Source: Arcicella rosea
GTDB taxonomy: Bacteria; Bacteroidota; Bacteroidia; Cytophagales; Spirosomataceae
NCBI RefSeq assembly: GCF_014204325.1
Contig: NZ_JACHKT010000002.1
Coordinates: 124,001 to 188,000 of the forward strand
DNA length: 64,000 nucleotides
Direction: 5' to 3'
Position numbers and translations under genes: made by a program. Position 1 is the first letter of the stretch. Each line of letters begins with the position of its first letter. Below the pieces are notes generated by a model. It was not told the origin of the DNA. It did no database searches and saw only the letters and a list, made by a program, of their open reading frames with translations. Positions 1 to 64,000 of the stretch are shown here, in pieces.

Positions 1-800
1 ATAGCAATAATGGCTCGAATGTAAAAATTGGTTTAGGGGGCGTACATGTCAAAGACGGTAGTGACGAAGTACATGTAAGCTGGAATGGAGTACTAGTAAA
101 AGATGGTAATGATGAAGTAAAAGTAATGTTGAAAGATTCTGCCAAAGTAAATAAAAGAGAGCAAGGCTTTAGTAGTCGATCAGGGTTTAATATTTATTTT
201 GGCTTTAATAGCTTTGCTAATACAGGAAGTATTTCAGGAATATACAATTCTAAAGATTTTGAATTAAGCCCGTTTGGGTCAAGATACTTTGGCTTCGGTT
301 GGACAAGAAGCGGTATGATTAGCAAAGGGACAAAAGCAGCATTAAAAATAAGCTATGGGCTTGAAGTATCTTGGAACAACTTTATGTTTGAAAACGATAA
401 CTATTTGGTAAAAGGAGGAAACAACATTGAATTTGCTAACTATCTAGACAGCAAAGGGAATGTAATTCCACTTTCTAGAAATAAATTAACGGTTGCCAAT
501 ATCAACATTCCAATAATGCCTTATGTTGCATTTAGAAAGAATAGCGTAGTTACTTATATTGCTGCTGGTGGATATGTAGGTTACAGAATAGATAGTTATA
601 CAAAAACCAAAGAAGAAGATGGTGGTTATAAAAGATGGAACCACAGTAGCTTTTATTTGAATAATCTACGTTATGGTTTAGCATTTGAATTAGGATTGAA
701 AAATTTCCCAGATTTGTTTGTAAACTATGATTTAAACAAATTGTATCAAGATGGAAGAGGTCCAGGTATCAGTGGAGTAAGTTTTGGAATAAGATTATAA
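1..800 (+). CDS. Outer-membrane beta-barrel-like protein, 5'-truncated by window edge
   Basis: The reading frame is open from base 3, so the gene starts before the window; the first ATG inside it (126) is internal. The visible N-terminal part has a 16-residue repeat with core VKDG(S/N)DEV, seen twice (VHVKDGSDEVHV and VLVKDGNDEVKV). The remaining ~225 residues alternate aromatic, Gly and polar residues and end in FGIRL, as transmembrane beta-barrels do. A location in the outer membrane is inferred. I recognise no specific family and no partner gene. A strong hairpin terminator follows at 826-879. Confidence 0.7.
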   Translation, partial: SNNGSNVKIGLGGVHVKDGSDEVHVSWNGVLVKDGNDEVKVMLKDSAKVNKREQGFSSRSGFNIYFGFNSFANTGSISGIYNSKDFELSPFGSRYFGFGWTRSGMISKGTKAALKISYGLEVSWNNFMFENDNYLVKGGNNIEFANYLDSKGNVIPLSRNKLTVANINIPIMPYVAFRKNSVVTYIAAGGYVGYRIDSYTKTKEEDGGYKRWNHSSFYLNNLRYGLAFELGLKNFPDLFVNYDLNKLYQDGRGPGISGVSFGIRL

Positions 801-825
801 TCTAACTATTTTAGTTAAATGAGAC

Positions 826-879
826 ATTGGCATTAATTGAATATTTTAAACAAAAAATATTCAATTAATGCCAATTTTG
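826..879 (+). terminator. Intrinsic terminator
   Basis: Perfect 22-bp inverted repeat (826-847 with 854-875) around a 6-nt loop, followed by TTTTG. It lies 26 bp after the barrel gene and isolates it from the tRNA/tuf transcript. Confidence 0.75.
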
Positions 880-946
880 TAACTGTCAAATTATCAGGTA
901 ATTATATTTTTTTACGAAAAAAAAGTAAAAAAAAACTTATTTAACG

Positions 947-977
947 TTTGACAAAATAAAAAATAAACTTACCTTTG
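947..977 (+). promoter_or_regulatory. Bacteroidota sigma-A promoter of the tRNA-tuf cluster
   Basis: TTTG at 947-950, a 19-bp spacer, then TACCTTTG at 970-977. This matches the TTTG/TAnnTTTG consensus of Bacteroidota housekeeping promoters. Transcription would begin near 984, about 45 nt before tRNA-Tyr. The same layout precedes tRNA-Trp and tRNA-Phe in this window. Confidence 0.75.
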
Positions 978-1029
978 CACACTCTTTCACCAGAACGCTA
1001 AACGAAAGCGGTTCGAAAGTAGAGAAAAT

Positions 1030-1112
1030 GGGGGTGTACCAGAGTGGCCAAATGGGGCAGACTGTAACTCTGCTGGAGTATTCCTTCGGTGGTTCGAATC
1101 CATCCGCCCCCA
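1030..1112 (+). tRNA. tRNA-Tyr(GTA)
   Basis: Class II tRNA of 83 nt. The acceptor GGGGGTG (1030-1036) pairs with CGCCCCC (1105-1111), with one G-U. The anticodon loop is CTGTAAC with GUA, the variable arm is long, and the discriminator is A. CCA is not encoded. First of three tRNAs ahead of tuf. Confidence 0.95.
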
Positions 1113-1180
1113 CGATTTGAATGAGTGAATGTTTAAATTGATTTTAAAGTTCAATCTCAATCATTTCACTATTAGAGTAA

Positions 1181-1253
1181 GCGGGAGTAGCTCATTTGGT
1201 AGAGCGATAGCCTTCCAAGCTATAGGTGGCGGGTTCGAGCCCCGTCTCCCGCT
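1181..1253 (+). tRNA. tRNA-Gly(TCC)
   Basis: Cloverleaf of 73 nt. The acceptor GCGGGAG pairs with CTCCCGC, the anticodon loop CTTCCAA carries UCC, and the T-loop is TTCGAGC. A CCA follows directly (1254-1256), unlike in the neighbouring tRNAs. Confidence 0.95.
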
Positions 1254-1270
1254 CCAAAGGAAACAATAGT

Positions 1271-1334
1271 AAGTGGTTAGTTGTTAATTAGTTAATAGTT
1301 ATTAGTTTAGCTAAAAACGATTAACAATTAACCT
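1271..1334. repeat. Low-complexity inverted repeat, GTTAATTAG word type
   Basis: The spacer between tRNA-Gly and tRNA-Thr contains reiterated TTAGTTGTTAATTAGTTAATAG with a shorter complementary arm (TTAACAATTAACC). It would fold in the tRNA precursor. It belongs to the family of word-type spacers seen throughout the window. Confidence 0.5.
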
Positions 1335-1367
1335 CTTATAATTTCTGAGGGTTAGGTTTTGGAGTTT

Positions 1368-1439
<72 letters not shown>

Positions 1440-1458
1440 CGAATCTTTTGAAGATTGT

Positions 1459-1553
1459 TTTAATTTGAAGATTTGGAAGTTATTTTGTTGTTTTTACAGA
1501 ATAAGTTAAAATGTTTTCAAATATTCAAATCCTCAATGTTTCAAATGTAAAAA
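1459..1553. repeat. Low-complexity inverted repeat, TTTGAAGA word type
   Basis: The left arm (AATTTGAAGATTTGGAAG) and right arm (CAAATATTCAAATCCTCAA) are imperfectly complementary across about 90 bp between tRNA-Thr and tuf. It is non-coding and could act as an RNA processing structure; that role is a guess. Confidence 0.45.
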
Positions 1554-1598
1554 GTATCAAACAATTATTTAAATAAAACTAATTAAGAACTAAATATC

Positions 1599-2786
1599 AT
1601 GGCAAAAGAGAATTTTGACCGTAGTAAGCCCCACGTAAACATTGGTACAATCGGTCACGTTGACCACGGTAAAACTACATTGACTGCTGCAATTACGAAA
1701 GTATTGTCAGAAAAAGGACTTGCTGAGAAAAAAGATTTCTCATCAATTGACTCAGCTCCTGAAGAAAAAGAGCGTGGTATCACTATCAATACTGCTCACG
1801 TTGAATATTCGACAGAAAATCGTCACTATGCACACGTTGACTGTCCAGGTCACGCCGATTACGTTAAGAACATGGTAACTGGTGCTGCTCAAATGGATGG
1901 TGCTATTATCGTAGTTGCTGCAACTGACGGTCCAATGCCACAAACTCGTGAACACATCTTGTTGTCTCGCCAAGTAGGTGTACCTCAATTGGTTGTATTC
2001 ATGAACAAAGTGGATATGGTTGATGATCCAGAATTGTTAGAATTAGTAGAAATGGAAATCCGTGAATTGTTATCATTCTATGATTTCGATGGAGATAACA
2101 TTCCAGTAATTCAAGGTTCTGCTTTAGGTGGATTGAATGGCGAACCGAAATGGGTTGCTACAATTGAAGCTTTAATGAACGCTGTTGATACTTGGATTCC
2201 ACTTCCTAAGCGTGATGTTGATAAGCCTTTCTTGATGCCAGTTGAAGACGTATTCTCGATCACAGGTCGTGGTACTGTAGCAACAGGTCGTATCGAAACT
2301 GGTATCATCAACTCTGGTGAAGCAGTAGATATCTTAGGTATGGGTGCAGAAGGCTTGAAATCAGTTGTAACTGGTGTTGAGATGTTCCGTAAAATCCTTG
2401 ACCGTGGTGAAGCTGGTGATAACGTAGGTTTATTATTACGTGGTATCGACAAAGAATCTATCCGTCGTGGTATGGTTATTTGTAAGCCAGGTTCTGTGAA
2501 ACCACACACTAAATTCAAAGCTGAGGTTTATATCTTGTCTAAAGAAGAAGGTGGTCGTCATACTCCATTCTTTAACAAATACCGTCCACAGTTCTATTTC
2601 CGTACAACTGACGTAACAGGAGAAATCATGTTGCCAGAAGGAGTAGAAATGTGTATGCCTGGTGATAACTTGACAATTGATGTAACTTTATTGAACAAAG
2701 TAGCGATGGACAAAGGTCTTCGTTTCGCTATCCGTGAGGGTGGACGTACAGTAGGTGCTGGTCAAGTAACTGAAATTTTAGACTAA
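1599..2786 (+). CDS. tuf: Translation elongation factor Tu
   Basis: EF-Tu carries aminoacyl-tRNA to the ribosomal A site as a GTPase in the cytoplasm. The 395-residue product has the G1 P-loop GHVDHGKT (residues ~19-26), the switch motif [17 protein letters not shown] (G3), NKVD (G4) and GSAL (G5), followed by the two beta-barrel domains ending in the typical GAGQVTEI. Length and start ([20 protein letters not shown]) fit the family exactly. It follows three tRNA genes, is ended by a terminator, and precedes tRNA-Trp, secE and nusG, the usual Bacteroidota order. Confidence 0.98.
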
Positions 2787-2805
2787 TTTTAGCTAAAAAT
2801 AGATT

Positions 2806-2841
2806 GAGAGCGTTACAAACCTTGTGACGCTCTCTTTTTTT
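2806..2841 (+). terminator. Intrinsic terminator after tuf
   Basis: An 11-bp stem, GAGAGCGTTAC (2806-2816) with GTGACGCTCTC (2824-2834) including one G-U, is followed by a run of seven T. It is the expected 3' end of the tRNA-tuf transcript. Confidence 0.9.
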
Positions 2842-2862
2842 AGAATAAATTTGTAAGTATTT

Positions 2863-2893
2863 TTTGCATTTTTAGGATAAATAACTATCTTTG
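2863..2893 (+). promoter_or_regulatory. Promoter of tRNA-Trp (and probably secE-nusG)
   Basis: TTTG at 2863-2866, 19-bp spacer, TATCTTTG at 2886-2893. It sits between the tuf terminator and tRNA-Trp, so tRNA-Trp-secE-nusG probably form a separate transcription unit. Confidence 0.7.
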
Positions 2894-2904
2894 CAGTCGA
2901 TTTA

Positions 2905-2977
2905 CACGGGAATAGTTCAATGGTAGAATGCGGGTCTCCAACACCCTTGATCAGGGTTCGAATCCTTGTTCCCGTGC
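2905..2977 (+). tRNA. tRNA-Trp(CCA)
   Basis: Cloverleaf of 73 nt. The acceptor CACGGGA (2905-2911) pairs with TCCCGTG (2970-2976) and the anticodon loop CTCCAAC carries CCA. The base at the discriminator position is C, where bacterial tRNA-Trp usually has G; the coordinates leave no alternative frame for the acceptor. Confidence 0.9.
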
Positions 2978-2983
2978 TTAGTA

Positions 2984-3066
2984 TTAAGTTCCAAGTTTTA
3001 GGTTTTAAATTTATATACATTCTAAATGTACTAATTTTAAAGCCTAAAATATTGGAACTTAAAAGT
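2984..3066. repeat. Long inverted repeat between tRNA-Trp and secE
   Basis: Two ~28-nt arms are near-complementary: TAAGTTCCAAGTTTTAGG followed by TTTTAAATT on the left, and AATTTTAAAGCC followed by TAAAATATTGGAACTTA on the right, with an AT-rich loop. It lies in the untranslated region between tRNA-Trp and secE and may direct processing or attenuation. No gene is seen here. Confidence 0.65.
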
Positions 3067-3133
3067 TTATAAGCATAACTGTTTTTGCTTACGGATTAAA
3101 GAGATTATTAGTATAATATAGAAAAATAAAACC

Positions 3134-3319
3134 ATGAACAAATTACAACAACTTGTTAAAGAGTCTTGGACAGAAGTTACTGAAAACGTAACATGGCCTA
3201 AATTTTCAGAATTACAAGCAAGTTCAACACTTGTATTAGTGGCATCTTTAATTTTTGCATTAGTGGTTGGTATGATTGACTTCCTTTTCAAGTCTGGATT
3301 AGAGTGGTTCTATCAATAA
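3134..3319 (+). CDS. secE: Preprotein translocase subunit SecE
   Basis: Small membrane subunit of the SecYEG protein-export channel. The 61-residue protein has the family pattern: an amphipathic N-terminal helix with SWTEVTENVTWP, the conserved WP turn, then one hydrophobic segment (about residues 31-54, VLVASLIFALVVGMIDFLF). Its length is normal for single-span bacterial SecE. It lies between tRNA-Trp and nusG, the near-universal position. Confidence 0.95.
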   Translation: MNKLQQLVKESWTEVTENVTWPKFSELQASSTLVLVASLIFALVVGMIDFLFKSGLEWFYQ

Positions 3320-3420
3320 TATTAATGGCAGATTTCGGAATATAGCATTAGCAATAAATCTGCTTTGATGTAATATCAATCCAAAATCTACAAGGGCAAA
3401 CTGAAATTTATACTCATACA

Positions 3421-3972
3421 ATGGCAGAGACTAATTGGTACGTTCTGAGAGCTGTTTCAGGACAAGAAAAGAAAATAAGGACTTATCTCGAAAATGAAAT
3501 TGCGAGACAAAGTCTTCAGGATTATATTCCACAAATTATTATTCCAACAGAGAAAATATTTGAAATGCGTAACGGTAAAAAAACTGTTCGTGAAAAAACT
3601 TTGTTTGCTGGATATATTTTTGTTGAAGCAGATATTAAATACGGTGAAGTAGCCCATTTAATTACTTCTATGCCTGGTGTTATTGGCTTTTTAAGCTGGA
3701 ATGATGGTAAGACATCCAAAACGCCAATTCCATTGCGTGCAGGAGAAATTAAGCGTATTTTAGGTAAAATGGATGAAGCGGTTGCCGTTGAAGAATTAGC
3801 ACCAACATCGTTCTCGAAAGGGGAAACCATCAAAGTAATAGATGGCCCTTTCTCTGGATTTGAAGGTTCTGTTGAAGAAATCTTTGACGATAAGAAGAAA
3901 TTGAATGTTATGGTTAAAATATTTGGTCGTAACACTCCAGTTGAATTGAACTATTCGCAAGTAGAAAAATAG
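3421..3972 (+). CDS. nusG: Transcription termination/antitermination factor NusG
   Basis: NusG binds RNA polymerase and couples it to Rho or the ribosome. The 183-residue protein has the NGN domain (WYVLRAVSGQEKKIRTYLE at residues ~6-24) and a C-terminal KOW domain around FSKGETIKVIDGPFSGFEG, the standard architecture. It lies 101 bp after secE. In most bacteria rplK-rplA-rplJ-rplL-rpoBC follow; here a strong bidirectional terminator and a converging TonB receptor gene follow instead, so the cluster is split. Confidence 0.97.
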   Translation: MAETNWYVLRAVSGQEKKIRTYLENEIARQSLQDYIPQIIIPTEKIFEMRNGKKTVREKTLFAGYIFVEADIKYGEVAHLITSMPGVIGFLSWNDGKTSKTPIPLRAGEIKRILGKMDEAVAVEELAPTSFSKGETIKVIDGPFSGFEGSVEEIFDDKKKLNVMVKIFGRNTPVELNYSQVEK

Positions 3973-3984
3973 AGAAACTAGCTC

Positions 3985-4029
3985 AAAGAAAAAGAGGAAT
4001 ATTCATTGCGAATATTCCTCTTTTTCTTT
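3985..4029. terminator. Bidirectional terminator between nusG and the TonB receptor gene
   Basis: Perfect 20-bp inverted repeat, 3985-4004 with 4010-4029, loop ATTGC. The outer A/T tracts give a U-run in either direction. It separates two convergent genes. Confidence 0.9.
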
Positions 4030-4046
4030 ACTATGAATTTGTAATT

Positions 4047-7019
4047 TTACTTATTTAATAATTCATCAAAAGCAATTCCTATATAAAACATAGAGCCAAC
4101 TGTTGGGTTACCCCATGAAGTAATGTATGATTTCCCTAATATATTAGTTCCACCAATTTTTACAATAGATTTAATACTTGATACTTTTTTAGAAACTTGT
4201 GCATCAAGTGTACTGAATGCTGGAATGTTTCCTTGTTGTAAAGTATTTACCGCAGGGCTTGCAAAGCTTGACTGCCAAACGAATGATTCTTGGTATCTCC
4301 ATACAACATTGAAACCAAAACCAGTTTTGCCAACATTACGGTTACCAAAAGAGGCATTAAAACGGTATGCTGGAGTATTGTATTGTAATTGTCCAGAAGT
4401 AAGTCCCCCATTATCGCTTAAAACGTTATGTGAAACATTTCCACCAAGGTTGAATCCTTTTGGAAAAGCGTAGTCTAAACCAACAGCCCATCCTTCGGCT
4501 TTTATATCTTTTTCAGCATTGGTTGGTAATGAATATGGTTGTACTCTACCAGCGATAGCAGGGTCTGGTTTAACAACGACTTGTGAGATAGCGAAATTAG
4601 TAAATGTACTTGTGTAGTAATAAGCATCAACAAATAGTTTCTTACTAATTAAGCCTTTATAACCAACTTCCCATGAGCCAACTCTTTCGGGTTTGTACTC
4701 CTTACGATTATATACTTGCCATTTTGTTGGGTCGGTAGGGTTTGCCAAAACAGAATTATAAATATAACTTTTACCAGATAGTTGGTATCTATCATTGAAT
4801 AATGGTAAACCACCAATTAAACGAGCTTGGGGTGTTAACAAGTCAATATACTGGTCTTGTGTTGTTGGGATTCTAAAACCTGTTTGATAAGATAAACGGA
4901 AATTGTGATCACTAGTTGGCGAGAAAACTCCAGAAATTCTAGGAGTAAATTGACCTGCAAAGTTTTCATTTTTATCATACCTTAAAGAACCTGAAAGCTT
5001 AAACTTCTTGTCAAAAAAGTCTTTGGCAAGCTGGGTGTAAGCTCCAAATTCACTAATTGTGAATTCTTTGGCGTTAGGGTTACTAGAGCCATCAGCATTA
5101 GCCTGTTGTGTAGCAAATAATGTACCGCCAGAGTTTAATGAATAAGTACGGTAATTTGCACCAATAATTACATCAACTACATTATTAAAGGCTTGAGAAA
5201 GATTATACATCCCTTCAATAGCATAAAGATTTGATTTGTCATTAAATTTCGCTCCACGAGGGATTGGTAAGCTTTTTACATTATCGAGTGTTGCATTCCA
5301 ATTTGCACTTGAAGGAGTTAAGCGACCAGCATCAGCAAGTGTACGTGCTGCTGTATGATAAGCCCCAAATTGCCCTTGAGTACTAGCACTAGCTGCTGTA
5401 ACAGCAGCAGAAGGAGCAAGACCTTGTCCTAAGGCACCAGCAAAAATAGTAGCATAATTGGTAAGGGCTGATTGGGCGAAAGTACCAAAATATTGTGGGT
5501 ACCATGCTGTACTTGGTTTCCAAGCCTCGTTAACCAAAGAACCTAATGTTCCAGTAGCATAAGCATCGCCTGAACGTTCTTGCGTTGTGTATGCTCTTAC
5601 AAAAAAGTTAGAGCCTTTTACTTCTAATTTGTACTGCCCTAAACTAAAGTTTTTGATGGAGTAGCGGTCTGCACCTGTATAAAGAGTTGTTCCATTTCCC
5701 CAACTTGCTTGAGCGATAGCTTCAACATTATCGTTAATTCTATAGTGAACGGCACCGTTAAATTTTATACTGGTAGTTCCATAAGATGCCAAGTCTCTTT
5801 CATTATAACCGATTCTTGAAATGTTTGCATTGGTTTGCCCGGGAATAATAGCATCAAAAATTTGTTTTGGTGTTTGACCAGACAATTGAACTAAAGATTT
5901 TCCGCCAATACCTGGAATATTAGCTGGATAAACAAAAGTAGCAATTGCACCTAAAATTGCAGAAGTACCGTTTGCTCCATTACCAGGAATACCATTTCCG
6001 AATAAACCGCCATACATATTTACGTTTGTTTCATCTCCATAAGTATTCACACCATTGTAAGCAAAATTGTTATCACGTGTGCCATTGAAATTGCTACCGT
6101 TCAAAAAGCTTTGGTCTCTGAAATCATTTGCTTGCCAATCATCGGCTTTTAAGTAAGAGAAGTTGACTTTGAATGCAATTTTGTTGTTAAATGCTTTTGC
6201 ATAACGAAATGAAGCATCATAATAACCAGTTGTAGCTACAGAACGATTTTTTTCATTCATTACTCCAGTTTTAACTGATGCACTAAGTCCTTGATATAAA
6301 AAAGGACTTTTTGAATTCATTAATAAAATCCCATTCAAGGCATTTGGCCCATAAAGTGCTGAAGCTGCGCCAGGAAGTAATTCGGCAGATTCAAGGTCTA
6401 ATTCTGAAATCCCAACGATATTTCCTACTGAGAAATTTAAACCAGGTGCTTGATTGTCCATTCCATCAATCAACTGAACCATTCTAACGTTTCCATTTGA
6501 ATTAAAACCACGAGTATTTACAGAGCTAAAAGTTAGCGATTGAGTACTCACCTCAACACCTTTTAGGTTTTTTAAACCATCATAGAAAGTTGCCGAAGGT
6601 GTATTTTGTATAGCACGTATATCCATTTTCTCAATAGAAACTGGAGATTTCATGATGCTTTGTTCTACTCTTGAGGCTGAAATTACTACTTCCTGCCCCA
6701 TAATACTTTGCTCAGAAAGTGTAATATTAAAATTACTCTTACTGCCATCCACTAGAATTTCCTGAGTATTGTAACCAACACTTGAAACAACAAGCGTAAA
6801 AGGCGTTGGAGTACTTGTTGTGAGTGCAAATGCTCCTTTTGTATCTGAAATCGTACCAATTACTTTTCCTTTTACTGCAATACTTACACCAATCAATGGC
6901 TCTTTTGTAGAACCATCACTTATTTTGCCTGATATTTTTGTTTGGGCAAATAGCATCGAGGTCATAAACAATAGCGAGGTAATTAGACCAAGCCTCATTG
7001 TTGTAAAATGTTTTTTCAT
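4047..7019 (-). CDS. TonB-dependent outer-membrane receptor with carboxypeptidase-regulatory-like domain
   Basis: The 990-residue protein imports an unidentified ligand across the outer membrane using TonB energy. It has a signal peptide (residues 1-25, ending SMLFAQ), a CarboxypepD_reg-like beta-sandwich (~28-112, KISGKISDGSTKEPLIGVSI), a plug domain (~115-235) with PVSIEKMDIRAIQNTP and NTRGFNSNGNVRMVQLIDGM, then a large beta-barrel with repeated RVGSWEVGYKG-type strands and a C-terminal strand ending FDELLNK. No SusD partner, ECF sigma or lipoprotein gene is adjacent, so the substrate cannot be inferred. It converges on nusG. Confidence 0.92.
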   Translation of the reverse strand: MKKHFTTMRLGLITSLLFMTSMLFAQTKISGKISDGSTKEPLIGVSIAVKGKVIGTISDTKGAFALTTSTPTPFTLVVSSVGYNTQEILVDGSKSNFNITLSEQSIMGQEVVISASRVEQSIMKSPVSIEKMDIRAIQNTPSATFYDGLKNLKGVEVSTQSLTFSSVNTRGFNSNGNVRMVQLIDGMDNQAPGLNFSVGNIVGISELDLESAELLPGAASALYGPNALNGILLMNSKSPFLYQGLSASVKTGVMNEKNRSVATTGYYDASFRYAKAFNNKIAFKVNFSYLKADDWQANDFRDQSFLNGSNFNGTRDNNFAYNGVNTYGDETNVNMYGGLFGNGIPGNGANGTSAILGAIATFVYPANIPGIGGKSLVQLSGQTPKQIFDAIIPGQTNANISRIGYNERDLASYGTTSIKFNGAVHYRINDNVEAIAQASWGNGTTLYTGADRYSIKNFSLGQYKLEVKGSNFFVRAYTTQERSGDAYATGTLGSLVNEAWKPSTAWYPQYFGTFAQSALTNYATIFAGALGQGLAPSAAVTAASASTQGQFGAYHTAARTLADAGRLTPSSANWNATLDNVKSLPIPRGAKFNDKSNLYAIEGMYNLSQAFNNVVDVIIGANYRTYSLNSGGTLFATQQANADGSSNPNAKEFTISEFGAYTQLAKDFFDKKFKLSGSLRYDKNENFAGQFTPRISGVFSPTSDHNFRLSYQTGFRIPTTQDQYIDLLTPQARLIGGLPLFNDRYQLSGKSYIYNSVLANPTDPTKWQVYNRKEYKPERVGSWEVGYKGLISKKLFVDAYYYTSTFTNFAISQVVVKPDPAIAGRVQPYSLPTNAEKDIKAEGWAVGLDYAFPKGFNLGGNVSHNVLSDNGGLTSGQLQYNTPAYRFNASFGNRNVGKTGFGFNVVWRYQESFVWQSSFASPAVNTLQQGNIPAFSTLDAQVSKKVSSIKSIVKIGGTNILGKSYITSWGNPTVGSMFYIGIAFDELLNK

Positions 7020-7437
7020 ACCTTTATTTGTTAGTGAATTAAAATTAAAATAATGCCTTTTTCCTAATACGATGAATTATTATGCAAATAGAAAGAATTT
7101 TTTGGATTTTATTATGCAAGCAGAGTAAATATTTTACATTTTTTCTTAAAATTATTTTATTTTGAAAGTAAAAATAGTCAATGCTAGTACTCTTGAAGTT
7201 AAGATAGTATTTTTTAATTTAGGAAAGGAGTACATTTACGAAAATTTAAAAATTAAAGAAATCAATCAATTAAAAAAAATAGAAGGTAGTAAAGAAAGAA
7301 ATTTTGGTATTTTATATAGCTTTTATTATAAATAAATGAAGCTTTTCATTATAATTTCCTTTTTTTAGAAACTATACATATCTTTAAATTTCAGAAGGAT
7401 AGCACACAACTAGCATATATAATAATAATACTAAATC
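7020..7437. other. AT-rich divergent intergenic region
   Basis: These 418 bp separate the divergent TonB receptor and mannose-1-phosphate guanylyltransferase genes, so both promoters should lie here. I find no convincing ORF or RNA gene. The best -7-like match on the plus strand is TATCTTTA near 7380, with no good -33 element. Confidence 0.5.
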
Positions 7438-8508
7438 ATGAATAAGAATAACTATGTAGTAATTATGGCAGGAGGGGTTGGTACTCGTTTTTGGCCATTT
7501 AGTAGAACGAATAATCCTAAGCAATTTCATGATGTTTTAGGAACAGGTAGAACGCTCTTACAACAAACGGCTGACCGATTTGAAGACATTTGTCCAAATG
7601 AAAATATATTTATTGTAACAAGTACTGATTACATTGATTTAATCAAAACGCAATTACCTTTTTTATCAGATAGTCAGATTTTAGCTGAGCCAATCCGTAG
7701 AAATACAGCTCCTTGTGTAGCTTATGCTTGTTATAAAATTGCTAAACAAAATCCCGATGCCAATATTGTGGTAGCACCAGCCGACCATATTATTTTGAAA
7801 GAAAAGGAATTTGAAAAAAGAATTAATATTGCTTTAGAAACTTCTGCTAAAGGTGATGTACTGGTTACGCTTGGTATTACTCCAACTCGCCCTGATACTG
7901 GCTATGGTTATATTCAATATGATCAATCAGAAACTGAAGTGAAAAAAGTTAAAACTTTCAGAGAAAAGCCAGATTTAGCATTGGCAAAAACCTTTTTAGA
8001 AAGTGGAGATTATGTTTGGAATGCGGGTATTTTTATCTGGACTGCTAAAGCAATCAAAAACGCATTTTCAAAAAACAGTCCTGTAGTACATAGTATTTTT
8101 GAATCGGGGAATGATATTTACTTCACAGATAAAGAAACTGATTTCATTAATAACATTTACCAAAATTGTGAAAGTATCTCAATTGACTACGCTATCATGG
8201 AAAAAGCTGATAACGTATTCACCGTTTTAGGAAATATTGGCTGGTCTGATTTAGGTACTTGGAAGTCTCTGTATGAAGTGTCGGACAAAGACGAAGATGC
8301 TAACGTAGTAGATGGAGCAACGATGCTTTACGGTGTTAAAAATAGTATTGTAAAAACGCCAAAAGATAGATTAGTGGTAATTCAAGGTTTGGATGGCTAT
8401 ATTGTTGCAGAATACGATAATGTCTTAATGATTTGCGAAAAAGAACAAGAACAATTTGTGAAGAACTTTGTAGCGGATGCTACAAAAAAAGGAAAAGAAT
8501 TTGTTTAA
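7438..8508 (+). CDS. manC: Mannose-1-phosphate guanylyltransferase
   Basis: Makes GDP-mannose from mannose-1-phosphate and GTP, feeding exopolysaccharide, O-antigen or glycan synthesis. The 356 residues have the nucleotidyltransferase signature GGVGTRFWPFSR (12-23), with NPKQF, the EPIRRNTAPCV block, APADHII, and FREKPD with YVWNAGIFIW. This is the short form: the C-terminal phosphomannose isomerase domain of the ~470-residue bifunctional enzymes is absent. The gene stands alone, opposite a MerR regulator. Confidence 0.93.
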   Translation: MNKNNYVVIMAGGVGTRFWPFSRTNNPKQFHDVLGTGRTLLQQTADRFEDICPNENIFIVTSTDYIDLIKTQLPFLSDSQILAEPIRRNTAPCVAYACYKIAKQNPDANIVVAPADHIILKEKEFEKRINIALETSAKGDVLVTLGITPTRPDTGYGYIQYDQSETEVKKVKTFREKPDLALAKTFLESGDYVWNAGIFIWTAKAIKNAFSKNSPVVHSIFESGNDIYFTDKETDFINNIYQNCESISIDYAIMEKADNVFTVLGNIGWSDLGTWKSLYEVSDKDEDANVVDGATMLYGVKNSIVKTPKDRLVVIQGLDGYIVAEYDNVLMICEKEQEQFVKNFVADATKKGKEFV

Positions 8509-8518
8509 AATATTCGGG

Positions 8519-8552
8519 ATAGGAAGAATATGAAATTCAATATTCTTCCTAT
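8519..8552. terminator. Hairpin between convergent manC and merR genes
   Basis: Perfect 13-bp inverted repeat ATAGGAAGAATAT (8519-8531) with ATATTCTTCCTAT (8540-8552). It overlaps the last codons of the MerR-family gene and lacks a clear T-run, so a terminator role is probable but not certain. Confidence 0.5.
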
Positions 8553-9427
8553 TCTAAAGCAATATCCATCAAGTATTTAATCTGAGTTATAATTTCCACA
8601 TTATCTGGGCAGTCAATGTCCTGTCCTACTACTTGATAACCTGATAATAATATTATTGAATCAGGAAATTCCTTCGCCAATTTGTACACATATCTCTGTA
8701 CTTCATCTTGCCCAGGCACGGATGTTATCACACTAAAAATATAATCTGGTTTGTGTACTTTATGAGCAAAAATTAGTTCATTGAAAGGTAAGCTTTGCCC
8801 TAAATAAATTACTTTATTCTGGCGTGAACGAATGATATAATTCCCAAACAATAAACTGATTTCGTGCATTTCGCCTTCAGGCAAGTACAGCATATATTTT
8901 TTAGCACCCGGTCTGAGTGAAGGCAATTGCCCATCAATAGCTACAATAAGCTTTTGGCGTATTAAATTAGAAATAAAATGCTCTTGAGCAGGTCCAACAG
9001 ACCCAGTAATCCATAAAGTGCCAATTCTGCTCAGAAAAGGGAAAATGATGTTAATCATCATGTTTTCAAAGCCAAATTGAAGGGTATTGGTACTTACAAT
9101 TTTTTCAAATCTTTCTTCATCTAAATCCAACATCGATATCGTCAAAGCATGAATTTGTTCTGGATAACTTAATTGTTTTTCCGAAATCAACATCACTTCT
9201 TTTGACATCTCATCGGCACTCATTTTAGAAATCTCCGAGATTTTATAGCTATGTTCTTTGAGCAAAGCAATGTTTAAAACCAATTTAAGGTCTTTGTCGT
9301 CATAAGTACGTATATTGGTATCTGTTCTATCAGGTTTTAAAATATCATAACGTTGTTCCCAAATTCTGAGAGTATGAGCCTTGATACCAGATAATTGCTC
9401 AAGGTCTTTGATAGAATAATTGCTCAT
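8549..9427 (-). CDS. MerR-family regulator with cobalamin-binding-type domain (CarH/LitR-like)
   Basis: Predicted DNA-binding regulator of 292 residues. An N-terminal MerR helix-turn-helix (residues 1-70, with GIKAHTLRIWEQRYDIL) is followed by a four-helix B12-binding cap (~90-165) and a Rossmann-like domain (~175-290). The cap holds the Wx9EH motif of CarH/LitR photoreceptors: Trp139, then Glu149-His150. His188 in EGEMHEIS corresponds to the lower-axial cobalt ligand motif. The residue after the cap Trp is Ile140, where Thermus CarH has a His ligand in the light state. A CruF-like carotenoid gene lies 240 bp upstream on the same strand, the context expected for a carotenogenesis repressor. 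B12 binding and light response are inferences. Confidence 0.85.
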   Translation of the reverse strand: MSNYSIKDLEQLSGIKAHTLRIWEQRYDILKPDRTDTNIRTYDDKDLKLVLNIALLKEHSYKISEISKMSADEMSKEVMLISEKQLSYPEQIHALTISMLDLDEERFEKIVSTNTLQFGFENMMINIIFPFLSRIGTLWITGSVGPAQEHFISNLIRQKLIVAIDGQLPSLRPGAKKYMLYLPEGEMHEISLLFGNYIIRSRQNKVIYLGQSLPFNELIFAHKVHKPDYIFSVITSVPGQDEVQRYVYKLAKEFPDSIILLSGYQVVGQDIDCPDNVEIITQIKYLMDIALE

Positions 9428-9667
9428 GTTTTTTGGTCGAAGGGATTAATTATTTTCTACAATCGAAATTCAAATCAATAGGTTTACTCAACGCTGTATT
9501 GATATAATAGAATTTAATAAAATTGCTTCCACTAAAGTTTTCAATTGAATAAAATGATGTAACACAACCGAATTACAAAGTATAAATACTTGTAAACTTA
9601 ATATTAAGGTATTAACCTGTTTGCTTAACGAAAGGTTTACAAAATTATACAATAATATCGATGTAGC

Positions 9668-10351
9668 CTAAGCAGGGAGAAGTACATTGAGGAGAAAAAA
9701 CAGCAATTGTAAACAAAATAAAAGCGGTGCTAATGAGTTGTTTTTAAGGAATTTACTATTGATAAAATAGAATTGTAAAACAAAAGAAACTCCAAACCAA
9801 CCAAAGTAGTTTTGTAAAGGAATTTTATTGAATGACCATTGCCAAAAATCTAAACGAATCGCTACGGGTTCTATCAATAAATCTAAACCAACCATCAAAC
9901 AGGCAGCAATAATTGATAATATGATTCTTCCTAGAATACTTGATTTTAGGTTTTGAAAGAAGAGTTCGACAATTATTCCTGAACAATAAACTAGAATAAG
10001 CCAATTAGCACCAATGACTATGGGCACTTCAAAGAGTTTGAAGCCAAGAGTTTTTCCATACTGATAATCGCCAAAAACAATACCTGTATGCACGCCAATT
10101 ACTTCTATAAAAAAGCCCACTAAAAAAGTAATAACAGCAAATAGAATAAATTTTGGTTGAAAATCTTGATGGAAAATAAGTAAAAGGATTAATGAAGTCC
10201 AAAGATTAAAAGGAGATAATACTTTAAAATATTCTTGGGTTAAAGGTAATTTCAAGCCTATCAATCCAACAAGATACATTAGCGAAAGTATCGTGAATGT
10301 AGTTTTACAATAACGAGTCGTGATTAATGTTTTGAGTTGAGTATAATTCAT
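9668..10351 (-). CDS. Carotenoid biosynthesis protein (DUF422/CruF-like)
   Basis: Integral membrane protein of 227 residues with about seven hydrophobic segments. The hallmark of the family is GFFIEVIGVHTGIVFGDYQYG (residues ~79-99), followed by GANWLILVYCSGI and AACLMVGLDLLIEPVA with its conserved Asp-Glu. Relatives hydrate the psi end of acyclic C50 or C40 carotenoids (CruF, bisanhydrobacterioruberin hydratase). The exact substrate here is unknown. No other crt gene is in the window, but a CarH-like regulator gene follows on the same strand. It lies just after the tRNA-His terminator. Confidence 0.85.
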   Translation of the reverse strand: MNYTQLKTLITTRYCKTTFTILSLMYLVGLIGLKLPLTQEYFKVLSPFNLWTSLILLLIFHQDFQPKFILFAVITFLVGFFIEVIGVHTGIVFGDYQYGKTLGFKLFEVPIVIGANWLILVYCSGIIVELFFQNLKSSILGRIILSIIAACLMVGLDLLIEPVAIRLDFWQWSFNKIPLQNYFGWFGVSFVLQFYFINSKFLKNNSLAPLLFCLQLLFFLLNVLLPA

Positions 10352-10373
10352 GGCTTATTATGAAATTAGGCAA

Positions 10374-10404
10374 TAAAAAAGGTCTTGTCGTATTGACAAG
10401 ACCT
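10374..10404 (-). terminator. Intrinsic terminator of tRNA-His
   Basis: On the minus strand the stem AGGTCTTGTC/GACAAGACCT (loop of 5) is followed by a T-run. It lies 2 bp after tRNA-His and before the CruF-like gene. Confidence 0.85.
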
Positions 10405-10406
10405 AG

Positions 10407-10481
10407 GGAGGAAGATGGGGCTCGAACCCACGACCCTCGGAACCACAAACCGATGCTCTAACCGACTGAGCTACAACCTCC
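10407..10481 (-). tRNA. tRNA-His(GTG)
   Basis: The anticodon loop TTGTGGT carries GUG, the T-loop is TTCGAGC, and there is an extra 5' G(-1) opposite discriminator C73, the tRNA-His identity pair. The acceptor strands GAGGTTG and CTTCCTC leave two adjacent U-U oppositions at pairs 5:68 and 6:67. All other stems look normal, so I read it as functional. Confidence 0.92.
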
Positions 10482-10498
10482 GTGTTGTTATGGGACTG

Positions 10499-10530
10499 CA
10501 AAGGTAGAAAGTCAATTTTAAAATAGCAAT
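10499..10530 (-). promoter_or_regulatory. Promoter of tRNA-His
   Basis: On the minus strand ATTG (10530-10527), a 20-bp spacer, then TACCTTTG (10506-10499), about 18 bp before the tRNA. It matches the same consensus as the plus-strand tRNA promoters. Confidence 0.65.
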
Positions 10531-10578
10531 TTTTTCAATGAAAATATCACGAAAAAATTGCTATTATTTTGTAACTTA

Positions 10579-11190
10579 TTAAGCTTTAGCTGCTTGGAAA
10601 CGGCTTTCTGCACCAGCCCAATCTACCAAATTCCAGAATGAATCGATATAATCAGGACGTTTATTTTGGAATTTTAAATAATATGCGTGTTCCCAAACAT
10701 CAATACCGATGATAGGCGTACCTTTTACATCAGCAACATCCATTAATGGATTATCTTGATTTGGTGTTGAAGAAACAGCTACAGAACCATCAGCAGTAAC
10801 AACTAACCAAGCCCAACCTGAACCGAATCTTGTTAAACCAGCTTTCTTGAATTCGTCTTTGAAAGCTTCAAATGAACCGAATTTAGCAGTGATAGCTTCT
10901 GCTAAAGTACCTACTGGAGTTCCGCCACCGTTTGGAGAAAGAATATTCCAGAAGAATGTATGATTCCAGTGTCCTCCACCATTGTTACGAATTGCTGGTG
11001 AGTATTTACTTACTTCAGAAATTAATTCTTCAAGAGATTTGCCTTCTAATTCAGTACCTGCTACAGCAGCATTAAGGTTAGTAACGTAAGCATTGTGGTG
11101 ACGGTCGTGGTGAATTTCCATCGTCAACGCATCAAAATGAGGCTCTAAAGCATCATTTGCATAAGGTAAAGGGTCTAATACGAATGCCAT
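10579..11190 (-). CDS. Superoxide dismutase [Mn/Fe]
   Basis: Converts superoxide to oxygen and hydrogen peroxide. At 203 residues it has normal length. Metal ligands are visible: His in [13 protein letters not shown] (~residue 27), His in [10 protein letters not shown] (~74-78), and Asp/His in [16 protein letters not shown] (~163-167). The family markers [11 protein letters not shown] and GSGWAWLV are present. Sequence alone does not settle Fe versus Mn. It is monocistronic, between tRNA-His and tadA. Confidence 0.96.
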
Positions 11191-11279
11191 TTTTATAAGG
11201 AGTTATTTATTAATTATATAGTTAAGGAGTTCGAGAGTTTTCTCTACTCATGTTGTTTCAAAAACTATCAAAACGCCAA

Positions 11280-11720
11280 TTAAGTTCTTAATTGACTAAA
11301 AAAACTCTTCAATAGTTGTTCGCAATCATCTTGTAAAACACCAAATGTAATTGTTGATTTGGGATGAATGATAGATGGATTTACTTTTTTGAAACCTCTT
11401 TTTTCATCCGAAGCTCCCCAAACAATTCTATTTAATTGTGACCAAAAAATTGCACCACCACACATCACACAAGGTTCTAAAGTGACATACAAAGTACAAT
11501 CTTTTAAATATTTTGAACCCAAAGTCTGAGCTGCCGAAGTAATTGCTAACATTTCAGCATGTGCTGTAACATCGTTGAGTTTTTCAGTTTGATTATATGC
11601 TTTAGCGATAATTTGATGCTGACATACGATAACTGCTCCTACTGGAATTTCTCCTTCTTCATAGGCAATAGTTGCCTGTTGAAGGGCAATCTGCATAAAG
11701 TATTCATCAGAAAAGAGCAT
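11280..11720 (-). CDS. tadA: tRNA-specific adenosine deaminase TadA
   Basis: Deaminates A34 to inosine in tRNA-Arg(ACG). The 146-residue cytidine-deaminase fold has the zinc sites HAEMLAI (His and catalytic Glu, ~residues 53-55) and EPCVMCGGAI (two Cys, ~82-85), plus EGEIPVGAVIV near the start. Length and GGAIFWSQLNRIVWGA are typical of TadA rather than of riboflavin deaminases. It starts 3 bp after the aroC stop on the same strand, so the two are likely co-transcribed. Confidence 0.93.
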   Translation of the reverse strand: MLFSDEYFMQIALQQATIAYEEGEIPVGAVIVCQHQIIAKAYNQTEKLNDVTAHAEMLAITSAAQTLGSKYLKDCTLYVTLEPCVMCGGAIFWSQLNRIVWGASDEKRGFKKVNPSIIHPKSTITFGVLQDDCEQLLKSFFSQLRT

Positions 11721-11723
11721 ATT

Positions 11724-12836
11724 TTACCAAGGTAAATCAGAAGAAATTTCTATAGCAACTTTGCTAGTTGCACGGTTTCTCAAATAAAAATCGACTAATA
11801 CTAAGGCTGCCATGGCTTCTACAATCGGTACTGCACGTGGTACAACGCATGGGTCATGGCGTCCTTTTCCTGATACCACAACAGTATTTCCATCAGCATC
11901 TACACTGTCTTGGTCTTGCATAATGGTTGCTACGGGTTTAAAAGCAACTCTAAAGTAAATATCTTCACCGTTAGAAATTCCACCTTGTACACCGCCCGAA
12001 TGATTGGTTTTTGTTTTTACACGATTATCTTCATCCAAAAACATTTCATCATTGTGTTCTGAACCGTACATTTCAACACCATCAAAGCCACTGCCATATT
12101 CAAAACCTTTTACAGCATTGATACTTAACATCGCTTTTCCTAATTCGGCATGGAGTTTATCGAAAACAGGTTCACCTAAACCAACAGGTGTACCCGTAAT
12201 TACACAATTAACAACTCCTCCGATAGAATCTCCCTTTTTACGGGTTTCGTCAATTAAGTCAAACATTTGTTGTGCTACCACTGGGTCAGGACAACGAACG
12301 GCATTTTCTTCGGCAAGATTCAAATCTAATTGTTGATATGGCGTTGATAATTTTAATTTACCAACTTGCGAAACATAAGATTTAATATCGACACCGATTT
12401 GCTTTAGTATCAATTTTGCCAATGCCCCAGCCGCTACTCTTGCTACTGTTTCACGAGCAGAGCTACGTCCACCGCCACGATAATCACGGTTGCCATACTT
12501 TGCTGTATAAGTATAATCAGCGTGCGAAGGACGAAACTGTTGGGCAATATGTGAATAATCCTTTGAACGTTGGTCGCCATTCAAAACCATCATAGCGATT
12601 GGCGTGCCAGTTGTTTTTCCTTCAAAAATTCCTGAAAGTACTTGAAATTCATCGGCTTCACGGCGTTGTGTGGTAATTCTGGATTGCCCAGGTTTGCGGC
12701 GATCTAATTCGCTTTGAATAAAAGATGAATCGAAGTCAATGCCAGCTGGACAGCCGTCAACAATTACACCAACTGCTGTGCCATGCGACTCGCCAAATGT
12801 ACTAATCTTGAATAATTTACCGTATGTACTGCTCAT
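11724..12836 (-). CDS. aroC: Chorismate synthase
   Basis: Last step of the shikimate pathway: 5-enolpyruvylshikimate-3-phosphate to chorismate, with reduced FMN. The 370 residues contain the family signatures [18 protein letters not shown] (16-33), [19 protein letters not shown] (~119-130) with [11 protein letters not shown], and the C-terminal [18 protein letters not shown]. Full length. It heads a probable aroC-tadA operon and follows batD, which is on the same strand 54 bp upstream. Confidence 0.97.
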
Positions 12837-12890
12837 TTGAGTTGTATGAGAAATAACAAAATGTTATTTCATTCTTTTGATTGCGCTTAC

Positions 12891-14345
12891 TTATTTTCGT
12901 TTTTTATTGGGTAATAAAATATAAACCATTCCTATCAACATAATTGAAATTAGGATATTGGCTTCATCTTTCAAAAACTTACTGAATTCATTGGGGATTT
13001 CAGACGAATCTTTTTCTTTCAACCCATCATAAACCGAAATTACCGTTAAAGGAGTATCGGCTGTTTTAATGGTTTCTCCACTTACTTTTAATTGGAGTTT
13101 TGATTGTAGAGTATCGTATTTATCGGTTTTTGTATTGAAAAATATCCATTTAAAATAATTTCCGAGTGCAAAGTTACCAGCCTGTTTCGGAATTATTAGA
13201 AAAGTGAAGGTTTTTGTACTAACAACTTTTCCATTTTCTGGATATGAACTTGAATTTACTTCAGGAGGGAAAAAGTCGAAGAGGCTATCGTTTTTCATTT
13301 CGGGTAGTTTGATATTATAACCATCGCCCGTAATTTGAATGCGATATTGAACCGATTTACCCGTACTTATGCTATTTTTATTGATTACTTCTTTCAATGA
13401 AAAATCTCCAACGGATACCTCTTGCTTTAAAGGATGGCTTGGTAAATCTTTCGTTTTAATGATAAATGGTTTGGTTTTGAAAGTGACAAATTCAGGTATT
13501 TTTTCACCATTTTTTCCAATGGTATATTTTATCAATTTTAAACTGACCGATGGAAAAACGATAGGTTTGTTATTTAAGGGATAAAAGGTAGCTTGATAAT
13601 ATTTGTACTGAGTGTAAGGTTTACCGTTTAAAACTAATTGCCCTTGCTGCATTTCTGTTAAACCAAAACTCTCTTCCCAGCAGTTTTCAGGTTTCAATTT
13701 TTTGGTAATTTCAGGAATTTGAGCTTCGTTTTGGTAAGATTCAAATTCTGTTGGATTATTATCAGCTACATAAAAAGCAAGCGTAACAGTAAAACCTTCA
13801 CCAGTAAAAGGAGTAAATTTATTGGTGCTCAAACTCAGAAAAGCATTATTTTTAGCATCAACGGTTTCAGATTGATTTCCTTCAATAAAATCTGTAAAAT
13901 CTTCATCTTCAGAGGTTACTTCTTTTTTTTCAGTATTGGTTTTGTCTAAAACGGCTTTACTTACTTTTATACTGAATCCTTCAGATTTTAGATTGAGTTC
14001 ATTTACATTTACTTTGAAAGAAGGAATTTTAAAAGTGCCAATTTTTTGTGGAGAATAGTTTTGAGAAATATTGCAAGTAGAGACATTCTGACCATTTACA
14101 TAAGAATGTGTAATGGAACGAGAGAACCCTTTTTTAGTAAAATTCGGTAAATCAGGAAACTTACAAGTAGGAACTTGGGCTTCGCCAATGTATTTTACAA
14201 CCACCGTCACCACGAAGGGTTCATTCATAGAGATACGCTTATCGCCTAAAATTAACGATACATCATTATCCTGAGCCTTTGAAGAAAAGCACGTTATAAA
14301 ATAAAAAAATATTGAAATAATTATATAATATTTTTTTTGTTTCAC
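12891..14345 (-). CDS. batD: BatD-family (oxygen tolerance) membrane-anchored protein
   Basis: Exported protein of 484 residues: signal peptide (1-24, ending FSSKAQ), several immunoglobulin-like beta domains with EPFVVTVVVKYIGEAQ and YSPQKIGTFKIPSFKV (the BatD hallmark), then one C-terminal membrane helix (~462-479, NILISIMLIGMVYILL) and a short basic tail. BatD proteins usually sit with BatA/BatB von Willebrand proteins and a MoxR ATPase; none of these is here, so this is an orphan copy. Function in the cell envelope is poorly defined for the family. Confidence 0.85.
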   Translation of the reverse strand: MKQKKYYIIISIFFYFITCFSSKAQDNDVSLILGDKRISMNEPFVVTVVVKYIGEAQVPTCKFPDLPNFTKKGFSRSITHSYVNGQNVSTCNISQNYSPQKIGTFKIPSFKVNVNELNLKSEGFSIKVSKAVLDKTNTEKKEVTSEDEDFTDFIEGNQSETVDAKNNAFLSLSTNKFTPFTGEGFTVTLAFYVADNNPTEFESYQNEAQIPEITKKLKPENCWEESFGLTEMQQGQLVLNGKPYTQYKYYQATFYPLNNKPIVFPSVSLKLIKYTIGKNGEKIPEFVTFKTKPFIIKTKDLPSHPLKQEVSVGDFSLKEVINKNSISTGKSVQYRIQITGDGYNIKLPEMKNDSLFDFFPPEVNSSSYPENGKVVSTKTFTFLIIPKQAGNFALGNYFKWIFFNTKTDKYDTLQSKLQLKVSGETIKTADTPLTVISVYDGLKEKDSSEIPNEFSKFLKDEANILISIMLIGMVYILLPNKKRK

Positions 14346-14419
14346 CGTTGAAAAAATAAACGTTCAAAAATTAATAATGGATGGTATAAAATAACAATTA
14401 TTTATTTTATGTAAAATGC

Positions 14420-14450
14420 TTGATTTTCAGCTATTTGTATCATAAATTTG
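14420..14450 (+). promoter_or_regulatory. Promoter of the 72-residue protein gene
   Basis: TTG (14420-14422), a 20-bp spacer and TAAATTTG (14443-14450), ending 42 bp before the start codon at 14493. It fits the Bacteroidota consensus. Confidence 0.55.
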
Positions 14451-14492
14451 GTTAGAGATTTATATTATTAATTATTAAATCCTTTAAAAGCT

Positions 14493-14711
14493 ATGGTTAC
14501 CTTAAACTATGTCAAAGTTATATTGGAAAAAGTTAGTTTTGATGCAAAGTTATTCGAGAAAGAATTAAAAAAAGCAATCAAGACTTTATTATCTGATGAA
14601 GTAAAAGAATTGCAAGTATGGTGTTATGATAAATTCGGTAAAACCTACAAGCAAGTAATTGAGAAATGTTTTAATAGAATTCGTAGAAAAATGATTAGAC
14701 TATCAGCCTAG
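14493..14711 (+). CDS. Small conserved-looking basic protein, function unknown
   Basis: Predicted cytoplasmic protein of 72 residues, rich in Lys and predicted helical, with VSFDAKLFEKELKKAIKTL and a C-terminal basic patch (CFNRIRRKMIRLSA). I recognise no domain. A good promoter upstream, a perfect 18-bp terminator downstream and isolation between convergent or divergent long genes argue that it is a real gene. No signal peptide or membrane helix. Confidence 0.7.
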   Translation: MVTLNYVKVILEKVSFDAKLFEKELKKAIKTLLSDEVKELQVWCYDKFGKTYKQVIEKCFNRIRRKMIRLSA

Positions 14712-14734
14712 CATTTTCTAACACACTGACGAAA

Positions 14735-14775
14735 TATACAAAGCCCAACAAAGTAAATTTGTTGGGCTTTGTATA
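14735..14775. terminator. Bidirectional intrinsic terminator
   Basis: Perfect 18-bp inverted repeat TATACAAAGCCCAACAAA (14735-14752) with its complement (14758-14775), loop of 5. It separates the small plus-strand gene from the large minus-strand gene. Confidence 0.88.
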
Positions 14776-14776
14776 T

Positions 14777-17700
14777 TTAAAAACCTTCTTTCGCTTCTTC
14801 CTTCTTCTTTTCTACTTTTGGTTTTTCTTCTTTTTTATTGACTACCTTTTTACCTTTTTCAACCCTGGTTCTATAATTATCCACGAATCTTTCGGTAAAA
14901 GCGATTTTCTCTTCAGCACCTACTCCTAAAAAAGTATAAGCATTTTTGCCACCACCTTTTTTTACCCCTTTAGATTTTGCCGCAACCGCATTATTGAATT
15001 CTCCATCTGAAGAAATTACGCCCATTTCGTTTTTCAAATAACCCATAAAGTACCAAACATCTTCTGAAGGTTCGAGGTACAAATAAAATTCATCGCCTTC
15101 ATTTGTCTTCTTGATTTCTAACATTCCTTCAATTTCAGCATTGATGTCGGTTCCTCCAATATTGGCAATGGCAATTTTCCCAACAGTATAAAAGGCTGAT
15201 TGCTGCTCGGAATATCGCAAATTAGCTTTAGAAATTACCATCGTTGTATTGAATTTTGAAGAAATTGAAAAGAGCGGAACATGCTCATTTTTCAAACGTC
15301 TTTCAAATGGTGCAACCGTTTTTCCTCCTAGAATATTGGCTATTTTAGATAATAGATTTTCCTTGTCTTCAGGTTCATCAGCACTTGTATTATCACGTGA
15401 ATCTAAATTTACTTTAACAATTTTATCAGCCATTGCCTTTAATACTTCTGTAGGCATTGGGAAATTTAGGACTAACATTTGGTCGAACTTGTATTTCCCA
15501 CTATCAATACGCATTTCGGCAAAACCAGATGTTTGTACTAAAGTACTTGGGTTAAAGAAATTGAAAGCTCCTTCTAATTTCAAAGTCTTTTTGGCATCAT
15601 CAAAAATATAGCGATTGGCTTCGTAAGACTGTGTTTTGTCGTCAGCACCAATTTCAAAACGAGATGTTTTTGGAATATCTCTGAAAGCACCTTTTGCTAC
15701 GAAAATATCTTCGTCTTTTGCGTCTTCTTTACTTGATAAAAAAGTAGTGTACAAACCACTAGAAGCTGTTCTGAAATGAAGCCCAGCCAGTAATGGAGTA
15801 TTTGTTTCGCCCATCAAAGTTGGTTGAACGTCGATACTTACGCTATCACGACTACTTCCTTTGTAGGCAATCCAGTTAGAATCATACCTTTTATTTTTTG
15901 TGTCTGGACGCACAAAACCATTTAAAGTAAGATTTTTATCCGTTGAAGTCATCTTAATTTCTCCACGGAATAATAGTTTTGGAGTAAGGTGAAAATTATT
16001 ACTTTGTTCGATATTTGCTTTGGCAGAAGTAATATATCCTTTAGTTTTTTTACGATTATCAAGAATGGTTTCTTTGAAATCAAAATCTCCCATCTTAATA
16101 TTTAGTGAATCTCCCGCAGCGTTTACATAGCGATAAATAGCATCTCCCTCGAAGCGTAATTTTGATAGAATTTTAATGTTTCCATTAACCAAACGATGAT
16201 AAGTATTTGCCGTATCAAGGATAATTTTAGCTTGATGGAAATCTTTCATTTCAGCATCTTTACTAACAACAACTGCTCCTTTGTCGGGAAAGATTTTTGC
16301 ATCTGCCGTTCTAATAAAAGGCACGCCATTGATATTCAAAGATTGTTTTTCGATATTATACAAAGCTTCAGAACCATTGAAAGAGAGCCCTTCTTGACTT
16401 GGTTCCATTGATGAAAAAGTAGTAGTTTTTACATCACCTTTCATCGTGATTAACTTTTTATTGATGTCCCATTCAGCACTGTTGATGGAAGTTTGATAAG
16501 CCGTATATGGGAAATATAAACTGGTAGAATCTTCTAATTTCAAATTCGTTGGTGTTTTGATATTAACCAAACCCGTTTGAATATTAAAATTGATATTCAT
16601 TTTTTTACCAAGTAGAGCAGGTTTTGCTGCACTCATTGTATTTCCAACAAATAAATCAGCAGATTCAGCCGTGAAAACACCTTTGACAAATTTGAAATTA
16701 TTCGAACTAATTTCAGAATCTTGTCTTTTTACTTTTCCAAAACCAAACAAACCCGTTTGTCTAACCAAAAGTTTTCCTTCTAGTTTTGAACTTCCAGCAT
16801 AAAAATCGAAAGTATTTTTCTGAGTTTCAATCAACATACTATCCACTTTCGGTTGCCATTTCAATTTGAAGTTATTGATGGCAACTTTGGTAAAATAAGC
16901 TTTGCCAACTTCGCCTTCGTTGATAATTCCCGTTGTTCCGTTTGCTGTCACTGAATCGGCGGTAAACAAAGCTTCTTTTGCCTTAATTTGAGCCGTCAGG
17001 TGATTGATTTCTCCTTCGGTATGCAAACCTTTGCTATCCATCAATAAGTTTGACGTAAACTTTACAAAAGTCTTGCTGTTGTATAAATTGTACTTTCCTT
17101 CGGGTACTTTGTGGCTAAAGCCCAAAGTATTGTCGGGCATTGAAATCAATGTTTCCTTGAAAGGAGGGAAGATACCATCAGAGTAAAAAGTACCGACGAA
17201 ATTAATGTCTTTCACATTCAAACTATCGAAATCAATACTTGGTACTTTGAAGTAAATCTTTTTATTGTAAATTCCATCCAATCGCCAAGGATGGTCGAAG
17301 TAAGCCGTAACTCCAGTCGGAACAACTAAACGAGGATAATTCAACATTCTTTGGCGACCAGATTTATTATCAGGTTTATTGATATAAATTACGCCAGCTT
17401 CATATTTTAAATCTCCACCAATTTCTGTGCGGCCTTTTTTAGCTAATTCCTTTTGTGGAATAAAAGTAATGGAATCAATTTTATCTAATTTTACACTGAA
17501 TTCACTGTAGTTAAATGACAAATCTCTTCCTCTGAATCTAAAATTTCCTGTTTTAAGCTCTCCGCTGATACCAAAATTTCGGTCTTTATTTACTTTAATA
17601 ATGTTATCATAAGGTGCCATATAAACATTAAGCGAATCGGAAAGGTAAAATTGCTTAACACCTCTGATGATTAACTGATTATTGTTCAAATCTAAAGAAG

Positions 17701-19504
17701 CATTGGCGGTAGAATCTTTAGCACTTGAAGCATAAAAAGAAGGAATCAAGAAATTATCATAATCTTTTTTCGCTCCATAAACTGCTAAATAATGTAAGCC
17801 TTTTCTTGAAATTTTAAGTCTTTCAACATCTGGGTCATAGTCGAAATATCCTTTTTGCATCATTTCTAAAAAGACAGATTTTAAAGCACTGGCATCTTTT
17901 TGATATGAACGAGCAAGTTCACTCACTGTGGTTGATGGAAGATTATTCTTTTTGATAAAATTAGCAACAACCAATAATGGATTGAAACTGTAGTTAGCAG
18001 AAATTTTCGCAAAACGTTCAGGATTGAAATAATCGAAAGATTCAAACAAAGCTGGAACGATGTTCTTGGCAGTAACAATCATGAAATCCATTTTTTTATC
18101 TTTCAGGTTCCATCGCATTACATCTGAAGTAATATCTAATTTATGATAACTATCTGAGTATGAAGATTCCCTAAAACCGCCGTCATCTACTTTATTTAGT
18201 CGTAAATACTCTAATTGACGATTATAATTCAGTTTTACTGACGGATGATAGAGGGAATCTTGACTAGCAAAATAACCAGTAAAAATTGCAGATGGAGAAG
18301 TAATCAAAGAATCGCTAATTTCAAAACGTTTACTAATTACTTTAAAAGCCGTTTTACCATCTTTTTTTACTAAAATCGTTGCATATTTAGACTGAACCGA
18401 AGCACTTGAAATTTTAGTGCCAACGATAGTGAAACCGCCAGTATAGTCGATGTCTGAGCTGTTTTTTAAAGTAACATCATTTTGTAATGACATAAATCTT
18501 GGAAAAATGGACAAACTATTCTTTACTCTTTTTCTACTCTGAAATTCAAAAATCCCTTTTATTGGATTATTCAATTTTTGTGGATAATTGAGTGTAGCAA
18601 CATCTGCTAAAAGTTTTGGATTTCTAATTGCCATACTGTAATGGTCTAAATTGACAAAGATTTCAGGTCCTCCAACTGTTTCCCAAGAAAACTTTCCACC
18701 ATTTCCAATCAAATTTCCATCTTTAATATCCAAAAAAGCTTTTGTATTTTGAACAATCGCAGAATCGTTGGCAGTAACGATTGCCAAATTAATATTATTG
18801 AATTCTATGCTTGGTCCAGCATTTAGAAATTGAACAATTGGCTCTTCAGCTTGCGGTGCTGTTGCAGTATTATTGTTTGAAGGAAGTGGTGCATCCCATT
18901 CATCCCAAGCAGATTTTTTTGGTGCTTCTGGTGTACTAGCAGGAGTATTCGTTTTTTCAGATTTAAAAATTTCTGTTTTCTGTTCGTTGAATTTAAAATT
19001 TACAGTACCATTAAAAGCGTACAATCGGTTGAAATTCGTAAAGTAAAGACTATTGTTTTTGAAAAATAGCCTACAAACATCAATGAATCTGGTTGTGGTT
19101 TTTACATCGCCAGTTTCTACCGATTTTTGAAGTGTACTTAAATAATTATCAAAGCTAGACGGAGTAAGTACTCCGCTGTTCAGTCCAAGATTAATTGCAT
19201 CAAAAAAAGGAATGAATTGTGGCGATTTGTAGCCTTTTTTGAGCATAAAACTAGCAACTTTTGCCAGAGAAGCTTTTTGTGTCTCAGCGATTTTACCAGC
19301 ATTCCAGTTTTGGTCAAAATTCTGAGCAATAGCATTTGCTTGTGGATTTCCAGAAGCCGCTAAGACGTTTTTTGCATCCGCTAAAAATTCCTCAGGTTTC
19401 TCAGAAAGTTTAAGTCCTTGTGCTTGAGAAGACAAGTAAAAAAGAATAATTCCAAAAGTTAAATAAAAGCGTTTTATAGTCATCATTGTAGGAGTTAGCT
19501 TCAA
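14777..19504 (-). CDS. Giant exported beta-rich protein of unknown function (1575 aa)
   Basis: I do not recognise a named family. A signal peptide is clear (IKRFYLTFGIILFYLSSQAQ), so the true start may be Met7 or Met8 rather than Met1. Residues ~25-170 look helical; after a Pro/Ser/Trp-rich linker (~190-215, SAWDEWDAPLPS) the rest is a long succession of short beta-strands such as NLIGNGGKFSW, ELKTGNFRFRGRDLSF and ITMKGDVKTTTF. This resembles the stacked LptA/OstA or AsmA-like folds, but that is a visual impression only. The C-terminus is a Lys/Glu-rich tail (~1545-1575). Probably periplasmic or cell-surface. Monocistronic, with no partner gene adjacent. Confidence 0.75.
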   Translation of the reverse strand: MKLTPTMMTIKRFYLTFGIILFYLSSQAQGLKLSEKPEEFLADAKNVLAASGNPQANAIAQNFDQNWNAGKIAETQKASLAKVASFMLKKGYKSPQFIPFFDAINLGLNSGVLTPSSFDNYLSTLQKSVETGDVKTTTRFIDVCRLFFKNNSLYFTNFNRLYAFNGTVNFKFNEQKTEIFKSEKTNTPASTPEAPKKSAWDEWDAPLPSNNNTATAPQAEEPIVQFLNAGPSIEFNNINLAIVTANDSAIVQNTKAFLDIKDGNLIGNGGKFSWETVGGPEIFVNLDHYSMAIRNPKLLADVATLNYPQKLNNPIKGIFEFQSRKRVKNSLSIFPRFMSLQNDVTLKNSSDIDYTGGFTIVGTKISSASVQSKYATILVKKDGKTAFKVISKRFEISDSLITSPSAIFTGYFASQDSLYHPSVKLNYNRQLEYLRLNKVDDGGFRESSYSDSYHKLDITSDVMRWNLKDKKMDFMIVTAKNIVPALFESFDYFNPERFAKISANYSFNPLLVVANFIKKNNLPSTTVSELARSYQKDASALKSVFLEMMQKGYFDYDPDVERLKISRKGLHYLAVYGAKKDYDNFLIPSFYASSAKDSTANASLDLNNNQLIIRGVKQFYLSDSLNVYMAPYDNIIKVNKDRNFGISGELKTGNFRFRGRDLSFNYSEFSVKLDKIDSITFIPQKELAKKGRTEIGGDLKYEAGVIYINKPDNKSGRQRMLNYPRLVVPTGVTAYFDHPWRLDGIYNKKIYFKVPSIDFDSLNVKDINFVGTFYSDGIFPPFKETLISMPDNTLGFSHKVPEGKYNLYNSKTFVKFTSNLLMDSKGLHTEGEINHLTAQIKAKEALFTADSVTANGTTGIINEGEVGKAYFTKVAINNFKLKWQPKVDSMLIETQKNTFDFYAGSSKLEGKLLVRQTGLFGFGKVKRQDSEISSNNFKFVKGVFTAESADLFVGNTMSAAKPALLGKKMNINFNIQTGLVNIKTPTNLKLEDSTSLYFPYTAYQTSINSAEWDINKKLITMKGDVKTTTFSSMEPSQEGLSFNGSEALYNIEKQSLNINGVPFIRTADAKIFPDKGAVVVSKDAEMKDFHQAKIILDTANTYHRLVNGNIKILSKLRFEGDAIYRYVNAAGDSLNIKMGDFDFKETILDNRKKTKGYITSAKANIEQSNNFHLTPKLLFRGEIKMTSTDKNLTLNGFVRPDTKNKRYDSNWIAYKGSSRDSVSIDVQPTLMGETNTPLLAGLHFRTASSGLYTTFLSSKEDAKDEDIFVAKGAFRDIPKTSRFEIGADDKTQSYEANRYIFDDAKKTLKLEGAFNFFNPSTLVQTSGFAEMRIDSGKYKFDQMLVLNFPMPTEVLKAMADKIVKVNLDSRDNTSADEPEDKENLLSKIANILGGKTVAPFERRLKNEHVPLFSISSKFNTTMVISKANLRYSEQQSAFYTVGKIAIANIGGTDINAEIEGMLEIKKTNEGDEFYLYLEPSEDVWYFMGYLKNEMGVISSDGEFNNAVAAKSKGVKKGGGKNAYTFLGVGAEEKIAFTERFVDNYRTRVEKGKKVVNKKEEKPKVEKKKEEAKEGF

Positions 19505-20038
19505 GAAAGAAACGAAATCATAGAGATTAGTATTTCATAACGAAACGAAGTATTCATGTTGAATGATTTGCGGAAAGAAATCTAATGTGCAAATATCATC
19601 ATTTGAGATGATACAGAAGAAGGAGTAATGAAAAATAAGAGGAGTATGGACAAAAAAATAAACTCTTGAAATCGAGCATTTTGCTAAAACGCTGATGAAT
19701 TAGTTTTCATGACCTTGCCAAGTTGTACGACCTTTCAAAATTAAATTAAGTTCTAAATTACCTTGACCAGACTCATTAATGTTATTTTACCTCGTTTTGA
19801 GCGTTTCGGATTTCTTGTATTTACCCTCCTTATCAAACCTCCTAACAGTAAAATAACCGAAATAAGGCTATTGAAATACCTTCTCCAATGATGACTATAA
19901 TGAAGCTTTAGGTAAGGTGATTTATTTTCTGTAATAGGCGATATAAGATGACAAAAAGGGATATTTTCCTCTTGAATTTTATTATATTTGTAATACTATA
20001 GTATTAGTATTGACTATATTAACTTGTAAAGTACTACT
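19505..20038. other. Intergenic region before hipBA, left edge of the accessory island
   Basis: These 534 bp separate the divergent giant-protein gene and hipB. No ORF with coding character and no RNA gene is seen. Its last ~60 bp carry the putative hipBA promoter/operator. The change from AT-rich chromosomal sequence to the more balanced composition of hipBA happens near its end. Confidence 0.5.
19983..20005 (+). promoter_or_regulatory. Putative hipBA promoter/operator
   Basis: A -7-like TATATTTG (19983-19990) is followed at once by a perfect 14-bp palindrome, AATACTATAGTATT (19992-20005), 33 bp before hipB. A palindrome covering the start site is how HipB-type antitoxins autorepress. No good -33 element is visible. 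Confidence 0.5.
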
Positions 20039-20347
20039 ATGTTATCACTTATATCAGCTTCAAAAGCACAATTGAAAATTGCTGAAAATATTCGGGCAAG
20101 ACGGTTATCTATGGAACTTACCCAAGAGGGGCTTGCTGAACGGTCGGGCGTTCCTCTGGCTACTTTGCGAAAATTTGAACAAAAAGGGGCTATTTCTCTG
20201 GAATCCTTTTTGAAACTCCTGATGGTGGTTGGGGAAGTGGAAGAACTCCTCAATATCCTTAAACCATCAAAACCAACATTCAACTCTATTGATGATGTAT
20301 TGAAAGATACGGATAACGTATCCCGAAAAAGAGGATGGAAAAAATGA
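20039..20347 (+). CDS. hipB: HipB-like XRE-family antitoxin
   Basis: Predicted DNA-binding antitoxin of 102 residues. A helix-turn-helix spans about residues 12-65 (IAENIRARRLSMELTQEGLAERSGVPLATLRKFE is read across 15-48), followed by a short tail with NILKPSKP and a basic end (RKRGWKK). The stop codon overlaps the first ATG of hipA in an ATGA, typical for toxin-antitoxin pairs. Base and codon use is more GC-rich than in flanking genes, which suggests horizontal acquisition. It would neutralise the HipA kinase and repress the operon. Confidence 0.9.
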   Translation: MLSLISASKAQLKIAENIRARRLSMELTQEGLAERSGVPLATLRKFEQKGAISLESFLKLLMVVGEVEELLNILKPSKPTFNSIDDVLKDTDNVSRKRGWKK

Positions 20348-21576
20348 TGAAGCCCGTTACAGAAATCAAGGTCGGCTTAGACTTTGGAACAGCCATACAA
20401 CAAGTAGGACGTTTGGTAGTACGTGACCACATTATTTATTTTGAATATGATGATGAGTTCATAAAAACAGGCATACAAATATCCCCGTTTCGCCTGCCAT
20501 TGAAAAAGGGCGTTTCAGCATTACCGCAACGACCGTTTGAAGGATTGGCAGGTGTTTTTAGTGATAGCCTCCCAGACGGTTGGGGACGATTGCTTTTCGA
20601 CCGCTTGTTGAGGTCACAAGGCGTATTACCAGCCACCATATCCCCCCTTGACCGTCTTGCACATGTCGGATTGTCGGGCATGGGAGCTCTTGTCTATGAG
20701 CCTGACCGTAGCCCCTCAGAGGTTCAAGAAGTAATAAATCTCGACCAACTTGCTTTGCAATCGCAGGAAGTGTTACAAGGCAGCTCAGAAGAGGTTATTA
20801 GGGAATTGCTCGCCTTGAACGGTTCATCTGCTGGAGCCCGTCCAAAAGCTCTTATAGCTGTCAGTGAAGATCGCCAGCAAATTATATATGGAGCAGGAAA
20901 GCTTGATGAAGGGTTTGAACCTTGGCTGGTTAAATTTACGAATTCTCAGGATGGTAGCGATGCTGGTGCGATTGAATATGTTTATGCCTTAATGGCAAAG
21001 GAAGCAGGTGTCCTGATGCCTGAAGTGCATTTATTCCCATCACAGAAAGGGGCTGGTCACTTCGCTGTTAAACGTTTTGACAGAGATGGTGGCAAACGAC
21101 TGCACATGCACACGGCAAGTGGGTTGTTGCATAGTGATTTCAGAGTCCCATCGCTGGATTACGAAGATTTGCTCAATTTAACTGGAGCAATTACCAAAGA
21201 TATTCGTGAAGTAGAAAAAATGTATCGGCTTGCCGTTTTCAATGTGCTTGCCCATAATAGGGACGACCACGCTAAAAATTTCAGTTTCCTAATGGATAAT
21301 CATGGGGAATGGAAAATGTCTCCTGCTTATGACCTTACTTTTTCAAGTGGTCCAAATGGAGAACAAAGCATGATGGTCATGGGAGAAGGCAAGACCCCTA
21401 CGATTAGCCATTTGGTAAAATTGGGTAGAGAAGCCAAGTTACCTCAAAAGCACATAGATGAAATTATTGGCGGAACAAGACACGCTCTGGATTCTTGGAG
21501 AACCTTGGCGACCGATTACAATGTTCTGCAAACAAATATCGACTTAGTGGCAAAGACCATTGGCAACAATTCGTAG
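20344..21576 (+). CDS. hipA: HipA-like serine/threonine kinase toxin
   Basis: HipA kinases arrest growth by phosphorylating proteins such as glutamyl-tRNA synthetase. About 410 residues; I place the start at the ATG overlapping the hipB stop, though an in-frame ATG at 20335 exists. Counting from 20335: N-terminal subdomain (LPEGL-like region 68-90), Ser/Gly loop GSSAGARPK (163-171) like the HipA autophosphorylation loop, ATP-contact Lys200 in LVKF, catalytic HNRDDHAKN (307-315, Asp310) and metal-binding Asp333 in AYDLTF. All key residues are intact, so the toxin looks functional. Composition differs from the neighbours, consistent with transfer. Confidence 0.93.
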   Translation: MMKPVTEIKVGLDFGTAIQQVGRLVVRDHIIYFEYDDEFIKTGIQISPFRLPLKKGVSALPQRPFEGLAGVFSDSLPDGWGRLLFDRLLRSQGVLPATISPLDRLAHVGLSGMGALVYEPDRSPSEVQEVINLDQLALQSQEVLQGSSEEVIRELLALNGSSAGARPKALIAVSEDRQQIIYGAGKLDEGFEPWLVKFTNSQDGSDAGAIEYVYALMAKEAGVLMPEVHLFPSQKGAGHFAVKRFDRDGGKRLHMHTASGLLHSDFRVPSLDYEDLLNLTGAITKDIREVEKMYRLAVFNVLAHNRDDHAKNFSFLMDNHGEWKMSPAYDLTFSSGPNGEQSMMVMGEGKTPTISHLVKLGREAKLPQKHIDEIIGGTRHALDSWRTLATDYNVLQTNIDLVAKTIGNNS

Positions 21577-21880
21577 GTCAAGCGAGCTGGACAACAAACT
21601 AGACAGGCAGGAAACGAAACACTCTGTTGGAGTGGAAGCTTGTTTGCTGGTAGCAGATTTAGGTTTTGAACCCATGGCAGAAGAAAAACATACAGCATAT
21701 ACTGAGTCATGCCTGAAAGTTCTCAAAGACGACAAGCGATTCATCTTCTCGGCAGCATCCCATGCACAAAAGGCTGTGAGTACATTCATGTTTGCAATAT
21801 CAGGAAAGATTTACTTCTTCTTGAGGGAGCAATTTAGAGTTCAGCGTTTGTTAGTCTATCAAATCACCATATTCTTCTTG
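21577..21880 (+). pseudogene. Remnant of an ArdC-like antirestriction/zincin protein (C-terminal end)
   Basis: Directly after hipA, in another frame, a readable stretch contains VEACLLVADLGFEP, then HTAYTESCLKVLKDDKRFIF and SAASHAQKAVSTFM. This resembles the C-terminus of ArdC-type proteins of conjugative elements (a Glu-rich helix, then Y-x-x-SWLKxLKxDKR and IFxAAxxAQKA). The N-terminal ssDNA-binding domain and the HExxH metalloprotease motif are missing, so it cannot be functional. Continuous with hipA in composition. The family assignment is from memory of the motif and should be tested by profile search. Confidence 0.5.
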
Positions 21881-22055
21881 TGTCGGTTGAATAATTGAAA
21901 AATTCAATCGCTTGAGTAGGCGTTAATCGCTGCTCCTCTATTTCTCGGACTAACCAGCGACGAAAAGCCACTTCATAAGTGAAATCTTCATCATGTGGCT
22001 CGAAAGAAGATGAAACTAAAATTGTATAAAAAGAAGATTGGGTCGATAAAGACAT
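21864..22055 (-). pseudogene. Transposase OrfA-like scrap
   Basis: A 63-codon minus-strand reading frame contains AFRRWLVREIEEQRLTPTQA followed by IEFFNYSTDTRRIW and then a stop. The pattern (basic residue, VxEIExGxLT, helix, short Tyr-containing turn, RxW) resembles the helix-turn-helix at the start of IS3-type OrfA proteins. It is far too short to be functional, and no inverted ends or second ORF are visible. It may instead be a small unknown gene. Confidence 0.35.
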
Positions 22056-22384
22056 CTTTGTAAAAGTTAACTAATACAGTCAAGCTTTTTTAGGATGTTA
22101 CAGAACAGCGAATAGACTAAGTGTTGTTTTATTCTTAATTGAAAGATAGTTGCCGACAGTGAATTCGAGTAACATGATACAAGGGCGTTAATGAGATATT
22201 TTCTTAAAAATAAGGAAACATTTAGTAAGCATGTTTATGTGCTGTGTGATTTATTTGTAAGAAAAGAATTACGAAAGGGAAGTGAAGGCTTAAACTAAAA
22301 GCTTATAATTTTTTCAGGGAATTTGCAGTTTTTTTACCCCTAATTTATGCGAAAAAAATGTTGTACCTATGTTGTACCAAATAA
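22056..22384. other. Non-coding remainder of the island
   Basis: These 329 bp hold no supported gene. Near 22361-22380 a short direct repeat of TTGTACC(TA/AA) occurs (GTTGTACCTATGTTGTACC). I searched for a second copy of the tRNA-Leu 3' end as an attachment-site duplication and did not find one. Confidence 0.4.
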
Positions 22385-22420
22385 AAAGGGTTCTTACATT
22401 TTACTGTAAAAACCCTCTTT
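22385..22420 (-). terminator. Intrinsic terminator of tRNA-Leu
   Basis: On the minus strand an AAAGAGGGTTTTTACA / TGTAAGAACCCTTTTT hairpin lies 7 bp beyond the tRNA-Leu 3' end and is followed by a T-rich tract. Confidence 0.75.
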
Positions 22421-22426
22421 AAACTG

Positions 22427-22510
22427 TACCGGGGACGGGAATCGAACCCGTACGAACTTGCGTTCACAGGATTTTAAGTCCTGCGTGTCTACCAGTTCCA
22501 CCACCCTGGC
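22427..22510 (-). tRNA. tRNA-Leu(TAA)
   Basis: Class II tRNA of 84 nt. The anticodon loop CTTAAAA carries UAA, the variable arm is long (TGAACGCAAGTTCG), and the T-loop is TTCGATT. The acceptor strands GCCAGGG and CCCCGGT give a G-U at 1:72 and an A-C opposition at 4:69. The accessory island (hipBA, ArdC and transposase remnants) abuts its 3' side, a common integration position. Confidence 0.93.
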
Positions 22511-22577
22511 ATGAAATCAAAGTTATAACCTTAATCTCTTAAACTTAAAAAGCACCATAAGGTGCTTCCATAAGCTG

Positions 22578-22650
22578 AGCGAAAGACGAGGTTCGAACTC
22601 GCGACCTCAACCTTGGCAAGGTTGCGCTCTACCAGCTGAGCTACTTTCGC
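22578..22650 (-). tRNA. tRNA-Gly(GCC)
   Basis: Cloverleaf of 73 nt. The acceptor GCGAAAG (22650-22644) pairs with CTTTCGC, the anticodon loop TTGCCAA carries GCC, and the discriminator is T. Second glycine tRNA in the window (the other is TCC). It lies 67 bp upstream of tRNA-Leu on the same strand, probably in one transcript. Confidence 0.95.
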
Positions 22651-22696
22651 TTGTGATTTTTCTGAATTGTTGTTGTAATTCCGTTGAATTGTGGTG

Positions 22697-22727
22697 CAAA
22701 ATTATGCGATGTAATTCGTCTGTGCAA
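22697..22727 (-). promoter_or_regulatory. Promoter of tRNA-Gly/tRNA-Leu
   Basis: On the minus strand TTG (22727-22725), a 20-bp spacer, TAATTTTG (22704-22697), 46 bp upstream of tRNA-Gly. Confidence 0.55.
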
Positions 22728-22904
22728 GCTTTTTGTGAAAATTTTTAATAAAAAAAATCACAAAATTTATAAATAGCTGATTATGTTTGGATTAAGCTTG
22801 AATTTTTTTTAGATTTTTTGTGCATTTAAAGGTGCTTGAGCATGTAAAATTGGAAAGTAGCTAAGTATTCAAGTACTTTGTGGAATATTTATTTACTGCT
22901 TTAA

Positions 22905-23627
22905 ATGAAAAAATATGTTTGGGGCTTTGCTATGATTTTTTTAGCGAGCTTTTCAAGTTATGCTCAAAATTATCCACACTATACTTTGTGGTCAAGGTTT
23001 TCAATTCAGAAAAAAATTAGTAAGTATTTTGATGTGAATGCCGATTTTCTTTACAGAAGACAAAATGATTTTAGTAAGAGGAATTATAATCTTTTTGATT
23101 CAAGATATGTGGAGGCGTACAGAATTTCGTCAGTTTATAGAAAGGGAAATTGGGCAGTAAGTTTTGCTCCAATTGTTTTTAATACTTATCCACTTTATGG
23201 AAAAATAGATGATTTAAAAAGACCTGTACGTTTAGAAATAAGACCTGTTGCTTATTTAGAATGGACTAAAGTATTAAGTCCAAAATGGACTTTTAGGTCA
23301 AGATTTGGTTATGAATATCGTTTGTTTAAAAGAAGTGATAATACTTTTGGAGATGAACAAGCTAGGATTCGCTTACGGATTCAGTGGAGGTATAATCTGA
23401 ATAAAAACAATATTTTGTATGTCAGTGAAGAACCGCTTTTGAATATTCCTCCTAATTTACCTGCCAATAATTTTAGTCAAAACCAGCTTATATTGATGTT
23501 GAGCCACGTATTTTCTCCGCATTTTACAACTGAGATTGGTTACATGTGGAATCATAGACAAAGGGCTAGTTTAGTTGAGTTTGATGAAGAAAATGCTTTT
23601 CATACTCATTTCATTATCAGGCTATAA
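22905..23627 (+). CDS. DUF2490 outer-membrane beta-barrel protein
   Basis: 240 residues: signal peptide (1-20, ending SSYAQ), then alternating strands with aromatic girdles such as YTLWSRFSIQKKISKYF and LSPKWTFRSRFGYEYRLF, a conserved LYVSEEPLLN near residue 180, and a terminal HFIIRL strand. This matches the DUF2490 family of outer-membrane barrels, function unknown. It faces the T9SS-tailed gene tail to tail with a bidirectional terminator between them. Confidence 0.85.
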   Translation: MKKYVWGFAMIFLASFSSYAQNYPHYTLWSRFSIQKKISKYFDVNADFLYRRQNDFSKRNYNLFDSRYVEAYRISSVYRKGNWAVSFAPIVFNTYPLYGKIDDLKRPVRLEIRPVAYLEWTKVLSPKWTFRSRFGYEYRLFKRSDNTFGDEQARIRLRIQWRYNLNKNNILYVSEEPLLNIPPNLPANNFSQNQLILMLSHVFSPHFTTEIGYMWNHRQRASLVEFDEENAFHTHFIIRL

Positions 23628-23668
23628 ACAAAAAAGAGTAACTGCTTTTAAACAATTACTCTTTTTGT
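23628..23668. terminator. Bidirectional terminator
   Basis: Inverted repeat of AAAAAGAGTAA-type arms (near 23629-23642 with 23656-23668) between convergent genes. The terminal A/T tracts provide a U-run in both directions. Confidence 0.8.
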
Positions 23669-23694
23669 AAAACGAAACTTTCCAATCAATTTAT

Positions 23695-24471
23695 TTATTC
23701 AATAACTACTCTTTTTGCAGTACCGTCTTCACGTTGTGTTACGGTTACAAAAAGTGTTCCTTTGGTATTTTTCTTTAATTCTACTTGTCCCATAAATTCA
23801 CCTTGAAAATCTTTGAATTTTTGAGTACCTACTTCTTTGCCATTCACATCAGTTACTGTAACATTTACATCTCCTTTTTCAGGTGTGTAAAATTTCAAGT
23901 TCAATTTATTATCAAAAGGTTTGTTTGGATAAATCTTCAAATCTTTAACTGTTTTTGAATCACTGAAAAGCTCAAAATCTTTAAAGTCGTTGTCAAATTT
24001 AAACTTGAATTCCTTCATAGCTGGCTTTAATGAACCAAGCAGTTTGTCATGGTCAAAATCTAAGCGAAACTCTTTAAGGTCGTTTCTCCCTAAATTGTTG
24101 TCAATTCTTTTGCCATCTCTGTAAATTTCAATGTGTCGTTGTCCGTTACTTGGAGCTTTAAATGTTTGGGCAAATCTTTCATTACCTCTATCAACTTTAA
24201 TTCTAATTTGCTTTCTTTCTCCTTTTCCTAATGTCGTTGATAAAGAATCAGTAATACGATTAATAAGATCTTCTTTTTGTTCTGCATTCATTCCTTCGGC
24301 ATTGTAAGTACGGTCAAAAACTTGTGTTTGTCCGTTTTCTGTAGATTCTACATGGATTTTAATTTTGCCATCTTTTTCCTCAATGTTTTGTGAAGTACTT
24401 TTTTGTGCCATTGCAGTCATGCTAACCACAAATAGGATAGCCGTTCCGAAAATTTTGATGTTCTTTTGCAT
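23695..24471 (-). CDS. Exported protein with T9SS C-terminal sorting domain
   Basis: 258 residues: signal peptide (1-22, ending AMAQ), a charged, repeat-like middle (KIKIHVESTENGQTQVFDRT; IEIYRDGKRIDNN), then a Por/T9SS type-A sorting domain at about 176-258 with DLKIYPNKPFDNKLNLKF, VTVTDVNGKEVGTQ and a terminal TAKRVVIE. The domain routes proteins through the type IX system to the cell surface. The mature portion is mostly Asp/Lys/Phe-rich (FDNDFKDFELF) and has no recognisable enzyme fold. It is divergent from a histidine kinase/response regulator pair. Confidence 0.85.
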   Translation of the reverse strand: MQKNIKIFGTAILFVVSMTAMAQKSTSQNIEEKDGKIKIHVESTENGQTQVFDRTYNAEGMNAEQKEDLINRITDSLSTTLGKGERKQIRIKVDRGNERFAQTFKAPSNGQRHIEIYRDGKRIDNNLGRNDLKEFRLDFDHDKLLGSLKPAMKEFKFKFDNDFKDFELFSDSKTVKDLKIYPNKPFDNKLNLKFYTPEKGDVNVTVTDVNGKEVGTQKFKDFQGEFMGQVELKKNTKGTLFVTVTQREDGTAKRVVIE

Positions 24472-24523
24472 AGTGATTTTTGTTTTTTTGAGTAATAAAA
24501 AATCATGTAAAAACTACATGAAA

Positions 24524-24552
24524 CAAACTTAATCAACCTATTCTATATCAAA
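24524..24552 (-). promoter_or_regulatory. Possible promoter of the T9SS-tailed gene
   Basis: On the minus strand TTTG (24552-24549), a 17-bp spacer, TAAGTTTG (24531-24524), 53 bp before the start codon. The spacer is shorter than in the tRNA promoters. It sits in the 325-bp divergent region 24472-24796, where nothing else is recognisable. Confidence 0.4.
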
Positions 24553-24796
24553 CCTTTAAACTTTGTTAAAAGATGTTAAACGGAATAAATTGCTTGAGAA
24601 TTAGTTTAATTTTGTTGCGCTGTAACAGACACGCTAAAAATAAAAATGTTGCAAATCATATATAAGCACAATTTTTTTAGGTTTTTAGCTTGTTTTAAAA
24701 TGTAAGAAGATAAGTAATTGGAAGACTTGAGCTGCTAATAATTGCTGAAAAGCCTCATTGCTTAATATTTAAAGCTCAAAATGTTAATGATTTAGA

Positions 24797-26560
24797 ATGA
24801 CTAAGCGGAAAATACAATATATAATTGCTTTGATGGCTTTTGCTTTATTAGGTTTAATTGCCTTCCAAATGTATTGGCTAGGTTTTACGGTTCGCTCTAA
24901 AAATGACCAATTTGGAAGTGATGTTCGAGATGCTATGCAGCAAGTTGTTCGTAAGCTTGGAAAACAAGAATTCTACTATTTTGTACAACGAAAAGTAGAA
25001 GCTGAAGAGAAGCAAAAGCAGCTTATGGCAATTGCTAAACCAATTCAAGAGAAGTCTATAGAGACACCAAAACAGAAAGTACCAAGTAATATTGCTTCAA
25101 ATCAAGCGGGAATTGGTTTAGATAAAGTAGGAGGAACACCATTCCCTTCAGATATTTTGGTATCTAAAGGAACAGAAATTTTGCCTAATGGAGATATTCG
25201 AGAATATCAGGAATTTTCGATGAATATTGATATTCAAGATTTCCAAAATCGTTTGAATGAACATAAACAATTAGACGAAATTTTTTCTGAAGCACTGCAA
25301 CAACATCAAAATACACTTCAGAAGCAGGATTCTATGCGAAAAGCAGAATTATCAGCAGCAAGAAAAAAGCAAGTAAGCAAAAAACATGTTGATAAAATTG
25401 TTGACCCTTTAGAAAACCAAGATAAAGTAATGAACAAAGCCGAAATGGCGAAAGAGGTTTTCAATGATTTTTTGTTCAAAAAGAGAAGTATTTATGACAG
25501 AATCAATTATTTAGTACTAGATTCTTTGTTGAAGTATGAAATCAAAATGAAGGGAATTGAAATTCCTTTTGAGTACGGAATTAGCAGCCAAGAAGAGCCT
25601 AATTATTTACATTATGCGTCTTCGATGAAGTACAAAATGACAGGCTTGAAAAATGATAAAGATACGTATATGGTCAATCTTTTTCCGAACGATTATACCA
25701 ATTCCGAGAATTATCTAAGAGTATATTTCCCGAATCAAGACCGATATATTATCCGAAATATTTGGGTGATGTACGCAACTTCATTATTGTTGATTTTGGT
25801 GGTTTTGAGTTGTTTTTATGTGGCAGTAAGCACGATTGTCAAACAAAAACAATTGGCTGATATTAAAAATGATTTTATCAACAATATGACGCATGAGTTT
25901 AAAACGCCTATTTCTACCATTTCATTGGCGACTCAGATGTTACAAGATGAAGCCGTATCGGCTAGTCCTTCGATGTTTAAGCGTTATTTAGGTATTATTC
26001 GAGATGAAAACAAACGTTTGGGTTCACAAGTGGAGAAAGTGCTTCAAACGGCACAAATGGAAAGAGGCGATGTACAATTGAAGCTTAGAAAAGTTGATGT
26101 TCATGAAATTATTGAGAAAGTATTAGAGAATATTAGTCCCCAAATTGAAATGCGAGAAGGCATCATCGACTTAGATTTGCAAGCCGAAACCACAGAAATT
26201 GAAGCTGATGAAGTACATTTGACCAATATTATCTTTAATCTTTTGGATAATGCCAACAAGTATTCGCCCGAAAAACCTGAAATTACCATTGCTACAAAGA
26301 ATACCGAAAAAGGAATTTCAATTACGATAAAAGATAAAGGTATCGGGATGAGTAAAGAATCTTTGAAGAATATTTTTGAAAAATTCTATCGAGTACCAAC
26401 TGGTAATTTACATGATGTCAAAGGTTTTGGATTAGGTTTGAGTTATGTAAAAAAAATGATTCAAGAACATCACGGCAAAATAAACGTACAAAGTAAAATC
26501 AACGAAGGGAGTGAATTTGAGGTGATTTTACCGATTGATATTACTTTACAACAAAGTTAA
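24797..26560 (+). CDS. Two-component sensor histidine kinase
   Basis: 587 residues. Membrane helix 1 (~8-28), a ~290-residue extracytoplasmic sensor region rich in Gln and Lys with likely coiled coil (EEKQKQLMAIAKPIQEK), membrane helix 2 (~323-345), HisKA domain with phospho-acceptor His366 in NMTHEFKTP, and HATPase with the N box FNLLDNANKY (Asn481/Asn485), DKGIGM (G1) and GFGLGLSYV (G2). All catalytic motifs are intact. The sensor domain has no recognised family. The response regulator gene follows 33 bp later; the pair faces a T9SS-tailed gene. Confidence 0.95.
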   Translation: MTKRKIQYIIALMAFALLGLIAFQMYWLGFTVRSKNDQFGSDVRDAMQQVVRKLGKQEFYYFVQRKVEAEEKQKQLMAIAKPIQEKSIETPKQKVPSNIASNQAGIGLDKVGGTPFPSDILVSKGTEILPNGDIREYQEFSMNIDIQDFQNRLNEHKQLDEIFSEALQQHQNTLQKQDSMRKAELSAARKKQVSKKHVDKIVDPLENQDKVMNKAEMAKEVFNDFLFKKRSIYDRINYLVLDSLLKYEIKMKGIEIPFEYGISSQEEPNYLHYASSMKYKMTGLKNDKDTYMVNLFPNDYTNSENYLRVYFPNQDRYIIRNIWVMYATSLLLILVVLSCFYVAVSTIVKQKQLADIKNDFINNMTHEFKTPISTISLATQMLQDEAVSASPSMFKRYLGIIRDENKRLGSQVEKVLQTAQMERGDVQLKLRKVDVHEIIEKVLENISPQIEMREGIIDLDLQAETTEIEADEVHLTNIIFNLLDNANKYSPEKPEITIATKNTEKGISITIKDKGIGMSKESLKNIFEKFYRVPTGNLHDVKGFGLGLSYVKKMIQEHHGKINVQSKINEGSEFEVILPIDITLQQS

Positions 26561-26593
26561 CATATACATTTAAGCATTATTCCTATTATTAAC

Positions 26594-27277
26594 ATGACAA
26601 AGATTCTCCTTGCCGAAGACGACCCCAATTTAGGTACTTTACTTCAAGAATATTTAACGATAAAAGGCTACGAAACCATTTTGGCAAAAGATGGCGATGA
26701 TGCTCTTACAAAGTTTGTACAACAAGATTATGACCTTTGTATTTTTGATGTGATGATGCCCAAAAAGGACGGTTTTACTTTGGCAAAAGAAGTACGAATG
26801 TCTGACAAAGATACGCCTATCATCTTCTTGACGGCAAAGGCGATGAAAGAAGATACTTTACAAGGTTTTAAATTGGGTGCAGACGATTATATGACCAAAC
26901 CTTTTTCGATGGAAGAATTGTTGGCTCGCCTGCAAGCCGTTTTAAGAAGAAGCCAAAAAGTAGAATTACAGAACGAAAAGATTTCAAATTTCATTATCAG
27001 AGGTTTTGCTTTTGATGCTGAAAAGCAAATATTGGAAAGAAATGGAGAGTCACAGAAATTGACAGCCAAAGAGTCAGCTTTATTGAAATTACTTTGTGAA
27101 AATATGGGTAAACCAGTCAGCCGAAGTTTTGCTTTGAAAATGGTTTGGGGGGATGATACTTATTTCAATGCCAGAAGTATGGATGTGTATATTACCAAAT
27201 TAAGAAAATTCTTAAAAGAAGAACCTGAAATTCAAATTCTGAATCTTCATGGCGAAGGTTTTAAATTGATGGTTTAA
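26594..27277 (+). CDS. OmpR/PhoB-family response regulator
   Basis: 227 residues. The receiver domain has acidic DD at 9-10, phospho-acceptor Asp52 in IFDVMMPKKDG, Thr80 and Lys102 (TKPFS). The C-terminal winged helix (~130-225) has GESQKLTAKESALLKLL and ARSMDVYITKLRKFL. It should be phosphorylated by the kinase encoded immediately upstream and act as a transcription factor. Targets are unknown; the divergent T9SS-tailed gene is an obvious candidate by position only. Confidence 0.96.
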   Translation: MTKILLAEDDPNLGTLLQEYLTIKGYETILAKDGDDALTKFVQQDYDLCIFDVMMPKKDGFTLAKEVRMSDKDTPIIFLTAKAMKEDTLQGFKLGADDYMTKPFSMEELLARLQAVLRRSQKVELQNEKISNFIIRGFAFDAEKQILERNGESQKLTAKESALLKLLCENMGKPVSRSFALKMVWGDDTYFNARSMDVYITKLRKFLKEEPEIQILNLHGEGFKLMV

Positions 27278-27290
27278 ATAAAAAAATATA

Positions 27291-27785
27291 ATGGACATAT
27301 TACTATTAATTGGTTCAATAATATGCCTTTTGGTGGGTTTGGCTGGTGCAGTATTGCCATTGCCAGGTCCACCTCTTAGTTTGATAGGCTTGTTTATGTT
27401 GCATTATTCCAAGTATGCTGATTTTGATAGAAAGACTTTAATTTTCTTTACTTTAGTTACTATCGGAATTAGTATTTTTGATTATTACGCACCCATTTGG
27501 GGAACAAAAAAGTTTGGTGGAACGAAGTATGGCACTTGGGGTTCAACGATTGGTTTGCTCGTAGGCTTATTTATTATCCCAGGTTTTGGAATGTTTCTTG
27601 GAGCCTTTTTGGGAGCATTTTTAGGTGAAATTCTTGGAAAAGCGGAGCCTAAAAAAGCCCTAAAAGCGGCGATTGGCTCATTTTTAGGGCTGATTGCTGG
27701 AATATTTGGTAAAGTATTACTTTGTTTGGCGATGCTGATTTTAGCTTGTATCGCTATCGGAGAGTATTTTATGATTATGCTGTAA
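27291..27785 (+). CDS. DUF456-family membrane protein
   Basis: 164 residues with three or four hydrophobic segments and Gly-rich helices: LVGLAGAVLPLPGPPLSL near the N-terminus and the glycine-zipper FGMFLGAFLGAFLGEILG near 105-120, followed by KAEPKKALKAAIGSFLGL. This matches DUF456, whose function is unknown. It starts 13 bp after the response regulator and may be its co-transcribed partner. Its 3' end overlaps that of the convergent rlmN gene by 11 bp. Confidence 0.85.
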   Translation: MDILLLIGSIICLLVGLAGAVLPLPGPPLSLIGLFMLHYSKYADFDRKTLIFFTLVTIGISIFDYYAPIWGTKKFGGTKYGTWGSTIGLLVGLFIIPGFGMFLGAFLGAFLGEILGKAEPKKALKAAIGSFLGLIAGIFGKVLLCLAMLILACIAIGEYFMIML

Positions 27786-28869
27786 CTTCTTCTTTCACGA
27801 CTGGCGGTTTTTTGCCAGCTAATTGTCCACAAGCGGCATCAATATCTTTTCCTCTTGAACGACGGACATTAATTACCATATTTTTGCCTTCAAAAAACTG
27901 AGCAAATTTTGCTAAAGTTTGTGGGTCTGTATTGGTATAATTGGCTTCTGCAATTGGGTTGTACTCGATGATATTGATTTTACAAGGAAACTGTCTGGCA
28001 AATTCCCAAAGCTCTTTTGCATCTTGCAAAGTATCGTTAAAACGATAGAAAAGAATATATTCCAACGTAATTCTACTGCCTGTTTTCTTGTAAAAATGCA
28101 ATAAAGCATCTTTCAAAGCTTCTAAAGTATTCGATTCGTTGATTGGCATAATCTGATTACGCTTTTCGTCATTGGCGGCGTGAAGCGAAAGTGCCAAATT
28201 GAATTTTACTTCATCATCGCCCAATTTTGTAATCATTTTTGCAATACCAGCCGTAGAAACCGTAATACGTTTTGGCGACATTCCTAAGCCTTCGGGCGAA
28301 GTAATATAATTGATAGACGACAACACGTTGGCATAATTCAACAAAGGTTCGCCCATACCCATATACACGATGTTGGTAAGCGGAGTTTGGTAATGCGATT
28401 CTGCTTGGTCACGAATTAAAACTACTTGGTCGTAAATTTCGGCTGGGTCGAGGTTTCTTTTTCTCTCCATATAACCCGTAGCACAGAATTTACAAGTAAG
28501 CGAGCAACCCACTTGCGAAGAAACACAAGCCGTCATTCTATCGTCGGCAGGAATCAATACGCCTTCTACTAAATTATGGTCGAATAATTCAAAGGATGAT
28601 TTGATAGTTCTATCTGAACTGATTTGTTTTTCAGATACTTTTACGGCTCTGATGTCGAAGTTATTTTCTAACAACTCACGAGTTTTCTTAGAAAGATTAG
28701 TCATTTCCTCGAAAGTCTGAGCCGATTTTTTCCAAAGCCATTCATAAATTTGTTTAGCTCTGAAACCCTGTTCGCCATGCTCTGTCAAGAAATCTTTGAT
28801 TTGAGCCAACGATAATTTACGTATATCTTTTTTGGTGATTGTTGCTGTTTCCATGAATTTGGCAATCAT
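27775..28869 (-). CDS. rlmN: Dual-specificity rRNA/tRNA adenine-C2 methyltransferase RlmN
   Basis: Radical-SAM enzyme methylating C2 of A2503 in 23S rRNA and A37 in some tRNAs. The 364 residues have the N-terminal helical domain (AKQIYEWLWKKSAQTFEEM), the CxxxCxxC cluster motif CKFCATGYM preceded by SQVGCSLTC, GMGEPLLNYANV, and the C-terminal catalytic Cys in RRSRGKDIDAACGQL. An in-frame ATG at 28854 (METATITKK) is a likely alternative start. A hairpin with T-run lies in its putative leader. Confidence 0.96.
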   Translation of the reverse strand: MIAKFMETATITKKDIRKLSLAQIKDFLTEHGEQGFRAKQIYEWLWKKSAQTFEEMTNLSKKTRELLENNFDIRAVKVSEKQISSDRTIKSSFELFDHNLVEGVLIPADDRMTACVSSQVGCSLTCKFCATGYMERKRNLDPAEIYDQVVLIRDQAESHYQTPLTNIVYMGMGEPLLNYANVLSSINYITSPEGLGMSPKRITVSTAGIAKMITKLGDDEVKFNLALSLHAANDEKRNQIMPINESNTLEALKDALLHFYKKTGSRITLEYILFYRFNDTLQDAKELWEFARQFPCKINIIEYNPIAEANYTNTDPQTLAKFAQFFEGKNMVINVRRSRGKDIDAACGQLAGKKPPVVKEEVTA

Positions 28870-28910
28870 TACTCTGGCGTTTTACCGAAAGTAAGATTAT
28901 TTTTATCGAC

Positions 28911-28944
28911 AAAAAAAGAGCAAAGATTGTCGTCTTTACTCTTT
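28911..28944 (-). terminator. Intrinsic terminator upstream of rlmN
   Basis: On the minus strand AAAGAGTAAAGA pairs with TCTTTGCTCTTT over a 6-nt loop and is followed by T7. It may end transcripts from the four-gene operon at 29606-33767 or act as a leader attenuator for rlmN, because a promoter-like sequence lies just upstream of it. Confidence 0.7.
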
Positions 28945-28958
28945 AGGTTAATTTCCCA

Positions 28959-28989
28959 CAAAGTTAAGGATAAAAACAAACCAAACCAA
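28959..28989 (-). promoter_or_regulatory. Possible rlmN promoter
   Basis: On the minus strand TTG (28989-28987), a 20-bp spacer, TAACTTTG (28966-28959). If used, transcription would start near 28952, immediately before the hairpin at 28911-28944. Confidence 0.45.
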
Positions 28990-29087
28990 GATGTTGGTAT
29001 GGGATTGATAATCAAATGTTTATAAATGTTAATATTGTAGCTTTAAAACCATTGATGACATGACTTCGAGGCATGACTTCAATAAAC

Positions 29088-29580
29088 TGCAAGCTTACAA
29101 AACTATTTTGTTGATTTACAACACTTCTCTGAAAGCTTACAAAACTGTTTTGTTGCCTTAAAATACTTCTCTGCAAGTTTACAATGCTATTTTGTTGACT
29201 TACAATATTTCTCTGCAAGCTTAAAATACTATTTTGTTGATTTACATTACTTCTCTGCAAGCTTACAATGCTATTTTGTTGACTTACAATAGTTCTCTGC
29301 AAGCTTGCAAAGCTATTTTGTTGACTTCAAAAACGCTATGTAAGCTTACAAAACTATTTTGTTGAGTTACAATACTTCTCTGTAAGCTTACAATGCTATT
29401 TTGTTGACTTAAAAAACTCTGTGTAAGCTTACAAAACTTCTCTGCAAGGCTGCAAAACTATTTTGTAAAGAAACAAAACTCCTATGTAAGCTTACAAAAC
29501 AGCATTGTTGACCAAGAAAAGTTCTTTGTAAGCTTGCAAAGCTATTTTGTTAACTTCAAAGACTCTTTGTAAGTCTGGGA
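29088..29580. repeat. Degenerate 42-bp (2 x 21 bp) tandem repeat array
   Basis: About eleven to twelve degenerate copies of a ~42-bp unit. Each unit is two related 21-bp halves: one typified by CTGCAAGCTTACAAAACTATT, split here as CTGCAAGCTT then ACAAAACTATT, the other by TTGTTGACTT then ACAATACTTCT. On the minus strand the best-conserved part (29012-29302) is open for 96 codons and reads as heptads such as QRNIVSQ-QNSIVSL, a coiled-coil-like pattern. The upstream half of the array has lost this frame. No start signals are evident; treated as a repeat rather than a confirmed gene. Confidence 0.75.
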
Positions 29581-29605
29581 AACTTATTTAGGATGTGACA
29601 ATTAC

Positions 29606-30400
29606 CTATTTCATCCCCTCCAACAGCAATTCTGCCAAGTCATATACTTTTACAGAATCTTCTTTTTCTTTGTTTTTCACACCGTCCGACATCATTACCA
29701 TACAAAATGGACAAGCTACGGCAATGGTGCTTGCTCCTGTGGCTAAAGCGTCTTCAATGCGTTCAATGTTGATGTCTTTATTACCTTTTTCGGGTTCTTT
29801 AAACATTTGTCCACCACCAGCACCGCAGCATAAACCTTTGGTTTTGCAGCGTTTCATTTCAACTAAATCAGCATCTAAGGCTTCCAAAACCGACCGTGGA
29901 GCTTCATAAATATCATTGGCACGTCCTAAATAACAAGAATCGTGATAAGTGATTTTTTTGCCCTTAAATTCGCCACCACCTTGTAATTTTATTTTTCCTG
30001 CATCAATTAATTGTTGCAAAAAAGTAGAGTGATGAATTACTTCATAATTTCCGCCCAAAGCTGGGTATTCATTTTTTAAAGTATTAAAACAATGCGGACA
30101 AGCCGTCACGATTTTTTTTACGCCATAGCCATCCAATACTTGAATATTCATAGTGGCCTGCATTTGAAATAGAAATTCATTACCAGCTCTGCGTGCGGGG
30201 TCGCCTGTACAAGATTCTTCTGTGCCAAGTACAGCGAATTTTATCCCAACTTGATTCAGAATTTTTGTAAAAGCAATCGTTACTTTTTTGTATCGGTCAT
30301 CAAACGAACCAGCACAACCCACCCAAAACAAAATTTCAGGGCTTTCGCCTGTACTCATCATTTCTGCCATTGTTGGCACTTTATATTCTATTTCTTGCAT
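29606..30400 (-). CDS. CCG-domain Fe-S oxidoreductase subunit (HdrB/LutA-like)
   Basis: 264 residues with two cysteine-rich CCG domains: FWVGCAGSFDDR and TACPHCFNTLKNEYP in the first, YHDSCYLGRANDIYEAPR, GLCCGAGGG and ACPFCMVMM in the second. Such subunits bind noncanonical [4Fe-4S] clusters or heme and accept electrons from a partner ferredoxin-like subunit. The likely partner is the HdrC-like membrane protein encoded at the head of this four-gene operon (32439-33767). In vivo substrate unknown. It starts 12 bp after the fatty-acid-hydroxylase-family gene. Confidence 0.9.
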   Translation of the reverse strand: MQEIEYKVPTMAEMMSTGESPEILFWVGCAGSFDDRYKKVTIAFTKILNQVGIKFAVLGTEESCTGDPARRAGNEFLFQMQATMNIQVLDGYGVKKIVTACPHCFNTLKNEYPALGGNYEVIHHSTFLQQLIDAGKIKLQGGGEFKGKKITYHDSCYLGRANDIYEAPRSVLEALDADLVEMKRCKTKGLCCGAGGGQMFKEPEKGNKDINIERIEDALATGASTIAVACPFCMVMMSDGVKNKEKEDSVKVYDLAELLLEGMK

Positions 30401-30412
30401 ATTGTTATATGA

Positions 30413-31294
30413 TTAAAGTCTGTTGTTTTGTATTCCCTCCTGCATCTGTTTAGCCGTTTTTCTCGAACCATCGTGACTCCAACCCGGAGGAGCAAAAATA
30501 TAGTTGAAAGCGTTTTTCAGAGAACCAGCCTTCCAAACATCTTTGGCAATATCAATCCATTCGCTGAAAGCAATTTTTACAGGATTATAAGTCTTTAAAT
30601 TGTTGGTCAAACCATACGTTGGTCGCTCTTCTTCTTCAATAAAAGTACCGAACATTCTATCCCAAATAATCAAAATACCTGCGTAGTTTTTATCCAAATA
30701 CTTCACGTCAGAACCATGATGAACTCTGTGATGCGAAGGCGTATTAAAGATAAATTCAAAAGGTTTCCACATTTTGCCAATGGTTTCTGTATGAATCCAA
30801 TACTGATAAAGCAAGCTAATTTGTTGCATAATCACCACGACGATGGGGTGAAAACCAACAATCGGCATCCACAGATAAAAAATAAATGAACCCGTAATAT
30901 TGCCCGTCCAAGTTTGTCGAAGTGCCGTTGCCAAATTATATTTTTCAGAAGAATGATGCACTTTGTGCGAAGCCCAAAAGTATCGAATCAAATGTGCTTC
31001 TCTGTGAAACCAATAATAGCTAAAGTCATCGGCAAAAAATGCTAAAACCCACATCCACCAAGCCGAACCGTCTAAAGTAAAAACATGAAAATTTTCGTAC
31101 AAGTACAAAAAGATAAAAGCGATAAGCGTTTTTGAAATTAGGCCTGTGAATAAATTTCCCAAACCCAAAGCGATAGAAGTAAAAGAGTCTTTTACTTCCA
31201 AATAATCTTTTTGTTCACGAGTAATAAAAATTGCCTCAAGAATAACCGTCAGCACAAAAAACGGAACAGCGTATAAAATTAGATTAGGAGCCAT
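30413..31294 (-). CDS. Sterol desaturase / fatty acid hydroxylase family membrane protein
   Basis: 293 residues with four to five membrane segments and the histidine boxes of the non-heme di-iron family: HREAHLIRYFWASHKVHHSS (~residues 98-117, giving HxxxH and HxxHH) and HRVHHGSD (~191-198), with HTETIGKMW between. It would hydroxylate or desaturate a lipid in the inner membrane using electrons from a donor. The Fe-S proteins encoded in the same operon are candidate donors, by context only. Confidence 0.9.
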   Translation of the reverse strand: MAPNLILYAVPFFVLTVILEAIFITREQKDYLEVKDSFTSIALGLGNLFTGLISKTLIAFIFLYLYENFHVFTLDGSAWWMWVLAFFADDFSYYWFHREAHLIRYFWASHKVHHSSEKYNLATALRQTWTGNITGSFIFYLWMPIVGFHPIVVVIMQQISLLYQYWIHTETIGKMWKPFEFIFNTPSHHRVHHGSDVKYLDKNYAGILIIWDRMFGTFIEEEERPTYGLTNNLKTYNPVKIAFSEWIDIAKDVWKAGSLKNAFNYIFAPPGWSHDGSRKTAKQMQEGIQNNRL

Positions 31295-31370
31295 TGAGCG
31301 TAATTTGAAAATTTGAAAATGAGCTAAATTTGAAAATAACCGACGACTGAAATCTGATTTCCGAATACTT

Positions 31371-32363
31371 TTATTTCAAAACCTTATCTAAAAACTGCTC
31401 AGTTTTTCTTTGAACGTGTTGGTAATCTTTTGATAAAACATAAGAGCCAATCACATGATTTCCTGCATTGGGGAAAACAACTTTTTGTTTTTGATTGGTA
31501 GCAACGCCCAATTCATCGTACATTTTTAGCATCGCTGGCACAGAAACTACTTTATCTTGTTCTTCTTCATTTTTGTAGTAATATCCCATAAAAGTTGGAC
31601 ATTTTACTTTTGCAAAGGTTTCTGGAGTCATTACGTTTGTCAAGAAATTTTGCAAAGCAATTACGCCGTTGATATGATAATGCGTACTCCAATATTTGGC
31701 ATGAATTGGATTTTGTGGAGGAAAATCTCGTATTTCAGAACCTGTAACCAATTTCGCCATAGCCAAACCCCAGTGATTATCCAACAACTTAGCATTTTTA
31801 TCAAAAATCTCAATACAAGGCGAGTAGAGTACGATAGCTTTAATTTCTGGATGTTGCGAAGCCAAATACAAAGTCAACGCTCCGCCGAATGATGTTCCAA
31901 CCACGATTACTTCATCGCCCAGTTTTTTGCCAATTGCCAAAGCCTCTTCGGCAGAATTGATAAAATCATTGGCTTTTACGTTTTTCATGGTAGAATCGCC
32001 CAAATCAATGCCATGACCAGCCAAACGAGCCAAGTACAAATTTGCTCCGTACTTTTTTGCCAAATTGCTATGAATAGGGTCGCCTTCTTCCTGACTTGCC
32101 GAAAAACCGTGGACATACACAATGGCTAATTTGGTTTTTACTTTTTTGACGGTATCAGCCCAAATAATTCTGGCTTCACAGTCTGGACGAATACCTACTA
32201 CGGCTTTTTCAGCGGTATTGATTTTTGTTTCTAAGTCCACCAATGAATCTGGCAATTCAAAAACGGGTACTTTTATCGAAGGAGCATCAGGCTTTGGCCC
32301 CATTAAATAGCCAAAAATGCCAACGACAAACAGTATGATTAATACTCTCAATAATGGTTTCAT
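31371..32363 (-). CDS. Alpha/beta hydrolase (monoacylglycerol lipase-like)
   Basis: 330 residues. An N-terminal hydrophobic segment (~5-22, LLRVLIILFVVGIFGYLM) anchors or exports it. The core has the HGFSASQEEGD oxyanion region (~86-96), the nucleophile elbow GTSFGG (~159-164), an Asp region near DKVVSVPAM and the catalytic His in NAGNHVIGSY (~306). It acts on an ester or lipid substrate that cannot be named. It lies in the same minus-strand operon as a fatty-acid-hydroxylase-family gene, suggesting a lipid role. Confidence 0.88.
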   Translation of the reverse strand: MKPLLRVLIILFVVGIFGYLMGPKPDAPSIKVPVFELPDSLVDLETKINTAEKAVVGIRPDCEARIIWADTVKKVKTKLAIVYVHGFSASQEEGDPIHSNLAKKYGANLYLARLAGHGIDLGDSTMKNVKANDFINSAEEALAIGKKLGDEVIVVGTSFGGALTLYLASQHPEIKAIVLYSPCIEIFDKNAKLLDNHWGLAMAKLVTGSEIRDFPPQNPIHAKYWSTHYHINGVIALQNFLTNVMTPETFAKVKCPTFMGYYYKNEEEQDKVVSVPAMLKMYDELGVATNQKQKVVFPNAGNHVIGSYVLSKDYQHVQRKTEQFLDKVLK

Positions 32364-32438
32364 TATTCAAAAATTGTTAATGTTTCTTGTTAAAATTATT
32401 TCTGAAATCTCAAATCTCACAGTTTAAAACGCATAGCT

Positions 32439-33767
32439 TTACTTCACTTCATTCGCCCAATTAAATCTATCAGAGGTTGCAAATTTCCATGGAGCTTGAT
32501 TGGTTTCTAAATTTGAAAACATCGCATTCCAAGAAGCAGGAGCGTCGGATTCTTCCATGATTTGATAGCGACGCAATTGCAGAATAATGTCTAAAGGCGA
32601 AATATTTATCGGACATTCCTGCACACAAGCATTACAAGTAGTACAAGCACGCAACTCTTCAGAAGTAATATAGCTTCCGTACAAAGCTTTGCCGTCTTCT
32701 ACAAAAATGCCACCGTTTACAGCAAGATTTCTGCCTACTTCTTCGAGTCGGTCACGAGTATCCATCATAATTTTTCGTGGCGACAAAGCTTTGCCTGTTA
32801 AATTGGCAGGACAAGACGAAGTACAGCGACCACATTCTGTACAAGAATAGGCATCCATCAAGTTTTTCCAAGATAAATCTTTGATGTCTTTCGCTCCGAA
32901 GCGAGCAATTTCGGTACTTGCCTCAGCATCAGGCTGTGCCAAACCCAACATAATTTGTACCTCTTTCGTCACTTCTGGCATATTTGGCATTTCTCCTTTT
33001 GCTTTCAGATTCGAGAAGTAAGTATTCGGGAACGCCAAGAAAATATGTAAATGTTTGGAATAAGTAACGTACAAGGCAAAACCTAAAATGCCCAAAATGT
33101 GTAGCCACCAAGCCGTGCGTTCATAAATAATTAAAGCAGTTTCGTTCCAATTACTGAAAATAGGTTTCAAAAAAGAACTAATCACAAAAGAACCAACTGG
33201 ATGATAATGTTCGTTGCCACGTTCTTGTAAAATGCTATCAACAGCATTCATACTGAGGAGTGCTGTCATTAAAATAATCTCAGCAAAAAGAATCGTATTG
33301 GCATCAATAACCGGAAAACCATTTAATTCTCGGTGGCGAGTTGCTTGAAGGCGTTCTACTTTGGTAATATTTCTACGAATCAAAAACACAATACAAACCA
33401 AGAGTACGCCTGCGGCTAATATTTCAAAGAAATTAATCAAGAAAGCATAAAAACTACCCAAAACAGGAGCAAAAAGCCGATGAGTACCCAAAATGCCATC
33501 CAATACAATTTCCAATACTTCAACATTAATCAACAAAAAACCTGCATAAATGACAAAGTGTAAAATACCTACGATTGGGCGGTCGAACATCTTTTTTTGT
33601 CCGAACGCAATGCGTAGCATCGTCTTCAATCGTTCAGAAGGATTATCCGAACGGTCTTCGGCTCTACCCAATTGAATGGTCTTTTTAATGATTTGTATGC
33701 GTTTTGAAATAAAATAAGCCGCCAAACCGAAAGCTGCTACGAAGAGAATTTGTTGGATGATTTGCAT
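32439..33767 (-). CDS. Membrane-bound 4Fe-4S protein (HdrC/NarI-like fusion)
   Basis: 442 residues, first gene of the operon. An N-terminal membrane domain (~1-250, five or six helices, with His pairs typical of quinone/heme-binding subunits) is followed by a dicluster ferredoxin domain: CTECGRCTSSCP (~310-321) and CTTCNACVQECP (~379-390), each ending in the Cys-Pro of [4Fe-4S] ligands. It should shuttle electrons between the quinone pool and a soluble CCG subunit, here the product of 29606-30400. The two Fe-S genes are usually adjacent; here two lipid-type genes lie between them. Confidence 0.88.
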   Translation of the reverse strand: MQIIQQILFVAAFGLAAYFISKRIQIIKKTIQLGRAEDRSDNPSERLKTMLRIAFGQKKMFDRPIVGILHFVIYAGFLLINVEVLEIVLDGILGTHRLFAPVLGSFYAFLINFFEILAAGVLLVCIVFLIRRNITKVERLQATRHRELNGFPVIDANTILFAEIILMTALLSMNAVDSILQERGNEHYHPVGSFVISSFLKPIFSNWNETALIIYERTAWWLHILGILGFALYVTYSKHLHIFLAFPNTYFSNLKAKGEMPNMPEVTKEVQIMLGLAQPDAEASTEIARFGAKDIKDLSWKNLMDAYSCTECGRCTSSCPANLTGKALSPRKIMMDTRDRLEEVGRNLAVNGGIFVEDGKALYGSYITSEELRACTTCNACVQECPINISPLDIILQLRRYQIMEESDAPASWNAMFSNLETNQAPWKFATSDRFNWANEVK

Positions 33768-33901
33768 AGTTCAGAAAAAATAAGTTTTGGTACTTATTTA
33801 TTTTTAAATTGAATCAGAACCCTTTTTTGATGAATTTAAGGTAAATCTTGTACTTTATTTAACAATTTACTGATTTTATTGTGTGATACAAAGATGTTGA
33901 T

Positions 33902-33935
33902 TTTTCAAATAGTATGCAAGCATACTATTTGAAAA
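33902..33935. promoter_or_regulatory. 34-bp near-perfect palindrome in the divergent region
   Basis: 16-bp arms TTTTCAAATAGTATGC (33902-33917) and GCATACTATTTGAAAA (33920-33935) with a 2-bp centre. It sits 135 bp upstream of the minus-strand Fe-S/lipid operon and 38 bp upstream of the tRNA-Phe promoter. A protein-binding operator or cruciform is possible; no family can be assigned. Confidence 0.6.
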
Positions 33936-33972
33936 TAATTTCAAAAATTTTTAAAATTATTTTCAGAAAATG

Positions 33973-34003
33973 TTTGGTGTTAAAAAAAAGTTTCCTACCT
34001 TTG
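33973..34003 (+). promoter_or_regulatory. Promoter of tRNA-Phe
   Basis: TTTG (33973-33976), 19-bp spacer, TACCTTTG (33996-34003), 26 bp before the tRNA. Identical in architecture to the promoters at 947 and 2863. Confidence 0.75.
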
Positions 34004-34029
34004 CAGTCCCGAAACACAGGCGGGATTCA

Positions 34030-34102
34030 GGTGAAGTAGCTCAGTTGGTAGAGCATCGGACTGAAAATCCGTGTGTCGGCGGTTCGAGTCCGCCCTTTAC
34101 CA
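34030..34102 (+). tRNA. tRNA-Phe(GAA)
   Basis: Cloverleaf of 73 nt. The acceptor GGTGAAG (34030-34036) pairs with CTTTACC (34095-34101), the anticodon loop CTGAAAA carries GAA, the T-loop is TTCGAGT, and the discriminator is A. CCA is only partly present (CA). Confidence 0.95.
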
Positions 34103-34103
34103 C

Positions 34104-34141
34104 AAAAAACCCCTTAGACGTAATGTTTGAGGGGTTTTTTA
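34104..34141 (+). terminator. Intrinsic terminator of tRNA-Phe
   Basis: Stem AAAAAACCCCT / AGGGGTTTTTT (34104-34114 with 34130-34140), directly after the tRNA. Confidence 0.88.
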
Positions 34142-34205
34142 TTGTATGATTTTTTTTCTGAAATAAGATTTCATAATTTTTTTTAATAAATTTTATCAGC
34201 TCGAC

Positions 34206-35039
34206 ATGAACTACATAGAAGTAAAACTAAACATCAACCCAGAATTTTCGGATATTTTCATGGCGGAGTTAGGTGAAATTGGCTACGAAACTTTTACCGA
34301 AGAAGCGGAGGGTTTAAACGCTTACATTACGGAGGACTTGTTTTCGGAAGAAAATCTGGATGAAATTATGGAGCGGTATTTAGCGATGACGCCTATTAGT
34401 TATAGCTACTCGACTTTAGAGAAAAAGAATTGGAATGAAGAATGGGAGAAAAACTATGAGCCAATTTTAGCCGCCAATGGGCGTGTAAGAGTACGGGCGA
34501 ATTTCCATGAGCCTGACCCAAATATTCAATATGAATTGTTAATTAATCCTAAAATGTCCTTCGGAACGGGGCATCATGAAACTACTTCGATGGTGTTGAG
34601 TTTACAAATGGAGATTGACCACCAAGCTAAAAAGGTATTAGATGTTGGTTGTGGAACGGGTATCTTAGCCATTTTTGCTTCAAAATTGGGAGCTTCGGAA
34701 GTGGCAGGTTTTGATATTGAAGAATGGGCAGCTGAAAATTCTCGTGAAAATGTACAATTGAATGATTGTGATAATGTAGTGATTCGTCAGGGAACAATAG
34801 AAGACGAACCTGCCGACCAATACGATATTATTTTGGCAAATATCAACCGTAATATTTTGATGCGTGATATTCCGAAATATGTTGAATTTATGAAAGCTGC
34901 TCCATCAAAATTAATTGTCAGTGGTTTTTATCAGCACGACATTGAAGATATTGAAAAAGTAGCCAACGAATCAGGTTTAACAAAAACGCATACCGAAAAC
35001 AAAAATAATTGGGCAGCGGTGATTTTTGAAAGAAAATAA
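34206..35039 (+). CDS. prmA: Ribosomal protein L11 methyltransferase
   Basis: SAM-dependent trimethylation of ribosomal protein L11. The 277 residues have the N-terminal substrate domain (MNYIEVKLNINPEFSDIFM), WNEEWEKNYEPI, the substrate-loop motif MSFGTGHHETTSMVL (~117-131), SAM motif I VLDVGCGTGILAIFASKLGA (~142-161) and NINRNIL (~213-219). Full length. The L11 gene itself (rplK) is not in the window. Confidence 0.95.
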   Translation: MNYIEVKLNINPEFSDIFMAELGEIGYETFTEEAEGLNAYITEDLFSEENLDEIMERYLAMTPISYSYSTLEKKNWNEEWEKNYEPILAANGRVRVRANFHEPDPNIQYELLINPKMSFGTGHHETTSMVLSLQMEIDHQAKKVLDVGCGTGILAIFASKLGASEVAGFDIEEWAAENSRENVQLNDCDNVVIRQGTIEDEPADQYDIILANINRNILMRDIPKYVEFMKAAPSKLIVSGFYQHDIEDIEKVANESGLTKTHTENKNNWAAVIFERK

Positions 35040-35168
35040 TTGGCTTTCAGCGGTCAGCAATCGGCTTTCGGTTTTTGAGATGGACATAATTTTAAGATAA
35101 AAAGTAGCGGCAACTTTCATAGTTGCCGTTTTTATTTTCTTAAAACCGAAAGCTGACAGCCGAAAGCC
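35040..35168. repeat. Word-type inverted repeat, GGCTTTCGG type
   Basis: Left arm TTGGCTTTCAGCGGTCAGCA followed by ATCGGCTTTCGGTTTT, right arm AAAACCGAAAGCTGACAGCC followed by GAAAGCC, between convergent prmA and the flavin reductase gene. An inner hairpin (GCGGCAACTTTCATAGTTGCCG) sits between the arms and resembles a terminator. No gene here. Confidence 0.6.
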
Positions 35169-35170
35169 TT

Positions 35171-35650
35171 TTACCCCCTCACCAATCCTTCCGCTCGCAA
35201 GTAATCATTCGTCAAAACTTCTTTGTCGGGGTTTAGTACTTTTTGTGTCAATACTTCACAGACAAATAATTCATGGTCGCCAGAGTCGATACTTCCCACA
35301 CAGCGACATTGAATATAGCCAATGGCTTCGGTTAAATAGGGGCAACCTCTTTCATCCATCTCAAAAGGAAGGTTTACAAATTTGTTTGAAGTCCTTCCAC
35401 TTTTTCTTCCCAATTTAGGAATAAGTTTTTTGGCTTGGTCTTTCGCCAACAGGTTTACATTCAATATCATGCTTTCTCGTACCAATGCGATGGTATAATC
35501 CGTTTTGTAAAGAGCAACGGTAATATATTTGCCTTGCATGGCACTTTGCATAACCCAAGTAGCAATGTTAGCGTTGATTTGTCCTAATGGTGAAACCGTT
35601 GTGATAGAATGTACATCATAATTTTTGTATTTTAGTAATGCTTTAGCCAT
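35171..35650 (-). CDS. Flavin reductase-like (FMN-binding split-barrel) protein
   Basis: About 159 residues from the ATG at 35650 (MAKALLKYKNYDVHSITT), which I prefer because the 17 extra codons back to 35701 are unlike the family. A split-barrel fold with VSPLGQINANIATWVMQSAM near the start, TIALVRESMILNVNLLAKDQ and a Cys-rich PYLTEAIGYIQCRCVGSID. Members bind FMN and serve as reductases or electron carriers. Substrate and partner unknown; gene isolated. Confidence 0.82.
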   Translation of the reverse strand: MAKALLKYKNYDVHSITTVSPLGQINANIATWVMQSAMQGKYITVALYKTDYTIALVRESMILNVNLLAKDQAKKLIPKLGRKSGRTSNKFVNLPFEMDERGCPYLTEAIGYIQCRCVGSIDSGDHELFVCEVLTQKVLNPDKEVLTNDYLRAEGLVRG

Positions 35651-35816
35651 GAGTAGTATTTTTTTAGGAAATTTTAAATTATAAAATGGGTCATTAAACA
35701 ACTATAAAAGCTTGAATTTTAGTGACCATTTACTCAATTACTAATATTTAATTGTCCTGATTTTTACAATTTGATGTAACTTTGAAAACTGTTAATCAAA
35801 AAAGTTGTTTAAAGAA

Positions 35817-37112
35817 ATGGAGGTAATTAGTAATTCTTCTGATATTGAACTGTTTCGGGTTGATGCTCCTTCGGAGGGAGATACTCGAAGAAAAATGAAG
35901 AAAATGAAATCATTTCAGATTCCTGATCTATACAAGAGTACTATCATTGGCGGTATCAAGGAGAAACGCCGTTTGCAAGATAAACTCAAAAAAGACTTTA
36001 CGCCGACCGTCTTGGATTATGGCATGGTAAAGTTTTTGATTTCTAGGCATTTTGGCTTTTGCTATGGTGTCGAGAATGCCGTTGAAATTGCTTACCGAAC
36101 GATAGACGAAAATCCTGATAAAAGAATCTTTTTGTTATCAGAAATGATTCATAATCCTGATGTAAATGCCGACTTGTTGAGTCGTGGCGTGAATTTCATC
36201 ATGGATACTTCTGGAAGACAGTTAATTCCTTGGGAAGAATTATCGGCCAATGATGTAGTAATTGTACCAGCTTTTGGAACGACGGTTGAAATCCAACAAC
36301 GTCTTTCTGATATTGGAATCAATGCTTATCAGTATGACACTACTTGTCCTTTTGTAGAGAAAGTGTGGAATCGTGCCACAGCGATTGGACAAAAAGATTA
36401 TACCATTGTAGTTCATGGAAAACCTTCGCACGAAGAAACCAGAGCTACATTTTCTCATGCCAAAGAAAATGCTCCGACGATTGTTGTAAAAGACATGAAA
36501 CAGACCATAGAATTGGCGAAATACATCACAGGCGAAAAATCTGCTGAACAATTTTACGAAGAATTTAAAGGACAGTACTCTGAAGGTTTTGATGTTACTA
36601 AAGATTTACAAAGAATTGGCGTAGTGAATCAAACTACCATGTTGGCTTCTGACACACAAGGAATTGCAGATTATTTGAAGCAAATCATGATTCAACAATA
36701 TAATATTGAAGGTTCTGATGTAACGGCATATTTTGCTGATACTCGTGATACGCTTTGTTATGCTACTAACGATAACCAAAGTGCTACTTATGGTTTATTG
36801 AAAGAGGAGGCAGATTTAGTAGTAGTTGCGGGCGGTTATAATTCATCAAATACTTCACATTTGGTGGAATTATGTGAACAAAAATTACCAACGTATTTTA
36901 TTTCTTCTGCCGATAAAATCCTAACAGAAAATCTAATCAGTCATTTTGATTTACATTCAAAAACTGAAAGACACACAAGTAATTTCATACCTCAAAAAGA
37001 CCAAGTTACTATCATGCTTACTTGTGGGGCTTCTTGTCCTGATGCAGTAGTAGAATCAATTTTATTGAAATTACATTCGTTTTTTCCAGAAGCCTTGCCG
37101 ATTGAAGCATAA
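35817..37112 (+). CDS. ispH: 4-hydroxy-3-methylbut-2-enyl diphosphate reductase (IspH), N-terminally extended
   Basis: Last step of the MEP pathway, making IPP and DMAPP with a [4Fe-4S] cluster. The cluster cysteines are visible in ISRHFGFCYGVENAVEIAYR, DTTCPFVEKVWNRA and LTCGASCPDAVVE. I place the start at ATG 35817 (MEVISNSS) rather than an upstream TTG at 35805. At 431 residues it is about 110 longer than E. coli IspH, with a ~70-residue basic N-terminal extension (KMKSFQIPDLYKSTIIGG) and an insertion around 210-250. The core motifs are intact. The carotenoid gene elsewhere in the window also draws on this pathway. Confidence 0.94.
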   Translation: MEVISNSSDIELFRVDAPSEGDTRRKMKKMKSFQIPDLYKSTIIGGIKEKRRLQDKLKKDFTPTVLDYGMVKFLISRHFGFCYGVENAVEIAYRTIDENPDKRIFLLSEMIHNPDVNADLLSRGVNFIMDTSGRQLIPWEELSANDVVIVPAFGTTVEIQQRLSDIGINAYQYDTTCPFVEKVWNRATAIGQKDYTIVVHGKPSHEETRATFSHAKENAPTIVVKDMKQTIELAKYITGEKSAEQFYEEFKGQYSEGFDVTKDLQRIGVVNQTTMLASDTQGIADYLKQIMIQQYNIEGSDVTAYFADTRDTLCYATNDNQSATYGLLKEEADLVVVAGGYNSSNTSHLVELCEQKLPTYFISSADKILTENLISHFDLHSKTERHTSNFIPQKDQVTIMLTCGASCPDAVVESILLKLHSFFPEALPIEA

Positions 37113-37133
37113 AAATCATCAGAGTATCTAAAA

Positions 37134-37362
37134 ACCGCAAAATACCGCAAGAAAGTATCTCTCGACATACTTGAAGTATCTCCAGAGATATTTTTTACCG
37201 CAAAATACCGCAAGAAAGTATCTCTCGACATACTTGAAGTATCTCCAGAGATATTTTTTACCGCAAAATACCGCAAGAAAGTATCTCCCGACATACTTGA
37301 AGTATCTCCAGAGATATTTTTTACCGCAAAATATCACAAAAATTATCTCTCGATATACCAAA
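37134..37362. repeat. 63-bp tandem repeat, about 3.6 copies
   Basis: Units begin with ACCGCAAAATACCGCAAG at 37134, 37197, 37260 and 37323, exact 63-bp spacing. The first three copies are nearly identical (one T/C change) and the fourth decays after ~40 bp. Each unit contains a small dyad, ATCTCCAGAGAT. Both strands stay open in several frames only because 63 is a multiple of 3. The array begins 21 bp after ispH; the remainder of the 493-bp gap up to 37605 shows no gene. Confidence 0.9.
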
Positions 37363-37605
37363 GTATTGCTTAATATCTCTTCCTAATATTTCCACAATTT
37401 CTTCGTTTCTACCTTTGTACATTACCTTTTGGCTTTTACGCTTAGTTTTTATCTTACAATATTTTCTTGTAATTTGACATAGATTTGATTTTTTGATTAT
37501 TCGGCTAATCAATTGATTTTTTCCAGCTTACAGAAAGCATATAAGTCATACTACAGTCCAGTTCAAAAACTCTTTTATTTGTATTCTTAAATTAATTATA
37601 AAATA

Positions 37606-38127
37606 ATGCAAAGACGTTCGGCAATTAAAAATTTAGCGCTGACGATTGGTGGAACAATCGTTTTACCAGCATGGGCAAATGCTTGGAGTAAAGAAACGCT
37701 TCAAAATGGTACTTTTAAAATTACTTATGCAGAGGGGACTTTATTAGCAGAAATCGTAGAAACAATTATTCCTAAAACTGATACTCCCGGAGCTAAAGAA
37801 TTGGGTGCTGATAAATTTATCTTGAAAATGGTAGCAGATTGTTACGATAAAAAATCTCAAGATATTTTTGCGAAAGGGCTTGTTTTAGTAGATGAGCTAT
37901 CGAAAAAAGAAAATGGTAAAACTTTCGTAGAAAGTGATTCAAAACAACGTTTAGAAGTTTTGAAAAAAATGAGTACTTCACAAAATAGCGAAGAAAAAGG
38001 TTTTTTACAATTGGTAAAAGGACTTACTATTGACGGATACTTAGTCTCGGAATATGTGATGACAAATTTAAGAATCTTTGAAATGGTTCCGGGACGTTAT
38101 CACGGTTGTGTGCCAATCAAAAAGTAA
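37606..38127 (+). CDS. Gluconate 2-dehydrogenase subunit 3-like protein
   Basis: 173 residues. A twin-arginine-type signal (MQRRSAIKNLALTIGGTIVL, with RR at 3-4) precedes the subunit-3 domain (YAEGTLLAEIVETIIPKTDT, residues ~43-62) and a C-terminal PGRYHGCVPIK. Such small subunits accompany membrane- or periplasm-located GMC dehydrogenases, assisting export or maturation. The GMC gene follows 69 bp downstream, confirming the pairing. Confidence 0.88.
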   Translation: MQRRSAIKNLALTIGGTIVLPAWANAWSKETLQNGTFKITYAEGTLLAEIVETIIPKTDTPGAKELGADKFILKMVADCYDKKSQDIFAKGLVLVDELSKKENGKTFVESDSKQRLEVLKKMSTSQNSEEKGFLQLVKGLTIDGYLVSEYVMTNLRIFEMVPGRYHGCVPIKK

Positions 38128-38196
38128 TACGAAAATATTGTTTGAAGACTTAAAGGTCTAAGTTATTATCAACGCTCTCAAATTTTATATCAAGAA

Positions 38197-39912
38197 ATGT
38201 CCAATTTTAATATAGATGCGATAAAAAACCAAACTTACGATGCTATCGTGATTGGTTCAGGAATTAGTGGTGGCTGGGCTGCTAAAGAACTTACAGGAAA
38301 AGGATTACGTACATTGGTTTTAGAACGTGGTAGAGAAGTAAAACACGTAATAGACTATCCGACAACTTTGATGCAACCGTGGGAGTTTGAACACCACGGA
38401 AGAATCAACAAAGAAGTAAAAGATGCCAATCCAATCGTAAGTAAATGTTATGCTTTTTATGAAGGAACAGAACAGTTTTTTGTAAAAGATGCCGAACATC
38501 CTTACGTACAAGAAAAACCTTTCGACTGGATTCGTGGCTACCAAACTGGTGGAAAATCTTTACTTTGGGCTCGCCAAACACAACGTTGGTCAGAATATGA
38601 TTTTCAAGGCCCAGCCCGTGATGGCTTTGCTGTTGATTGGCCAATTCGCTATGCCGACCTTGCTCCGTGGTATAGTTATGTAGAGAAATTTGCAGGTATT
38701 TCTGGTAATAAAGACAACGTGCCAAGTTTGCCAGATGGTGAATTTTTAGCACCGCATGAATTAAACTGTTTAGAGAAATACTTCAAAGAACAAGTAGCCA
38801 AAAATTACAAAGACCGTCAGATTATCACAGGTCGTTGTGCACACCTTACTTCGCCCAAACAAGTACATTATGACCAAGGCAGAGCTCAGTGCCAAAGCAG
38901 AACAATTTGCGAAAGAGGTTGTCCTTACGGTGGATATTTCAGTAGTAACTCTTCTACTTTGCCGTGGGCGGCTAAAACAGGCAAATTAACTTTGCGTCCG
39001 CACTCAGTGGTGCATTCTATCATTTACGATGAGAAAAAAGGCAAAGCCACAGGCGTAAGAGTAATTGACTCCAATACCAAACAAATGATGGAGTTTTATG
39101 CAAGAATCATTTTTGTAAATGCTGCTGCATTAAATTCAAATTTGGTATTGTTAAATTCTACTTCACATCGCTTCCCGAATGGTTTAGGAAACGACAGTGG
39201 TGTATTGGGTAAATATGTAGCTTTCCACAATTATACTGCAACGATTGATGCTGAGTATGAAGGATTTTTGGGAAGTACAACGGATGGACGTAAACCAAAT
39301 TCTGCTTATATTCCTCGTTTCAGAAATGTTGAAAAACAAGAAACGGATTTCTTGCGTGGTTATGCGGCTGGCTTCTCGGCAGGTCATTATCAACATGATG
39401 ACAGAAGTGGCTTAGGCGAAGATTTGAAAAAGGCTTTGTTGAAACCAGAGTATAACAATGTTTGGAACGTAGGTTCGCACATGATGGGCGAAACTATTCC
39501 TAAAGAAAGTAATTATGTGGCTTTGGATAGCTCGAAACTTGATCCATGGGGAATTCCGCAATTGAAAATTTCAGTAGATTACGACGACAACGACCGCAAA
39601 ATGGTGAAAGATTTCTTTGAACAGCTTACAGAAATGTACACAAAAGCAGGTTTCAAAAATATCAGAACTAACGACTCGCATCGCACTCCTGGTTTGGATA
39701 TTCACGAAATGGGCGGAGCAAGAATGGGTAAAGACCCTAAAACATCAGTCTTGAATAAATGGAATGCGATTCATAGCTGTAAAAACGTGTTTGTGACTGA
39801 CGGAGCTGCCATGACTTCTACTTCAACACAAAACCCATCGTTGACCTATATGGCAATGACGGCTCGCTCTGCTGATTATGCTGTGAAAGAAATGAGAAAA
39901 GGGAATTTGTAA
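38197..39912 (+). CDS. GMC-family FAD-dependent oxidoreductase
   Basis: 571 residues. FAD-binding Rossmann motif GSGISGGWAAKELTGKG (~20-36), YQTGGKSLLWARQTQRWSE, a CERGCPYGGYFS loop around residue 240, and the C-terminal catalytic region with HEMGGARMG (~505-513) and TSTSTQNPSLTYMAMTARSA. It oxidises a sugar or alcohol, substrate unknown. It lacks its own signal peptide, so export probably depends on the Tat signal of the adjacent subunit-3 protein, a known hitch-hiker arrangement. Confidence 0.93.
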   Translation: MSNFNIDAIKNQTYDAIVIGSGISGGWAAKELTGKGLRTLVLERGREVKHVIDYPTTLMQPWEFEHHGRINKEVKDANPIVSKCYAFYEGTEQFFVKDAEHPYVQEKPFDWIRGYQTGGKSLLWARQTQRWSEYDFQGPARDGFAVDWPIRYADLAPWYSYVEKFAGISGNKDNVPSLPDGEFLAPHELNCLEKYFKEQVAKNYKDRQIITGRCAHLTSPKQVHYDQGRAQCQSRTICERGCPYGGYFSSNSSTLPWAAKTGKLTLRPHSVVHSIIYDEKKGKATGVRVIDSNTKQMMEFYARIIFVNAAALNSNLVLLNSTSHRFPNGLGNDSGVLGKYVAFHNYTATIDAEYEGFLGSTTDGRKPNSAYIPRFRNVEKQETDFLRGYAAGFSAGHYQHDDRSGLGEDLKKALLKPEYNNVWNVGSHMMGETIPKESNYVALDSSKLDPWGIPQLKISVDYDDNDRKMVKDFFEQLTEMYTKAGFKNIRTNDSHRTPGLDIHEMGGARMGKDPKTSVLNKWNAIHSCKNVFVTDGAAMTSTSTQNPSLTYMAMTARSADYAVKEMRKGNL

Positions 39913-39942
39913 GTTTTAGCTTTGAGATTTTAGAAAGAATAA

Positions 39943-40200
39943 AAAAATATGAGTCATCCCGAATTTTTTCTTAGAATAGTGAGGTTTAGGACGATTTGAG
40001 AGGTTTTTTTATTTATTATTGTACAATCCTTACTTTTCTTGTCTTGAAACAAGAAAAGTAACAAAAGAAATTCAAGAATTCCTAAACTCGCTTCGCTCAA
40101 ACAGTAGGAATTCGTTGCCCATCAATCATAAAAAAGCGGTCGAAATTAGTTTTTTGACCGCTTTTTTGTGATTTTAAAATTCGGGATGACTCATGTTTTT
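39943..40200. mobile_element. MITE-like element with 19-bp (extended 25-bp) terminal inverted repeats
   Basis: Perfect 19-bp ends ATGAGTCATCCCGAATTTT (39949-39967) and its complement (40176-40194), extendable to 25 bp with one mismatch. Inside are three nested hairpins: TTACTTTTCTTG/CAAGAAAAGTAA (40030-40041 with 40050-40061), GAATTCCTA/TAGGAATTC (40076-40084 with 40105-40113), and AGCGGTC/GACCGCT with T-run (40135-40141 with 40156-40162), which is terminator-like. No transposase is encoded and no target duplication is clear because both flanks are A/T runs. Confidence 0.65.
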
Positions 40201-40267
40201 CTTTTTTTGAAATTTGGAAATATTTCAGTGGATAAAAAGCTCACAGCTCATTACTCAAGGCTTACAG

Positions 40268-40633
40268 CTACACCTTAAATTTCTCTCTCGAAGTTCTAAT
40301 TTCACCAAGATTATCGTTTGCCCAAGCAGCTAAATTATGAATATGTGGCACAAGGCTAATCCCCAAATGCGTTAATTCGTACTCTACTCTTGGCGGAATT
40401 TCTGGAAATACTTGTCTGGAAACCAAGCCGTCGGCTTCTAAAGTCCTCAACGTAACCGTCAACATTTTCTGCGAAACATCGCCAATCGTTTTATTAATTT
40501 CATTAAAACGCATCGTCCCTTTTTCTCCTAAAACCAAAACTACCAGTATCGACCATTTATCACCAAACCTATCCAATACATTTCTTACGGGGCAGTCAGT
40601 CGAAGTCATAAATTTTTCTATATTTTTTTCCAT
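40268..40633 (-). CDS. HxlR-family transcriptional regulator
   Basis: 121 residues with the HxlR/MarR-like winged helix: CPVRNVLDRFGDKWSILVVL (14-33), RFNEINKTIGDVSQKMLTVTLR (~43-64) and LVSRQVFPEIPPRVEYELTHLG. A single Cys near the N-terminus (Cys14) is positioned as in redox- or electrophile-sensing members (HypR, QorR, YodB-type). It is divergent from an NmrA/QOR2-like reductase gene, the classic QorR-type arrangement, and palindromes lie between them. Confidence 0.92.
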   Translation of the reverse strand: MEKNIEKFMTSTDCPVRNVLDRFGDKWSILVVLVLGEKGTMRFNEINKTIGDVSQKMLTVTLRTLEADGLVSRQVFPEIPPRVEYELTHLGISLVPHIHNLAAWANDNLGEIRTSREKFKV

Positions 40634-40658
40634 TGTAATTGATTGATTTTCAATAATA

Positions 40659-40706
40659 CTTACGAAAAAGTAAGTGTCTAACTTTTTCGTACCTTCTTGT
40701 TAGACA
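40659..40706. promoter_or_regulatory. Dyad operators in the HxlR/NmrA divergent region
   Basis: Two inverted repeats: CTTAC-N6-GTAAG (40659-40674) and TGTCTAAC-N16-GTTAGACA (40675-40706). The right half of the second overlaps the -33 element of the NmrA promoter. Binding by the HxlR protein is inferred from position. Confidence 0.6.
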
Positions 40707-40727
40707 TTAACTTACTATTTACCTTTG
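40697..40727 (+). promoter_or_regulatory. Promoter of the NmrA-like gene
   Basis: TTG (40697-40699), a 20-bp spacer, TACCTTTG (40720-40727), 67 bp before the start codon. A repressor bound to the overlapping GTTAGACA half-site would block it. Confidence 0.65.
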
Positions 40728-40794
40728 ACTTACCAAAAGTAACTTAATAACTTTTAGTTTGCAAAAAAACATTCACAAATAAACATTTAAAGAA

Positions 40795-41670
40795 ATGAGT
40801 AAGATATTAGTAACAGGAGCAACAGGTGGATTAGGTAGTGCCGTTGTAAATTTTTTATTAGAGAAAACTGACGCTTCAAACATTGCAGTATTGGCAAGAG
40901 ATACTGCTAAAGTAGAAGCCTTGAAAGAAAAAGGAGTAAACATTGTTGTGGGTGACTATAATGACGTAGATTCACTAATTGCTGCTTTTCAAGGAATTGA
41001 TAAATTATATTTTGTTTCAGGAAGTGATGTTCAGCATAGACTTTTGCAACAAGAAAATGTTGTGAAAGTAGCCGTTGCTGCTGGTGTAAAACATGTAGTT
41101 TATACAAGTTTCCAACGTAAAAACGAAACTGAAACTTCACCAATCGCATTTGTGGCAGAATCACATATCAAAACAGAAGAATGGCTAAAAGCATCTGGAT
41201 TGGCTTATACAATCTTGAAACATACTTTATATACAGATTTATTACCAATGTTTGTAGGCGAACAAGTAATGGAAACTGGTGTGATTTATCAGCCTGCTGG
41301 AGATGGAAAAACTGCTTTCGCTTTGCGTACAGATATGGCAGAAGCAGGTGCAAATATCTTGACAAGCGAAGGACACGAAAACAAAATTTATGAAATTACA
41401 GGTGCGAAAACCTATTCGTATCAAGACATTGCGGAGATAATTTCATCAATCACAGGTAAGCAAATCGTGTATGTTTCGCCAAGTGTTGAAGAATTTAGCA
41501 AAACACTTACAGAAGCAGGCGTACCAGCAGAGTATATTGGTTTATTTGCTGGTTTCAGCGGAGCAATCAAAGATGGAGAATTTGACGAAGTAAGCACAGA
41601 TTTAGCAACTTTATTGGGCAGAACACCAACTTCTGTTGAGACTTACTTACAAGGAGTTTACGGGAAGTAA
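40795..41670 (+). CDS. NAD(P)H-binding NmrA/QOR2-like reductase
   Basis: 291 residues, atypical short-chain reductase. The Rossmann motif VTGATGGLGSAVVNFLLEKT (5-24) has the NmrA-type GATGxxG, followed by VVGDYNDVDSLIAAFQGIDK and the YTSFQRKN region where classical SDRs have the catalytic Tyr. It is closest in pattern to E. coli QorB (YtfG) quinone reductase. Divergent from an HxlR regulator, so it is probably induced by quinones or other electrophiles. Confidence 0.9.
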   Translation: MSKILVTGATGGLGSAVVNFLLEKTDASNIAVLARDTAKVEALKEKGVNIVVGDYNDVDSLIAAFQGIDKLYFVSGSDVQHRLLQQENVVKVAVAAGVKHVVYTSFQRKNETETSPIAFVAESHIKTEEWLKASGLAYTILKHTLYTDLLPMFVGEQVMETGVIYQPAGDGKTAFALRTDMAEAGANILTSEGHENKIYEITGAKTYSYQDIAEIISSITGKQIVYVSPSVEEFSKTLTEAGVPAEYIGLFAGFSGAIKDGEFDEVSTDLATLLGRTPTSVETYLQGVYGK

Positions 41671-41709
41671 TTTGAAAATTTGAAGATGTGTTAATTTGAA
41701 AATTAATGC

Positions 41710-41748
41710 AAAAACCCCTTTGTTGAAAATTTCAACAAAGGGGTTTTA
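41710..41748. terminator. Bidirectional intrinsic terminator
   Basis: Perfect 18-bp inverted repeat AAAACCCCTTTGTTGAAA with its complement across 41710-41747, between convergent genes. Confidence 0.88.
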
Positions 41749-41760
41749 TGTTTTTACATA

Positions 41761-41816
41761 AACCGAAAGCTGATGACTGACAGCTCAAAGTTCACGGCTC
41801 AACGCTCATAGCTAAA
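41761..41816. repeat. Word-type low-complexity spacer (AGCTCA type)
   Basis: Reiterated near-words CCGAAAGCTGA, GACAGCTCAAAG, CGGCTCAACGCTCATAGCT immediately downstream of metY. A related run (AAAAGCTCACAGCTCATTACTC) occurs at 40235-40268 after hxlR, and a much larger one at 56223-56405. Confidence 0.5.
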
Positions 41817-41819
41817 AAC

Positions 41820-43121
<1,302 letters not shown>

Positions 43122-43218
43122 TTAGATTGAGTATATTCTATGTATTCGATAGACAAAGTTATGAATTAATTTTAAGAGAAAATATTTTAGGTTTAATTTT
43201 TAATAGAGGTTAAGGAGT

Positions 43219-43734
43219 TTAAGTAAACCTTGCGTTTATGCCATCAAGTTGATAATTGTTAATTGATTGTACAAAAACTTTAGTAGTCAACCATTTACAT
43301 TTACTTTTTAGTTTTGCATTAATTGTTTGTAATCTATTTTTAGCCTGTGGGTTATTTAACATTACATCTTCCTCTAACCAGAAAACGTAACGAATTTCAA
43401 TGTCGTTTTGTCCTATTTTTTTATGAAGCGTTTGCCAAAAAACATTATTATGAGTACTATTTCTGGATGCTCCAGCTATTATAGCGATAGTATCTCGTAG
43501 TTTTTGAGCAACTTCATTTGTCAATACATCAATGTCTTCATAATTTACGCCTCTAAAATTTTTAACTTCCATAAAAAAGATTTTATCAGGAGTATAGAAA
43601 CCCAGAAAATCTGTGTCTTTTGTACCTTGTAAAAACCTTTTTGCATTGACTATATTGACGTTATTATCAGATTTGATAATGTTATACTTATCGTCGAATT
43701 CAAAATGTAGATTACTTTCTTCAAAAACAGTCAT
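43219..43734 (-). CDS. Putative PD-(D/E)xK nuclease, partner of the adjacent ATPase
   Basis: 171 residues, no named family recognised. The core fits a restriction-endonuclease fold: an acidic N-terminal helix (Glu5/Glu6), a beta-hairpin with Asp42 in KDTDFLGF, then Glu56-x-Lys58 in FFMEVKNFRG, followed by a helix LTNEVAQKLRDTIAIIAGA. The Asp-to-ExK spacing of 14 residues suits the motif. A later strand RYVFWLEED may complete the sheet. It begins 6 bp after the stop of the ATPase gene, so the two are translationally linked. Nuclease activity is inference from motif; a non-catalytic role is possible. Confidence 0.7.
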   Translation of the reverse strand: MTVFEESNLHFEFDDKYNIIKSDNNVNIVNAKRFLQGTKDTDFLGFYTPDKIFFMEVKNFRGVNYEDIDVLTNEVAQKLRDTIAIIAGASRNSTHNNVFWQTLHKKIGQNDIEIRYVFWLEEDVMLNNPQAKNRLQTINAKLKSKCKWLTTKVFVQSINNYQLDGINARFT

Positions 43735-43740
43735 CTTGTT

Positions 43741-44787
43741 TTATGATTTGAGTGCTTTATTAAAATAGGTTTGCTCTAAGTCATAGAAGTTTGAAAATTC
43801 CTCTAAAATCGAATTTTCAGATAAATCAGCAATAGATTCACCTTCATCAACCAATAGTTCATTTTCTTTTTCATACATTCCAAAAAACTTAATAGGAGGA
43901 AGGGTTTCTTCGATTAAATCTTTTCGGTATTCTGATTTTAAAGAAAGCAAATTGGTCAATAAATAGTCGTGCGAAGCAATGAATACTTGAACTCCATTAT
44001 TGGCTAGTGTTATCAAAATTTCAGCAATCTGACTGATTAATCTGGGGTTTAAATTAGCTTCTGGCTCATCCCAAAAGAGTACGGAGTTTTTTCCTAACTC
44101 CCCATTGAGAATCAAATACATCAGAGTAGCGATTTTTCTAAAACCTTCGGCTACTAGAGGCATTTCCATTTTTCCTTGTTCATTTTTGAAGTAAAATCGT
44201 CCATTTTCTTTTAATACATTTGCTCCTGTAATTTTTTCTAAGGGATTTACCAACTTTTGAGCTTCATCAAATCGTCTGCCTTTTAGTAAGCTGGTGTCTA
44301 ATGCTAATGCTAACTGGTAATATGTTTCATCAAAACTAATTTCTCTTTTTTGATATAAACTGATAAAACCTTCAAAAACAGAGATGATTTCTCGTGGAGG
44401 AATATATAAAGATGCTGTTTGTGGTAAAGTAGAATATTTATCAGTCTTTACACTCGTTTTTGAATTGGTTGAAAAATTAAAACTTTGTATAATTCCGTCT
44501 ATTTCAATATTTATTTCAGCTTTTGCTCTTCCTTGACTCCTTTTAACAAGCCTTCCTAAGTTTTCAGGCTTGAAATAGTTTACTAGGTTTTCACCTAATA
44601 AGCTCTCAAATTTTTCTTTCCCAGAGCCATTATTTGCTTCATTAGTTTTTAGAATTACTAATAAGAGCTTTAACAAATGAGTTTTTCCAGAGCCATTTTG
44701 TCCAACAAATACATTCAAGCCTTTTGAAAATTCAAAAGAATTATCCTCAAAGCGAGTAAAGTTTTTAATATGAATTTTCTGAATCAT
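43741..44787 (-). CDS. AAA/ABC-type ATPase (AAA_21-like) of a two-gene cassette
   Basis: 348 residues with SMC/OLD-like ATPase motifs: Walker A GQNGSGKT (29-36) after the KNFTRFEDNSFEF strand, a family-typical SLYIPPREIISVFEGF (~126-141), a signature-like VAEGFRK (212-218), Walker B VLFWDEPEANLNP (236-248, Asp240/Glu241) and switch His273 in ASHDY. There is no TOPRIM domain, so it differs from OLD/GajA. Such ATPases commonly drive a small nuclease or toxin in phage-defence cassettes (Septu, PARIS and retron effectors are examples). Its partner here is the PD-(D/E)xK-like gene 6 bp downstream. Confidence 0.88.
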   Translation of the reverse strand: MIQKIHIKNFTRFEDNSFEFSKGLNVFVGQNGSGKTHLLKLLLVILKTNEANNGSGKEKFESLLGENLVNYFKPENLGRLVKRSQGRAKAEINIEIDGIIQSFNFSTNSKTSVKTDKYSTLPQTASLYIPPREIISVFEGFISLYQKREISFDETYYQLALALDTSLLKGRRFDEAQKLVNPLEKITGANVLKENGRFYFKNEQGKMEMPLVAEGFRKIATLMYLILNGELGKNSVLFWDEPEANLNPRLISQIAEILITLANNGVQVFIASHDYLLTNLLSLKSEYRKDLIEETLPPIKFFGMYEKENELLVDEGESIADLSENSILEEFSNFYDLEQTYFNKALKS

Positions 44788-44836
44788 TTTAATGTGATTT
44801 TAGAGAAATATAATTACTTATCAGAGTTTCTTTTTA

Positions 44837-45718
44837 TCAATACTTCTTCAAAATCTTCTCAACGGCATCTAAATATCCACCACCAAAAAGATTTACATGA
44901 ACCATCAATGGATACAAATTATACAATGGAATGCGGTCGCCAAAACCATTTTCGATAGGATATACTTCGTGATAAGCTTCATAAAATTCTGGTTCAAAAC
45001 CGCCAAACATGGTTGTAAAAGCTAATTCTGCTTCACGTAAACCGTAATAACAAGCAGGGTCAACTAAGGCAACAAAACCGTTGTTGTCTGTCATTACATT
45101 GCCTGACCATAAATCGCCATGAAGTAATGCTGGTTTTTCGTTTGGTATTAGGTTTGGTATTTTTTCGAAAAGTGTTTGAAATTTATCGTATAATTCTTGT
45201 GAAATTTTGCGGTCGTAAAGGGCTAAACCAGCTTGTACTTTCAATCTTTTTTCTATAAAAAACTGAACGCCATCTTCCATCCATTCATTATTTTGGCGTA
45301 AAGCACCGATATAATTATTGAAATCTAAACCGTGACTGTGGTGTGTATGTGTATGGAGTTTGGCAAGTTTTTGACCAAAATCTTGCCAATAGTTTTCTTG
45401 TTTATAACTTGCCGTCAAGAATTCAATCATCAAATATTCTTTATCCAAAATCTTTCCATAATTGATTACTTCAGGAATAGATAGAACGTCTTTATCACTT
45501 AAAGTTTGTAAACTTTTGGCTTCAGATTCGAACATTCCTTCATGGTCGCCTTGGTTCCATTTGATAAAATAATCGCCTTCAGCAACTTTTACTTTTACGG
45601 CAAGATTAAAATTTCCGCCATAAAAAAACTGGAAATCAAGTACTTCTGGATGGTGACCTAAGTTTTCAAAAAGAATACTTTCGATAAACTGATATTGTTC
45701 TTGTGTCTGGAAAGTCAT
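44837..45718 (-). CDS. Fructosamine kinase family protein
   Basis: Aminoglycoside-phosphotransferase-like kinase of 293 residues that phosphorylates protein-bound ketosamines in deglycation. GGNFNLAVKVKVAEGDYFIKWN carries the ATP Lys (~residue 48), LHGDLWSGNVMTD the catalytic Asp (~residue 201), and LVDPACYYGLREAELAFTTMFGGF the metal site, the FN3K hallmark. C-terminal YNLYPLMVHVNLFGGGY is also typical. It lies just upstream of the ATPase cassette on the same strand. Confidence 0.92.
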   Translation of the reverse strand: MTFQTQEQYQFIESILFENLGHHPEVLDFQFFYGGNFNLAVKVKVAEGDYFIKWNQGDHEGMFESEAKSLQTLSDKDVLSIPEVINYGKILDKEYLMIEFLTASYKQENYWQDFGQKLAKLHTHTHHSHGLDFNNYIGALRQNNEWMEDGVQFFIEKRLKVQAGLALYDRKISQELYDKFQTLFEKIPNLIPNEKPALLHGDLWSGNVMTDNNGFVALVDPACYYGLREAELAFTTMFGGFEPEFYEAYHEVYPIENGFGDRIPLYNLYPLMVHVNLFGGGYLDAVEKILKKY

Positions 45719-45887
45719 ACAAATATTGATTGCAAAATATGTCGATCAGGATTTATTTATCTCCTGTCTTCTTGGGTTTATTCCAAAATTACGAGAAAAC
45801 CGTTAAATTGCATGGATTGAACGATTTTAACAACAACAAATTGTTAAAACTGATTTATCAGCCGTCAGCGAAAATTAAAAAACTAAA

Positions 45888-46190
45888 ATGAAATACAAGA
45901 AACACGTTTTTATTTGTACTAATCAGAAAGATGCACCCAAAAAATGTTGTGGTGCAGAAAGAGGAAGTGCATTAGTGGAAGCTTTTAAAGCATCTTTAAA
46001 AGAAAAAGGATTATCTGCAGAAATTAGAGCTCAGAAAGCAGGTTGCTTAGATGTTTGTGCTTTTGGTCCAGGTTTAGTAGTTTATCCAGAAGGAGTATTC
46101 TATGGTAATGTACAATTATCAGACGTAGAAGAAATCGTGGAAAGCAATTTAGTTGGCGATAAAGCCGTAGAACGTTTGGTTATTGCCTAA
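45888..46190 (+). CDS. Thioredoxin-like [2Fe-2S] ferredoxin
   Basis: 100 residues with the ligands of the thioredoxin-like ferredoxin fold: Cys in HVFICTNQK and KKCCGAERGS, and a C-terminal pair in QKAGCLDVCAFGPGLVVYPEG. These proteins resemble the NuoE/HP0602-type (2Fe-2S) domain and donate electrons to unknown acceptors. Next to a nuclease-like gene 58 bp downstream on the same strand. Confidence 0.9.
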   Translation: MKYKKHVFICTNQKDAPKKCCGAERGSALVEAFKASLKEKGLSAEIRAQKAGCLDVCAFGPGLVVYPEGVFYGNVQLSDVEEIVESNLVGDKAVERLVIA

Positions 46191-46248
46191 TAATGTTACT
46201 CAAATTTGAAACGGAGAAATCCGTTTCAAATTTACAATCCAGCATAAA

Positions 46249-46866
46249 ATGTACAGAATTTATCCTACATTAATCAATTCATTTGTTTTGTATGAGCAAC
46301 AAGTATTAGATGCTCAGGGTAATATTTTGGTGGATTTGTGGGAAATGATTGATAGAATTAACAGAGTAAAAAAGCCAACTACCGAAGCCCAACAAAAAGG
46401 GATTGATTTTGAAAAAGCAGTAGTAACTGGCGAAAATGAAGAATTATTTGGTGAAAAAATTATTGAAAAAGCTCGTGAGTTTTTACCCATTAAATACAAA
46501 ACACAGTTTTACACAGAGGCCAAGTATAAAAATTGTTTGATTTACGGTTTTGTAGATTTAGTAGGTGGCGATCGTGCCGTTGATTTAAAATCGACTAGAC
46601 TTTATGAGCCTAATCGTTTTGCGTTGAATCATCAAAATTTGTACTTATTAGGTTTACAAAAATGGGGCGTAAAAACCTTAGATTATATCATCACTGATTT
46701 TGAAGACGTATATCAAGAACGCTACGACATCAAAACTTATGATTTCACTCCACTCTATCGCCAAATAGACGCTTTCGTAGCATTTCTTGAACAGCACAGA
46801 AAATTAATCAAAGACAAAAAGATTTTTGATAAAAAAGGAGATACCAATCAGTTGTCGTTGTTTTGA
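46249..46866 (+). CDS. PD-(D/E)xK nuclease (RecB/Cas4-like) with C-terminal beta-clamp motif
   Basis: 205 residues. RecB-type nuclease motifs are visible: Glu55 in GIDFEKAVV, Asp103 in YGFVDLVGG, Asp112-Leu-Lys114 in AVDLKSTR, and Gln129 in HQNLYLLG (motif III QxxxY-like). There is no Cys cluster as in Cas4 or AddB. The last five residues are QLSLF, an exact match to the bacterial beta-clamp-binding consensus QL(S/D)LF, after a flexible basic linker (~183-200). This suggests recruitment to DnaN during replication or repair. No family name known to me. Confidence 0.8.
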   Translation: MYRIYPTLINSFVLYEQQVLDAQGNILVDLWEMIDRINRVKKPTTEAQQKGIDFEKAVVTGENEELFGEKIIEKAREFLPIKYKTQFYTEAKYKNCLIYGFVDLVGGDRAVDLKSTRLYEPNRFALNHQNLYLLGLQKWGVKTLDYIITDFEDVYQERYDIKTYDFTPLYRQIDAFVAFLEQHRKLIKDKKIFDKKGDTNQLSLF

Positions 46867-46908
46867 GATTGCTTTAGGCTGTAAGCAGTAGGCTTACTAA
46901 TTTTTACA

Positions 46909-47093
46909 AAAATCTAAAATCTTTAATTCTTAAATCTTCAGTCTTGTTTCTTGCTTCTTGTATCTAAAAATCCAAAATCTTCAATTCTTAAATCTTCAGT
47001 CTTGTTTCTTGCTTCTTGTATCTAAAAATCCTCAAGTCCAAAGTCCTCAAGTCTTCTAGTCTTGTCTCTTGCTTCTTGTTTCTAAAATCTCAA
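46909..47093. repeat. Three tandem 58-60-bp direct repeats
   Basis: Copies of a pyrimidine-rich unit containing TTCTTAAATCTTCAGTCTTG then TTTCTTGCTTCTTGTATC recur with GTCTTG at 46941, 46999 and 47059. The first two copies are almost identical, the third diverged. The 229-bp spacer between the nuclease-like gene and the convergent HAD gene is otherwise empty. Confidence 0.85.
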
Positions 47094-47095
47094 AA

Positions 47096-47791
47096 CTAAA
47101 GAATCTCCTTCAACTCAATCAAATCCTTCACTTCATGTTTGGGCTGTAAAGTAATATCTTGTTTTCTACCGTCTGGATTAAAGAAAACCGTATCAATTCC
47201 AGCTTTGGCAGCACCCACAATATCACTTTGAAAACTATCGCCAATCATGATACATTCATGAGGTTTTGCTCCGACCAACGCTAAAGCATATTCAAAAATA
47301 CCTACTTCGGGCTTTTTGAATCCTGAGTTTTGAGAAGTAACAATTTCTCGGAAATACTGTTTAATTCCGCTAGAAGTCATTTTAATGTCCTGCACTTCCA
47401 TAAAACCATTGGTAATAATATGTAATGGATACTTTGGAAAAAGATAATTCAAAACAGATTTGGCATTTGGTAATAAATTGGGTTTGCGAACAGAAATGTT
47501 GATATAAGTATCCGAAATTTCATCACAAAGAGAATAATCATAACAGCCTAATTCAGTAAAAATCATCCTAAAACGATTGTGGCGTAATTCGGGCTGAGCA
47601 ATTTTTCCTTGTTCGTATAAATCCCATAATTGATGATTGATTTCGTTGAACTTCAAATAAAATTGATGCGAAGAAGGAATGCCATAAGTATGCAAAGCGA
47701 AGTGCTGATATACTTCGTCTAAAGCTTGTTTAGAATTGGTGTTATGATCCCAAAGCGTATGGTCAAGGTCGAAAAAAAGATGTTTATACAT
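47096..47791 (-). CDS. HAD-family phosphatase, YjjG-type (noncanonical pyrimidine nucleotidase-like)
   Basis: 231 residues. HAD motif I FFDLDHTLWDHNTNS (nucleophile Asp10, second Asp12), helical C1 cap, motif II IITNGF (~residue 125), motif III Lys in NSGFKKPEVGIF, and motif IV MIGDSFQSDIVGAAKAG. The TLWDH and FKKPEVGIFEYAL pattern is that of YjjG/YfnB house-cleaning nucleotidases. Substrate assignment inferred from the family. Confidence 0.88.
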   Translation of the reverse strand: MYKHLFFDLDHTLWDHNTNSKQALDEVYQHFALHTYGIPSSHQFYLKFNEINHQLWDLYEQGKIAQPELRHNRFRMIFTELGCYDYSLCDEISDTYINISVRKPNLLPNAKSVLNYLFPKYPLHIITNGFMEVQDIKMTSSGIKQYFREIVTSQNSGFKKPEVGIFEYALALVGAKPHECIMIGDSFQSDIVGAAKAGIDTVFFNPDGRKQDITLQPKHEVKDLIELKEIL

Positions 47792-47952
47792 AAGGATTTT
47801 TATACAAATATGCTCACTAGAATCTATGAAACAAAGCGTGAAGTATTTTGTTTTGGACTATAAAAACCGAATTAATTTGCAATAAGACATTCTTTTGTAT
47901 AAATTCATAGTCTGTAAAAAAACAATTTCAAGAAATCTAATTGAACTATAAA

Positions 47953-48276
47953 ATGGCTAGTCAACCCACTGAAGAAAACCAGATAAATGTAGAATTAACC
48001 GAGGCGATGGCAGAAGGGGAATATGTGAATCTGGCGATGATTGCGCATTCTCAAAGTGAATTTGTGATTGATTTTATCAAAATGATGCCTGGAATACCAA
48101 AAGCAAGAGTGAAATCGAGAGTAATTCTTACACCCGACCACGTGTATCGTTTATTGAATGCTTTAAAAGAAAATATTCAAAAATATGAGGAAGCTTATGG
48201 TCCCATAACTGACGATAAAAACCAAGATGGATTCCATTTTCCAACAAATTATCGTGGCCCGATAGGCGAAGCTTAA
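47953..48276 (+). CDS. DUF3467-family protein
   Basis: 107 residues starting at ATG 47953 (MASQPTEENQ); an upstream in-frame TTG at 47941 is less likely. Matches DUF3467: NVELTEAMAEGEYVNLAMIA, HSQSEFVIDFIKMMPGIPKARVKSR is the diagnostic block (residues ~30-54), then TPDHVYRLLNALKENI. Cytoplasmic, function unknown; in Bacteroidota the gene often lies near rpoBC or ribosomal loci, here it does not. Confidence 0.9.
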   Translation: MASQPTEENQINVELTEAMAEGEYVNLAMIAHSQSEFVIDFIKMMPGIPKARVKSRVILTPDHVYRLLNALKENIQKYEEAYGPITDDKNQDGFHFPTNYRGPIGEA

Positions 48277-48313
48277 GTTAAAGCATAAGCAACATAAATT
48301 TTAGCATTATCAT

Positions 48314-48372
48314 CAATAAAGCGTAAAGTGAGGAATAGACGGTGTTCTATTTACTTGATTTACGCTTTATTG
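48314..48372. terminator. Long hairpin after the DUF3467 gene
   Basis: Perfect 14-bp arms CAATAAAGCGTAAA (48314-48327) and TTTACGCTTTATTG (48359-48372), with an inner dyad AATAGA/TCTATT. No strong U-run follows, so it may be a processing or stability element rather than a terminator. Confidence 0.55.
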
Positions 48373-48445
48373 TTAAGATAATAATGAGTAGATAATAAGT
48401 ACTTTGAGGCTTTAAAAAATATATTTAATTAAATATTTTGATACA

Positions 48446-49903
48446 ATGAACCAAAAACTGACCAGAGAATATTTAGCGTCGAATGCTGAGAGCTTGAGTA
48501 AACTTGTTGAATTACCTAACGATAAAATTTTTGAACTTCCAGAGAAAGTACTGCAATTTGGTACTGGAGTATTATTGAGAGGACTTTGCGATTATTTTAT
48601 TGATAAGGCTAATAAAAAAGGAGTGTTCAATGGTCGTATAGTGGTTGTTAAATCTACAGACAAAGGTGGCACTGACGATTTTAATGAACAAGATGGACTT
48701 TTTACACATTGTGTGAAAGGTCTAGAAAACGGACAAGCTATCGAAGAATATATCATTAATGCTTCAATTTCTCGTACTATTTCTGCCCGTTCACAATGGA
48801 ATGAAATTCTAGCTTGTGCGAAAAACCCTGAAATGCAAGTAATCATTTCCAATACCACAGAAGTAGGAATCATGTTGTTGGAAAATGATAAAATCACGAA
48901 TACTCCTCCACAATCATTTCCAGTAAAATTATTAGCCTTTTTATACGAGCGTTGGAAAGAATTCAAAGGTTCTGCCCAAAGTGGAATGGTAATTATTCCG
49001 ACAGAATTAATTGTTGGAAATGGAGATAAATTACAAGAAATCGTACTAGAACAAGCACATCGTAACGGACTTGAACCAGAATTTATCGAATGGCTTGAAA
49101 ACCATAATTCATTCTGTAATTCATTAGTAGATAGAATTGTACCAGGAAAACCAGATAAAGAAATTTGCGAAGAATTAGAAAAGAAATTCTCGTACCAAGA
49201 TGATTTGATGATACTTTCTGAGGTCTATCGTTTATGGGCTATTCAAGGCGATGAAAAAATCCGTAAGGTTTTATCTTTCGCAAGTGCAGATTCAGGTGTT
49301 ATCATCGAAAGAGACATCGAAGTATATCGTGAATTAAAGTTAAGAATGCTTAACGGAACACATACTTTAACCTGCGGAATGGCTTATTTGTTAGGATTCC
49401 GTTTGGTAAAAGATGTAATGAGTAATAGTTATTTAAGTAAGATTATCACCAATATGATGTTGGGCGAAGTTTCTTTAGCTATTCCATATAAAATTGATCC
49501 AAAAGTAAGAGACCGCTTTGGTAGAATGGTTTTAGATAGATTCCGTAATCCATTCTTGCAACATAAATTATTAGATATTACGGTACAATATACTGCAAAA
49601 ATGAAGATGCGTAATGTGCCAATTCTTTTGCAATACTATCGTGAATTTGGCAAAGCACCAGAATTGTTTGCCATGGGTTTTGCAGCATATTTACAATTCA
49701 TGAAGGCAGAAAAAGAAGTGAATGGTAATTATTTCGGAGAATGTAATGGAGAGTATTATCCTATCAATTGTAATTTTGCTCCGTACTTTTATGAAGCATG
49801 GGAAAATTTTGATTTAGATAAAGTATTATCCAACAGAAGTTTATGGGGTGAAGACTTAACACAATTAGAAGGGTTTTCTGATACAGTAAGAAAATATTTA
49901 TGA
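48446..49903 (+). CDS. uxaB: Tagaturonate reductase (altronate oxidoreductase)
   Basis: NADH-dependent interconversion of tagaturonate and altronate in galacturonate catabolism. 485 residues of the mannitol-dehydrogenase family: VLQFGTGVLLRGLCDYFIDK (~34-53) at the Rossmann entry, VVKSTDKGG, SNTTEVGI, PTELIVGNG, DRIVPGKPD, and the catalytic Lys region LRMLNGTHTLTCGMAYLLG (~290-308), where the UxaB KLRxLNGxH pattern holds. First gene of a three-gene operon; stop codon overlaps kdgK by 4 bp. Confidence 0.92.
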   Translation: MNQKLTREYLASNAESLSKLVELPNDKIFELPEKVLQFGTGVLLRGLCDYFIDKANKKGVFNGRIVVVKSTDKGGTDDFNEQDGLFTHCVKGLENGQAIEEYIINASISRTISARSQWNEILACAKNPEMQVIISNTTEVGIMLLENDKITNTPPQSFPVKLLAFLYERWKEFKGSAQSGMVIIPTELIVGNGDKLQEIVLEQAHRNGLEPEFIEWLENHNSFCNSLVDRIVPGKPDKEICEELEKKFSYQDDLMILSEVYRLWAIQGDEKIRKVLSFASADSGVIIERDIEVYRELKLRMLNGTHTLTCGMAYLLGFRLVKDVMSNSYLSKIITNMMLGEVSLAIPYKIDPKVRDRFGRMVLDRFRNPFLQHKLLDITVQYTAKMKMRNVPILLQYYREFGKAPELFAMGFAAYLQFMKAEKEVNGNYFGECNGEYYPINCNFAPYFYEAWENFDLDKVLSNRSLWGEDLTQLEGFSDTVRKYL

Positions 49904-50907
49904 AAAAAGTAGTCACTTTCGGAGAGATAATGATGAGGTTGAGTACTCCAAATCATGCTCGTTTTCAACAGTCGACAAGTTTTGATATTAATTTTGGTGG
50001 GGGCGAAGCAAATGTTTCGTCCTCATTGGCTATTATGGGGATTCCTGCGAGTCACGTTACTCGTTTTCCTGATAACGATTTAGGTACAGCTGCTATCAAC
50101 ACTTATCGGAAGTACGGATTGAGTATGCAAGATGTAGTCCGTGGAGGCGAACGCTTAGGCATTTACTATGTAGAGCAAGGTGCAGCGATGCGTCCAAGTA
50201 AAGTAATTTATGACCGAGCTAATTCATCTTTTGCTAGCCTAAAACCTTCTGAATTCAACTGGGAACAAATCTTTGAAGATGCTCAATGGTTTCATTTCAC
50301 GGGTATTACTCCTGCTATTTCAGCTAGTGCAGCTCAAGCTTGTTTAGAGGCAGCACAAACAGCAAGTCGTTTAGGTTTAAAAGTTTCTGCCGATGTTGGT
50401 TATCGTTCCAATTTATGGAAATGGGGCAAGAAACCTAGTGAAATAATGCCCGAACTGATTGAAAACTGCGATATGATTATTTGTAGTAAAGGCGATGCAG
50501 AAGATATGTTTGGCATTGTACCTAATGACGAAAAGAGAAGCTTTAAATCGGTTTGTCAACAACTTACTGATTGTTTTCCTAAATTGAAAAAAGTGTTGTC
50601 AACCAAGCGAGGACAAATTTCAGCCTCACACAATACTTTGGTAGGAAAATGCTGGAATGGATTTGAAATGTTAGAAACCAAGCAAATTAACATTCCAGAT
50701 ATTGTGGATAGAATTGGCGGAGGAGATGCTTTTATGGCTGGTTTTATTTATGGAGAAATCATTTATCAAAATACTCAGAAAGCAATAGAATTTGGAGTAG
50801 CTGCTTCGGCACTAAAACATACGATTGAAGGCGATTTTAATTTATCGTCTGTAAAGGAAATTGAAGTCGTGATGAACGGCGATGTAAGTGGAAAATTAAG
50901 AAGATAA
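49900..50907 (+). CDS. kdgK: 2-keto-3-deoxygluconate kinase (PfkB family)
   Basis: Phosphorylates KDG to KDPG. 335 residues of the PfkB fold: FGGGEANVSSSLAIMG (~27-42) near the N-terminus and the catalytic DRIGGGDAFMAGFIYGEIIY (~268-287) with the anion hole GGGD. It starts inside the uxaB stop (ATGA) and ends 8 bp before eda, so function follows firmly from context: tagaturonate reductase, KDG kinase, KDPG aldolase. Confidence 0.9.
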   Translation: MKKVVTFGEIMMRLSTPNHARFQQSTSFDINFGGGEANVSSSLAIMGIPASHVTRFPDNDLGTAAINTYRKYGLSMQDVVRGGERLGIYYVEQGAAMRPSKVIYDRANSSFASLKPSEFNWEQIFEDAQWFHFTGITPAISASAAQACLEAAQTASRLGLKVSADVGYRSNLWKWGKKPSEIMPELIENCDMIICSKGDAEDMFGIVPNDEKRSFKSVCQQLTDCFPKLKKVLSTKRGQISASHNTLVGKCWNGFEMLETKQINIPDIVDRIGGGDAFMAGFIYGEIIYQNTQKAIEFGVAASALKHTIEGDFNLSSVKEIEVVMNGDVSGKLRR

Positions 50908-50914
50908 ATTAACT

Positions 50915-51574
50915 ATGAAATTTTCCAAAGAGACTTTGTACGAAAAACTTTATCAAACACCCATCATGCCACTTTTCAATCATCCTGATGTTGAAAAGTG
51001 TAAAGCCGTGGTGAAAGCGTGTTATGATGGTGGAATCAGAGTTTTTGAATACACCAATCGTGGTGTTGGTGCAGATAAGATTTTCGCTGAATTAGTAAAA
51101 TATATTCGGAATGATTTCCCTGAAATGGCAATTGGTATTGGCACTATTTACAATGCCGAGGAAGCCGAATACTTTGTTGATTTAGATGCTGACTTTATTG
51201 TTCAGCCAATCTTGGATGCTGGAGTAGCAAAGGTTTGTCAAAAAAATAACATGGCTTGGTTTCCAGGAGTGCTTACTCCAAACGAAATTTATAAAGCCAA
51301 CCTTTTAGGTGCAGATATTGTTAAAATTTTCCCTGCAAATATTTTAAATCCTTCTTTTGTCAAATCTGTTAAAACGGTGATGCCCCAAGTTGAAATGATG
51401 ATAACTGGTGGCGTTGAACCCAATCAAGAGAGTTTGAATACTTGGCTTGATGCTGGAGCTAAATTTTTCGGAATGGGCGGACAACTATTTCCTAAAGCAA
51501 TTTTGGAAAGTAATGATTTCAATTGGATTCATCTTAAAGTAAAAGAAAGTCTAAAAATTATTTTAAAAAGATAA
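50915..51574 (+). CDS. eda: KDPG/KHG aldolase
   Basis: Cleaves KDPG into pyruvate and glyceraldehyde-3-phosphate. 219 residues of the class I aldolase TIM barrel: TPIMPLFNHPDVEKCKAVV near the N-terminus, catalytic Glu region FEYTNRG (~residue 45), IGIGTIYN, Schiff-base Lys in GADIVKIFPANIL (~residue 139), and MITGGVEPN. The N-terminal pattern is the slightly longer Bacteroidota form. Last gene of uxaB-kdgK-eda; the isomerase (uxaC), altronate dehydratase (uxaA) and transporters are not in the window. Confidence 0.93.
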   Translation: MKFSKETLYEKLYQTPIMPLFNHPDVEKCKAVVKACYDGGIRVFEYTNRGVGADKIFAELVKYIRNDFPEMAIGIGTIYNAEEAEYFVDLDADFIVQPILDAGVAKVCQKNNMAWFPGVLTPNEIYKANLLGADIVKIFPANILNPSFVKSVKTVMPQVEMMITGGVEPNQESLNTWLDAGAKFFGMGGQLFPKAILESNDFNWIHLKVKESLKIILKR

Positions 51575-51763
51575 ACCTCACTTCGCTTTTGTCTTTTATC
51601 TTCTTGTACTTCTAAATTTTTTCCCTGTGGTTTTAAGGTAATCTCTTACATTCTCATTAATTTTGTACTTTTACAAGAATATCTGAAAACAGGTGGTTTT
51701 AAATGATTAACTTTACAAAGAACCTGTCGATAAAAATATTAATATAAAGAACAAAATCATAAA

Positions 51764-52789
51764 ATGGGATTATTCAATTTCCTGACTTCAGACATTGCGA
51801 TTGACCTTGGTACTGCCAATACGTTAATTATTCATAAAGATAGAATTGTGGTTGACGAACCATCAATTATTGCCCTTGATAAATTGAGCAATAAAGTATT
51901 AGCCATTGGAAACAAGGCAATGCAGATGCACGAAAAAACTAACGATAATATCAAAACTATTCGTCCTTTGAAAGACGGAGTAATTGCCGATTTTACGGCA
52001 GCCGAATTGATGATTCGAGGAATGATTAAAATGATTGATACGGGAAATCGTTTTTTAACGCCTTCTCACCGTATGGTTGTTTGTATTCCTTCAGGAATTA
52101 CAGAGGTAGAAAAAAGAGCAGTAAAAGATTCTTGTGAACACGCTGGTGCTAAAGAAGTGTACATGATTCACGAGCCTATCGCTGCGGCAATAGGTATTGG
52201 AATAGATATTGAACAACCAAATGGTTCAATGATTGTGGATATTGGTGGTGGTACAACTGAAATTGCAGTAATTGCACTTTCAGGAATTGTCTGCGAGGCT
52301 TCTGTACGTATTGCAGGGGATGTATTTACTCGTGATATTGTTGATTATATGCGTCGTGAACACAATTTATTAATTGGTGAACGTTCAGCAGAGTTAATCA
52401 AAATTGAAGTAGGTTCAGCTTTGCCAGAATTAGAAAACCCACCAGCAGATTACGAAATCCGTGGACGTGATTTAATGACTGGTATTCCAAAAGAAATTAA
52501 AGTTACTTATTCTGAAATTGCTTATGCTTTAGATAAATCAATTTCTAAAATTGAAGAAGCAGTAATGAAAGCACTTGAGGTTTCGCCTCCAGAACTTTCA
52601 GCCGATATTTACCACAATGGTATTCATTTAACAGGTGGCGGAGCTTTATTGCATGGTTTAGATAAACGTTTGGCGAATAAAACTAAATTGCCAATTCATA
52701 TTGCGGATGACCCATTAAGAGCTGTAGTACGTGGAACAGGTGAAGTATTAAAACATCTTGACCACTTCAAGCCTATTCTCATCTCTTAA
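51764..52789 (+). CDS. mreB: Rod shape-determining protein MreB
   Basis: Actin-like filament that organises lateral cell-wall synthesis. 341 residues with the phosphate 1 motif IDLGTANTLI (13-22), IHEPIAAAIGIGIDI, phosphate 2 MIVDIGGGTTEIAVIALSGI, and the adenosine motif LTGGGALLHGLDKRL. Full length. First of mreBCD. Unlike many bacteria, the mrdA (PBP2) and rodA genes do not follow mreD here. Confidence 0.97.
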   Translation: MGLFNFLTSDIAIDLGTANTLIIHKDRIVVDEPSIIALDKLSNKVLAIGNKAMQMHEKTNDNIKTIRPLKDGVIADFTAAELMIRGMIKMIDTGNRFLTPSHRMVVCIPSGITEVEKRAVKDSCEHAGAKEVYMIHEPIAAAIGIGIDIEQPNGSMIVDIGGGTTEIAVIALSGIVCEASVRIAGDVFTRDIVDYMRREHNLLIGERSAELIKIEVGSALPELENPPADYEIRGRDLMTGIPKEIKVTYSEIAYALDKSISKIEEAVMKALEVSPPELSADIYHNGIHLTGGGALLHGLDKRLANKTKLPIHIADDPLRAVVRGTGEVLKHLDHFKPILIS

Positions 52790-52907
52790 TTAACAAAGAT
52801 AAGAAATGAGTAAATGAAAGAATGATATTTTTATGTTCTTTCGTTTACTCATTTTTACATTATAGACTTTTCCAAAATCAATTACTCCAAGATTCTTCTT
52901 TTAGCAA

Positions 52908-53756
52908 ATGTATCAGTTAATCCAATTTATTTCTAGGAAACGAGCCTTCATTCTGTTTGCATTACTGGAGGTACTGAGTCTATGGTTTTTCTATTCAGTC
53001 AATAATTATCCAAGTGCTGTGATGTTTAATACCACCAATTATTATGCAGCAAAGGCTTTAGATATTTCAAATTCAATTGTGGAATATTCAAATCTTAGAA
53101 AAGTAAATGATGATTTAAGTGATGAAAACAAACATCTCTACGAAATAGTAGAAAAATTACAAGCCCAACAGTCTCCAGTTTCTCAATCAGGTTTTAATTA
53201 CAAGGCTGATTCTGCTGTTGCTGCTCGTTTTAAGTTTACAGTAGCCAAAGTAACCAATCTTTCAGTAGCACAATTCAATAATTATATTACCATTGATAAA
53301 GGTACTGCTGATGGTTTATCTCCAGGAATGGGCGTAATTTCTTCAACAGGAGTAGTTGGTAAAATTAAATCTTGTTCAGAACATTATTCAAGAATAATTT
53401 CTATCCTTCATTCAGAATATACCGTTTCTGCGAAAGTAAAAAGTAATAACGAAATTGGTTCAGTAAAATGGGATGGCAAAAATCCTTCTATTGTTGAAAT
53501 GACTGATGTGTCAAGATATAAAAATGTTAGGGTGAAGGATACAATTATGACTTCAGACTTTAACTATGTCTTTCCTTCCAACATCGTAATTGGTTATGTT
53601 AGTAAAGTAGGTTTAAAACCAGACCAAACTTTTCATGACATCAAAGTAAAATTGGCGACTGATTTTAGTACACTTTCTTATGTTTATGTCATTAATAATA
53701 AACTTGAAAAAGAACAGAAGGCTTTAGAAAGTACTGACAGTGAAGTAAAGAAATAA
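52908..53756 (+). CDS. mreC: Rod shape-determining protein MreC
   Basis: Bitopic scaffold linking MreB to the peptidoglycan synthases. 282 residues: one membrane helix (~12-30, AFILFALLEVLSLWFFYSV), a coiled coil (~62-85, LRKVNDDLSDENKHLYEIVE), and two beta-barrel domains with GTADGLSPGMGVISSTGVVG (~142-161) and VFPSNIVIGYVSKVG. Follows mreB by 118 bp and precedes mreD. Confidence 0.95.
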   Translation: MYQLIQFISRKRAFILFALLEVLSLWFFYSVNNYPSAVMFNTTNYYAAKALDISNSIVEYSNLRKVNDDLSDENKHLYEIVEKLQAQQSPVSQSGFNYKADSAVAARFKFTVAKVTNLSVAQFNNYITIDKGTADGLSPGMGVISSTGVVGKIKSCSEHYSRIISILHSEYTVSAKVKSNNEIGSVKWDGKNPSIVEMTDVSRYKNVRVKDTIMTSDFNYVFPSNIVIGYVSKVGLKPDQTFHDIKVKLATDFSTLSYVYVINNKLEKEQKALESTDSEVKK

Positions 53757-53807
53757 AACCTGTTGTAATAATTGTGCATAGCTTAAACTCGGCAATTTAA
53801 TTTAAGA

Positions 53808-54314
53808 ATGACTCCAAGAAATATTTTTCCACAAATACTTACTTTTATTTTTTATCTTTTGCTGCAAATTTTCTTTGTCAGACAATTGGTATTCCTTAAT
53901 CACGCATTTTGTTTCGTTTATGTAGCCACGGTTATTCTACTTCCTTTTGATATTAGTAGAGTTCAACTAGTGTTTCTAGGCTTTATTGCCGGAATGTTTA
54001 TTGATATTTTTTATAATACCATCGGTGCAAATGCCGCAGCGATGACTTTCATTGCTTATATTCGTACTCCTATTTTAGCACTATTAGTACCACAAAGAGG
54101 CTATGACGAACGCCAAGTACTTAGCCTAAAATCAATGGGTTTATCTTGGTTTGTATCTTACGTAATGATATTGACTTTTGTTCATCATTTTATACTTTTT
54201 TCTTTAGAAGCCTCAGATTTCGGTCTTATTCTACCCATTCTAGTCAAAGTAATTGCCAGCACCATTTTTACAACCTTAGTAATTGTCATTATTCAATTTT
54301 TTAGAAAAGATTAG
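53808..54314 (+). CDS. mreD: Rod shape-determining protein MreD
   Basis: Integral membrane member of the Rod complex. 168 residues, five or six hydrophobic segments, with QILTFIFYLLLQIFFVRQLV at the start and a FIAGMFIDIFYNTIGANAAAMT core (Asp in GxxxD, typical of MreD). It is last in mreBCD; identification rests on this pattern and position. Confidence 0.9.
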   Translation: MTPRNIFPQILTFIFYLLLQIFFVRQLVFLNHAFCFVYVATVILLPFDISRVQLVFLGFIAGMFIDIFYNTIGANAAAMTFIAYIRTPILALLVPQRGYDERQVLSLKSMGLSWFVSYVMILTFVHHFILFSLEASDFGLILPILVKVIASTIFTTLVIVIIQFFRKD

Positions 54315-54480
54315 TTACCAATCGTGGTTATGCCTTTTTGTCAGGAAAATGATAAAAATCATGCTTGGCAAGTTGTTTGTTTATAAAAATTATCTAAAAC
54401 AATGTAATGTAGATTCAATAAATTACTTGATAATTAAGGTATCATTTTCTATTTTTATCAAGTGATATTCAGCAGCAACC

Positions 54481-55098
54481 ATGGACGAGCAAGAAGAAAT
54501 TAAAATAACTCAAACCTATACTGAAGTAGAAAAACATAGAGTTTTCGAAAAGGAGTTTATGCCGTACATTGACTCAATGTACAATTTTGCCTTTCGTCTG
54601 ACGAATGATGAAGACGATGCCAACGACCTTGTTCAAGACACATATCTCAAAGCATTTAGATTCATCAACTCTTTTGCTGAAGGAACTAATGCCAAAGCAT
54701 GGCTGTTCAGAATCCTGAAGAATAGTTTCATCAACGACTTCAGAAAGAAGTCTAAAGAACCTTCAAAAGTTGATTATCAAGATGTTGAAACAACTTATAA
54801 TTCTGAAGAAGATGCTGAAACAACCCAAACAGTAGATTTAAGAGCTGACACCGTTCAAGATTTAATTGGGGATGAAATTGCAAACGCTTTAAATGCTTTG
54901 CCAGTAGATTTTAGAACAGTGATTATCCTTTGTGATGTTGAAGGATTTACTTATGAAGAAATGGCAAAGATTTTGGATATTCCTATCGGAACTGTGCGTT
55001 CTCGTTTGCACCGTGCCAGAATGTTGTTGAAAGAAAAATTGAAATCGTATGCCAAATCATTAGGCTATGACGTAAATGCTGACAGCATGGCAGAATAA
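54481..55098 (+). CDS. ECF/SigH-type RNA polymerase sigma-70 factor
   Basis: 205 residues. Region 2 (~33-97) has YIDSMYNFAFRLTNDEDDAN, DLVQDTYLKAFRFINSF and WLFRILKNSFINDFRKK; region 4 (~138-190) has LPVDFRTVIILCDVEGFTYE and IPIGTVRSRLHRARMLLKEK. A ~30-residue charged N-terminal extension and the acidic linker between regions resemble SigH/SigR of redox regulons. A Cys-rich small protein follows 162 bp downstream and is the likely anti-sigma factor. Confidence 0.93.
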   Translation: MDEQEEIKITQTYTEVEKHRVFEKEFMPYIDSMYNFAFRLTNDEDDANDLVQDTYLKAFRFINSFAEGTNAKAWLFRILKNSFINDFRKKSKEPSKVDYQDVETTYNSEEDAETTQTVDLRADTVQDLIGDEIANALNALPVDFRTVIILCDVEGFTYEEMAKILDIPIGTVRSRLHRARMLLKEKLKSYAKSLGYDVNADSMAE

Positions 55099-55260
55099 GT
55101 AGTTGTGGATATAAAAAAATGAACTTTCAAAGGAATATTTTTTATATTTTTAAACATAAGGGAATTTTTTTATAAACCTTCCTGTTGATTAACTACTTGA
55201 TTATCACAAATAGTAACCCCAATAAAACGCCAAATTAAATTTGCTTAATCCAATAGAATA

Positions 55261-55527
55261 ATGGTTTCCGAGGTTGAAAAAATTCAAAAAAAGACAAGCT
55301 GCGAGCATCAATCTGACTGTATGAAATTAGTCCAATTAATTGTGGATGGTCAGGCAACAGATGAGCAAATAGCCCAATTTAAGCAAAACATGGATAAATG
55401 TTTGCCATGCGAGAAAGGATATGAATTGGAGAAATGTATCAAAGAAACAATGCAATTGAAATTGGAAAAAAAATGCGTTCCTTCAAGCTTGATTGATTGT
55501 ATCAAAAAGAAAATAAGTGCATTGTAA
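55261..55527 (+). CDS. Cys-rich anti-sigma-like protein
   Basis: 88 residues with seven cysteines: Cys14, 20, 47, 50, 59, 72 and 80. The segment DKCLPCEKGYELEKC (45-59) resembles the HxxxCxxC zinc motif of RsrA-type anti-sigma factors, but the His position (43) is Asn; Cys14 or His16 may substitute. No membrane helix. Position right after an ECF sigma gene, with a terminator behind it, supports a soluble redox-sensing anti-sigma role. The assignment is inferred. Confidence 0.65.
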   Translation: MVSEVEKIQKKTSCEHQSDCMKLVQLIVDGQATDEQIAQFKQNMDKCLPCEKGYELEKCIKETMQLKLEKKCVPSSLIDCIKKKISAL

Positions 55528-55550
55528 TTGAGCTATCTTGCTCTTTTGAT

Positions 55551-55601
55551 AAAGGTTATTAAGTCCGTCGTGATTGTTACGATTTACTTAATAGCCTTTT
55601 A
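55551..55601 (+). terminator. Terminator after the sigma/anti-sigma pair
   Basis: Arms AAAGGTTATTAAGT (55551-55564) and ACTTAATAGCCTTT (55586-55599), one G-U, followed by T residues. Confidence 0.7.
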
Positions 55602-55646
55602 CTTTTAATTAATTAGGGTATTTTGTACCTACTTACTTGTTGAAAA

Positions 55647-56222
55647 TTGGAAAACGGAAAGCTTATTATCTTCTCAGCCCCTTCTGGTTCGGGCAAAACA
55701 ACTATTGTAAAGCATTTGCTTGCGAATAATGACAATCTAGGATTTTCTATTTCTGCCTGTACACGTGATAAACGTGGACGTAATGAAGAAAATGGAAAAG
55801 ATTATTACTTCATGACTCCCGATGAATTCAAAGAGAAAATTGATAATGATGAATTTGTAGAGTGGGAGGAAGTATATCCTGGGGCTTATTATGGCACATT
55901 GAAGTCAGAAATTGAAAGGCTGTGGGCTTCTGGAAAACATGTCATTTTTGATGTGGATGTTCGTGGTGGTGTAAAATTGAAAGAGTATTATAAAGATAGA
56001 GCTTTATCAATCTTTGTGAAAGTACCAAGTGTACAAGAACTAGAAAAACGCTTACGTGAACGTGGTACAGATTCAGAAGATTCTATCTCGAAAAGAGTAT
56101 TTAAAATGAATTTTGAAATGTCTTTTAAAGATAGATTCGACATCATTTTATTGAACGATGATTTAACTGAAGCTTTCAGAAAAGCACAAAAACTGTTTGA
56201 TGATTTTACGAAAAAGCTTTAG
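55647..56222 (+). CDS. gmk: Guanylate kinase (TTG start)
   Basis: GMP + ATP to GDP + ADP. 191 residues: P-loop [17 protein letters not shown] (9-25), [20 protein letters not shown] (~36-55, GMP binding), [17 protein letters not shown], and [14 protein letters not shown]. An in-frame stop at 55641 leaves TTG at 55647 as the only plausible start; no ATG precedes the P-loop. Co-directional with nadD. Confidence 0.94.
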
Positions 56223-56405
56223 GCTTTAAGCTTTGAGCCTTGAGCTGATAGCTTTGAGTAATGAGCTTTGAGCTTTGAGTTTTGAGAATTAAGATAAAAT
56301 AAGGGAAACCTTAATCTTTTACCTTAATTCTTTTACCTCAAACTCATAACTCAAAGCTCATTTCTCATAACTCAAAGCTCATAGCTTGCAGCTCATAGCT
56401 CATAG
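56223..56405. repeat. Word-type inverted repeat, AGCTTTGAG/AGCTCATAG type, ~180 bp
   Basis: The left ~75 bp reiterate AGCTTTGAG, CTTGAGCTGATAGCTTTGAG and AATGAGCTTTGAG; the right ~75 bp reiterate the reverse complement, CTCAAAGCTCAT, CTCATAGCTTGCAGCTCATAGCT. A central AT-rich segment (ACCTTAATCTTTTACCTTAA) joins them. Located between gmk and nadD; it would form a very long imperfect hairpin in their mRNA. Confidence 0.8.
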
Positions 56406-56409
56406 CTAT

Positions 56410-56982
56410 ATGAAAATTGGTCTCTTTTTTGGGTCTTTCAATCCCATCCATATTGGGCATTTAATTGTTGCCAACGTAATGGCAACCACTACAGACTTAG
56501 AACAAGTCTGGTTTGTAGTTTCTCCACAGAATCCTTTCAAGAAAAATAAATCTTTACTGCACGAATTCGACCGTTTGGATATGGTTGAAAAAGCCATAGC
56601 CGATAATCCTAAATTTAAGGTAACCAACATAGAATTTTCGATGCCAAAGCCTTCTTTTACGATTGATACCCTCATTCGTTTGCAAGAAAAGTATCCGCAG
56701 CATGAATTCAAATTGATTATTGGTGGCGATAATCTGGCACAGTTTCCAAATTGGAAAAACCATGATAAGATTTTAGAGTACTTCGGTTTATATGTTTATC
56801 CACGCCCGAATTCAGAACCTAGTGATTTAGAAAACCACCCGAATGTGCGTTTAGTGAAAGCTCCTTTATTGGATATTTCAGCTACGTTCATTCGTGAATG
56901 TTTGAAAAATGGACAATCAATTAGTTACATGATTCCAGAGGCGGTAGAAGAGTTTATCTTGAGAAAAAAGTTTTATCTATGA
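56410..56982 (+). CDS. nadD: Nicotinate-nucleotide adenylyltransferase
   Basis: Makes deamido-NAD from nicotinate mononucleotide and ATP. 190 residues from ATG 56410; an upstream TTG at 56386 would add eight residues encoded by the repeat and is rejected. Nucleotidyltransferase motif IGLFFGSFNPIHIGHLIVA (HxGH at ~15-18), SPQNPFKKNKSLLHEFDRLDM, IGGDNLAQFPNW, and ISATFIRECLKNG (ISxTxxR). Its stop overlaps the next gene by 4 bp. Confidence 0.95.
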   Translation: MKIGLFFGSFNPIHIGHLIVANVMATTTDLEQVWFVVSPQNPFKKNKSLLHEFDRLDMVEKAIADNPKFKVTNIEFSMPKPSFTIDTLIRLQEKYPQHEFKLIIGGDNLAQFPNWKNHDKILEYFGLYVYPRPNSEPSDLENHPNVRLVKAPLLDISATFIRECLKNGQSISYMIPEAVEEFILRKKFYL

Positions 56983-57785
56983 AAATAAGTATTTTAGGTT
57001 GCGGTTGGTTAGGTTTGCCTTTAGGCAAATACTTAGTAGAAAATGGTCATGAAGTAAAAGGTTCTACTACTTCTGAAGCCAAATTATCATTGCTTCAAAG
57101 TGTAGGCATTCAGCCTTTTTTACTGAAATTTTCTCCAGCAGTAGAAGGCGATGAACTTGCTGAATTCCTTCAATCAGAAATATTAATTATTTGCATTCCA
57201 CCTCGTGCTGGCAAGTATGGTGAAGATTATCATATCCAACAAATTCAATCTTTAATTCCTGCTCTTAAAAAATCCAGTATTCAATCCATCATTTATACTT
57301 CTTCAACGTCTGTTTATCCAGATTTGAATAGAGAAATTACAGAGGATGATGAGGTAATAACTTCTTCGGCGTTGATAAAAGTAGAAGAATTATTAAAAGC
57401 ACTCGATACACAAACAACTATTTTACGTTGTGGAGGTTTGATGGGAATGGAGAGAATAGGAGCGAAGTACTTTGCTGGAAAGCGTATCAATACTGGACAA
57501 ATTCCTGTGAATTACATCCATCAAGATGATGTAATTGGCATTATTTCAACGATACTTGAAAAAGGTTTTTGGGGAGAAACTTTTAACGTTGTCTCACCTG
57601 AACATCCAGTCCGTAAAGAAGTATTTCTAAAGAATTGTGAAGAATATGGTTTTGAAGTACCAATTTTTGAAGAAGCTACCGAAGCCATTCCATTTAAAAT
57701 CATCAGTCCACAAAAGCTAATTGAGAAAACTGGTTATCAGTTTAAATATGCTAATCCTTTAGATTTTACTTATTCATTTTTGTAG
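56979..57785 (+). CDS. NAD-dependent epimerase/dehydratase-family protein (YeeZ-like)
   Basis: 268 residues. Rossmann motif ISILGCGWLGLPLGKYLVEN (3-22), the GCGWLG pattern of YeeZ/YlbE-type proteins rather than classical GxxGxxG, then PPRAGKYGEDYH, YTSSTSVYPDLNREITEDD (~102-120, Ser/Tyr region) and VNYIHQDDVIGII. Substrate unknown. Start codon overlaps the nadD stop (ATGA), indicating translational coupling. Confidence 0.85.
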   Translation: MKISILGCGWLGLPLGKYLVENGHEVKGSTTSEAKLSLLQSVGIQPFLLKFSPAVEGDELAEFLQSEILIICIPPRAGKYGEDYHIQQIQSLIPALKKSSIQSIIYTSSTSVYPDLNREITEDDEVITSSALIKVEELLKALDTQTTILRCGGLMGMERIGAKYFAGKRINTGQIPVNYIHQDDVIGIISTILEKGFWGETFNVVSPEHPVRKEVFLKNCEEYGFEVPIFEEATEAIPFKIISPQKLIEKTGYQFKYANPLDFTYSFL

Positions 57786-57793
57786 TTAGTTCA

Positions 57794-57923
57794 GTGATTG
57801 GTGATTAGTAATTGGTGATTAGTTTAGGTTTTCCTTTAATGTGCTTGCCTAAAATAGATTGACAAAACTTTCAACCTATTTTAGGCAAGCACATCTAATC
57901 ACCAATTACTATTCACCAATCAC
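57794..57923. repeat. 130-bp near-perfect bipartite inverted repeat
   Basis: Outer arms of 29 nt (57794-57822 with 57895-57923, one mismatch), built of GTGATTGGTGATTAGTAATTGG and its continuation; inner arms of 19 nt (57839-57857 with 57876-57894, perfect), containing ATGTGCTTGCCTAAAATAG. It fills the spacer between two convergent genes and presumably ends transcription in both directions. Confidence 0.9.
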
Positions 57924-57931
57924 TTCCTCAA

Positions 57932-60298
57932 TCATTTCTTCTTCAATGTCGTTTCAAACAGTTTGAAAATTCTTTTGTACTCATCCATCCATGATGTTGG
58001 TTCTACAAAACCGTGATCTTCCATCGGATATGATGCTAATTCCCAATTCTCTTTTTTCAATTCAATTAATCTTTGTGCTAAACGCACGGCATCTTGGTAA
58101 TGTACGTTGACATCAATCATTCCATGGCAAATCAATAAATTGCCTTTTAAGCCATCAGCATAATAAATCGGTGAACTTTTACGATACGCAATGGAATCTG
58201 TTTGTGGCTCATTTAAGATATTGGCTGTATAAGGATGATTGTAAGCTGCCCAATCTGTTACGGGTCTTAATGCTGCACCAGCCGCAAATACATCAGGCGT
58301 AGTAAACATTGCCATTAAAGTAATAAAACCACCATAAGAGCCACCGTAAATACCAATCTTTTTAGGGTCAACACCTTGGGTTTCTACCAACCATTTAGCA
58401 CCATCTACTTGGTCGGTTAAATCTTTACCACCCATAAAACGATAAATACCTGTACGCCAATCTCTGCCATAGCCAGCCGAACCACGATAGTCAATATCCA
58501 ATACGGTATAGCCATTATCAACCAACATATTATGGAACATATATTCACGGAAATACTGACTCCACCATTTATGCACATTTTGTAAATAACCTGCACCATG
58601 CACAAAAATTACGGCTGGCTTTTTACCTTTTTCTCCTTTGCCTTCATACAAACGAGCATACACTTCTGAGCCATCTTTAGCATTAAAAGTAACGATTTCG
58701 GGTTCACGCCATTTATATTCTTTAAACTGCTGGCTTTGCGATTTTGTAATTTGGCTAGGCGGAGCATTAACTACATTATCCTGAACATATACTTCCCAAG
58801 GACGATTTGAATATGAATTCAAATAAGCCAATTTGGTTTCATCAGGCGAAAGTACTACTTGGTTTGACCCCGTCATTTTTGTTAAACGTACTCTTTCTCC
58901 ACCTGTCACAGCCATTTTGTAGAAATGCTGTTCGCCTGGATGTACTTCATTGGAAGTAAAGTAAAAATGTTGTTTGTCTTTTGATAATTGAAGACTTTGA
59001 ATCTCAAACTTTCCTTTGGTTAATTGCTTTTTAGCACCTGTTGTAAGATTAACAGTATATAAATGTGAGTACCCATCTTCTTCTGACTGATAGTAAAGTG
59101 TTTGGTCATCGCCTAAAAAGCCAATGTTTCCAGTACTAAAATTAGAGCCAATCCCAGGGCCACCAATCCAAGCTTCATCTCTTTGTCTATCAATCGTTTT
59201 AAGCTTTCTTGTGGCAATGTCTAGCTTTAAAATCCAACGGTCTTTATTATCCTGACTTCTTACTACTACTACGCAGTATTTTCCATCTTCCGACCAAATC
59301 GGTTCATTGAACATTACTTTTCTAGGCTCAGCTTTTTTATTTTTTGTAGTATCTTTTTTAGCATACTCTTTCAAATAAGCTGGTTGTTCATCAATGCCTT
59401 CAATTTCTTTGGTTGACACTTGCAAGGCAGTATCTTTTTTAATGTCATAAACCCAAAACTCATAAGTAGGCATTGGTGCACCCACCTTAGTTCTAGCAGG
59501 TAAATCTTCTGTAAAACCAGATTCTGTTACATAACTTGGTACAACTGCATTTTTTGCACCAGTAGCTGATTTTGTGAGTCGATAGGTAATATAATTTTCA
59601 TCAGGACTCAAGGTCTGAATATCTACTCTTTTATCTTCAATATAAATCTCTTTGGCACGTTTTGGTAAATCTTCTTTGGCAATTGCCTCACCTTGTTTTT
59701 TCTTATCTGCACGTTCTTTCAATACTTCAAAAAGACTTAATTGATCTTTCTTGAGCCATTTTTCTTGTTCATTAGCTTTCGCTTCTGCTTTCTTAGTGCC
59801 AGTCAAGAAATTACTTAATTGCTCTGTTTCACCAGTGGCAAGATTAAAACTGTACAAATTACTTGCCTTACTGTAAATAATTTTAGTCTCTTTGCCATTA
59901 AAGCTAGGATTACTTTCTACTTCTACCGTATTAGTCAGCTGACGAACCGCCATTGTTTTACAGTCTAGCAAAAATAAATCCCCATTTTTTGTGTAAATCT
60001 TTTTTGAGAAATCACGGCTATAAACGCCATTAAAAGCAGGCAAAGCTCTACGAACTTGCGGAGGAACTTTAAAAGGCTTTTTTTCAGTAACCGAAGCACT
60101 GTATAAAGAATCAGCCTTATTACGGAAAGGGTTCCAGTTGAAATAAACCATTTTACTATCTTCCGACCAATTGATGGAAGATGGCAAAGCTCCAATAGTA
60201 AATTTAGGGTCTTGCATGATATGCTCAATACTCAAATGTTGGGCATTGAGTTGTACATAAAAGCAAGTAATAGCAATGAACGTAAGGATTTTTTTCAT
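57932..60298 (-). CDS. S9-family (prolyl oligopeptidase/DPP-IV type) serine peptidase
   Basis: 788 residues: signal peptide (1-19, ending LNAQ), an N-terminal beta-propeller (~20-530, repeated SEDSKMVYFNWNPF- and SKDKQHFYFTSNE-like blades), and an alpha/beta-hydrolase domain. The triad is visible: Ser654 in GGSYGGF, Asp729 in HGMIDVNVHY and His762 in MEDHGF. Exported, probably periplasmic or outer-membrane associated, cleaving peptides after Pro or Ala; specificity is inferred from the family. Length matches Bacteroidota DPP-IV homologues. Confidence 0.93.
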   Translation of the reverse strand: MKKILTFIAITCFYVQLNAQHLSIEHIMQDPKFTIGALPSSINWSEDSKMVYFNWNPFRNKADSLYSASVTEKKPFKVPPQVRRALPAFNGVYSRDFSKKIYTKNGDLFLLDCKTMAVRQLTNTVEVESNPSFNGKETKIIYSKASNLYSFNLATGETEQLSNFLTGTKKAEAKANEQEKWLKKDQLSLFEVLKERADKKKQGEAIAKEDLPKRAKEIYIEDKRVDIQTLSPDENYITYRLTKSATGAKNAVVPSYVTESGFTEDLPARTKVGAPMPTYEFWVYDIKKDTALQVSTKEIEGIDEQPAYLKEYAKKDTTKNKKAEPRKVMFNEPIWSEDGKYCVVVVRSQDNKDRWILKLDIATRKLKTIDRQRDEAWIGGPGIGSNFSTGNIGFLGDDQTLYYQSEEDGYSHLYTVNLTTGAKKQLTKGKFEIQSLQLSKDKQHFYFTSNEVHPGEQHFYKMAVTGGERVRLTKMTGSNQVVLSPDETKLAYLNSYSNRPWEVYVQDNVVNAPPSQITKSQSQQFKEYKWREPEIVTFNAKDGSEVYARLYEGKGEKGKKPAVIFVHGAGYLQNVHKWWSQYFREYMFHNMLVDNGYTVLDIDYRGSAGYGRDWRTGIYRFMGGKDLTDQVDGAKWLVETQGVDPKKIGIYGGSYGGFITLMAMFTTPDVFAAGAALRPVTDWAAYNHPYTANILNEPQTDSIAYRKSSPIYYADGLKGNLLICHGMIDVNVHYQDAVRLAQRLIELKKENWELASYPMEDHGFVEPTSWMDEYKRIFKLFETTLKKK

Positions 60299-60517
60299 GT
60301 TGATGATTTTTACTGATAAATATAGTTTTTAGGGATAAGACAAATCTAATCAAACAAAACAATTGATGCAAAAAGTATGGAGCTTGATGTAATTTATATG
60401 AAGACTTATGTGATTTTAATAAATGATGATTTGTTGTGGAAAAGAATGTTTAGGTAGCAGATTAATGAATCTCCTATGAGTTTAGTTTTTTAGTAATGGC
60501 GTAGGTTTTGGTTGGTT

Positions 60518-60552
60518 TAGCTTTGACAACTTTTTGAAAGTTGTCAAAGCTA
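60518..60552 (-). terminator. Hairpin 3' of murC
   Basis: Perfect 16-bp arms TAGCTTTGACAACTTT (60518-60533) and AAAGTTGTCAAAGCTA (60537-60552), 17 bp beyond the murC stop. No strong U-run on the minus strand; probably a 3' end. Confidence 0.6.
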
Positions 60553-60568
60553 TGAAAACTTAAAAACA

Positions 60569-61954
60569 TTATAAACTCAATCCCCATTCTTTAATCTTAG
60601 GAATCAAAGTATCAATATCGCCTGCTCCAACACTTACTATTAATTCAGGTTGTTTTTCTTTGAGGAGGTCTAATACGGCCTCTTTGCTACAAAGTGTTTT
60701 GCTTGGAGAAGTTACTTTATTAAAGATTATATCAGAAGTAACTCCTTCAATTGGTAATTCTCTGGCTGGATAAATATCTAGTAAAATCAAATCGTCGGCT
60801 AAACTTAAACTTTCAGCAAAACCTTCTTGAAAATCTCGGGTACGAGTAAACAAATGTGGTTGGAAAACTACCGTTAATTTATGTTGTGGATACAAGGCTT
60901 TTACAGACGATAAAAACGCTTGTATTTCGGTAGGATGATGTGCATAATCATCAATATAAACAATCTTCTTCGAGCGGATATGGTATTCAAATCTACGTTT
61001 TACGCCTCCAAAAGTACAAATGCCCTCTTTGATTTCTGCTGGACTAAGTCCTACTTCTAAAGCCACTGCTGTAGCCGCCAAAGCGTTTTCCACATTATGG
61101 AAACCGGGTGTTAATAAAGTACAATCTTTGATGATGCCATTTGGATAAACAATATCAAAAATCATTTCGGCATTTTCAATTCTTAGATTTTCAGCATAAA
61201 AATCACCTTCGTACAATGAATATTCTGTCGATTCATTGTTGGTGAAACTTGCCAAATTCAAACCTTTACGCTGATATAATTTACCGCCTTCTTTTAGTTG
61301 AGAGACAAATAATTGGAAAGATTCCAGTAATTGGTCGTGGTCGCCATAAATATCCAAATGGTCGGCATCGGTAGAAGTAACAATGGTTAAGTTGGGATAT
61401 AAAGTAAGAAAAGAACGGTCGAATTCGTCTGCTTCTACTACACATATTACATCCTCTGGCGATTCGTTTATCAAGAAATTTGTACCATAATTCTGGGTGA
61501 TTCCTCCTAAAAAAGCAGTAACATTTTTACCAGCATTTTTTAGAATATGCGAAACCATTGATGAAGTAGTGGTTTTACCATGCGTACCCGAAACGGCGAT
61601 GGTAAAAAAGCTTTTGGTCAAAAGTCCCAATACTTGTGAGCGTTTCATCAAAGTAAAACCATTATCTTTTAAATAATTAAATTCAAGATGGTCTTTCGGA
61701 ATTGCGGGCGTGTAAACGATGAGTGTTTCTTCTTTATTGGCTAAAAATTCAGCGGGAATCAGGCTAATATCATCAGAGAAATGAACAGGAATTCCTTCAG
61801 CTTGTAAAGCATTGGTTAGTGGAGTAGCGGTTTTGTCATATCCTGCTAATGAATATCCATTGGCAATAAACCAACGAGCAATTGCCGACATACCAATGCC
61901 ACCGATTCCAAGAAAATAAATGTGTTTTAGGGCTTTAAGATTCACTTCTATCAA
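60569..61954 (-). CDS. murC: UDP-N-acetylmuramate-L-alanine ligase-type Mur ligase
   Basis: ATP-dependent addition of L-Ala to UDP-MurNAc in peptidoglycan synthesis. 461 residues: N-terminal Rossmann IYFLGIGGIGMSAIARWF (12-29), P-loop VSGTHGKTTTSSMVSH (~119-134), EADEFDRSFL, HLDIYG, and the C-terminal IDDYAHHPTEIQAF with FQPHLFTRT. The HFSDD and YTPAIP pattern fits MurC or the closely related recycling ligase Mpl. Mpl is the main alternative because the gene stands outside the dcw cluster; I favour MurC moderately on the IGGIGMSAIA motif and length. Confidence 0.82.
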   Translation of the reverse strand: MIEVNLKALKHIYFLGIGGIGMSAIARWFIANGYSLAGYDKTATPLTNALQAEGIPVHFSDDISLIPAEFLANKEETLIVYTPAIPKDHLEFNYLKDNGFTLMKRSQVLGLLTKSFFTIAVSGTHGKTTTSSMVSHILKNAGKNVTAFLGGITQNYGTNFLINESPEDVICVVEADEFDRSFLTLYPNLTIVTSTDADHLDIYGDHDQLLESFQLFVSQLKEGGKLYQRKGLNLASFTNNESTEYSLYEGDFYAENLRIENAEMIFDIVYPNGIIKDCTLLTPGFHNVENALAATAVALEVGLSPAEIKEGICTFGGVKRRFEYHIRSKKIVYIDDYAHHPTEIQAFLSSVKALYPQHKLTVVFQPHLFTRTRDFQEGFAESLSLADDLILLDIYPARELPIEGVTSDIIFNKVTSPSKTLCSKEAVLDLLKEKQPELIVSVGAGDIDTLIPKIKEWGLSL

Positions 61955-62124
61955 GGGTTAAATTTCTATTAGGGCAAAGATATTTAGTTTTTTATAATTA
62001 TTACCAAAGGCTTTTGTGGCTGTTCTACTCTTCTGGAATATTATTTTTAAAAAAAATGTAAATTTTTAAAACAAAATCATTTTACAAAGACTTACCACTA
62101 ATAAGTTTAAATTTATTTTGTAAA

Positions 62125-62631
62125 ATGACTAATCTTTCCCCAGAAGTCCATTGTGATACTTTCAAGAATGTACACTTGGTGAGCCCACTGCTACATGCCT
62201 ATGAGTTTACAACTAGAGCGAGCAACAACATAACAGAGTATGAATTTTTAGAAGAATATGCTAGAAATCGTGCTTGGCATTTTAATTTAAGTAAAATCAA
62301 GAATTTTTTGAAGCATCGAGAAAATGCGATTGTTATTACTTGTGCCAACGAAAAAATAGAGTGGGTCAATAGAGGTTTTAGCAGAATGACAGGTTATGGT
62401 GCTAATGAAGCTATTGGGAAATTTCCAAATTTCCTTCAAGGAGTCGAAACGTCAACAATAATTAGAAAACAAATTAGAGAAAAGTTGACCGAGAGATCTA
62501 CATTTACAGGACAGGTAGTTAACTACAGAAAAGATGGAGAGCTGTATTTGTGTAAAGTAGAAATTTTACCGATTTTTAATAAGAATAATATATTGAGTAA
62601 TTTTATGGCTTTAGAACGAGAAGTAAATTAA
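62125..62631 (+). CDS. Stand-alone PAS-domain protein (LOV-like, no photoactive Cys)
   Basis: 168 residues. A ~60-residue N-terminal region (EFTTRASNNITEYEFLEEYA) precedes one PAS domain (~65-168): IVITCANEKIEWVNRGFSRM, GYGANEAIGKFPNFLQG, FTGQVVNYRKDGELYLCKV and EILPIFN. The FLQG and NYRKDG blocks resemble LOV domains, but the flavin-binding GRNCRFLQ Cys is replaced (GKFPNFLQ). No output domain, so it is perhaps a soluble sensor acting through a partner. Ligand unknown. Confidence 0.8.
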   Translation: MTNLSPEVHCDTFKNVHLVSPLLHAYEFTTRASNNITEYEFLEEYARNRAWHFNLSKIKNFLKHRENAIVITCANEKIEWVNRGFSRMTGYGANEAIGKFPNFLQGVETSTIIRKQIREKLTERSTFTGQVVNYRKDGELYLCKVEILPIFNKNNILSNFMALEREVN

Positions 62632-62651
62632 GGTTTAGAAAAAGGATTGCT

Positions 62652-62689
62652 AATCCCATAAGGTGAAAAACTTTATGGGATTTTTTTTG
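62652..62689 (+). terminator. Intrinsic terminator after the PAS gene
   Basis: AATCCCATAAGG / CTTTATGGGATT arms with an 8-nt T run (62681-62688). Confidence 0.85.
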
Positions 62690-62923
62690 TGACTTATAGA
62701 ATCGTTTGAAATCTGATAGTAAGACAAAATATTATTATTGATATTCATTAAAATATATACTGTTGATTTGGTTATTTATTTTCTTGATAAAATTATATTT
62801 GTAAAATAAAAATTAAACTTCTCGAAGAAAACACATAAATTTAATTCAAAGTGTAAATAGTAAAATGTAATTTCGCATTATATTATCTAATTGAACTATC
62901 AAGATTGAATAATTAACTGAATT

Positions 62924-64000
62924 ATGTCCTATCAAAGAAAAACTAAAATCGTAGCAACAGTAGGTCCTGCTTCCGATTCAAAAGAAATGCTAGTTAAGTT
63001 TGCAGAAGCTGGCGTGAATATTTTCCGACTTAACTTCTCGCACGGAACACACGAAGACCATTTACAGAGATTAACAACTATTAGAGAAATATCTCAAGAG
63101 TTAGGAATTAATCTTGCAGTTCTGCAAGATTTACAAGGACCTAAAATTCGTACACAACTTGTAGAAAATAATGGTGTTACTATTACAGAGGGAAATAAAT
63201 TGACATTCGTAATGGATGAAACTTTATTGGGAAATTCAGAACGTGTAGGAACAACTTATACTTCTATGTATTTAGATGTAAATGTTGGAGAAAGAATTTT
63301 GATGGATGATGGTAATTTAGAAGTTAAAGTTTTAGAGATTGATAAAGTAAAGAAAGAAGTAATTACTGAGGTTGTTTATGGTGGCGTTTTAAAGTCGAAG
63401 AAAGGTATTAACCTTCCGGGTACTAAAGTTTCTTTACCATGTTTAACAGAAAAAGACCTTAAAGATTTATATTTTGGTTTAGATAATGGTGTTGATTGGA
63501 TTGCCCTTTCATTTGTTCGTACTGCTGCTGATATTCACGATATTAAAGACAGAATCAAGGCTTATGGTAAGAATACTAAGGTAATTGCTAAAATTGAAAC
63601 ACCATTTGCGATTGATAATTTAGACGAAATCATCGAAGCTACAGATGCAATCATGGTTGCTCGTGGTGACCTTGGTGTTGAAATTGATGGTGCAAGAGTT
63701 CCTCATTTACAAAAACTAATGGTTGAGAAATGTACTTTGGCTGGAAAACCAGTTATCGTGGCTACTCAAATGTTAGAGTCGATGATTACTAACCCTGTAC
63801 CAACTCGTGCTGAAACATCTGACGTTGCCAATGCAGTGTTACAAGGTGCTTCTGCAACGATGTTGAGTGGTGAATCTGCTTCTGGTGCATATCCATTGAA
63901 AGCTGTTGAAACAATGGCACATATTCAAGAAGTAGTTGAGCAACAACAAAACGAAATCAAAATTGTAAAAGGAGATGAAGCATCAATTTACTTTAAGAAT
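62924..64000 (+). CDS. pyk: Pyruvate kinase, 3'-truncated by window edge
   Basis: Last step of glycolysis: phosphoenolpyruvate + ADP to pyruvate + ATP. The frame from ATG 62924 is open for 359 codons to the end of the window. [17 protein letters not shown] at the start, [24 protein letters not shown], the catalytic Lys region [17 protein letters not shown] (~225-241), [11 protein letters not shown] and [12 protein letters not shown] with [13 protein letters not shown] are all present. The C-terminal allosteric domain is mostly outside. A TATATTTG box at 62794-62801 may be its promoter, leaving a ~120-nt leader. Confidence 0.97.

Follow-up and report, generated by a model that had tools for sequence, protein, structure and literature searches.

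Clamp-tethered nucleases help to set where DNA is trimmed behind the replication fork, and to our knowledge few of them are known in bacteria. Clamp-bound RecB-type nucleases are among those already described, with NucS and Escherichia coli RecB as precedents. NucS (EndoMS) joins a RecB-like nuclease to a C-terminal clamp motif of the form [E/K][L/Y][T/R]LF, and its C-terminal region is described as required for both clamp binding and activation (PMC8228993). In E. coli, the RecB peptide QVEMEF has a KD of 2.0 μM for the clamp; the same source gives the canonical clamp motif as QL[S/D]LF and a revised form as Q-aliphatic-x-[L/M]-[F/L] (PMC13254535).

Another candidate for this group comes from Arcicella rosea, in a stretch of 64,000 nucleotides (contig NZ_JACHKT010000002.1, positions 124,001 to 188,000) that we call the window. 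A plus-strand coding sequence (46249..46866, ATG to TGA) encodes a predicted PD-(D/E)XK nuclease of 205 aa with a C-terminal clamp-binding-like tail. The original prediction, made from the sequence alone, had described the ordered core residues Glu55, Asp103, Asp112-Leu113-Lys114, and Gln129 and a terminal QLSLF, and all of these positions are as claimed. In the alignments and the structural model, Glu55 (codon 46411..46413, plus strand, as are those that follow) falls in helix 46-60, Asp103 (46555..46557) in strand 96-106, the DxK motif of residues 112 to 114 (46582..46590) in strand 109-115, and Gln129 (46633..46635) at the start of helix 128-139, an arrangement that we take to be the RecB-type nuclease layout. 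The five core residues (E55, D103, D112, K114, and Q129) are invariant in an alignment of 23 family rows and again in one of 46 rows that includes a phage relative.

An AlphaFold2 model built from the 46-row alignment (mean pLDDT 92.6, pTM 0.85) describes a single domain, with structural nuclease matches covering residues 1-189. The model was compared with solved structures by Foldseek and by a Z-scored structure comparison. Human MGME1 is the best match (5zyu; Z 12.5, 3.4 Å over 165 residues), together with 3l0a, a putative exonuclease of Eubacterium rectale (Z 11.8), Cas4 in a Cas4/Cas1/Cas2 complex (7mi5; Z 11.6), RecE (3h4r; Z 11.4), AdnA (Z 10.7), and lambda exonuclease (3sm4; Z 8.8); Exo5 is also among the best matches. 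These fold neighbours are 5-15% identical in sequence to the window protein, and we know of no comparable clamp tail for MGME1, Exo5, Cas4, RecE, or lambda exonuclease. Because a search of PDB sequences with the family profile gave no match at E 10, the fold comparison is the sole connection of the nuclease to solved structures. Residue invariance and the predicted fold support placement in the PD-(D/E)XK superfamily, in the RecB/Cas4/RecE/lambda-exonuclease group, with a complete metal-binding active site, in agreement with the RecB-like core first proposed.

Assignment to better-described members of this group was considered and rejected. RecB, AddB, or AdnA membership was set aside since this is a 205-aa single-domain protein with no fused helicase domain, and an Fe-S Cas4 was set aside since the protein has one Cys (residue 96) where Cas4 has four for its Fe-S cluster. 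RecB of E. coli RecBCD is alike in having a RecB-type nuclease and in binding the clamp, but its QVEMEF peptide is internal to the nuclease domain, within a large helicase complex, whereas the motif of the window protein lies at the free C-terminus of a small one (PMC13254535). In profile libraries, the window protein draws nothing from Pfam at E 1 and a single NCBIfam match far under its cut-off. Pfam matches across 46 family members are scattered and weak, the best being Usg-like (10 members, E 5.9e-4), and were taken as noise. The distant member L191 matches PDDEXK_1 just under its cut-off (E 7e-4). A literature search by title and abstract opening found no paper on this nuclease.

Past the last ordered element, the model ends in a coil of 12 residues, made up of a 7-residue linker (residues 194-200; 46828..46848) and the 5-residue motif (residues 201-205; 46849..46863). 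Model confidence drops over the linker, whose sequence varies among orthologues, and pLDDT is below 50 over the last nine residues (197-205), which are predicted to be disordered. The motif, which also fits the canonical QL[S/D]LF as had been claimed (PMC13254535), is carried in a flexible segment, in line with the flexible linker originally predicted.

We assessed conservation of the tail over family loci with a complete 3' end, a set in which some genes are represented by more than one row and six rows stand for four proteins of phages or prophages; L011 and L060, both truncated where their contigs stop, are left out. All 80 rows with at least 58% identity to residues 1-190 carry Q[LMT][SN][LMI]F at the C-terminus, followed by no more than 2 residues. 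The same ending occurs in 9 of 63 rows at 45-58% identity and in none of 51 rows below 45%, of which 18 end in a looser -LF. Of the 79 named loci whose 3' end is intact, 48 are tailed (QLSLF in 23, QMSLF in 11, QLSIF in 10, and QLSMF in 4); as QLSIF deviates from the revised consensus at position 4, 38 of these 48 tails fit it strictly if M is counted as aliphatic. One orthologue (L010) has QLNLF, and QTSLF, QPDLF, and GGLF endings deviate from the revised consensus too. When the rows are reduced to 130 distinct proteins, Q[LMT][SN][LMI]F closes 54 of them and a looser -LF (e.g., QPDLFG or GGLFG) another 16; the remaining 60 have neither, and 4 of those belong to phages or prophages, whereas 56 do not. 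Tail conservation in orthologues, which the original prediction had proposed as a check, therefore holds for close orthologues and fails for the family as a whole, and with 60 of 130 distinct proteins lacking an -LF tail, the core function would not depend on it.

At the DNA level, 57 distinct rows encode Q (CAA in 48 and CAG in 9) and F (TTT in 43 and TTC in 14) without exception. Ser is present in 56 of the 57, written as TCC, TCT, TCG, TCA, or AGT, and Leu at position 2 uses all six of its codons, next to a variable linker. These rows were picked by the motif, which makes the codon set circular; the identity-based count is not circular. Because every row at or above 58% identity keeps the tail and Q and F are invariant despite codon variation, we conclude from the sequence comparisons that QLSLF is under selection in the Arcicella/Pseudarcicella/Flectobacillus/Aquirufa lineage. 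The tail is looser (-LF) in an earlier-branching clade and absent from the Spirosoma/Dyadobacter/Larkinella clade. A tree was inferred from 80 of these 130 distinct proteins with the tail columns removed; on it the three tail classes need 3 changes, versus a mean of 30.9 in shuffles, a difference to be read with the tendency of related rows to cluster anyway. The position of the phage protein L131 inside the tail clade, on an end branch of 6.45, was dismissed as an artefact of branch length.

Motif statistics give a more restrained picture. With the window's own amino acid composition, Q[LM][SDN][LMI]F has a chance of 7.1e-6 per position, so that about 0.1 chance tails would be expected for an assumed proteome of 4,500 proteins and three end placements. 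The DNA pattern encoding the tail occurs at 14 sites in the genome versus 21 for a reversed control, that is, with no enrichment, and the motif alone was rejected as evidence of clamp binding; as it is weak by itself, the weight rests on conservation. Of 11 sites read among the 14, two terminate an open reading frame of at least 60 aa, namely, the nuclease gene and an 85-aa frame elsewhere in the genome (L200, contig C14), which also ends in QLSLF and has no Pfam match. One DnaN was found in the genome (374 aa, near the solved clamp 8dt6, E 2.1e-101). Also, three IMS_C (Y-family polymerase) proteins are encoded there: a DinB-like protein ends in QLSLEF, and two others carry QLNLF internally. 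From the motif match, the disorder, the conservation, and the presence of the same motif in the genome's Y-family polymerases, we infer that the nuclease tail binds DnaN.

The gene is common within its bacterial family. With a threshold of E 0.001, the profile matches 201 of 222 Spirosomataceae genomes (166 of the 181 better ones), with two matches in 4 of the 201 and one in the rest; none of the 11 searched genomes of one genus (g36; G126-G136) matches. A draw of 241 Cytophagales genomes yielded 29 matches, all Spirosomataceae, and a phylum-wide draw of 296 yielded 4, being three Spirosomataceae and one further genome, G662, with two copies. By these searches the nuclease is a chromosomal Spirosomataceae gene that is rare elsewhere, and at this threshold more distant relatives elsewhere are possible. 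Among the best 80 of 108 relatives, identity to the window protein is 78% in Arcicella aurantiaca, 76-81% in Arcicella metagenome-assembled genomes (MAGs), and 71% in Pseudarcicella hirudinis, and further named relatives come from Flectobacillus, Aquirufa, and Sandaracinomonas; these relatives put the window in Arcicella or close to it. In Spirosoma telluris (L116), the nuclease frame continues stop-free to 652 aa.

Outside Spirosomataceae, the relatives recovered are nucleases of phages or prophages. In PHROGs, the window nuclease matches phrog_35319, whose listed function is unknown, over residues 89-195 only (E 1.1e-10), and phrog_32600 at E 0.08. Two IMG/VR contigs encode relatives with 31-32% identity in the matched part, and more are found in annotated phages and in the two G662 copies; the phage relative L131 is 30% identical and shares the five active-site residues. 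Bacteroides phage BS-TP2 gp25 matches phrog_35319 with an E of 8.1e-111, and it and both G662 copies do so over nearly their full length, while L131, FP_Taranis, and Pioen match in part (E 2e-7 to 7e-6). Some of these phage genes are annotated as HNH endonuclease or hypothetical (L211 5001-5831, L212 4995-5813, and L214 3917-4528, all behind Sak4 genes or domains); for BS-TP2 gp25, annotated as an HNH endonuclease, Pfam finds no HNH match.

The phage gene order is consistent. In eight of eight phage or prophage contexts (L131, L132, BS-TP2, BS-TP3, FP_Taranis, Pioen, and G662 twice), a Sak4-like gene or domain precedes the nuclease, seven times directly and once, at a G662 copy, past a 276-aa open reading frame; the pairs L131/L132 and FP_Taranis/Pioen are closely related, which leaves fewer than eight independent contexts, and matches in MT836011, MT838382, MT838120, and MT840030 fall outside the set. 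The Sak4 assignment rests on phrog_124 in L131 (E 6.6e-49), to which L132 is near-identical by eye, on matches in BS-TP2 (E 7.4e-53), Pioen (E 3.4e-46), and beside each G662 copy (E 3.6e-45 and 2.2e-55), on residues 373-650 of a 655-aa protein in BS-TP3 (E 8.5e-44), and on the annotation of FP_Taranis. A NinB-like gene lies at most a few genes away, as HMM matches show for L131, Pioen, and the two G662 copies, annotations or notes for BS-TP2, BS-TP3, and FP_Taranis, and inspection by eye for L132. From this order, the phrog_35319 family is likely the nuclease partner of Sak4, which offers a role for a family without a listed one. Phage contig L131 also contains, at 3-746 on the minus strand, an open reading frame resembling a DNA methyltransferase, whose N-terminus, MEQELDLF, holds by eye a possible clamp-type motif.

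Window protein and phage nucleases (e.g., BS-TP2 gp25 and Faecalibacterium phage FP_Taranis gp11) thus share a homologous core, but the phage proteins sit behind Sak4 and near NinB, and none of the eight phage or prophage nucleases has a clamp motif at its C-terminus, whereas the window protein is encoded on the chromosome and has the tail. No Sak4 gene precedes the window gene, whose neighbours encode a ferredoxin-like protein and a HAD hydrolase. Four of the phage or prophage nucleases (BS-TP2, BS-TP3, and both G662 copies) stop a few residues past their match to the DKKIF of the family, so that the host tail looks like an extension. The tree does not separate gain of the tail from its loss; that the phage and prophage proteins are tailless, some ending right after the family's last ordered stretch, favours a gain without proving it.

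The chromosomal neighbourhood was compared over 81 loci (the window and 80 named loci). In the window, the order is a fructosamine kinase gene, a ferredoxin-like gene, a hairpin, and the nuclease gene, with the HAD hydrolase gene as the other neighbour. The ferredoxin-like gene (45888..46190, plus strand) encodes a 2Fe-2S-ferredoxin-like protein of 100 aa (Suc_Fer-like, E 1.8e-6, under the curated cut-off). Homologues of it are near the nuclease at 44 of 81 loci, and HAD hydrolase homologues at 43. At 33 of the 81, exonuclease III, ferredoxin-like, and nuclease genes are adjacent on one strand, as in Aquirufa-type genomes (e.g., L061 4919-6621); the hosts are Pseudarcicella, Aquirufa, Sandaracinomonas, and similar MAGs. 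The two gaps are -1 to 8 and 6 to 10 bases, or 69 and 23 in Pseudarcicella. The first gene, tested at two loci, encodes an exonuclease III (TIGR00633, 288 bits in L058 and 318 in L061, cut-off 99; PF03372, E 2.2e-26), and at 35 of 81 loci one of the next three genes downstream encodes a DnaQ/ExoX-like exonuclease (PF00929, E 3e-19 at L058). The exonuclease III cluster is absent at the window locus; in the relatives, its gene content points to DNA repair. In Aquirufa-type clusters such as L061, the ferredoxin-like gene sits between two nuclease genes.

We consider it fairly probable that the window protein, related to a phage recombination nuclease, is tethered to DnaN and trims DNA ends where repair or replication takes place. 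In this reading of sequence, model, and analogy, a single RecB/Cas4/RecE-type domain, whose complete metal-binding active site is supported by sequence and predicted structure, would be docked by its disordered QLSLF peptide into the canonical pocket of DnaN. Docking would bring the enzyme to clamps at forks, Okazaki junctions, and sites of repair synthesis, and by trimming single-stranded ends or flaps there it might allow strand-break repair, recombination, or ligation to be completed. Trimming of ends or flaps is proposed because of the fold neighbours MGME1, Exo5, RecE, and Cas4, which work on DNA ends or flaps, the phage partners, and the exonuclease III cluster. Polarity and substrate differ among MGME1, Cas4, and RecE, however, so the proposed substrate is a guess. 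The tail is kept in the Arcicella/Flectobacillus/Aquirufa lineage and its relatives, while the nuclease of Spirosoma, Dyadobacter, and Larkinella must function without it. This split between tail-plus and tail-minus members of one family, around a 205-aa protein, would provide a compact system for testing what a nuclease gains from a clamp tether.

Other explanations share parts of this evidence. The nuclease could be a stand-alone end-processing enzyme whose tail serves as a degron or autoinhibitory peptide or engages a partner other than DnaN. Its persistence without a tail in the Spirosoma/Dyadobacter clade and the non-consensus -LF endings of some clades would fit such a role, yet the tail is the canonical clamp motif letter for letter, the variants QLSMF, QLNLF, and QMSLF remain near it, and the genome's Y-family polymerases have the same motif, so we regard this alternative as rather unlikely. 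A functional counterpart of NucS, that is, a clamp-activated cutter of mismatched or damaged DNA in mismatch repair, is suggested by the same pairing of RecB-like nuclease and C-terminal clamp motif (PMC8228993). Membership in the NucS family itself was rejected: NucS_C (PF01939) has no match in the protein (Pfam, E 1) or in the genome, although 7 of 14 control genomes do match, and the single-domain model has no separate N-terminal DNA-binding or dimerization domain of the NucS type. NucS does not appear among the 50 matches listed in each of two structure comparisons, which says little either way. The genome also encodes MutL (PF01119, E 9.9e-36). We regard a NucS-like role as quite improbable.

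An anti-phage or mobile-element factor, instead of a housekeeping enzyme, has in its favour the phage relatives in Sak4 modules and a HEC-02-like candidate defence pair in the window (43219-44787, minus strand), which ends 1.5 kb upstream of the nuclease gene on the opposite strand. In this pair, an AAA ATPase matches PADLOC HEC-02A (E 2e-94) and the downstream 171-aa protein matches HEC-02B (E 4.7e-22). Presence of the gene in most Spirosomataceae genomes, the conserved gene order that, in the tail clade, joins it to exonuclease III or to other genes not of phage type, and the absence of any PADLOC match to the nuclease at E 1 all speak against such a factor, leaving it only a very slight chance. 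For the preferred, DnaN-tethered nuclease, we offer a history more tentatively, as somewhat less likely than not: a recombination nuclease shared with phages may have become, in a single bacterial family, a housekeeping nuclease tethered to the replisome or to repair sites by adding a DnaN-binding peptide past its old end. Its clamp-bound state would then have an origin independent of that of NucS, with individual clades having adjusted or dropped the tail and the gene having joined an operon with exonuclease III in genomes of the Aquirufa type. Beyond the original prediction, the analysis adds the link to phage Sak4 modules, the cluster with exonuclease III, and a history of the tail clade by clade.

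Two noncoding elements flank the nuclease gene. Between it and the HAD gene, a 58-bp tandem repeat (46908-47095) is present in 3.2 copies, and the 19-base core of this repeat has 3 matches there and, with as many as 2 mismatches allowed, none in the rest of the window. On the other side, between the ferredoxin-like and nuclease genes, a 14-bp hairpin with a GAAA loop (46202-46233) has a folding energy of -17.2 kcal/mol and a z of -6.48. A role for this hairpin as a regulator of the nuclease was rejected, as the relatives inspected have unrelated sequence there; it is probably a terminator-like element of the upstream gene.
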